From a virus: DNA of 25,638 nt. The position numbers and the translations under genes were made by a program. Where the stretch lies: IMG/VR virus record IMGVR_UViG_3300023181_000078, positions 1 to 25,638 of that record; one strand, 5' to 3'. Shown here piece by piece: positions 1-25,638 of this stretch. The first letter of the stretch is position 1, and every line of letters starts with the position of its first letter. The notes under the pieces are model-generated. The model made no database searches. It was given only the letters and a program-made list of their open reading frames with translations, and was not told the DNA's origin.

Positions 1-166
1 AGTTTTCCTGCTTGATCCAGACGGCGCACCGGGGAACTCCGTTGTCTTCGATCACGATTCCTACCACCGGTAGAAATGTGGGTGACATCGCTTCCCAGCC
101 GTGAGCTTTCCACCAACCGGAAACCATGTCGTAATCGGCGGCTTTGTAGGGGCGAACGGAGATCAT
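1..166 (-). CDS. GNAT-like phage protein, N-terminal part (runs off window)
   Basis: Not closed: the reading frame begins at an ATG (166-164) and runs off the left edge, so only about 55 residues are visible. The start MISVRPYKAADYDMVSGWW, followed by a PVVGIVIEDNGVPRCAVWI-type strand, resembles the first strand and helix of small GNAT-fold acetyltransferase-like proteins often encoded next to phage tail genes. The ATG overlaps the TGA of the preceding gene (ATGA), indicating translational coupling with the tail-protein fragment upstream. The substrate is unknown, and the acetyl-CoA-binding motif would lie outside the window, so the GNAT call rests on the N-terminal pattern only. Confidence 0.6.
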   Translation of the reverse strand, partial: MISVRPYKAADYDMVSGWWKAHGWEAMSPTFLPVVGIVIEDNGVPRCAVWIKQEN

Positions 167-666
167 TGCTTTTCGGTGACGTTGAAAAGTGAAGTAACGG
201 AAAGGATCACAAGGGGAAGCGGCTGAGTTTGACGGATCGCCACGCAGGAAGATGAATCGCTACCGGCCGGGATTTGAAAACGCCAGTCTTCAAGGTCTCC
301 AATTTCACCAACCTCGGGGATTTCATGGTCACTCACGCGACGACGGCCGCTCGGGTCAAGCGGTTCCCATGTTCCGGCGTACTCTTCGACCGGGCCAACC
401 TCGGCATTGACCGACTTCCATGTCCGTAGCCAAACCTCGCCAGCGCGTTTCAGCATGCCTTGGGAGTCGCCTGCTTCGAGCTGGATGGTCAGCGGCAGGG
501 TTTCAATTAGAGATGGATAGGAGAGGCCAATGAATGCCTTCTGCGGCTGATTCGCCACGGTCACAAAGCCACCAGCCGATACGACCTGTTCAGGCAAAAT
601 TACGCCATCCGCGAAGATTTGAACGGTCTTCCCGATGAGATGCGGAACTGGAATATCGAAAGGCAT
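163..666 (-). CDS. Detached C-terminal domain of the tail-hub protein
   Basis: 167 residues. From remembered relatives, this matches the last ~170 residues of a ~700-residue phage tail/stabilisation protein family: an HL-GKTVQIFADG opening, a turn-rich middle with IGLSYPSLIETLPL, and a closing RQTQPLPLVILSV strand. In those relatives the domain follows directly after a YIER...DSF-TY segment. Here that segment lies in the upstream gene (666-3761), and this domain has its own ATG, which overlaps the upstream stop as TAATG. The simplest reading is that the ancestral protein was divided into two translationally coupled chains that reassemble in the tail. No catalytic motif is visible. The end overlaps the next gene by four bases. 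Confidence 0.75.
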   Translation of the reverse strand: MPFDIPVPHLIGKTVQIFADGVILPEQVVSAGGFVTVANQPQKAFIGLSYPSLIETLPLTIQLEAGDSQGMLKRAGEVWLRTWKSVNAEVGPVEEYAGTWEPLDPSGRRRVSDHEIPEVGEIGDLEDWRFQIPAGSDSSSCVAIRQTQPLPLVILSVTSLFNVTEKQ

Positions 667-3600
667 TAGGTTAGAATTTCTTCCGGTGAGAATTGAATAA
701 GCGACAGATCCCTCCAGTAATCAATCGATCCCACTTTCCAAGTATCGCCGGGAAGTCCGCCCGCGATAGTTGGTGGAGTCGTCACGTTATACGATCCGCC
801 CATACTTCTCCAGAAACTGTAGGGAGCGTCATACGGGGACGTAACCTCGTTCCAGTCGTAGGAATATTCTTCAAATGGACCGGGAGGCTCTGCGATAGCA
901 ACTAGACCATCAGGCGCGGGACGAACAGGCGCGGTGCAGGTGATGATTTCGGGATCGCTCTCGATTCCGCCAGTCGTCGATGTGATATAAGCGACGATTT
1001 CACCTGCGCGCATTTCACCTGCGGTTGCGGCGTCTGATTCGAAATCCTCTTTCGGGTAGCTAAATTCTGGATCGGTCACGCTCTCAGAGCGGAGAAGCGA
1101 TCCGTTGAGATAGAGCGACACGCTGTAAGAATCCGCGTCGATGTCGTTCCATGAAAGCTCCAGAAAGTCCGCGCTGAATTCCCCCTCGGGATCAAGGTCT
1201 TCTGGCTCTGGAGGTGGCGGTGGCGGGATATAGGTAAACGTTCCGTCATCGAAGACCGAAACTGTTCCGCCTGGAATACTGGTAACGGTTCCGCCTGCGG
1301 TCGTAGCTGGTAGCGTGATCGTGTTGGATTCCGTCTCGCCGTTGTAAGCCATGTCGAGAGCGACTGTGGACGATGGATAATCGACCGGCTCACTGATGAA
1401 GAAGATTTCCACGTTACCGGGCTGGATCAAAACTCCGTCTTGGAACGCCTGCTGAATCGCCATCACGATTGACTCGATGTGATCCGGCTCGGTTTCAAGC
1501 GTGAAGCTTCCGTAGGTTGTCGGCCCTTCGTTATTTCCGGTCGTCTGACCTTGGAAAATTGCGACCATGCGGCGAGCGGTGCTGTATGGCTCGCTGAACT
1601 CGGCGGTGGCAGAGAATGAGAAAAACGGATTGTCTGGCGGTGTCGGATCGGCCTCGTAGGTGGTGAAGCTGTCCATGAACGGCATGTTTTCCAAAACGCC
1701 ATCCTCTAAAAGTTCGTGCTGATTCGGGACGCCGCGCTCGATGTAGCGGACTTCTTCACCATTAATCACACGACGGGCCACTACGTAAATCGAATCCTCT
1801 TCGCCTTGCTCGTAAGCGGTGGCAACGCTACGGAAATCGCCTTGAGTATCATGCCGGTGCCAGCCGACAACCTGCTGCGCCCGCTCATAGATCAGGCCGA
1901 TCAGCTCGCCGTTGTTCGTCGTCGCCCAAAGGTTGCAATCCCTCTGGCGCTGCAAGGCCGTATCGCGAATTCCGCCCTTGGTGACATGGATCGCAAGTTG
2001 CGTGAGGTCCGCGCCATCGTAGGAGTTGTCAGAAAGAACATAGGAAAACTCGCGGATCTTCCGTCCGGTCGCCTGAACAAAAAGAACGGTGTTGTTCGCA
2101 AGGAGCGCGTTGATTGCCTCTCCGCCGTAGCCGGATTGAGCCTCAACCGAGAATGTCGAAGGCGTGACGATCTTCTTTTCTTCGCCTGAAACTCCGATCC
2201 ATTCACCGCCTGATGTGCCAATGGAAAGAACCGAGCGACTCGCGAGCCATTGAATCGATTCCTGCTGAGTTCCGCCAAGAACCTTGAAAAATGCGGAGTC
2301 ATCCTCGCCGCGATACTCGAAATCGTAGTAATCCTCGATCGTAGAAAACCAGATTGCCGCGCCCTGCTCTTTTGTTCCGGCAAAGGCCATCCGGTTTGCA
2401 TGCCATTGGACGCAGCGGGGATAACCAGTCGTTTGGCTCCATGCTCCAGCCCGCCAGATGGTCGTTGTTTCCTGAGAAAAGATAGGGACAAGGACCACGC
2501 CCTTGATCTGAGTCGGCGAAATGTATTCCGTGACCTGAAAGACCCCATCGACGATAGCCTCTGAAACGTCCAGAGTCGCCCATCGGTCGCCGTCGCCCCC
2601 GCCGACATAGCGCAGGCGTAAGAGAACGGTTTCCCTTTCGGTTCCTGTCTCTGCAATGTTCCGGTCTTTGTCCGAGCGGCGATTGAGAATAGCTTCCCAC
2701 GTTTGGCCGTTGTCCTTGCTGCGCTCAACGTAGATATTGCCGTTCCACGTTCCAGAGGTATTCAGCGACCAATCGCCACGAACGAAAATAGGCTGAGAAA
2801 CCGCAATGCCATTCAGGAATAACCGAACCTCAGTCGTGTCCCGCTCATGGCCCATTGAGTAATATTGGCCGACTGAATCAGCCGTGAAGAGCGGAGAGGA
2901 TGCGGAGACGGTGATAATGTCGCCAGCGGAAATCTGAGGGTTATTAACCGAGGCCGAAAGCGTGGCGTCAACTTGGTAGAAATTCGCCGCAAGCCGTAAA
3001 AGGCCGGTGTAAACGCCTGCGAAAGTTCCGGGAACCGTGTAATTTTGAAGCGTAACCCAAGTAGCGCCACCATCCGTGCTACCTTCTAGCCGCAGATATT
3101 CTCCGGTGCTCGGGTCAGGATCTTCGGCCATCGAGTTGATAACGACCGTGCGCGATCCGCTGGAAGATATGGAGCCGCTAGTGATACCCTCCGCTCCTTC
3201 CGTGACAACGAATGGTATCGTGGTGACAACCGGCACGTTGACAAACGAGGTGATTGCCAGCGTGGTGCTGGTCGTATTCTCATCCTTAAGTGGAGGCCAA
3301 TCAAAAGCCATTGGCGCAATCTCCCAATCGTAGGTGGAGAAATAGCTGAGAATCTGAACAGGGACCGACTGGTGAGTCAGAAAAATGAGATCGTTCACCG
3401 ACTCATATTGAACCTCGAAGATTTGCTCTTCAGTCCAAGGCGTTTCGATTTCGAAAGGATCGCCGTCAACCAGTAGCGGAAATCCGTATTGATGGAACCG
3501 CATGTAGAGATGGCCCAGCTCGATGCAGTAGCCCTGAGAGCGGGAGGCGTTGAATCCAATCACCCTGCATTCGCGATCTGGAAACTTCGCCGCCGCTACG

Positions 3601-3761
3601 AATTTAAAGCCCATTCGACGGCGCAAAGGCCCATATGGAGTCAGAAGGAAGTTGCGGCAGCGCGCCAAACCGGAGCGCCATTTATCCAAATCAGCGCGAG
3701 AATCCAGAAGCGGGCCGATCTCTCCCGCGTTAAAGTTTCTCTGTGTGGCGTGGATCGGCAT
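666..3761 (-). CDS. Large tail-hub / tail tubular B-like protein with Ig and Fn3-like insert
   Basis: 1031 residues. Residues 1-60 carry the family opening: FNAGEIGPLLDSRADLDKW, then CRNFLLTPYGPLRRRMGFKF. This is typical of proteins filling the tail tubular protein B or stabilisation role below the portal. Residues ~160-330 are Thr/Ser/Val-rich repeats that look like beta-sandwiches. The core ends near residue 705 (RYIER...MDSFTTYE). The last ~325 residues are foreign to the usual family: an Ig-like stretch, a six-proline linker (about 846-851), a DPEGEF...LSWNDIDADSYSV...LYLNG segment resembling fibronectin type III, and a Trp/Tyr-rich tail. The usual C-terminal domain is encoded separately downstream at 163-666. 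It follows the lysis genes instead of adjoining tail tubular A. Possible role of the insert: carbohydrate or surface contact (inference). Confidence 0.8.
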   Translation of the reverse strand: MPIHATQRNFNAGEIGPLLDSRADLDKWRSGLARCRNFLLTPYGPLRRRMGFKFVAAAKFPDRECRVIGFNASRSQGYCIELGHLYMRFHQYGFPLLVDGDPFEIETPWTEEQIFEVQYESVNDLIFLTHQSVPVQILSYFSTYDWEIAPMAFDWPPLKDENTTSTTLAITSFVNVPVVTTIPFVVTEGAEGITSGSISSSGSRTVVINSMAEDPDPSTGEYLRLEGSTDGGATWVTLQNYTVPGTFAGVYTGLLRLAANFYQVDATLSASVNNPQISAGDIITVSASSPLFTADSVGQYYSMGHERDTTEVRLFLNGIAVSQPIFVRGDWSLNTSGTWNGNIYVERSKDNGQTWEAILNRRSDKDRNIAETGTERETVLLRLRYVGGGDGDRWATLDVSEAIVDGVFQVTEYISPTQIKGVVLVPIFSQETTTIWRAGAWSQTTGYPRCVQWHANRMAFAGTKEQGAAIWFSTIEDYYDFEYRGEDDSAFFKVLGGTQQESIQWLASRSVLSIGTSGGEWIGVSGEEKKIVTPSTFSVEAQSGYGGEAINALLANNTVLFVQATGRKIREFSYVLSDNSYDGADLTQLAIHVTKGGIRDTALQRQRDCNLWATTNNGELIGLIYERAQQVVGWHRHDTQGDFRSVATAYEQGEEDSIYVVARRVINGEEVRYIERGVPNQHELLEDGVLENMPFMDSFTTYEADPTPPDNPFFSFSATAEFSEPYSTARRMVAIFQGQTTGNNEGPTTYGSFTLETEPDHIESIVMAIQQAFQDGVLIQPGNVEIFFISEPVDYPSSTVALDMAYNGETESNTITLPATTAGGTVTSIPGGTVSVFDDGTFTYIPPPPPPEPEDLDPEGEFSADFLELSWNDIDADSYSVSLYLNGSLLRSESVTDPEFSYPKEDFESDAATAGEMRAGEIVAYITSTTGGIESDPEIITCTAPVRPAPDGLVAIAEPPGPFEEYSYDWNEVTSPYDAPYSFWRSMGGSYNVTTPPTIAGGLPGDTWKVGSIDYWRDLSLIQFSPEEILT

Positions 3762-3790
3762 TGGCTGGAATCGTTAAACCATTTTCCAGC

Positions 3791-4147
3791 TCAAGGGGCA
3801 ATCGAAAGCTTTTGTTTGATGAGGGCAATTTCGGTTCGGATCTTTGCCATCTCTGATCCGCCTGCATCGCTCATTTCCCTCATCTGCAAAAGTCGGCGCT
3901 CAAGGTTTTCCAGCTGCCGCGTCCATTCCCTGTCACTTCTGGCGGCATTCGCTTCAATTTGCGGAATCCGATATTCCATCAAGGCGAACATGACCGTCGA
4001 GGTCTTTGTGACCTCGGACCGCGTGTCTTTCGCGATGCCGTAAATCATCGTGACCATGGCGGTAATAGCGCTGACCGCCAAGCCGATGGCCGCGCGGTAA
4101 ACCGTCGAAATCTTTTCTTTGGTGGTTGCTTCCATGTTGGCGGACAT
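3791..4147 (-). CDS. Membrane-anchored coiled-coil protein, candidate i-spanin or holin partner
   Basis: 118 residues. One strong membrane segment at about 18-39 (AIGLAVSAITAMVTMIYGIA) is followed by a long charged helical region (about 55-115) with heptad-like spacing, ending at KQKLSIAP. This N-in, one-pass, periplasmic coiled-coil plan matches inner-membrane spanins (Rz type) and some phage holin-like proteins. Its ATG overlaps the amidase stop (TAATG). A 56-residue lipoprotein with a lipobox lies just upstream of the amidase, which would supply the outer-membrane half of a spanin pair. Function is inferred from topology and neighbours, not from sequence identity. Confidence 0.6.
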   Translation of the reverse strand: MSANMEATTKEKISTVYRAAIGLAVSAITAMVTMIYGIAKDTRSEVTKTSTVMFALMEYRIPQIEANAARSDREWTRQLENLERRLLQMREMSDAGGSEMAKIRTEIALIKQKLSIAP

Positions 4148-4716
4148 TAACCCAAATAATTGACGATTCCTTGAGCGATTGAAGCCGAAATTGCGCCTTT
4201 TTCATCCTCGGCCATTTTCCAGTCCTTTGGATTGGAACCGAAGAAAGGCTCCGCGATTATGGCGGGGCAATGAGTCAGTTTGAGGAATGCATCGCCTCGT
4301 CCGCTCTCGGGAGACTTCACGCCGCGAGGGCGGAGAACCGGAAAGGCAACGCGGAACGATTGGTCAAGGCTCTCAGCGAGGCGCTTGCCGTTCGTGGAAG
4401 TTTGATAGTGAAGCCATTCGTGGCCGGTCGCGGATGGGGAGTCAGACGAGTTAAAATGGAGCTCGATCGCCAGCGTCGCGCCGATATCCTTGAGTTGAGC
4501 CGCAAGCCACTTCTGCGCGGCGGTGTAGCCGTTACCCTGATAGCGGCTGTAAATGACAGAGCGGATTCCCTTATCGGATAAATCCTCCTGGATTCGCTTG
4601 GCTAGATCCGCGTTGTAGGTCCACTCAGAAACCTTGCCGACAGACACAGCGCCGCCCTCGGTCTTACCATTGATCTGGCGCGAGTGCCCAACCGCGATCG
4701 CCACGAGAGGTTTCAT
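4147..4716 (-). CDS. N-acetylmuramoyl-L-alanine amidase (endolysin, Amidase_3 type)
   Basis: 189 residues, the length of a single-domain Amidase_3 catalytic unit with no cell-wall-binding domain. It would cut the amide bond between N-acetylmuramic acid and L-Ala during lysis. Visible zinc-site pattern: His11 in AVGHS, a Glu near 31 (VSEWTYNADLA), and His87 in AIELHFNSS. The catalytic Glu156 is in CPAIIAEPFFGSN. There is no signal peptide, so release depends on a holin; the candidate at 5187-5399 is the best fit. The ATG overlaps the stop of the small lipoprotein gene (ATGA), and the stop overlaps the next gene (TAATG). Confidence 0.9.
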   Translation of the reverse strand: MKPLVAIAVGHSRQINGKTEGGAVSVGKVSEWTYNADLAKRIQEDLSDKGIRSVIYSRYQGNGYTAAQKWLAAQLKDIGATLAIELHFNSSDSPSATGHEWLHYQTSTNGKRLAESLDQSFRVAFPVLRPRGVKSPESGRGDAFLKLTHCPAIIAEPFFGSNPKDWKMAEDEKGAISASIAQGIVNYLG

Positions 4717-4883
4717 TTCTCGTCACGGATAGGGATCACAACCGGCCGTTGATTCGGCACGATCACGATAACGCCTTTCGAGCTTTCGATATTGCCATAT
4801 GGCGTGGTGATTCCGAAGCCCGCGCACGAAACGAGGGCGAGGAATGCGAGGCAGGCGGCGGTGAATTTTAGGTTAGTTTTCAT
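4713..4883 (-). CDS. 56-residue lipoprotein, candidate o-spanin
   Basis: A small gene easily missed by length filters. ATG at 4883-4881 after an ACAACC lead; TGA at 4715-4713 overlaps the amidase start (ATGA). The product starts MKTNLKFTAACLAFLALVSC, with a basic N-tip, hydrophobic core and an LVSC lipobox with Cys20 followed by Ala, so a diacylated mature peptide of about 37 residues is expected. The mature part (GITTPYGNIESSKGVIVIV...RPVVIPIRDEK) is short, with three prolines. Size, lipobox and position between holin and amidase fit an Rz1-like outer-membrane spanin subunit, though it is less proline-rich than classic Rz1. If right, it implies a double-membrane host. Confidence 0.7.
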   Translation of the reverse strand: MKTNLKFTAACLAFLALVSCAGFGITTPYGNIESSKGVIVIVPNQRPVVIPIRDEK

Positions 4884-4890
4884 GGTTGTA

Positions 4891-5190
4891 TTATTCTAAA
4901 ATTACCCAATCTTCAGCCAGTGCGTCGGAGCCACTAGGAACCCAACCGTTGATTTCATTCTCTTGATTTACGATTGCCATCTGGTTTGAGTATTCGATTC
5001 CTTTGCCGCGCTTCTCGAACTCGGCTTTCACCGCATCCGGGAGCGATTGCATTTTGGGAATCACATCGGCAGGGATTTGTGATGGCACTTGGCGGAATAC
5101 GAAAAGTCCTTTCCCGTTCCATCCTTCCCGTTGAATCATCTTTCCTTGCTTGAGAGCTTCGATAGCATCTCCGAATTTAATTTTGTTCAT
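4891..5190 (-). CDS. tad2: DUF2829 / Tad2-like anti-Thoeris protein
   Basis: 99 residues, matching the small DUF2829 family: FGDAIEALKQGKMIQREGWNG near the N-terminus, a GLFVF strand, a variable middle, YSNQMAIVN, and the closing WVPSGSDALAEDWVIL signature. Established knowledge: Tad2 proteins of this family bind the cyclic-ADP-ribose-type signal made by Thoeris ThsB and so block abortive defence. Here the middle (about 38-66) has a longer Pro/Lys/Glu-rich loop than I recall for typical members. The gene overlaps the holin candidate (ATGA) and lies inside the lysis module, an unexpected place for an anti-defence gene. DUF2829 is also reported with no tested function in many phages, so ligand and activity are inferred. 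Confidence 0.75.
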   Translation of the reverse strand: MNKIKFGDAIEALKQGKMIQREGWNGKGLFVFRQVPSQIPADVIPKMQSLPDAVKAEFEKRGKGIEYSNQMAIVNQENEINGWVPSGSDALAEDWVILE

Positions 5191-5399
5191 GGTTGGTCTG
5201 ATTTTGGGAGAACTTCGCTAGTCGATTTGTCGATATAAGCGCGGGCCGTAGTAAGCCCCGAGCCAATCACCGAAAGAATAAACGCCGCGATCTGCTTGAA
5301 GTCCGCAAAATCCACGGTAGCCAAACCCGCGGCTGCGGCAGTTACCATCGTGAGAGCGACGTAAAGAATCAGGCGGGTGTTGGAGCTGGAGGCGGTCAT
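5187..5399 (-). CDS. Two-pass small membrane protein, candidate holin
   Basis: 70 residues with two hydrophobic segments, about 9-29 (LILYVALTMVTAAAAGLATV) and 34-55 (FKQIAAFILSVIGSGLTTA). They are separated by an acidic turn (DFADF), and the tail is charged (ARAYIDKSTSEVLPKSDQP). Size and topology fit a class II-type holin that would open the inner membrane to the amidase encoded downstream. ATG at 5399 sits two bases after the fibre gene's stop. The end overlaps the Tad2-like gene by four bases (ATGA). Holins are too diverse to assign by sequence alone, so the call rests on topology and neighbours. Confidence 0.65.
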   Translation of the reverse strand: MTASSSNTRLILYVALTMVTAAAAGLATVDFADFKQIAAFILSVIGSGLTTARAYIDKSTSEVLPKSDQP

Positions 5400-5401
5400 A
5401 G

Positions 5402-6361
5402 TTATTTTTCGGTGATAAGAACGTCCAGAGCGGCGGTTGCCACGTTTGAATATGTCGGTAAAAGGCCGATAACGTCCACCCTATTTCTGACGGTCACGCT
5501 GAAGCCGGTTGTGGTGATGGATGTGACGCGCCAAGTTTGAGTGTCTGTTCCACCGTTGAGGCTGACTTGAATGTTGGGAGCTACGGAAAAAGCGGTTCCG
5601 AAAGTGACGGTGTAAACGCCGCTTCCATTGGTTGTGCCGCTGTAGGTTTCCCGACGCTTCGTATTCAGGCCGTCCAGTTTGGCCTTGTCGGAAGCCGAAA
5701 GCAGGCCATTCACGGAAGTTGTAGCAACTGATGTGGTGGTAGCGTTAGTTCCTGCTGCGCCCGTGTTACCAGTCACGCCCTGAATCCCCTGCGGTCCTTG
5801 GTCGCCAGCATCTCCCTTGTCACCTTTGACACCTTGGATTCCCTGAATGCCTTGCGGGCCGGTTGAGCCTGTAAGGCCGGTGCTGCCAGTTGGACCAGTA
5901 TCGCCGGTATCACCTTTCGCGCCGGGTAGGCCATTGGTTCCATTTGTGCCAGCGGTTCCGGTATCGCCTTTATCACCCTTTGGCCCGGTCGCTCCGGCAG
6001 CGCCAGTGGCCCCCGTAGGGCCGGGCGTTAGCGAAATACTGGCAATGTCAGCCTGCATATCCGCAATGGCCGTCTCTGCCTCGGGACGGGTCATGTAATC
6101 CGTGTCGAGCTGATCCCAAAAGGCGCTCGATAGGTTGATGGAATTCGTCAACGAATCCGCCGCGAACTCCCAGCCCATCGGCATGATCGTTGGTGAATTC
6201 GTTACCGGGTTGATCGCCAAGAAATACGGATTTCCCGCAGTCGGCGCTGGCGAATCGACAAGGATGTAGGTTCCGCCAGCGTTTTTACGCATGAAACGGA
6301 TCTCGCCCAGCCCGAAGGATGGGAGGATCGATAGAATTAGTAGCAGTGCAATTGTCTTCAT
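5402..6361 (-). CDS. Collagen-like tail fibre / appendage protein with signal peptide
   Basis: 319 residues. Residues 1-19 (MKTIALLLILSILPSFGLG) look like a cleavable Sec signal peptide, odd for a virion protein. Residues 20-110 are a globular part with a helical end. Residues 113-206 form about 31 uninterrupted Gly-X-Y triplets, including GPKGDKGD- and GPQGIQGIQG-type repeats, which should trimerise as a collagen-like rod. Residues 217-232 hold a NGLLSASDKAKLDGLN element common in phage fibres. The C-terminal 80 residues (YTVTFGTAFSVAPNIQVSLNGG...) resemble a trimeric beta-sandwich tip. The start overlaps the upstream 50-residue gene (ATGA). It could be a side fibre, or a secreted or host-surface protein if the signal works. 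Confidence 0.75.
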   Translation of the reverse strand: MKTIALLLILSILPSFGLGEIRFMRKNAGGTYILVDSPAPTAGNPYFLAINPVTNSPTIMPMGWEFAADSLTNSINLSSAFWDQLDTDYMTRPEAETAIADMQADIASISLTPGPTGATGAAGATGPKGDKGDTGTAGTNGTNGLPGAKGDTGDTGPTGSTGLTGSTGPQGIQGIQGVKGDKGDAGDQGPQGIQGVTGNTGAAGTNATTTSVATTSVNGLLSASDKAKLDGLNTKRRETYSGTTNGSGVYTVTFGTAFSVAPNIQVSLNGGTDTQTWRVTSITTTGFSVTVRNRVDVIGLLPTYSNVATAALDVLITEK

Positions 6362-6510
6362 GATGCTCGAATAGCTGCTGTTCCAGAATTATTATACATC
6401 GCTCCAACCGGAACGCCGTTAGCTGCTGCTTCCGCATCGTCATCATACGGTCCGGGCAAGATGATGAAGGCCGGAGCCTCCCCGCTACTGTCAAAGATTC
6501 CAGCTTCCAT
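6358..6510 (-). CDS. 50-residue small phage protein (PYDDDAEAAA..GVPVGAMY family)
   Basis: Too short for most ORF filters. ATG at 6510-6508 overlaps the previous stop as TAATG; TGA at 6360-6358 overlaps the fibre start (ATGA). The product ends PYDDDAEAAANGVPVGAMYNN...IRAS. This closely resembles a small conserved module seen in many tailed phages, either free-standing or at the end of tail proteins (pattern ...DDAAAAAAGVPVGGLY...IRV). The preceding FIILPGPY strand fits the same module. Its exact role is not established; the position between virion proteins suggests a structural or fibre-attachment part. Confidence 0.7.
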   Translation of the reverse strand: MEAGIFDSSGEAPAFIILPGPYDDDAEAAANGVPVGAMYNNSGTAAIRAS

Positions 6511-6806
6511 TATTCAGAGAGTCCGATTAGGGTGATTTTGATTGGATCGCCAATCGCTGTTACGGAGATTCGAACCGGTGAAGCCACGGCGATGAAGCGA
6601 CCTTCACTCTTGCCGGTATCAGCAAGGAAAAGCCCGCCATCGGCGGCAACGAACGCATCCGAAGCTCCCACAGGGAACTTGATCTGCACATCAGCCGTGG
6701 TAGGCGTCGCGGTTTTTGTAAGCAGGAGATAACGATACCCCACGCGAAGAGGGATGTCGTAGTCGCCTACGGTGGTGATTGTTGAATTTGTTGGTAGGGA
6801 TGCCAT
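6510..6806 (-). CDS. Small beta-rich virion-type protein of unknown function
   Basis: 98 residues, not recognised. It alternates polar and beta-branched residues (ITTVGDYDIPLRVGYRYLLLT, VQIKFPVGASDAF, RFIAVASPVRISVTAIGDPI), which suggests a compact all-beta fold such as a decoration or fibre-associated domain. No Cys, no signal peptide, no membrane segment. ATG at 6806 lies 12 bases after the tail-spike stop, and the stop overlaps the next small gene (TAATG), so it is co-expressed with spike and fibre genes. Confidence 0.6.
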   Translation of the reverse strand: MASLPTNSTITTVGDYDIPLRVGYRYLLLTKTATPTTADVQIKFPVGASDAFVAADGGLFLADTGKSEGRFIAVASPVRISVTAIGDPIKITLIGLSE

Positions 6807-6818
6807 TTGGATTGTTTT

Positions 6819-8708
6819 TTAATAGTCTCCAGCGTCAAGAACTCCGGGAGCGGTGCCGCCCCATGTCTTGCCGGTCGCGGGCGTGGAGTTGCTCACGAAT
6901 GATCCGGCGGCGAAATTCACCGGACCGGGCGTCTCGGTCTCAATCTTTCCGCCTGCGGTGTTGATTAGAGTGCAGCCGTGAAGGATTTTTACTCCATCCG
7001 TCCCAGTTTCACAGTTGATTACAGCGTGATTTCCAATCACGTAGGTATTCGGACCAACTACCACTCCGCCGACAAATCCAGATGCCTGAGAAAAGGAACC
7101 GAAAGGCTCCCAAGTTGAAGATGTGAAGTCAATGGACTCGGCAGTAACCCGAATCTTGCCCGGACTAACAAACCAGATTCCGCCCGAAACCTTGATGTTT
7201 CGAATAGAGAAGATATTCGGGTTCGATCCAAGTTTATTCAGGGCCGCCGATTGTCCTGATCCGTAATTAGAAAGGATATCCATGGTTCCAGCGCCGGTGA
7301 TTTCAAGTCGTGACGGTTGCGCGCCCGAAGCTTGGAGATCAGTGGTGCGATTCAAGTAAAGAACGCACCCGCTAGTAACCTCAATGAGAATACTTTTTGT
7401 GCCATGACCGAGCCAGTTGCCGTCACCATATCGATTGGCTGTGACATCTTGATTGTTCGTAGAAACGCACAAAATATCACCACCAACCACCTTGTAATTC
7501 GCGGCCAGCCCAGCGCGTCGATTGAATACCCATGCGGTTGCGGCGGAAGTTGTTGGAAACCATCCACCGGGACCGCAAAGCAGCGTATCAACGGTGAGGA
7601 ATTTCACTTTTTCGATCCACTGGGCACGAATTCGATTGAAAAGAGTTTGATGGCTCGGAGTGCCTTGGTGAACCGCATCGGTCAGAGTGTAGCCCATCCC
7701 CCATCCCTCATTATATCCCTGGTCGATCACGACTTTCCAGAGATCATCGCCGCCAGCGCCAATCTCATCAGCGGCGGCAAGTTGTGAAAAGATAACATCG
7801 CGTGTCCGATGGGTGTGATACCACGTTGGGCAGATGATGATGATTTCGGTGTAGCCAGCATCGATGAAAGCTTGACGCCATATTAGAGCCACAGCGTAAA
7901 CGGCGGCAGCACGATCAGCAGGAGGAACTTCCACGCCAAAGTTGAAGTCATTATGACCAAAACAAATGAATCCGGTTCCATCTTGCCCTTCCTCGACCTG
8001 ATAATCCTCAAGCTTGGTATCGATACCCGATTGTTCCATGCGAGTTCCAGCAACTGCGAGATTGGTGAAATCGACATTCCCTAGAGTGCGCAAATACGCT
8101 TCAAGCCGAGCGGCCCAAGTGTTTTGGTTTTTAATGTAAACGTAAGGAGGTTCAGAGCCGTGCGCGGGATCGGTGGTTGCGGTTGGCATGAACCAATCCG
8201 CAGTAGAATCACCAACGATCGTGACCTTTCTTTTTGGGAATGTTCTCTTTTCGAGAAGATCGAAGATTTCAACGTCTGCATCGGCTAGAGCTGCATCAGC
8301 GGCCTGACGAGCGGAGGTTTCAGCATTGAGCTGAGTGGCGGTAACTTCGCCAGGATCACCTTTATCTCCCTTTTCCGGGGCGGAGAATCCGAAATTCAGA
8401 ACTGCGGCAGTCGATGTGCCGACGTTTGTGACCTCGGGATTCGAGTTTGGCGGCAGAGTGCTTACGGAGCCAATGGCAATCGTCCCAGATGGGCCAGTAT
8501 CACCTTTAAACTCGTCTCTTGGAGCAAGTCCCGGCGCTCCGGTTGGACCGTAAACAAATACAGCATCTGCGCGGGTGGATGGATCAGGGAAAAACTCCGG
8601 TGTCACTTCACCGTAAAGGGCAGCGCCTTCAAGGTTCGCGACGCGTTGCGGAATATTGCGGTTGCTCACTCCGATGAGTTGAGACGGAACATAATTTTCG
8701 TCAGCCAT
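6819..8708 (-). CDS. Tail spike with SGNH/GDSL-type hydrolase domain
   Basis: 629 residues from the preferred ATG at 8708, one base beyond the tail tubular A stop (TAATATG); a longer in-frame ATG at 8804 would overlap that gene by 95 bases and is disfavoured. Residues 1-52 form a virion-anchor-like part. Short collagen-type patches (GPTGAPG, KGDTGPSG, EKGDKGDPGE) occur at 54-120, then a helical neck. Residues ~160-370 show the SGNH blocks: GDST with Ser168, NLAVAGTR with Gly221, FGHND with Asn253, and DAVH with Asp344/His347. The remainder (370-629) is Gly/Ser/Thr-rich and strand-rich, suggesting a beta-helix or trimeric stem. Likely deacetylates or de-esterifies host surface polysaccharide during adsorption (inference). 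Confidence 0.85.
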   Translation of the reverse strand: MADENYVPSQLIGVSNRNIPQRVANLEGAALYGEVTPEFFPDPSTRADAVFVYGPTGAPGLAPRDEFKGDTGPSGTIAIGSVSTLPPNSNPEVTNVGTSTAAVLNFGFSAPEKGDKGDPGEVTATQLNAETSARQAADAALADADVEIFDLLEKRTFPKRKVTIVGDSTADWFMPTATTDPAHGSEPPYVYIKNQNTWAARLEAYLRTLGNVDFTNLAVAGTRMEQSGIDTKLEDYQVEEGQDGTGFICFGHNDFNFGVEVPPADRAAAVYAVALIWRQAFIDAGYTEIIIICPTWYHTHRTRDVIFSQLAAADEIGAGGDDLWKVVIDQGYNEGWGMGYTLTDAVHQGTPSHQTLFNRIRAQWIEKVKFLTVDTLLCGPGGWFPTTSAATAWVFNRRAGLAANYKVVGGDILCVSTNNQDVTANRYGDGNWLGHGTKSILIEVTSGCVLYLNRTTDLQASGAQPSRLEITGAGTMDILSNYGSGQSAALNKLGSNPNIFSIRNIKVSGGIWFVSPGKIRVTAESIDFTSSTWEPFGSFSQASGFVGGVVVGPNTYVIGNHAVINCETGTDGVKILHGCTLINTAGGKIETETPGPVNFAAGSFVSNSTPATGKTWGGTAPGVLDAGDY

Positions 8709-8709
8709 A

Positions 8710-9384
8710 TTAATAAAGAGGTGTGTAAACGTTACTGGTATCGATGATGCGGCCGCCGAAACCAAATCCGCCATATCCCGAGGAATAGCGGTTGATCGCA
8801 GCACCGTTCATGAAATCTTGAACCGGGTTGTTTTCGTTGCTGGAATCCTCCCACGAATTATAGAGGGTGGCCTTTGGGATAATGACCTGATCCAGCTCTT
8901 GAAGCAGCGCCACGCGCAGGCTTTGATCGCCTGTGAGCTTCACTGCCAACTGAGACGCGAGAAAACAAACCATCGCCTCAGTAAAGACCGAATCCCAGCT
9001 TGTGGGATCGGTGTAATCGTGGACGTAAAGCAGGTAGCAGTTCTCGTGGTCAGTGAGAAGACGACCATTCTCGACGCTGAACCGGTCGATCTTGCACCGG
9101 CCATCGATATCCGTATAGCAATCCAGCGCGGAGACGCAGCCGGGAGGCAAGAGATATTGCTGGGTCGGGCCAAATCGCGGCTCGTCGTTCATCTGCGCCA
9201 GCGGCTCGCGCTTCATTGCGAAGTTCCACGGGTGAGCGCGGAGCAACTGCAAACGGCAGGAATCGTAAAACTGACGGCAGGCGGTGGGAACAACCGTCAA
9301 AGCATCAAAGTCTGAAATCATGACCTGACCGAGACGGCCTAGAGCACGATTGCAAACTTCCAGCTTTGTGACGGTGATTGCCAT
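8710..9384 (-). CDS. Tail tubular protein A-like (T7 gp11 family) adaptor
   Basis: 224 residues from the ATG at 9384; an ATG ten codons upstream reads through the terminator hairpin and is disfavoured. The opening (ITVTKLEVCNRALGRLGQ...ISDFD), then TACRQFYDSCRLQLLRAHPWNFAMKR, then LPPGCVSALDCY and a late FTEAMVCFLASQLAVKLTGD helix match the T7 gp11-like gatekeeper/adaptor protein that forms a ring below the portal. The C-terminal third is Gly/Tyr/Asn-rich (SSGYGGFGFGGR), probably a flexible contact. It has a terminator just upstream and almost no spacing to the spike gene, so these two are likely co-translated. Confidence 0.9.
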   Translation of the reverse strand: MAITVTKLEVCNRALGRLGQVMISDFDALTVVPTACRQFYDSCRLQLLRAHPWNFAMKREPLAQMNDEPRFGPTQQYLLPPGCVSALDCYTDIDGRCKIDRFSVENGRLLTDHENCYLLYVHDYTDPTSWDSVFTEAMVCFLASQLAVKLTGDQSLRVALLQELDQVIIPKATLYNSWEDSSNENNPVQDFMNGAAINRYSSGYGGFGFGGRIIDTSNVYTPLY

Positions 9385-9386
9385 AA

Positions 9387-9426
9387 AGAAGAACGGCCCC
9401 GCCCTCATGAGCAAGAGCGAGGCCGT
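9387..9426 (-). terminator. Intrinsic terminator between head and tail genes
   Basis: On the minus strand, arms ACGGCCTCGC (9426-9417) and GCGGGGCCGT (9402-9393) form a 10-bp stem with one U-G pair. The loop contains a CTCATGAG palindrome. It is followed by TTCTTCTTT, which runs into the tail tubular A start. It lies ten bases after the stop of the 144-residue gene. A leaky terminator here would lower tail gene expression relative to capsid, as in other phages. Confidence 0.75.
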
Positions 9427-9436
9427 CGGTTCGGGA

Positions 9437-9871
9437 TTAGCAGGAGAGAACCGTGCGAGAGACGCGGATCAATGCCGTTCCAGAGGTGGCAGGCGATGCG
9501 CCGAGGCGGTATGCAACCCAGCAATCGGCAGGGAGTTCGGCGAACGTGATATTCGTCGGGGCGGTGGCCCGTCCGATATTCGTTGCCGCTGTCAAGGTGG
9601 CGTATGGCGTGTAAACGCCTGCTGCCGTGACAATGCCGATGGTGCCAGCAAGGGCCGCGTTGGTCGAGACGATCGATGCGCTTGCCCAATCGATCTGAGC
9701 CGGAGCCTTGATGAACTCGATGCGGTGAACGTCGTTTTCAACAGATGCGCCGGTGAGGGTGATGATGCCTACGGATTCGAACTTTTCGTTCTTATACGTG
9801 ATCGCGTCGAAGGCGTAATTGAGCGCCTTGCGTTGGGCATCTGCCTGAGTGGTGTAATAAGTATCAGCCAT
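9437..9871 (-). CDS. Head-proximal virion protein of unknown function
   Basis: 144 residues, not recognised by motif. N-terminal helix (QADAQRKALNYAFDAITY), then beta-rich sequence (VGIITLTGASV, VHRIEFIKAP, a long Ala/Thr-rich middle, RLGASPATSGTALIRVSRTVLSC). It is encoded 33 bases after the capsid gene and before a terminator, so it is expressed with the capsid at high level. This position usually holds a head decoration, head-completion or minor capsid protein. No SD before the ATG; the lead is GAATTACCATT. Confidence 0.65.
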   Translation of the reverse strand: MADTYYTTQADAQRKALNYAFDAITYKNEKFESVGIITLTGASVENDVHRIEFIKAPAQIDWASASIVSTNAALAGTIGIVTAAGVYTPYATLTAATNIGRATAPTNITFAELPADCWVAYRLGASPATSGTALIRVSRTVLSC

Positions 9872-9904
9872 AATGGTAATTCTTTAGGTGTTAGCTGGTT
9901 AAGA

Positions 9905-10855
9905 TTACGCAGGGTTTTCAACGCACTCGACGATGAGGACGCCTTTTTCTTCCGTGCGGGTTCCGCCGAAAGCGAACTGGCCGTTCATCAGAATGGCAAA
10001 GTTGAGCATTTCTTCCACCCACATGCGCATGGTCCAGTTCTTCGCGAAGCCGAACACGACTTTCGATTTGAGCCAGAATGGCACTTGGCGGATGATGTCG
10101 GAACCTTCCAAGCGGGTAGGCGCTTGTTCGGTGTGGAGGATGCGAACACCCATGAAGGTATCGGCTTCGAAGTTGCGGAGTTTTTCCAGCGCGAAGATGG
10201 AATCCAACCGGTTGGTGAGGCGGGCGTCTTGCACCATGTCCTCGATCTGAGCGGCGGAAAGAGCAGCGCAGAGCTGATCGGTTCCGTTGGTCAGACCTTG
10301 GCCGTAGGCGTAATCGGCGTAGAACTTCCGGCGAGCACGGGCGAACTTGTCAAGGGTCATGCCCCGCTTGGTCGTGGTGCCGTCGTAGTTGAAGTTCCAA
10401 GGGATGATCCGATCGGTACCGAGCGTGATCTCCTGGGTTCCGACTTCACCAGCGTAGTTCGGACCGGTGATGGCTTGAATGATTCCAAGCTCAGCGGTGC
10501 GGTGGCCGAGATTTGCCATTTCGGTCATAACGGGAACGACCGGCAGCGACTGAACACCAAGCTTGATGTCATCGTATTGGTCGAAGCCTTCGGTTTTCTC
10601 GAATGCTTTCCAACCAATGACGCGGCGGTCATAGTTTGGCTCCTCGATTTGCAAACGCTGAAAGCGCTGCGTGATCGCGTGCATGTTATCGAGCGGGTTG
10701 ATCTGATCGATGAAGGTCAGTTTACCCGTGAGAGTTTTCGGAGTAACAAACGGAAGAAGCGCGTTCTCAGTTTGCTGGATTTTGGCGCTCCACATGGTAG
10801 GGAGCACGTTATTGTAGTGATTGACGAGTGCGTCAGGAGTGGTGGCGGTAGCCAT
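9905..10855 (-). CDS. Major capsid protein (HK97-like fold, phage podovirus type)
   Basis: 316 residues, the usual size for this class of capsid protein. The N-terminus (ALVNHYNNVLPTMWSAKIQQTENALLPFV), the DRRVIGWKAFEKTEGFDQYDD segment, the KFARARRKFYADYAYGQGLTNGTDQ helix-strand part and the KNWTMRMWVEEMLNFAILMNGQFAFGG end are typical of capsid proteins in T7/phiKMV-like and related podoviruses. It follows the scaffold in gene order but is separated from it by a cassette on the other strand, and has its own promoter with a leader of about 170 bases. No SD: the ATG follows AACATTCATCATT. Confidence 0.85.
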   Translation of the reverse strand: MATATTPDALVNHYNNVLPTMWSAKIQQTENALLPFVTPKTLTGKLTFIDQINPLDNMHAITQRFQRLQIEEPNYDRRVIGWKAFEKTEGFDQYDDIKLGVQSLPVVPVMTEMANLGHRTAELGIIQAITGPNYAGEVGTQEITLGTDRIIPWNFNYDGTTTKRGMTLDKFARARRKFYADYAYGQGLTNGTDQLCAALSAAQIEDMVQDARLTNRLDSIFALEKLRNFEADTFMGVRILHTEQAPTRLEGSDIIRQVPFWLKSKVVFGFAKNWTMRMWVEEMLNFAILMNGQFAFGGTRTEEKGVLIVECVENPA

Positions 10856-11033
10856 AATGATGAATGTTTTCGGTTACGGAGAATGCAGCGGACATAATCC
10901 TCTGCGGACTTGGTTCCGGCTTCCGAGTGTCCAGAAAAACTGGGTTCATCACACCAATTCAGGAATTCCTCCTGCGGATGTAGTAGGCTCTTGGGGTGCT
11001 TTCGCGTGTCCCGTGCTCTTCTACGTGGTGAGG

Positions 11034-11061
11034 ATTAGCATTTCAGGCGAGTAATTGTCAA
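11034..11061 (-). promoter_or_regulatory. Sigma70-type promoter for the capsid gene
   Basis: Reading the minus strand: a perfect -35 TTGACA (11061-11056), a 16-base spacer, then GCTAAT (11039-11034), four of six bases to TATAAT and preceded by a TG. The start would be near 11027, giving a leader of about 170 bases to the capsid ATG. A separate promoter is needed because the upstream scaffold gene ends in a terminator and an opposing cassette intervenes. Confidence 0.6.
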
Positions 11062-11084
11062 ACTTTTCTTAAATGATTTTCCTA

Positions 11085-11112
11085 TTGACGATCTGCGCTG
11101 GATTGGTAGGTT
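11085..11112 (+). promoter_or_regulatory. Candidate promoter of the plus-strand cassette
   Basis: TTGACG (11085-11090), 16-base spacer, TAGGTT (11107-11112). The -35 is good; the -10 keeps only the first two and the last conserved bases. Transcription would start near 11119, just ahead of the attenuator-like element. Weak on its own; supported by the need for a promoter for the cassette. Confidence 0.35.
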
Positions 11113-11128
11113 TCGGCATCGCATTCGA

Positions 11129-11219
11129 CTAGCCCTCGACCGATAACAACACTTTCTTTCGAAAAACGAAAGGGGCGGACTTGCAAAGGAGGGCTAGACC
11201 TTTGCGAGCCGCCCTTTTT
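11129..11219 (+). terminator. Attenuator-like element / terminator of a ~100-nt leader RNA
   Basis: The terminator stem is GGGCGG-(A)-CTTGCAAAGG (11173-11189) pairing with CCTTTGCGAG-CCGCCC (11199-11214), 16 pairs with one bulged A and one G-U, followed by TTTTTCTTTCTCT. The nine-base loop contains GGGCTAG. An upstream CTAGCCCTC (11129-11137) is perfectly complementary to GAGGGCTAG (11189-11197), and a small CTTTCG-AAAAA-CGAAAG hairpin (11156-11172) lies between. The upstream strand can therefore compete for the terminator loop, as antiterminator or pseudoknot. No gene lies before it on this strand. Confidence 0.65.
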
Positions 11220-11405
11220 CTTTCTCTAGATTTAGGACAAGGCACTGTTCGCTGCCGAGCACAGACCAAAAACAAGGCTGTAGTCCCAGGAGTTAAATTA
11301 GCGCAGGACTCAAAACAAGGCGCTGAGGGTCACCCTACAATCCCCACGGATTCATTTCCGGTTGGGGAGAGGAGGGGTTTTGATAAAAAGGAAAGGAACT
11401 AATCA

Positions 11406-11744
11406 ATGATCTATGTAATGAGAGCAGGTAACACCGAGTTCGTTAAGATCGGATTCACCAATAACAAAATCACCCTAGAAGGAAGGGTCTGCGCTCTATC
11501 CACGGGATCGTTTTCGGATTTATCCATTGAAGCTACGATGCCTGGATCAAAGAAAAAGGAAAGCTGCCTACATGCATTCTGCGTGAAAAGGCATGTCCGA
11601 GGCGAATGGTTCAGGCTGACGAAATCCGAGGTTAGCCGCATGATTTACAAATACCATCACTGGTCACCGATGAAGTCTGGGATCAAAAAAGTTCCTCGAA
11701 TCAACCACCTAAAAGCAGGATCAAAAATCACTTACCTAGATTAG
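11406..11744 (+). CDS. T5orf172 / MUG113-type GIY-YIG-like protein
   Basis: 112 residues. The pattern fits the T5orf172/MUG113 branch of the GIY-YIG nuclease superfamily: IYVMRAG at the start with Tyr3, VKIGFT with Lys14-Gly16 in place of YIG, Arg27 in GRVCALSTG, then Glu52 and His56 in ESCLHAFC, and the closing RGEWFRLT. Tyr, Arg and Glu of the expected active site are present, so it may cut DNA, but members of this branch are mostly untested. The C-terminal 35 residues are basic. It is first in a cassette opposing all neighbours and has an AAAGGA ribosome site eight bases before the ATG, unlike most genes here. Could be a mobile-type nuclease or an accessory gene. Confidence 0.75.
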   Translation: MIYVMRAGNTEFVKIGFTNNKITLEGRVCALSTGSFSDLSIEATMPGSKKKESCLHAFCVKRHVRGEWFRLTKSEVSRMIYKYHHWSPMKSGIKKVPRINHLKAGSKITYLD

Positions 11745-11799
11745 CCCCGAACTGTATCCAGAACCCAAGCTCTTCCATTACCGGAAGCAATTAACCAAC

Positions 11800-12168
11800 A
11801 TGAAAACAGCAATCTACATCGAAGACGGAATCACCCAAGTGGTGCTGACGCCAGAAACCGAGTTTGAGAAACAAGCTCTAAAGCAAATCGGATCATCCGA
11901 TGTCTCGGCTCAAATCTTCTCAGGGACATTCTACGAATGCATGGGTGGATGGACTAGGCAATCTAGGAATTACGGAAACTCCGATCAGCAATCCATCATT
12001 CTGCGCGTTGGTAAAAATCCCGAGCCGGAGATTCCGAAAGACCCCGGCTACGTCGCCGTCACCCACTCGATCGAACGGGACCAATACGCCATTGACGCGG
12101 TTGAGAAGGCGCTTGCGGCTGGGCGTCTCGTGCCACGTGAAGATTTAACCGGGGGCGACGAGAAATGA
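11800..12168 (+). CDS. Conserved phage protein of unknown function
   Basis: 122 residues. The opening (MKTAIYIEDGITQVVLTPET) and the FSGTFYECMGGWTRQ...NSDQQSIILRV region resemble a small family found in many phage genomes with no assigned role. The C-terminus is acidic/helical (IERDQYAIDAVEKALAAGRLVPRED). The start is preceded by ATTAACCAAC, the non-SD lead-in used by the other phage genes. The end overlaps the next small gene (ATGA). It sits in the plus-strand cassette after the GIY-YIG-like gene. Confidence 0.65.
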   Translation: MKTAIYIEDGITQVVLTPETEFEKQALKQIGSSDVSAQIFSGTFYECMGGWTRQSRNYGNSDQQSIILRVGKNPEPEIPKDPGYVAVTHSIERDQYAIDAVEKALAAGRLVPREDLTGGDEK

Positions 12169-12275
12169 CTGAAAAACAATTCCGCATCGTGATGAAAGTA
12201 GTTGGCGTGATGGTGATGCTGGTTGCCGCCTTCGCTGTTTTCGCCTGGTATAAAATAATCGAGAGCATGCCTTGA
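12165..12275 (+). CDS. 36-residue single-pass membrane peptide
   Basis: ATG at 12165 overlaps the stop of the preceding gene (ATGA). The product begins MTEKQFRIVMK and has one hydrophobic segment (VVGVMVMLVAAFAVFAWYKI), ending IESMP. Below usual length cut-offs, but the tight overlap, clean membrane segment and following terminator support a real gene. Function unknown; single-pass phage peptides of this size include superinfection-exclusion and membrane-targeted inhibitors, which would suit an accessory cassette (speculative). Confidence 0.55.
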   Translation: MTEKQFRIVMKVVGVMVMLVAAFAVFAWYKIIESMP

Positions 12276-12370
12276 CGGCTGACCGCCTCAGTGATTTGCT
12301 CCGTTTGCAACACCATTGAAACAAAACTCCAAGCGACCTCCGTTTCTCACGGTGAGTTTCAAGAAAAGTT

Positions 12371-12407
12371 AACCCGCTAGGAAGAGCAATCCTGCTAGCG
12401 GGTTTTT
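12371..12407 (+). terminator. Terminator of the plus-strand cassette
   Basis: AACCCGCTAG (12371-12380) and CTAGCGGGTT (12395-12404) form a perfect 10-bp stem with a 14-base loop, followed by further T residues. It lies about 95 bases past the membrane-peptide gene. The minus-strand copy is followed by TTAACTTTTC, so it may work in both directions. Confidence 0.85.
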
Positions 12408-12420
12408 CATGCCAATCAAC

Positions 12421-12454
12421 AGAAAACCCCGCTCCAGACGAATCCAGAGCGGGG
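12421..12454 (-). terminator. Terminator after the scaffold gene
   Basis: Read on the minus strand, CCCCGCTC (12454-12447) and GAGCGGGG (12434-12427) pair over a 12-base loop, followed by TTTTCT. It lies 20 bases after the scaffold stop and faces the plus-strand terminator 20 bases away, so the two transcription units are insulated. Confidence 0.8.
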
Positions 12455-12473
12455 CAGGGATAGTTAGGGGAAA

Positions 12474-13451
12474 TTAGTAAGCGCCTCGCGACTCCTTCTC
12501 AAGCTGAATGAAGCGATTCAGCTCCACATCGTGATTGGGATTCGTGTGATCGAGAACCGGGTGTTTCGGGTTGGTCGCCATGGCTTCCTTGATCGATTGG
12601 AACTTGGACGCCGAGCTTTGAAACACGGAAGATGCGCCGTTGTGGATCATCGTTTCCTTAGGGATGCGCTGACCCAGCGAGTGCAAGAGCTTTGTGTAGG
12701 CCGTGGTGCCGATAAACCGGTCCATGTCCTTCTGTTCTGACTCGCTGAGATTCGCGCCCACAAAGGCCACATCGTGCAGCTTCTGCGCGTCTCCAAGGAA
12801 TGCCTGTGCTTTATCGCCCCAGCCTTCGTTGAGAGCTTTGATATTGGCCGACTGATCCGCGCCGGTTTGAGCTTCCATCTTGCCCATCAGCTCGCCGACA
12901 ACCTTACCGTGGACTTCCGCCAGCTTCTCGAACTGAGCGGGGGTGATGTTCGCTTCATGCGCGGCCTTGGCGTAGGCACTTTTCAACGCAGGGTCTTTGA
13001 TGCCCATCGTTTCAAGAGTCGTATCGGTGGCGGAGCTGAACTTGTATTCCGCTGAATCGGCTGGGATACCGTTGACCTTGCGATAAGTGGCGATGTCCTT
13101 TTCCGTGGCTTCCGCTCCAGGGGCGAGAATGCCCTTGAATTTAACGGCCTCGGAATAGCCCTTGGCGGTTTCCTTGGCGAATTCCTCGGCCGTGACCGGC
13201 TTGGAGAAGTGGGCAAGGGTGGATTCGTATTGCTTCAGGTCTTCGTTTTCGGAAACTAGCTTTGCAAAATACGGGCTTTCGATCGCTTGGGTGTCAGCGG
13301 GACCGGGTGGAATTACTACTGCCGACTCAGCGCCAGCGACAGGAGTAACAGGGGCTGCGCCAGCACCGCCCAACAAAGAGCCGGATGGGATTGACGCAAC
13401 AGGTTCCACAACCTCGGTCACGGGAGCTTCAATGACTGCGGCTTCACTCAC
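12474..13451 (-). CDS. Capsid scaffolding protein
   Basis: 325 residues, with the layout of podovirus scaffolds. There is an Ala/Pro/Val-rich disordered N-terminus (1-60), an acidic helical middle with ESPYFAKLVSENEDLKQY, a segment EKDIATYRKVNGIPADSAEYKF typical of these proteins, long Ala/Lys/Glu helices (TPAQFEKLAEVHGKVVGEL), and a basic-helical C-terminus that would bind the capsid subunit. It starts with GTG, overlapping the previous TGA as GTGA. It sits downstream of the portal as expected, but the capsid gene is displaced 1.6 kb further by the inserted plus-strand cassette. Confidence 0.8.
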   Translation of the reverse strand: MSEAAVIEAPVTEVVEPVASIPSGSLLGGAGAAPVTPVAGAESAVVIPPGPADTQAIESPYFAKLVSENEDLKQYESTLAHFSKPVTAEEFAKETAKGYSEAVKFKGILAPGAEATEKDIATYRKVNGIPADSAEYKFSSATDTTLETMGIKDPALKSAYAKAAHEANITPAQFEKLAEVHGKVVGELMGKMEAQTGADQSANIKALNEGWGDKAQAFLGDAQKLHDVAFVGANLSESEQKDMDRFIGTTAYTKLLHSLGQRIPKETMIHNGASSVFQSSASKFQSIKEAMATNPKHPVLDHTNPNHDVELNRFIQLEKESRGAY

Positions 13452-14038
13452 GCATCACCTCCCTTGCCAGCGAGATTGCCGAGGGCGCGAGCAAGGAAAT
13501 CGCCGTGCTCCTTTTTGAAGTCGGCTTTCGATTTCTTGTAAGCGCCTTTGAACGTATCTTCGCTCTGATGCCATGCCCAGCGGACATATTCAGGGTCGAG
13601 AACGCCGATGCCGGGACGGATGCGCGGTTCCTTGTCTGGAATCGTGTAGGTTTCGTTAGGCAAGGCTGGCGGGGCGGTCTGCGGGATCGGATCAAGCGTA
13701 GGCTCGCCGGAATCAGTAGGGATCACTGGCGGAGCGGTAGGTTGAACCGGTGGTTTTGGCTCGTCACCCGTGGGGATAACGAGTGCTGGGATATTTTCCT
13801 CACCGTCCTTTGTTTCATGCGGCAACACTTCGCCTGTTGCAGGTTCTCCCTGCACACCATCCGGCACGGTTTGGAAATTTGTTTCGCCGTGCTTCTCATG
13901 CCACGCGAGGAACTCTTCACGGTGCTCAGCGTTTCCGCGAGTCGCCTGAAAGTGGTTATCGGGATCGTTGAGGAAGCCGATTTTATCTTCTCCGCGAAAT
14001 ACCTCGCGGCCTTTGATTTCGAATTTTGGTTTGCTCAT
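13448..14038 (-). CDS. Proline-rich phage protein of unknown function
   Basis: 196 residues. N-terminal compact part (MSKPKFEIKGREVFRGEDKIGFL, then EFLAWHEKHGE), a Pro/Thr-rich linker (about 88-130), and a C-terminal helical part (YVRWAWHQSEDTFKGAYKKSKADFKKEHGDFL). Not recognised. Coupled to neighbours by ATGA at its start and GTGA at its end, so it is made with the scaffold and may be a scaffold partner or a minor procapsid protein. Confidence 0.65.
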   Translation of the reverse strand: MSKPKFEIKGREVFRGEDKIGFLNDPDNHFQATRGNAEHREEFLAWHEKHGETNFQTVPDGVQGEPATGEVLPHETKDGEENIPALVIPTGDEPKPPVQPTAPPVIPTDSGEPTLDPIPQTAPPALPNETYTIPDKEPRIRPGIGVLDPEYVRWAWHQSEDTFKGAYKKSKADFKKEHGDFLARALGNLAGKGGDA

Positions 14039-14307
14039 AAGGAAATGAATTGAATTGTGATAATATTGTCATTCACAAGCTGGAACATGTATAGGCCGAA
14101 GATGTGACGGATAGCCACTTCCCGCGCTGACTTTAGGATGGATTCCTTGAAATCGCGACCTTCCACCATTTGCGTGTGTTCAGCCCCGGCAATAGGATCT
14201 AAATATCGAATTTCGAAAAAATTCCCATCGTAGGATATTTTTTCCTTTAGGATAAAATTCCCCGGCGCTGGGACGGCAATTTCAATGGATGTTTCTTCGT
14301 TGCTCAT
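14035..14307 (-). CDS. Small phage protein of unknown function
   Basis: 90 residues from the ATG at 14307, chosen because it overlaps the upstream stop as ATGA; the longer frame to 14358 lies inside the previous gene. It begins MSNEETSIEIAVPAPGNFIL and has an alternating strand pattern (ISYDGNFFEIRYLDP), an SAREVAIRHIFGLYMFQLV segment and IITIQFISL at the end. Not recognised. Locally A+T-richer than its neighbours. Confidence 0.6.
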   Translation of the reverse strand: MSNEETSIEIAVPAPGNFILKEKISYDGNFFEIRYLDPIAGAEHTQMVEGRDFKESILKSAREVAIRHIFGLYMFQLVNDNIITIQFISL

Positions 14308-14582
14308 GATAGTTCGTTTTCTGGTTCTTGTTCTTCCTGCTGGGGAATCTCTGACCACATCCCTTCAAGGATCTGGTCGATAAAGGATGGGACGGTGCTG
14401 ACACCGGACTGATAAAACGTGCGGTTGGTGTCAAACTCAGCGACGGATGCGCTAGGTAAATGGCAGCTAAAATGAATCTTAATGATTTGGAGTGCCTTCT
14501 TGCCATCCCTCGATTGGAAAGCTCGGCGAATGACCGCCGCTTTCTCATGGTCCGGAAGATCTGCAATTTCTTTATCGGTCAT
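14304..14582 (-). CDS. Bbp19-like small protein between portal and scaffold
   Basis: 92 residues. The pattern of a helix (VIRRAFQSRDGKKALQIIKIHF), a short loop with aromatic and acidic residues (EFDTNRTFYQSG), and a second helix (TVPSFIDQIL) recalls the small Bbp19-type family found between portal and scaffold in many podoviruses. Similarity is by layout only. ATGA overlaps at both ends tie it to the portal and the next gene. The C-terminus is acidic (EEQEPENELS). Confidence 0.5.
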   Translation of the reverse strand: MTDKEIADLPDHEKAAVIRRAFQSRDGKKALQIIKIHFSCHLPSASVAEFDTNRTFYQSGVSTVPSFIDQILEGMWSEIPQQEEQEPENELS

Positions 14583-16273
14583 GCTGCTGGGATCAGTTGT
14601 TGGAGGACATCAGGCTTGGCTTGGCTGGCGTCCTTCACGGTTGTGGCGGCTTGCTGTGCCTGCGCCATTGCCTGCTGCTGGGCCATCATGGCGTTGCGAT
14701 CTTCACGGAGCTTCACAACCTTGTCCCATTCGCGGGTCAAATCGTTGTTAGTTCCTTGTGTGATCGCCTTGTTTCGAATCCATTTGTCCAGATCGAAGTT
14801 GTCGAGAATATCGGGATAAAGCGCGGCAGCTTGACCGGCTGCGGCAATCACTCCATCGGCGGCTTGGTCTTCCAACTCTTGAAGCGCGAGGCCGACGCGG
14901 GAAATGTAGGCAACCGTTGGATAAGGAATATCCGAAAACTCGCCTTTCGCGTCTTTCGTGGCATCGAGAAGGCTTTGTGGTGGCGCTTCAAACTCGCCGG
15001 ATTCGTAGCAGATGGCGAAAAGCCGCTCCATCGCTGGGCGAAAATCGGTTGTGAACTGAGTGAATGACGGAGCTAGAAGCAGGAGGTTTTCACTACGGAG
15101 ACTCTGCGCCACCGTGGCCGTCATATCCTTTAAGACCTGCGTTGGCAGGTTTGAGAACATCTTGAACAGGTCCGTGAAGAAGAATTTGCGGATAATTGAT
15201 CGCTCGGATTCAATTAACCACTGACCAAGCTCGAAATCACCGGTTGCGCCCCACTCTTTGGGCATTCCTAAGGCCGCGGATTCCTTACTAATTGATGATA
15301 CCCCGCCGGCGCGAAGGTCAATCTGCTTTTTCTCGCCTGCTAACTGGAGAACGCGTGGCACGGCTTTAAGTTCGCCGATCGCCTTGAGCAGCTTGACGAG
15401 ATAGTTTGCCGTCAGAATGTTCGGCATCGCGTTGTAAGCTGGGCTGAACCCGTAAGGCTCGCAACCCCACTTCTCGAACCGGGAGACAACGAAAGGAAAT
15501 GTGTCAAAACCACCAGTTTCCACGGTGTGATTGTCCGCTTCCATGATGTAGATGGACTCGAACTTCATGTTCAGCGCGTCGATCATCTTCGGATCGCGCT
15601 TTTCGCGTGGCCGGACGCCGTGAACGAACTTGAATTTCTTCGACATCGAATTCACGTCGCCTTTCAGGGCTTCCGCGTGGCATTCGTTGATCGTTTTGCC
15701 GACTTTGTCCGATCCGAACTTGGCAATGGCCTCGGTGCTGGTCAGCTCGAATTCGCGGTAGAGGGTATCAATCTCGCCTTCCTCGTTTTCTGCCACGGCG
15801 TAGGAGCCAAGTGGCATATAAGTGAACGAAAGGGTCTTGTTTTTACCCCGCATGATATACATCGCGCCGGTTCCTGGGCCTGAACGGTCGCGGAAAAGGC
15901 TGTAGATCGACGTGTAAAAGTTGGATTCGCTCAGCAGTTTGAGCGCCTTGGCCGAGCAACTGGCATACCAGCGGATAATCTCGTCCGCTTCTCTGAATCG
16001 ATCAGGCGGACCCCACTTGAACCAGACAGACCCAAGCGGAACGAGGTTCGACATATGCGAATCAGCCAGCGTGTTCGTGCTGTCGATCGCCGTTGTGTCG
16101 TGGATTCGCGACCGGTTGGCGAGGCTGGTAGGTGGCGTGCCCGGTGCTGATTTCTCGGTGACGTAGGCTTTATGCGGAGTGCACCATTCAAGGATGCTCT
16201 GCCACCGGCTATCCCATGTCGAGCGGAGAGAGACGAGCGAACGCCAGTAGGTGAGGTGCTGCTCGGCTGTCAT
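14579..16273 (-). CDS. Portal / head-tail connector protein
   Basis: 564 residues, the usual length for T7 gp8-like connectors. Hallmarks: LTYWRSLVSLRSTWDSRWQ at the start, the LADSHMSNLVPLGSVWFKW segment, NFYTSIYSLFRDRSGPGTGA with the following MYIMRG strand, LPTQVLKDMTATVAQSLRSENLLLL in the crown/wing part, and a Gln/Ala-rich C-terminal helix (MMAQQQAMAQAQQAAT) forming the barrel. It forms the dodecameric DNA gate at one capsid vertex. Start overlaps the upstream stop as TGATG. Confidence 0.9.
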   Translation of the reverse strand: MTAEQHLTYWRSLVSLRSTWDSRWQSILEWCTPHKAYVTEKSAPGTPPTSLANRSRIHDTTAIDSTNTLADSHMSNLVPLGSVWFKWGPPDRFREADEIIRWYASCSAKALKLLSESNFYTSIYSLFRDRSGPGTGAMYIMRGKNKTLSFTYMPLGSYAVAENEEGEIDTLYREFELTSTEAIAKFGSDKVGKTINECHAEALKGDVNSMSKKFKFVHGVRPREKRDPKMIDALNMKFESIYIMEADNHTVETGGFDTFPFVVSRFEKWGCEPYGFSPAYNAMPNILTANYLVKLLKAIGELKAVPRVLQLAGEKKQIDLRAGGVSSISKESAALGMPKEWGATGDFELGQWLIESERSIIRKFFFTDLFKMFSNLPTQVLKDMTATVAQSLRSENLLLLAPSFTQFTTDFRPAMERLFAICYESGEFEAPPQSLLDATKDAKGEFSDIPYPTVAYISRVGLALQELEDQAADGVIAAAGQAAALYPDILDNFDLDKWIRNKAITQGTNNDLTREWDKVVKLREDRNAMMAQQQAMAQAQQAATTVKDASQAKPDVLQQLIPAA

Positions 16274-16464
16274 CAGTTGAGGGGGAATAGTGAAATTGGA
16301 CCGCTACGACGGAAATGGCGAGGCGTTGGGTGGACCAGCGGGAGCTCGATATCGTGAAGGCTCGCCATGAAATCAGTGCAATCTATAATTGCGTTCATAT
16401 CCCCCTTGGATTCCGTAAGGATCGCCATCGCCTTTTTAAATTGATCTCGCGTGAGTCCGCTCAT
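16273..16464 (-). CDS. Small protein upstream of portal, unknown function
   Basis: 63 residues from the ATG at 16464; a TTG two codons earlier (16470) is an alternative that would give a TTGA overlap with the previous gene. Sequence MSGLTRDQFKKAMAILTESKG... followed by CTDFMASLHDIELPLVHP. The first half is helical and amphipathic. Not recognised. Coupled to the portal by TGATG. Confidence 0.55.
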   Translation of the reverse strand: MSGLTRDQFKKAMAILTESKGDMNAIIDCTDFMASLHDIELPLVHPTPRHFRRSGPISLFPLN

Positions 16465-16466
16465 AA

Positions 16467-16655
16467 TCAAATCTGGCCGTTGGTTCCGAGAAGCGTGCCG
16501 GGTGCTGGAGCGCGTGCGGATAGCTGGGTATCAGCCAATCCTCGCGTTTGCTGCTCTTCCAGAAGCGTCTTGCGGCGTTTCTGTGTGGTTTCAGCTCCGG
16601 TCGCGTAAACTGGCGGCGCGGCGGCTGGTGGCGGCGGTGCTTTAGATCCTCCCAT
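16467..16655 (-). CDS. Short Pro/Ala-rich phage protein with TLLG-type C-terminus
   Basis: 62 residues. The start MGGSKAPPPPAAAPP, a basic RRKTLLEEQQTRGLADT middle and a GTLLGTNGQ end fit a widespread family of short proteins encoded between terminase and portal in T7-like phages (usual pattern: MGG-SK-AP..., then RG...TLLTG...G). Role unproven; some relatives are thought to be head-associated. Overlaps the previous gene by 14 bases. Confidence 0.65.
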   Translation of the reverse strand: MGGSKAPPPPAAAPPVYATGAETTQKRRKTLLEEQQTRGLADTQLSARAPAPGTLLGTNGQI

Positions 16656-17010
16656 GATTCAAGAATTTGGCGGTTTGGTAGATTCGGATTTTCCGCGATC
16701 TCACGCGGGCAAAGGCTATATATGGTAGCGTGTAAGGCAAAAACTGTAGCAGATATGGTAGCTCCCCTATCGCTGCCCACACATACCAGCAGTCGTGCTC
16801 CTGCGTCAACTCCGTTTTTGAGAGGCTGGAATCCCACGGATCGGAGAGGGATTGGTGTGACCAGTGGCGCGAAACCGGGCGAGCGAGCGCGAACCCGATT
16901 GGCGAGGCGTAAACGTAGCCTTGTGCGGCGTGGGCTTTGAGCGTGTCGAGCGGATCACCTAGCGACGGATCGGCGGCGTGGATCGCTAGGTATTGCTCGA
17001 ACGGGGTCAT
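16642..17010 (-). CDS. Conserved phage protein of unknown function
   Basis: 122 residues. N-terminal helical part (MTPFEQYLAIHAADPSLGDPLDTLK), then a Trp-rich centre, then CWYVWAAIGELPYLLQFLPYTLPYIAFARVR, a strongly amphipathic, nearly hydrophobic stretch, and a basic end. That centre is a pattern I recall from small phage proteins between terminase and portal, with no known role. TAATG joins it to the upstream gene. Confidence 0.6.
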   Translation of the reverse strand: MTPFEQYLAIHAADPSLGDPLDTLKAHAAQGYVYASPIGFALARPVSRHWSHQSLSDPWDSSLSKTELTQEHDCWYVWAAIGELPYLLQFLPYTLPYIAFARVRSRKIRIYQTAKFLNHGRI

Positions 17011-17249
17011 TAGCTCGCCATAATCATGGATCTCAAGCGCGAAAGAAATCCCTGATGATTCTCTGATTCACGTCGAGCACGCTCAATCTCAATTTCTCCC
17101 AAAGTCCTCATCGCGGGATGATAAACAGTGGCGTTGACGGTGATTAATTCTTTCCAGCGTCGCTCTGCCGCCGCCTTTCTGCGGGATTCACCCTTCGCCT
17201 TCTCATGCCTGCGCCGCGCGCCCTGTGTTCTGATTGTGTGTGTTTTCAT
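17010..17249 (-). CDS. Small highly basic protein, unknown function
   Basis: 79 residues, very rich in Arg, Lys and Glu (ARRRHEKAKGESRRKAAAERRW; IEIERARRESENHQGFLSRLR). It may bind nucleic acid or be an internal head peptide, but no motif is recognised. ATG at 17249 follows the terL stop by three bases; the end overlaps the next gene as TAATG. Its place in the tightly packed packaging operon is the main support. Confidence 0.55.
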   Translation of the reverse strand: MKTHTIRTQGARRRHEKAKGESRRKAAAERRWKELITVNATVYHPAMRTLGEIEIERARRESENHQGFLSRLRSMIMAS

Positions 17250-17252
17250 AAG

Positions 17253-18887
17253 TTACCAGTCTTCAAAGCCTGTGATCGCCGCCATCGCAAGCGGGCTTCT
17301 GTCGCTCACATCAGCAATCATCGCGTTAGGGATCAACCCTAAAATATCAGCCTCGGCAAGCGTTGTCAGCGCGGAGCATGCGTGGCTGGACTCATCGTGA
17401 ACAGGATCAGCTCCATTACTATTTTGCGGCACGTGGTAGGCCTCAAAGCACGACATAATGCTAGGGCCTTCCTTGGTTCCGATCATTGGCCGCTTGTCCA
17501 GATTGTCAGCGTGGAAGACCATGCGGTGCATCATGGAGCGGACGTGGTCGATGCTATCCCAAATGCGGTGACGGCGGACCGGGACTACAATCACATCGCG
17601 CAAGCCGCAGGATTCAAGAACCTGCTTCACCGACTCATTCCGAGCGATGTTTTTGTAATCGCCGTCGTGCGGAATTATGTTCCCGGCTAGGATAATATCG
17701 TTATCGCGCTCCCATCGCTGGCAGTATTTCGCGTAATAGTCCGCACCCTTGTGCTGATCCTGGAGGCCATCGACGATCCGAATGTCCGTCCCCACGAATT
17801 GGATGAACAAAATGACGCAGAAATCCCGGCGACCAAGATCCCAAAAGGTATAGACTGGCACGCGAGGTTCCACGGGGAAATTGCGGATCCTGCCACCAGC
17901 GCGGGCCGTGGTGATCGATTCCCCGTAGATGGAACCCTCCACAGAGGCTTGAAATGCATCCTCTGGTGTGGCGGGGTGCTCCTTTAAAACGCTCGATTCG
18001 CGGCCTTTCCATTTGAGCTGATACCAAGCCTTTTGGTTGGTGGTTAGGCTGATTCCGTGATCGTTCCGCAGCTTGTCGAAATACGGGAAAAGCTTCGAAT
18101 CGACGTTCAAATTGGCCGTATCCTCGTCGGAAATATTGTTTTTCGGGTCTTGCCAAAATCCGAAGAAATGGAATTTCCACTGGAGCCGGATCAGTTTCAC
18201 TCCGTCAGCCAACGCCTGAGCGGTCTCGTTCATCGCCCGCGTGCAGAGATTGTAGGCAACCCCAGCCCTGCCTCCTTCATGCGTGGTTTCAACGAACCCG
18301 ATCGCGCCTTCGTGCATCGCCTCAAATGCGCCTTCGAGGATTTCGTTGGCCTTGTCGTCCGATTTATGGGCGATCTTACCAAGCTCTGAAACCCAAACAT
18401 ATTGAAGGGTTGATCCACGGTGAGAGGTTCCAGCGTAGATCATTGAGCTATTCGACCAGACAAGCACCTCGGGAAACTCTGAATCCATCCCCTTTGTCAT
18501 GGTGGATTTCAGCTTTATCACCGCGCCAAGGTGCCACGTATCAGGGTGAAGCTCTTTATTGTCGAGGTGCTCGTAAGCCACCCGCATCTTCCGCAGCTTC
18601 TTTTTTGCGTCGTCGATCGTGCAGTCGATGACACCGGCACTCTTATTGCTCTCGAAAAGCAGTCGATCGAGGATGAAAATAGCAATGAACGTCGAGAATC
18701 CCAACTGCCGGGACTTCAGGACGTAGTTCAGCCAGTGGATCGCGAAGTAGAAAAGGCGCTGACAATGGTTGGGCTTGAACGCCCGCAGTTGGCCCTTCTC
18801 GTCCTCAATTGTGTAAATATTGCAGATGCGCCACCAAGGATCATTCAGATTGCCCGGCGACGCCTTCTCTGGATTCTCAGTAGCCAT
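17253..18887 (-). CDS. terL: Terminase large subunit (ATPase and nuclease)
   Basis: 544 residues. N-terminal ATPase: a Walker A variant LKSRQLGFST (about 57-66), Walker B YVWVSE with Glu168, and the coupling motif GFVETTHEG (about 198-205). C-terminal RNase H-like nuclease: TFWDLG with Asp350, PHDGDY with Asp408/Asp410, and HDESSHACSAL with Asp498. It drives DNA into procapsids through the portal and cuts concatemers. Start overlaps the terS stop (TAATG), indicating coupled synthesis of the two subunits. Packaging type (cos, pac or direct repeats) cannot be read from the gene. Confidence 0.93.
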   Translation of the reverse strand: MATENPEKASPGNLNDPWWRICNIYTIEDEKGQLRAFKPNHCQRLFYFAIHWLNYVLKSRQLGFSTFIAIFILDRLLFESNKSAGVIDCTIDDAKKKLRKMRVAYEHLDNKELHPDTWHLGAVIKLKSTMTKGMDSEFPEVLVWSNSSMIYAGTSHRGSTLQYVWVSELGKIAHKSDDKANEILEGAFEAMHEGAIGFVETTHEGGRAGVAYNLCTRAMNETAQALADGVKLIRLQWKFHFFGFWQDPKNNISDEDTANLNVDSKLFPYFDKLRNDHGISLTTNQKAWYQLKWKGRESSVLKEHPATPEDAFQASVEGSIYGESITTARAGGRIRNFPVEPRVPVYTFWDLGRRDFCVILFIQFVGTDIRIVDGLQDQHKGADYYAKYCQRWERDNDIILAGNIIPHDGDYKNIARNESVKQVLESCGLRDVIVVPVRRHRIWDSIDHVRSMMHRMVFHADNLDKRPMIGTKEGPSIMSCFEAYHVPQNSNGADPVHDESSHACSALTTLAEADILGLIPNAMIADVSDRSPLAMAAITGFEDW

Positions 18888-19372
18888 TAGGCTTTAGGGA
18901 GTCCGTAGTTCTGAGGAAGAGACGCGAAGAACTCCGAGAGGCCAGGGATATTCACATCATTCTCGGTCTTATCTCGCCATTCCTTCGGCTTCCGGTTCTT
19001 CAACCAGAAGATGCAGGCCGTGGTGTCCGGCGCGTAATGTTTCGTGATCGGAGTCGTTGTGACATCGCCTTGGAAGTTGGAAATATGCACGTCTGGATGG
19101 CTGTAGCCAGTCGCCCGCTCGAACAGTGAGCGCTCAACCGCAGAGTCAGACAAAGCCTTGGCCTCTTTGAGGGCTATAGAAAAGTCTTCATGCGCACCCT
19201 TCCAGTTGTTGATCGTCTGCTCTGACACTCCTAGCGCCTCAGCCAAATCCTTGTCGGTCGCCCCTAACGCGCAAAGCTTCCGAACGGCCGGTAAAAGCGA
19301 TTCACTGTATTCGCTCTTTCGCCCTCCGCCTGGATTGCCTACTGCAAACTTATTGCCCTTTGGTGCCGCCAT
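18887..19372 (-). CDS. terS: Terminase small subunit
   Basis: 161 residues. N-terminal basic/Gly-rich start (GNKFAVGNPGGGRKSEYSE), then an HTH (LGATDKDLAEALGVSEQTINNW), then the oligomerisation region ALSDSAVERSLFERATGYSHPDV. A FWLKNRKPKEWRDK motif precedes an acidic C-terminus that would contact the large subunit. It recognises the packaging site and regulates terL. First gene of the packaging operon; promoter candidates lie 75-100 bases upstream. The ATG follows AGAGAGAAT, without a clear SD. Confidence 0.92.
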   Translation of the reverse strand: MAAPKGNKFAVGNPGGGRKSEYSESLLPAVRKLCALGATDKDLAEALGVSEQTINNWKGAHEDFSIALKEAKALSDSAVERSLFERATGYSHPDVHISNFQGDVTTTPITKHYAPDTTACIFWLKNRKPKEWRDKTENDVNIPGLSEFFASLPQNYGLPKA

Positions 19373-19446
19373 ATTCTCTCTCTGCTAAATCACCAGCGCA
19401 GGAAAGTCAACGATAACCGCCGCCTTTCCCGCACTCGCTCCGCTCG

Positions 19447-19473
19447 ATTGTAAAGCGTTCAGAAATCAGTCAA
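19447..19473 (-). promoter_or_regulatory. Candidate promoter of the packaging/head operon
   Basis: On the minus strand TTGACT (19473-19468), a short 15-base spacer, then TACAAT (19452-19447), five of six to consensus. It lies in the 119-base gap between the 79-residue gene and terS. A second TTGACT about 60 bases further on (near 19410) with TAGCAG 17 bases later is a weaker alternative. Confidence 0.5.
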
Positions 19474-19491
19474 GCTCTAAAGCGTAAGTGA

Positions 19492-19731
19492 CTAACCATC
19501 ATCGCTCTTCGCTTGTTGTTCAAATTCCCCACTCCGTTGACCACAAGCCGGTTTGTCGCTCACGGGTGATCCACAAGCCTCAATCGCATCAGCCCACCCG
19601 CGTGCGATGTCCGCCGCGCCTTGCAGCTGCTCTGCGTGATCTTGAATAGCCTCGCTATCCTCACGGTGCATGAGCGTCGCCACCTGCTCCATGGCATCGG
19701 CCATCACGCGTATTTTGTCGGGCAGGGTCAT
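19492..19731 (-). CDS. Small helical protein, unknown function
   Basis: 79 residues, helical throughout (DKIRVMADAMEQVATLMHREDSEAIQDHAEQLQGAAD split by short turns), with a polar C-terminus ending in SDDG. Resembles small accessory phage proteins but no family is recognised. ATG at 19731 after an AATTCACC lead, six bases from the preceding stop. It is last in its operon, before the packaging promoter region. Confidence 0.5.
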   Translation of the reverse strand: MTLPDKIRVMADAMEQVATLMHREDSEAIQDHAEQLQGAADIARGWADAIEACGSPVSDKPACGQRSGEFEQQAKSDDG

Positions 19732-19737
19732 GGTGAA

Positions 19738-20229
19738 TTATTGAAATAGTTCGGACAAGTTTCTTAATTGGAACCGTGATTTTTCGATCAGATCTTTGTG
19801 TCGAGGATTCTGCCAGATGTCTTCACCGAGGAAGAGGATGTGAAGTTTATCCTTGTTCAGGAGGTTGAAGTTGGGGGACTGAGAAAGATTCTCCGCTGCG
19901 ACGATTACGATATCTGCCCACGCATCGAGTAGGCTTAAGGTTTCCGCCGTATTCTTTTCGATACCGGCAGCGATCGCATCGCTTCCGAAATCATCGATGA
20001 GGATGCGTCGAATTGCGACCGATCGGACCAGTCCCCATTGACAAAGGACGAGCACCTTTTTAGCGGCGCGCTTTGGCTCGGGCTTGACGCGGTATTCCCA
20101 CTTCTCGGCGAAGTTCGGCCACTCTGCTACCGCCCACTCGAATGTGGAGTCGGGCCGATATTCAATCACCTTCCCCTCGCCAAACTGCCTGATAACCTCC
20201 GCGTGTTTCTTTGCTCCTGCTGGTGTCAT
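19738..20229 (-). CDS. Two-part protein: phage YRVKPEP domain plus tyrosine-phosphatase-like domain
   Basis: 163 residues from the ATG at 20229, which overlaps the upstream stop (ATGA); a start at 20271 would lie within the upstream gene. Residues 1-52 resemble a small domain common in phage proteins (KVIEYRP...W-P-F...YRVKPEP). Residues 57-163 look like a phosphatase-like fold: a VLVLCQWGLVRS loop with the CX5R signature (Cys63, Arg69, Ser70), AGIEKNTAETLSLLDAWADIVIV, and a late FLGEDIWQNPRHKDL with a possible general-acid Asp137. Low-molecular-weight phosphatase-like proteins occur in phages, but substrates are unknown. May act on host phosphoproteins or modified nucleotides (inference). 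Confidence 0.65.
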   Translation of the reverse strand: MTPAGAKKHAEVIRQFGEGKVIEYRPDSTFEWAVAEWPNFAEKWEYRVKPEPKRAAKKVLVLCQWGLVRSVAIRRILIDDFGSDAIAAGIEKNTAETLSLLDAWADIVIVAAENLSQSPNFNLLNKDKLHILFLGEDIWQNPRHKDLIEKSRFQLRNLSELFQ

Positions 20230-20600
20230 GGTTTTGTTTCCTCGGTTTGAATTGAGTCTGATTCCTCGCATTTAAGGATAATAGAAACATCGATCTCTAA
20301 GAATTCAGCGAGGCGTAGAAGATTTTCCCTGGGTATTTTCCGCTCGCCTGAGAGGATCATACTAACTGTTGACTTTGTACCTATTACAGAAACGAGGTCG
20401 CAAGGTCGGATCTCAAGATCAGCCATTCTGGCCCTCAGAAGATCAACTAGAGATGGTATTCCAACCGGCCATTTTTCCTTTTCATAGATCTCCAGCTCGC
20501 GGGCGATTTTTTGAAATTCAGCCATCCTTTTATTGTAGGCGTTGAGGCTTTTTATCGGCCCGTGGTGGCGGACAGTTCGAAATTTATCTTCTGTTTTCAT
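20226..20600 (-). CDS. HigA-like HTH protein without an adjacent toxin
   Basis: 124 residues. N-terminal helical part (LNAYNKRMAEFQKIARELEIYEKEK split by short turns), then PSLVDLLRARMADLEIRPCDLVSVIGTKSTVSMILSGERKIPRENLLRLAEFLEI arranged as an XRE-type HTH at 50-108. This is the layout of HigA antitoxins. Neither neighbour resembles a HigB RNase toxin, so it is either an orphan antitoxin that neutralises a host toxin or a phage transcription regulator. ATG follows AACCAACCAGAAGA, the non-SD lead-in. Confidence 0.7.
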   Translation of the reverse strand: MKTEDKFRTVRHHGPIKSLNAYNKRMAEFQKIARELEIYEKEKWPVGIPSLVDLLRARMADLEIRPCDLVSVIGTKSTVSMILSGERKIPRENLLRLAEFLEIDVSIILKCEESDSIQTEETKP

Positions 20601-20612
20601 TCTTCTGGTTGG

Positions 20613-20897
20613 TTAGAAAAGTAGTGCCTGCTCCGGCTTTCCGATCTCATCGGCTAATTGCCGAAAGGAAAATGAGTGGCGCCGCGCCGGGCAGGCGCTG
20701 TAATCTCGCATGATAATCTTCCCACGGCTGATGTCGTAGCCCGCGTCATTCGGCCCGCCGTAACCCATGAACGATTCCCTGTCCGCGTCATCTGCGGTAT
20801 AATCTCTGGCAATGAAGGCGGCGACCCACCGCTTGGCATTCGCGCGGGCCTCTTCGACAGATCGAGGGAGGCATTCTGGGGGATTTACCGTTGTCAT
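20613..20897 (-). CDS. Small protein of unknown function
   Basis: 94 residues. It has a helix (VEEARANAKRWVAAFIARDY), a Gly/Asp-rich middle (MGYGGPNDAGYDISRGKIIMRDYSACPARR) and a short end helix (FRQLADEIGKPEQALLF). Not recognised. The start has the clearest AACCAACCATG context in the window. It lies directly after the helicase gene in the same direction and is probably co-transcribed. Confidence 0.5.
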   Translation of the reverse strand: MTTVNPPECLPRSVEEARANAKRWVAAFIARDYTADDADRESFMGYGGPNDAGYDISRGKIIMRDYSACPARRHSFSFRQLADEIGKPEQALLF

Positions 20898-20910
20898 GGT
20901 TGGTTAGAAA

Positions 20911-22221
20911 TTAGCGGTTCCACTGTTTCTTAGGTGCCGGTGTAGCTTCCTGTGGGGACGGAACGAAATCCTCAAAGCACTGATATTTTCCCTCAAGCCT
21001 TAGAGGTAAAACCGCGTCCCGCTTGCCGTTTCTGAGCTTCCCAATTTTAATCCCATCATCGACGATGAAGAGAAGCGCGTCCGAATCCTGGGCAATCGCT
21101 TTACTTTCGCGGGTCTGTCCTTGCTCATTTAGCTGGGTTGCGGAAATAACCGGGCATCCCATCTGCTTGGAAAGCTGTTTGAGCCCACGTGATATACGCG
21201 CAACCTCCTGCTCCCGATTTTCGTGGCGCTTCCGATCGCCGCTGATGAGTTGGAGGTAATCGACCACAATTAGATCCAGTCTGCCCGCTTCATCCATAAT
21301 GGTTGAGGATTCCGCAGTGATATGGTCGATGGTTTGATTTGCGGCGTCGTCGATCCAAAAATTGAACTCTTTGATCTTTTCGAGCGATCGCTGAATCTTC
21401 AGAATTTCTCCCCTCGTCACCCCACGAGGCTGCGTGATGCTGCCGTAATCGATTCGATCCATCGCGGAAACCAATCGGCCAACGATCTCGGATCGTCCCA
21501 TTTCAAGCGAGAATATGGCAACGTTGCCGCCTGACTTCATGACGGAAACCGCGATTTGGAGCATAAGCACCGACTTTCCCCGGCTGGTCTGTCCGCCGAT
21601 CACCCAAAGTTCTCCGCCCCGCATCCCACCGGAGGATTGGTCAAGCTGGGGAATTCCAGTGCTTCGGCCCGGAATATCACCTGCTTCCGACATCTGCACG
21701 AAATGCCGGATGAATGCCTCGCTGGCCTGCTTTGAGTTGATCGAGCGACTTGGACCCGCTTTGGCCGCTGAGATGGCGTCTAGAGAGTCTTGAATGATTT
21801 TCTTGGCCTCGTCACTGTCAGAGCACTCTCCAATCGCTTGCTGGGCTGATATCGCGATCCTGTGAGCGTGTGACTCCTGCACCTGTTCAACCCATTTGGC
21901 CCATCCCGCTGAAGAGGCCGCGGCGTAGCTCATCAAATTCGCTAGTTCGGACGCTCCCCCAACCTTGTGAATTTCTCCGGTCGTCATTAAGTGCTGGGCA
22001 AAAGCTAGGAATTCAAGGTTTCCATTCCGCTCGAAATATTCGCAGGAAAGCTCGAAAGCGGGTTTGTTGATATAAAAAGAGTCCGGGGTGATGCCAGCGG
22101 CCCGTGCTTTCGGAAGCCAGATTTCCGGCTCCTGCAATATCCAGCAAAGGATTGCCTTCTCCGCTAAAGGTGATGCTGGCATTGATTGCGCCAGCGTGAG
22201 TATTTCAGATTCCGACGTCAT
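20911..22221 (-). CDS. dnaB: Replicative DNA helicase, DnaB type
   Basis: 436 residues, the normal length for phage DnaB-like helicases. N-terminal helical domain (about 15-115, with AEKAILCWILQEPEIW). The RecA-like domain has Walker A GGQTSRGKS (209-217), the catalytic Glu240 in FSLEMG, Walker B LIVVDYLQLI (Asp321), a late SATQLN sensor (near 370) and an Arg/Lys-rich end (KLRNGKRDAVLPLRLEG). It unwinds DNA ahead of the polymerase as a hexamer. It overlaps the end of the O-like gene by 17 bases, the arrangement of an initiator and the helicase it loads. Confidence 0.93.
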   Translation of the reverse strand: MTSESEILTLAQSMPASPLAEKAILCWILQEPEIWLPKARAAGITPDSFYINKPAFELSCEYFERNGNLEFLAFAQHLMTTGEIHKVGGASELANLMSYAAASSAGWAKWVEQVQESHAHRIAISAQQAIGECSDSDEAKKIIQDSLDAISAAKAGPSRSINSKQASEAFIRHFVQMSEAGDIPGRSTGIPQLDQSSGGMRGGELWVIGGQTSRGKSVLMLQIAVSVMKSGGNVAIFSLEMGRSEIVGRLVSAMDRIDYGSITQPRGVTRGEILKIQRSLEKIKEFNFWIDDAANQTIDHITAESSTIMDEAGRLDLIVVDYLQLISGDRKRHENREQEVARISRGLKQLSKQMGCPVISATQLNEQGQTRESKAIAQDSDALLFIVDDGIKIGKLRNGKRDAVLPLRLEGKYQCFEDFVPSPQEATPAPKKQWNR

Positions 22222-22849
22222 TGGAGTTAAATTCTTTCGTTTTAGTGTTTGTCTTTTGGGACGGAAGGTAGCCTGCCGATTTCCATGATCTTATCGTAGC
22301 CTTCCAATCTTTGATTTTCTGCTTTCCGTTCATCCAATCGTTACCTTGCCATTTGTGAAATAGAAATGTTCCGTCTGATTTGGGTAGCCCTGAATCAATG
22401 CAGAATTTTTCAATTTCCTCGATGGTTCCGGTAACATTGTTTCCTTGTTTCCTTGTTTCCTTGTTAGTTAGTGGCCCCCAGCTTGCCCCCAGCTTGCCCC
22501 CAGCTTGCCCTTGACCCTGCCCCGAACGGTCGTTTGATATGCTGTAAATCATTACATTTTCAGGCACTTGTAGAAGCTTGGCGATTGTCCCTCTGCTTGC
22601 CCCTTTAAAGGCTGCATAGCCGGATTTTTGCAATACTGATTTCGAGACCCTGTATTGCTTGTAGGACTTCTGCCCGCATTCTTCCCAATCGCCAATGAAG
22701 CACTCTCCCGATTCGAGCCCGGTCACAGGACAGGTTTCCGAGTGGAACCTCGCCCTGATTGCGATGAGGGAGAGCAAAAGGAATGCCGCAGGATGCTTGG
22801 ATATTAGCACCAGGGCGGATTCATTGCGGTGACAGGCGAGCCAGCTCAT
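22205..22849 (-). CDS. O-like replication initiator / helicase-recruiting protein
   Basis: 214 residues. Residues 1-95 look like a winged-helix DNA-binding domain of phage replication proteins: ALVLISKHPAAFLLLSLIA, then an IGDWEECG turn, YKQYRVSKSVLQKSGYAAFK as helices, and GASRGTIAKLL. Residues 107-138 are a low-complexity linker encoded by tandem repeats. The C-terminus (FLFHKWQGNDWMNGKQKIKDWKATIRSW) matches the Trp-rich tail common in phage initiators and may contact the helicase. The gene is immediately upstream of dnaB with a 17-base overlap. By analogy with lambda O it would bind the repeats within its own gene (inference). Confidence 0.7.
   Translation of the reverse strand: MSWLACHRNESALVLISKHPAAFLLLSLIAIRARFHSETCPVTGLESGECFIGDWEECGQKSYKQYRVSKSVLQKSGYAAFKGASRGTIAKLLQVPENVMIYSISNDRSGQGQGQAGGKLGASWGPLTNKETRKQGNNVTGTIEEIEKFCIDSGLPKSDGTFLFHKWQGNDWMNGKQKIKDWKATIRSWKSAGYLPSQKTNTKTKEFNSNDVGI
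22437..22510. repeat. Two tandem repeat arrays inside the initiator gene (iteron-like)
   Basis: Plus-strand TTGTTTCC occurs three times perfectly at 22437-22460 with a partial fourth copy. GCCCCCAGCTT occurs three times perfectly at 22474-22506 with a partial fourth. The 8-bp and 11-bp units are not multiples of three, yet both arrays have three copies (24 and 33 bases), so the reading frame is kept. An A+T-rich stretch follows from about 22532. Lambdoid origins have comparable repeats within gene O; slippage is an alternative explanation. Confidence 0.8.
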
Positions 22850-23064
22850 TCCGTGATACCAGATTTCAATTTTTCATTTTCGATCCGAAGCTGGCGGTTC
22901 TCGTCCAGAATACGAGTGGTGATCTCGTTGCCAGCCTGGAGCATCCTCGCTGCATGGCGCATTTTACCAGCGGCTCGACTCAGCCTTGCTGCATGAAGAT
23001 TCAAACACTCATGCATCGGCAATGATTCTTCCTGATTTTCTTCGTTGAGGTATTTCGGTGGCAT
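22846..23064 (-). CDS. Small coiled-coil protein, unknown function
   Basis: 72 residues: a polar N-terminus, then a helical stretch with many Ala, Arg and Leu (LHAARLSRAAGKMRHAARML) and an EITTRILDENRQLRIENEKLKSG end with leucine-zipper-like spacing. Not recognised. ATG lies only a few bases after the large terminator hairpin, so transcription into this gene depends on read-through or an internal promoter. Overlaps the initiator gene by ATGA. Confidence 0.55.
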   Translation of the reverse strand: MPPKYLNEENQEESLPMHECLNLHAARLSRAAGKMRHAARMLQAGNEITTRILDENRQLRIENEKLKSGITE

Positions 23065-23292
23065 TTTTAGATAAAAATAGCCCGCATGGTTTCTGCGTGA
23101 TGCCCACTCTTCCTAGGATTTGTGGCGCAGGCCCATGCGGGCGCTTGGAAATTAGCATTGTGAATCAGGCATCAACTGATCCATCGGTATTATCACCAGA
23201 GCGGCGATCCCCTATATAAGCGCAAAACGCGAAAATCGCCTATCTCGTTTTTCGTTTTTCGCGCTGTTTTTGTTATTTGTCGGCTGTGGGGG
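23065..23292. other. 228-base regulatory gap before the replication genes
   Basis: Apart from the terminator hairpin, this gap holds an imperfect 16-bp dyad (23220-23235 with 23249-23264, built of GCGCAAAACG and TTTTCG blocks) and a GGCGAT/ATCGCC inverted repeat that flanks it. A TATATA box (23213-23218) could serve a promoter on either strand; no good -35 is present on the minus side. A possible ten-codon leader (MDQLMPDSQC) at 23184-23152 ends just before the hairpin. Likely a control region; the 64-residue frame that crosses it is rejected. Confidence 0.5.
23070..23142 (-). terminator. Large nested hairpin with T-tract before the replication operon
   Basis: Minus strand: GCCCGCATGG (23142-23133) pairs perfectly with CCATGCGGGC (23089-23080), enclosing CTGCG/CGCAG (23130-23126 with 23097-23093), CCAC/GTGG (23125-23122 with 23107-23104) and a TCCTAGGA palindrome (23118-23111). 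It is followed by TATTTTTAT. The whole folds as a ~63-base branched-free hairpin. It can terminate transcription coming from the HNH gene, or end a ~135-base RNA. Confidence 0.75.
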
Positions 23293-23718
23293 TCAGACTT
23301 TTTGCCCGTGTGCGAGCGATCTGTGACAGGCGAAACAAAGCCAAACGACATCGAGAGGCTTAAAATAATCAGAATGATGACCCTCAATCCTTCCGGCGCT
23401 TCCGCACTCAGAACAATTTTCTGGACGGGTTAAAACGCCATCGCGGACAGCATTAGAAACCATTGTTCTGGCTTTATACTTTTCTGGGTTCTTCGTCCTC
23501 ATTGTTTTTTGGTATTCTTTGACCTTCGCCTTCCTTTTGGGATCGTGAAATCTTTCTCGATCATATTCTTTGATCTTTTCCGAATTCTCTTCCCTGTGTT
23601 GGGCGACGTCCGCCTTGGTGCAAGATTTACATTTACCAAGATATCCGTCGCCCATTTGAGCATGCTTATAAAACTCCGAATATTCCTTATCTTTGCGACA
23701 TTTAAAGCATGTTTTCAT
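23293..23718 (-). CDS. Zinc-finger / HNH-like protein
   Basis: 141 residues from the ATG at 23718; a TTG at 23754 is possible but would lie upstream of the predicted transcript start. The N-terminus has a CX2C pair (CFKC, Cys4/Cys7) with KEYSEFYKHAQ and a second CX2C (Cys30/Cys33), a zinc-ribbon frequent in phage proteins. A long basic helix follows. The C-terminus has CSECGSAGRIEGHHSDYFKP with His114/His115 and LCFACHRSL with a second Cys pair and His132, an HNH-type metal site. It may be a nuclease or only a nucleic-acid-binding protein; related proteins are usually annotated as HNH endonucleases. Confidence 0.7.
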   Translation of the reverse strand: MKTCFKCRKDKEYSEFYKHAQMGDGYLGKCKSCTKADVAQHREENSEKIKEYDRERFHDPKRKAKVKEYQKTMRTKNPEKYKARTMVSNAVRDGVLTRPENCSECGSAGRIEGHHSDYFKPLDVVWLCFACHRSLAHGQKV

Positions 23719-23721
23719 CGC

Positions 23722-23754
23722 CGTTATCTTAGTCGAATCAGATAACGACGTCAA
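23722..23754 (-). promoter_or_regulatory. Promoter with overlapping operator-like inverted repeat
   Basis: Minus strand TTGACG (23754-23749), 17-base spacer, TAAGAT (23731-23726). A perfect inverted repeat GTTATCT-N10-AGATAAC (23745-23722) covers the spacer and -10. The transcript would begin at about 23719, next to the ATG at 23718, so the mRNA would be leaderless or nearly so. A dyad over the -10 is the classic position for repressor binding. Confidence 0.55.
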
Positions 23755-24116
23755 TTAAAAGGGATTGAATCATCGTCAAAATCCTCATCCAGCGCATCCG
23801 CAGTCGGATTCGGCGGCGGGAGTTTGGCCGGTTTCGAACCGCTCGGAGCCGGTCCATTAGCCGTCACCTTCCACGCCGACAGGCTCACGTAATACTTGCT
23901 GTTGTATTCGTTGCCTCGCACGTCGAAGCTGACTGTCACGTCCTGCCCCTCGCGGAACTGCTCCAGCACCTCGCACTTGTCCTTGACGACCTCGAACTTG
24001 AGATCCTGGGGATACTTGTCGTGGTTGGTGGTGACGACGAATTCCCGCTTCTGGAAGCCGCTGGGGAACGTCTGCGTGTCGAACACGACTTTGATCTTTC
24101 CTGATGTTTCGAACAT
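23751..24116 (-). CDS. DUF3127 single-stranded-DNA-binding-like protein
   Basis: 121 residues. It has the DUF3127 pattern: GKIKVVFDTQTFPSGFQKREFVV, KYPQDLKFE, then GQDVTVSFDVRGNEYNSKYYVSLSAWKV, an OB-like beta-barrel. After a Pro/Gly-rich linker (88-106) the C-terminus is acidic and ends DFDDDSIPFN. Bacterial SSBs end in DDDIPF, the tip that recruits replication partners; here there is an extra Asn and Ser. Likely the phage's SSB for replication and RusA/DnaB-type work. It lies between nuclease genes and appears more G+C-rich than them. Confidence 0.8.
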   Translation of the reverse strand: MFETSGKIKVVFDTQTFPSGFQKREFVVTTNHDKYPQDLKFEVVKDKCEVLEQFREGQDVTVSFDVRGNEYNSKYYVSLSAWKVTANGPAPSGSKPAKLPPPNPTADALDEDFDDDSIPFN

Positions 24117-24119
24117 ATT

Positions 24120-24671
24120 TTATTTAACGTGTTTCCATCCATTTTGTTGAATAATTCTAGTTATGAGGGATGGGCTCACTCCTAATTTTCTTGCGGTTTC
24201 CACCTTGGTCCCGCGAGGCGGTTGGCCTGAACAGGTTTCCCTAATCATTCTGACCTTTTCTGGGCTTAACTTACTAAGTTTATGTCTATTCCCTTGATTC
24301 CAGTAGGCGTAATCTACCCCAGCTTGCTTGAAGTGGCGCAGAGAGTCATGGGTGTTTTGCTTTGGGCTTCCCCACCGAAGATTCTCCGGCCTATTATCTT
24401 GGTTATTTCCATTATTGTGTAATGCCCATGGAGTCTCTTTTGATGGAGGCCCATGAAACGCCTCGCAGATAAGACGGTGAACTCTGCGTGTAACAAATGA
24501 CCCATTGAGCCGGACCCTTACCTTTTTGTAGCCATCCTTATCGTTAGATTCGTAAATTGGTTTCTTATATGGGCCAATAACACGAAAATCTTGATTAATG
24601 AAATAGCCGGGAAGGCTTTCGATTAATTTCATGTAAGAATCATTGTAAAATTTACAACGCCGGTCAACCAT
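24120..24671 (-). CDS. HNH endonuclease with HTH domain (homing type)
   Basis: 183 residues from the ATG at 24671; an ATG at 24632 (MKLIESLPGYFI) is also plausible. A NUMOD-like strand region (SNDKDGYKKVRVRL...RRVHRLICEAFHG, His65) leads into the HNH_3-type core ALHNNGNNQDNRPENLRW (His85, Asn93). The C-terminal HTH (about 135-180, LSPEKVRMIRE...ETARKLGVSPSLITRIIQQ) would direct DNA binding. Free-standing enzymes of this type spread as homing elements. It is visibly A+T-richer than the genes on both sides and overlaps the MazG gene by eight bases, consistent with recent arrival. Confidence 0.85.
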   Translation of the reverse strand: MVDRRCKFYNDSYMKLIESLPGYFINQDFRVIGPYKKPIYESNDKDGYKKVRVRLNGSFVTRRVHRLICEAFHGPPSKETPWALHNNGNNQDNRPENLRWGSPKQNTHDSLRHFKQAGVDYAYWNQGNRHKLSKLSPEKVRMIRETCSGQPPRGTKVETARKLGVSPSLITRIIQQNGWKHVK

Positions 24672-25119
24672 CTTTACAAAATGTTCCGCCAGACATCTTG
24701 CCCGTGCGCTTCGAGATCACATCATACGCCTCTTGCAGGCACTCGTCGGGATCGTGGCCGAGTTGACGGGTCAAATAACGAACATGATGGAAAGCCATCT
24801 CCGAATCTTCGTTGGCGAAGCTCTTGATCGCGTCGGCCATATCCTGCTGAGTCATGTAATTCCTCATGAACGAAGGCTCATCAAGAATGTCCACTTCGCG
24901 AATTTTGCATGCTTGAATCGCAACCACTTGGAGATCGCCGCTTGCGTCGCGGACGCCTTTCACGTCGCCCTTGCAAATGGCTGTGAAAAGCTCTCCGCCT
25001 TCCTCAAGGAATTTGGCGAATTGCCCTAAATAGGTTCCTTTACCTCGGGGTCCGGTGATGCCTCGGTCAATACCCCACTGAGTGGATTTTTCTACTAAGT
25101 CTTTTGTTCTATCAGTCAT
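24664..25119 (-). CDS. mazG: MazG-like nucleotide pyrophosphohydrolase
   Basis: 151 residues. The all-alpha NTP pyrophosphohydrolase motif is visible: FLEEGGEL with Glu39/Glu40/Glu43 and DASGD with Asp58/Asp62, the four metal-binding acids. The end has ECLQEAYDVISKRTGKMSGGTF, the usual C-terminal tail of phage MazG-like proteins (D-R-GKM-NGTF...). It would hydrolyse (d)NTPs, or modify the alarmone pool to keep an infected cell active. It is coupled to RusA by ATGA. The start has the ACCAAACAAACCA lead-in. Confidence 0.85.
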   Translation of the reverse strand: MTDRTKDLVEKSTQWGIDRGITGPRGKGTYLGQFAKFLEEGGELFTAICKGDVKGVRDASGDLQVVAIQACKIREVDILDEPSFMRNYMTQQDMADAIKSFANEDSEMAFHHVRYLTRQLGHDPDECLQEAYDVISKRTGKMSGGTFCKDG

Positions 25120-25484
25120 TGGTTTGTTTGGTGAGAGATTAGCGTGATTTCGACCCGTGGATTGATCCGATCGATTTGAAACGTGGGGATTTCCAGAAGC
25201 TTGAGCGTGTTATCATCCACTCCGAGAGCGTCTGCGATTCCGTCGCGATACGCCTTGCATGAAGCCGCCGCGTTGTCGTCGTCCCGGCGTCTAGCGTCCT
25301 TGTAATAGAATGCCAGCTTGTAGCCGTGATATACCGCCTCCTCGTGATGCGGGCGGGAGATCATCATGTTGGTGACGTTCTTTGCGGCCAGCCGGTGGGA
25401 TTTGGTGATTTCGGACTTACGCCGCCAGTGAAGGCGCGAGTTCGGCCATATCTCAGCCGCTGGGATTGGTAGTGAGATAATCAT
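25116..25484 (-). CDS. rusA: RusA-like Holliday junction resolvase
   Basis: 122 residues, the size of E. coli RusA. It starts ISLPIPAAEIWPNSRLHWRRKS, the usual RusA lead with its N-R-HW pattern. The catalytic stretch RRRDDDNAAASCKAYRDGIADALGVDDN holds the acidic residues Asp68-70, Asp81 and Asp90/91 and Lys77. As a dimer it would resolve Holliday junctions and branched DNA before packaging. ATG overlaps the previous stop (ATGA). Confidence 0.9.
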   Translation of the reverse strand: MIISLPIPAAEIWPNSRLHWRRKSEITKSHRLAAKNVTNMMISRPHHEEAVYHGYKLAFYYKDARRRDDDNAAASCKAYRDGIADALGVDDNTLKLLEIPTFQIDRINPRVEITLISHQTNQ

Positions 25485-25638
25485 TGATTAAGTAAATCGA
25501 TGGGGGTGATATAAAGAGCCTCAGTCGTATAATATCCGCGTTTGTATAATTTCTTCGACAAGTGGGCGTCCCCGCAGTGCGGGCAACGATAAACCACAAA
25601 ACGGCGGTTCCATTTCTTTGATAGCTTATCAGCCTCTT
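25481..25638 (-). CDS. Partial zinc-ribbon phage protein (C-terminal end)
   Basis: Only the last 51 residues are in the window. The visible part has RFVVYRCPHCGDAHLSKK, a CX2C pair followed by a histidine, which is the pattern of small zinc-ribbon proteins frequent in phage early regions (usual form Y-CP-CG-WHLT). The tail (YKRGYYTTEALYITPIDLLNQ) is unremarkable. TGA overlaps the RusA start (ATGA). The other metal ligands are outside the window. Confidence 0.65.
   Translation of the reverse strand, partial: EADKLSKKWNRRFVVYRCPHCGDAHLSKKLYKRGYYTTEALYITPIDLLNQ

Follow-up and report, generated by a model that had tools for sequence, protein, structure and literature searches.

A putative translation-sensitive attenuator ahead of a plus-strand gene cassette among the late genes of a podovirus-like phage

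The window analyzed here, a virus record of 25,638 bases, carries podovirus-like late genes on its minus strand, namely, those for the terminase, the portal, a scaffold-position gene, the major capsid protein, tail tube proteins, a holin, and an endolysin. Between the scaffold-position gene and the capsid gene, a strong intrinsic terminator (11169-11219) is found on the plus strand. An initial, sequence-only reading had seen no gene before this terminator on its strand. Which RNA, then, would end at this site, and could its folding decide whether transcription continues into the genes downstream?

The plus-strand cassette and its setting

Downstream of the terminator, a cassette of three plus-strand genes occupies the gap between the scaffold-position gene and the capsid gene (Table 1). 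The protein encoded by the first, which starts about 185 nt after the terminator, is GIY-YIG-like, and both of its Pfam matches (PF13455 and PF10544) exceed the Pfam cut-off. The second product belongs to a family that is widespread in phages, with its N-terminal 60 to 80 residues conserved in many of them; relatives were found at 49 IMG/VR loci and in two bacterial genomes, mostly covering the N-terminal part only. At the DNA level, the first 60 to 90 nt of this ORF (11800-11870, plus strand) showed about 73 to 87% identity in many otherwise unrelated phage contigs. The third gene encodes a membrane peptide (MTEKQFRIVMKVVGVMVMLVAAFAVFAWYKIIESMP). These genes make up a real unit on the plus strand, closed by a terminator of their own (AACCCGCTAG..CTAGCGGGTTTTT). 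This terminator (12371-12409) stands face to face with a minus-strand one (12426-12455), and the two part the scaffold-position gene from the cassette. In two distant relatives, the podovirus MW202510 and Pelagibacter phage Baldr, only about 200 bases lie between the counterparts of the scaffold-position and capsid genes. The plus-strand cassette therefore looks like an insertion between the scaffold and capsid genes.

The nearest relative of the capsid protein in the phage collection was 23.5% identical, and the relatives of TerL were at most 36% identical. By single-protein pattern scans, which detect close relatives only, in sets that may omit records very near the window, no relatives of the capsid protein were found in IMG/VR or GTDB genomes; IMG/VR likewise yielded none for the GIY-YIG protein and the long tail protein. 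The 550-nt gap DNA had no match in phages or in the 141 fetched loci, and no homologue of the element itself was found in the phage collection, in IMG/VR pattern scans, or in GTDB genomes. A CTAGCCCTC-gap-GAGGGCTAG pattern in two IMG/VR contigs was taken as chance, neither contig having the terminator architecture or a related protein. No Rfam family matched the window above the gathering threshold, and the low-threshold matches were uninformative.

Table 1. Features of the scaffold/capsid gap and its flanking genes (positions in the window)
Feature	Position	Strand	Remarks
Major capsid protein gene	9905-10855	minus	
Promoter-like TTGACA-16-GCTAAT upstream of the capsid gene	11034-11061	minus	consensus match only, window rank 23
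19-codon ORF, candidate leader peptide or tiny membrane peptide	11073-11132	plus	MIFLLTICAGLVGFGIAFD; stop TAG 11130-11132
Segment A, putative antiterminator strand	11115-11137	plus	overlaps the 3' end of the ORF (final five codons and stop)
Small hairpin CTTTCG-AAAAA-CGAAAG	11156-11172	plus	3' half overlaps the terminator foot
Segment B, 5' arm of the terminator	11167-11188	plus	
Segment C, comprising the loop (GAGGGCTAG, 11189-11197), the 3' arm, and the first T-tract bases	11189-11219	plus	predicted to pair with A or B
T tract TTTTTCTTTCTCT of the plus-strand terminator	11215-11227	plus	T-tract score 4.76
Cassette gene 1, 112-aa T5orf172/MUG113 (GIY-YIG-like) protein	11406-11744	plus	PF13455 1.4e-6, PF10544 2.5e-5
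Cassette gene 2, 122-aa protein	11800-12168	plus	phrog_29681 8.9e-13; 49 IMG/VR loci
Cassette gene 3, 36-aa membrane peptide	12165-12275	plus	MTEKQFRIVMKVVGVMVMLVAAFAVFAWYKIIESMP
Terminator closing the cassette	12371-12409	plus	AACCCGCTAG..CTAGCGGGTTTTT
Terminator immediately downstream of the scaffold-position gene, facing the cassette terminator	12426-12455	minus	
Scaffold-position gene	12474-13451	minus	

The terminator hairpin and the 19-codon ORF before it

The sequence-only reading had described a hairpin of 16 pairs followed by a T tract, and such a hairpin is indeed present. Its stem, GGGCGGACTTGCAAAGG..CCTTTGCGAGCCGCCC, forms 16 pairs at 11173-11214 around a 9-nt loop, is followed by TTTTTCTTTCT, and is extended by AAAG/CTTT-type pairs to 11219. 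The hairpin can be read on both strands, and it is predicted to be a better terminator on the plus strand, with a T-tract score of 4.76 versus 2.04 for the minus-strand reading (by a provisional score formula).

An open frame on the same strand had been overlooked. An ORF of 19 codons (11073-11132) ends about 35 nt before the hairpin begins, and an in-frame TAA lies immediately 5' of its ATG. The GRAVY value of the predicted peptide is 2.11, the sole value above 1.5 among the 158 ATG ORFs of 15 to 50 codons in the window. An ORF this hydrophobic arose in 0.05% of simulated 550-nt regions of the composition of the gap (P of about 0.0005 per region). The peptide contains no run of regulatory codons. 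The initial proposal had been an attenuator or a small RNA; the non-coding half of it is weakened because a significantly hydrophobic ORF lies ahead of the hairpin, and the attenuator half is supported in silico by the competing pairings described below. Past its TAG, the frame of the ORF stays open for another 89 codons (11133-11402, plus strand) and ends 4 bases before the start of the GIY-YIG gene. This read-through frame was rejected as a gene: it had no PHROGs match, and a frame stayed open that long by chance in 3% of simulations.

The start sites in the window suggest a host with Shine-Dalgarno-independent initiation. When the first start of each listed ORF was used, a Shine-Dalgarno-like motif within 20 nt of the start was absent in 34 of the 36 predicted genes and present in 2. 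The 19-codon ORF has no Shine-Dalgarno sequence either, which neither supports nor excludes its translation because almost all of the other genes share this feature. For the same reason, an AAGGAGG motif in the hairpin, noted earlier, finds no support as a ribosome site. Several gene starts in the window come after AACCAAC(C) or TTAA. Using a sigma-70-type consensus, which may not be that of the host, we found no convincing plus-strand promoter match upstream of 11073, no strong match between the terminator and the cassette, and no good minus-strand site over the ORF. The promoter-like site on the minus strand lies about 180 nt upstream of the capsid start and would leave the capsid mRNA with a long 5' leader.

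Pairing of segment C with segment A or segment B

The loop of the hairpin had been reported to be perfectly complementary to nine bases upstream, and the match is exact: CTAGCCCTC (11129-11137) and GAGGGCTAG (11189-11197) are the only two exact copies within the window. The complementarity is longer than nine bases. The 23-nt segment A (11115-11137; GGC-A-TCGCA-TTCGA-CTAGCCCTC), within which the stop codon of the ORF falls, can pair with 11189-11210 of segment C (GAGGGCTAG-ACCTT-TGCGA-GCC) through 17 pairs at a predicted -30.5 kcal/mol, with one bulge and one 5x5 internal loop as the only interruptions. When the 80 nt upstream were dinucleotide-shuffled, about 0.07% of the shuffles contained a loop match of at least nine bases; none of 2,534 other window segments did. 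The energy of the A:C duplex was reached by none of 1,000 upstream shuffles (mean, -16.5; standard deviation, 2.7) and, again, by none of the 2,534 other 80-nt segments. As a rough yardstick, we used 434 hairpin-plus-T-tract sites from the window and the fetched phage loci, many of which are probably parts of coding sequence and no genuine terminators; the 9-base loop match was the longest among them (the next best was 7), and the z-score of the A:C duplex ranked 5th. With the 3' arm cut short by 4 nt at its end, the element ranked 1st of 147 good terminators in upstream pairing, and 12% of these terminators likewise exceeded 0.5 upstream pairing when incomplete. The complementarity is well above chance, yet some measures do not set it apart from all other sites, and part of the statistics was picked after seeing the sequence.

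The outcome of the competition between the A:C duplex and the terminator was computed by folding RNAs with different starts and ends. In RNAs ending at 11197 to 11212, the probability of A:C was about 1.0. With starts at 11060 to 11112 and ends at about 11214 to 11216, the two forms were near balance, and an RNA starting at 11020 favored the terminator already at end point 11214. The balance tipped from A:C to the terminator between 11212 and 11219. At RNA end 11222, the probability of the terminator was about 0.89 to 0.995, depending on the RNA start, and at full length without a ribosome, the terminator was favored about 9 to 1 or more. Because roughly the last 8 bases of the RNA are concealed by the polymerase (PMC1183508), the decision would fall where both forms are near balance. 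In silico, the mutually exclusive pairing is real, and the two forms are nearly isoenergetic. The small hairpin that had been noticed between the 9-mer and the terminator loop was found as well, overlapping the terminator foot, and was predicted to form beside either A:C or the upper part of the terminator. A pseudoknot combining the A:loop pairing with the full terminator was considered and judged sterically impossible, since almost no nucleotides would be left to cross the 9-pair helix. Judged from the order of the segments, such a switch would be impossible on the minus strand because the hairpin comes first there and its complement only afterwards.

Since the stop codon lies inside segment A, a ribosome that has reached the end of the ORF would make A unavailable for pairing, leaving termination as the outcome. 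When 11116-11146 were masked, as by a ribosome at the stop codon, A:C was abolished and the probability of the terminator was 1.00 at every length tested. When only 11073-11104 were masked, the probability of A:C was 0.999 at RNA end 11212 and 0.41 at 11214.

The ORF, the terminator, and the competing pairings with their balance, as found in silico, are best read as an attenuator that responds to translation and precedes the inserted cassette or, at the minimum, as a short, terminated mini-mRNA in that position. We infer plus-strand transcription, translation of the ORF, control by the ribosome, and the cassette genes as the target. An RNA would start upstream of 11073, carry the hydrophobic ORF, and end at the terminator (11169-11219) unless A (11115-11137) captures C (11189-11210). 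Free of ribosomes, A would be able to pair with the loop of C from the moment the loop is made, about 15 to 20 nt before the 3' arm is complete, and the A:C duplex would hold the RNA in a readthrough form that allows some transcription into the GIY-YIG cassette. With a ribosome at or near the stop TAG (11130-11132), A would be covered, B:C would form, and transcription would stop. The cassette would thus be off while the ORF is translated and would open when translation is slow or fails. We put the probability that the element opens a small plus-strand transcription unit in which translation of the ORF would shut off the cassette at roughly 0.38. Several points speak against an attenuator: besides the missing homologue, the lack of a convincing upstream promoter match, the pairing of A with the loop and 3' arm, the missing regulatory codons, and the preference for the terminator at full length, the local hairpin may kinetically outpace A:C, and the distance of about 185 nt between the terminator and the GIY-YIG gene leaves room for a separate cassette promoter. 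The fuller version, in which a phage without Shine-Dalgarno sequences uses a translated 19-codon leader and a switch of non-trp geometry so that the GIY-YIG-like cassette is expressed only when translation falters, is rather doubtful.

Alternatives and comparison with known systems

The main alternative to an attenuator is a tiny stand-alone gene whose product is the 19-aa hydrophobic peptide and whose terminator is the hairpin; the A:C pairing would then be incidental, arising, for example, when a short stretch at the hairpin was duplicated in inverted orientation, and the cassette would be transcribed from its own promoter. The hydrophobicity of the ORF, a stop-to-hairpin spacing that is normal for a gene with its terminator, and a second small membrane peptide in the same cassette (12165-12275) are consistent with this explanation, and the missing Shine-Dalgarno sequence at 11073 is no objection to it, with 34 of the 36 genes in the same situation. 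Small membrane proteins usually carry positive charges, however, and this peptide has none. A stand-alone gene also leaves unexplained the small difference in stability between A:C and the terminator and the overlap of A:C with the stop codon. We regard it as possible, if somewhat improbable.

The second alternative is an ordinary insulating terminator that would serve either strand where the minus-strand capsid gene and the plus-strand cassette diverge, with the 19-codon ORF as a coincidence. Such a role would fit a hairpin that is readable on both strands, the terminator-like hairpin that MW202510 has between its scaffold-position and capsid genes, and the 12% of 147 phage terminators that pair substantially upstream when incomplete. 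On the minus strand, however, the terminator at 12455-12426 already fills this position, the minus-strand T tract of the present hairpin is weak, and the ORF and the A:C duplex are each improbable individually. We regard an insulator as unlikely.

A third candidate, a regulatory RNA of about 100 nt that codes for no protein, would end at the terminator and act in trans or as an antisense to the capsid leader; we regard it as very unlikely. The promoter-like TTGACG-16-TAGGTT at 11085-11112 would start one near 11118, but this weak match ranks only 38th in the window, a start there would drop the ORF and the 5' end of A, and no Rfam family matched at threshold. Most improbable of all is a type I toxin-like unit, in which an antisense RNA and the A:C fold within the mRNA would together silence the hydrophobic peptide: the length and hydrophobicity of the peptide are within the range of such toxins, and a very short hydrophobic peptide on a short structured RNA with long-range folding resembles the hok, aapA1, and ibs mRNAs, but here the pairing hides the end of the ORF and spares its start codon, no antisense RNA is evident, no good antisense promoter-like site over the ORF was found with the sigma-70-type consensus (the minus-strand site at 11061-11034 points away), and no homologue was found.

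We next compared the putative attenuator with known systems. The trp leader has two forms that differ little in stability, and its antiterminator strand is hidden when a ribosome stands at the stop codon (PMC1183508). The element resembles trp/his-type attenuators in that an intrinsic terminator lies upstream of the putative regulated genes on the same strand, a competing antiterminator of comparable stability is predicted, and a short leader ORF has its stop codon placed so that, in the masking simulation, a ribosome masks the antiterminator strand. It differs from the trp leader (II:III versus III:IV) in that A takes the loop and the 3' arm (11189-11210), whereas classical antiterminators take the 5' arm. 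Unlike trp/his leaders, it has no run of regulatory codons, its downstream genes are GIY-YIG-like and not biosynthetic, it is located in a phage, and its leader ORF has no Shine-Dalgarno sequence. Because of the capture of the loop and 3' arm and the lack of regulatory codons, it is not a member of the trp class as defined. The locus is also like phage moron cassettes, in which small genes sit between two late genes, run in the opposite direction, and have a terminator of their own, but a leader ORF with an alternative pairing is not part of the moron description.

In bacteria, attenuators that respond to translation are a familiar feature of biosynthetic and resistance operons. No clear phage case was found in a limited full-text search of the openly accessible literature. 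An "orphan" terminator can flag a peptide gene under the usual size cut-off. If the attenuator reading is true, the phage could sense the translation state of its host and switch a small cassette among its late genes.
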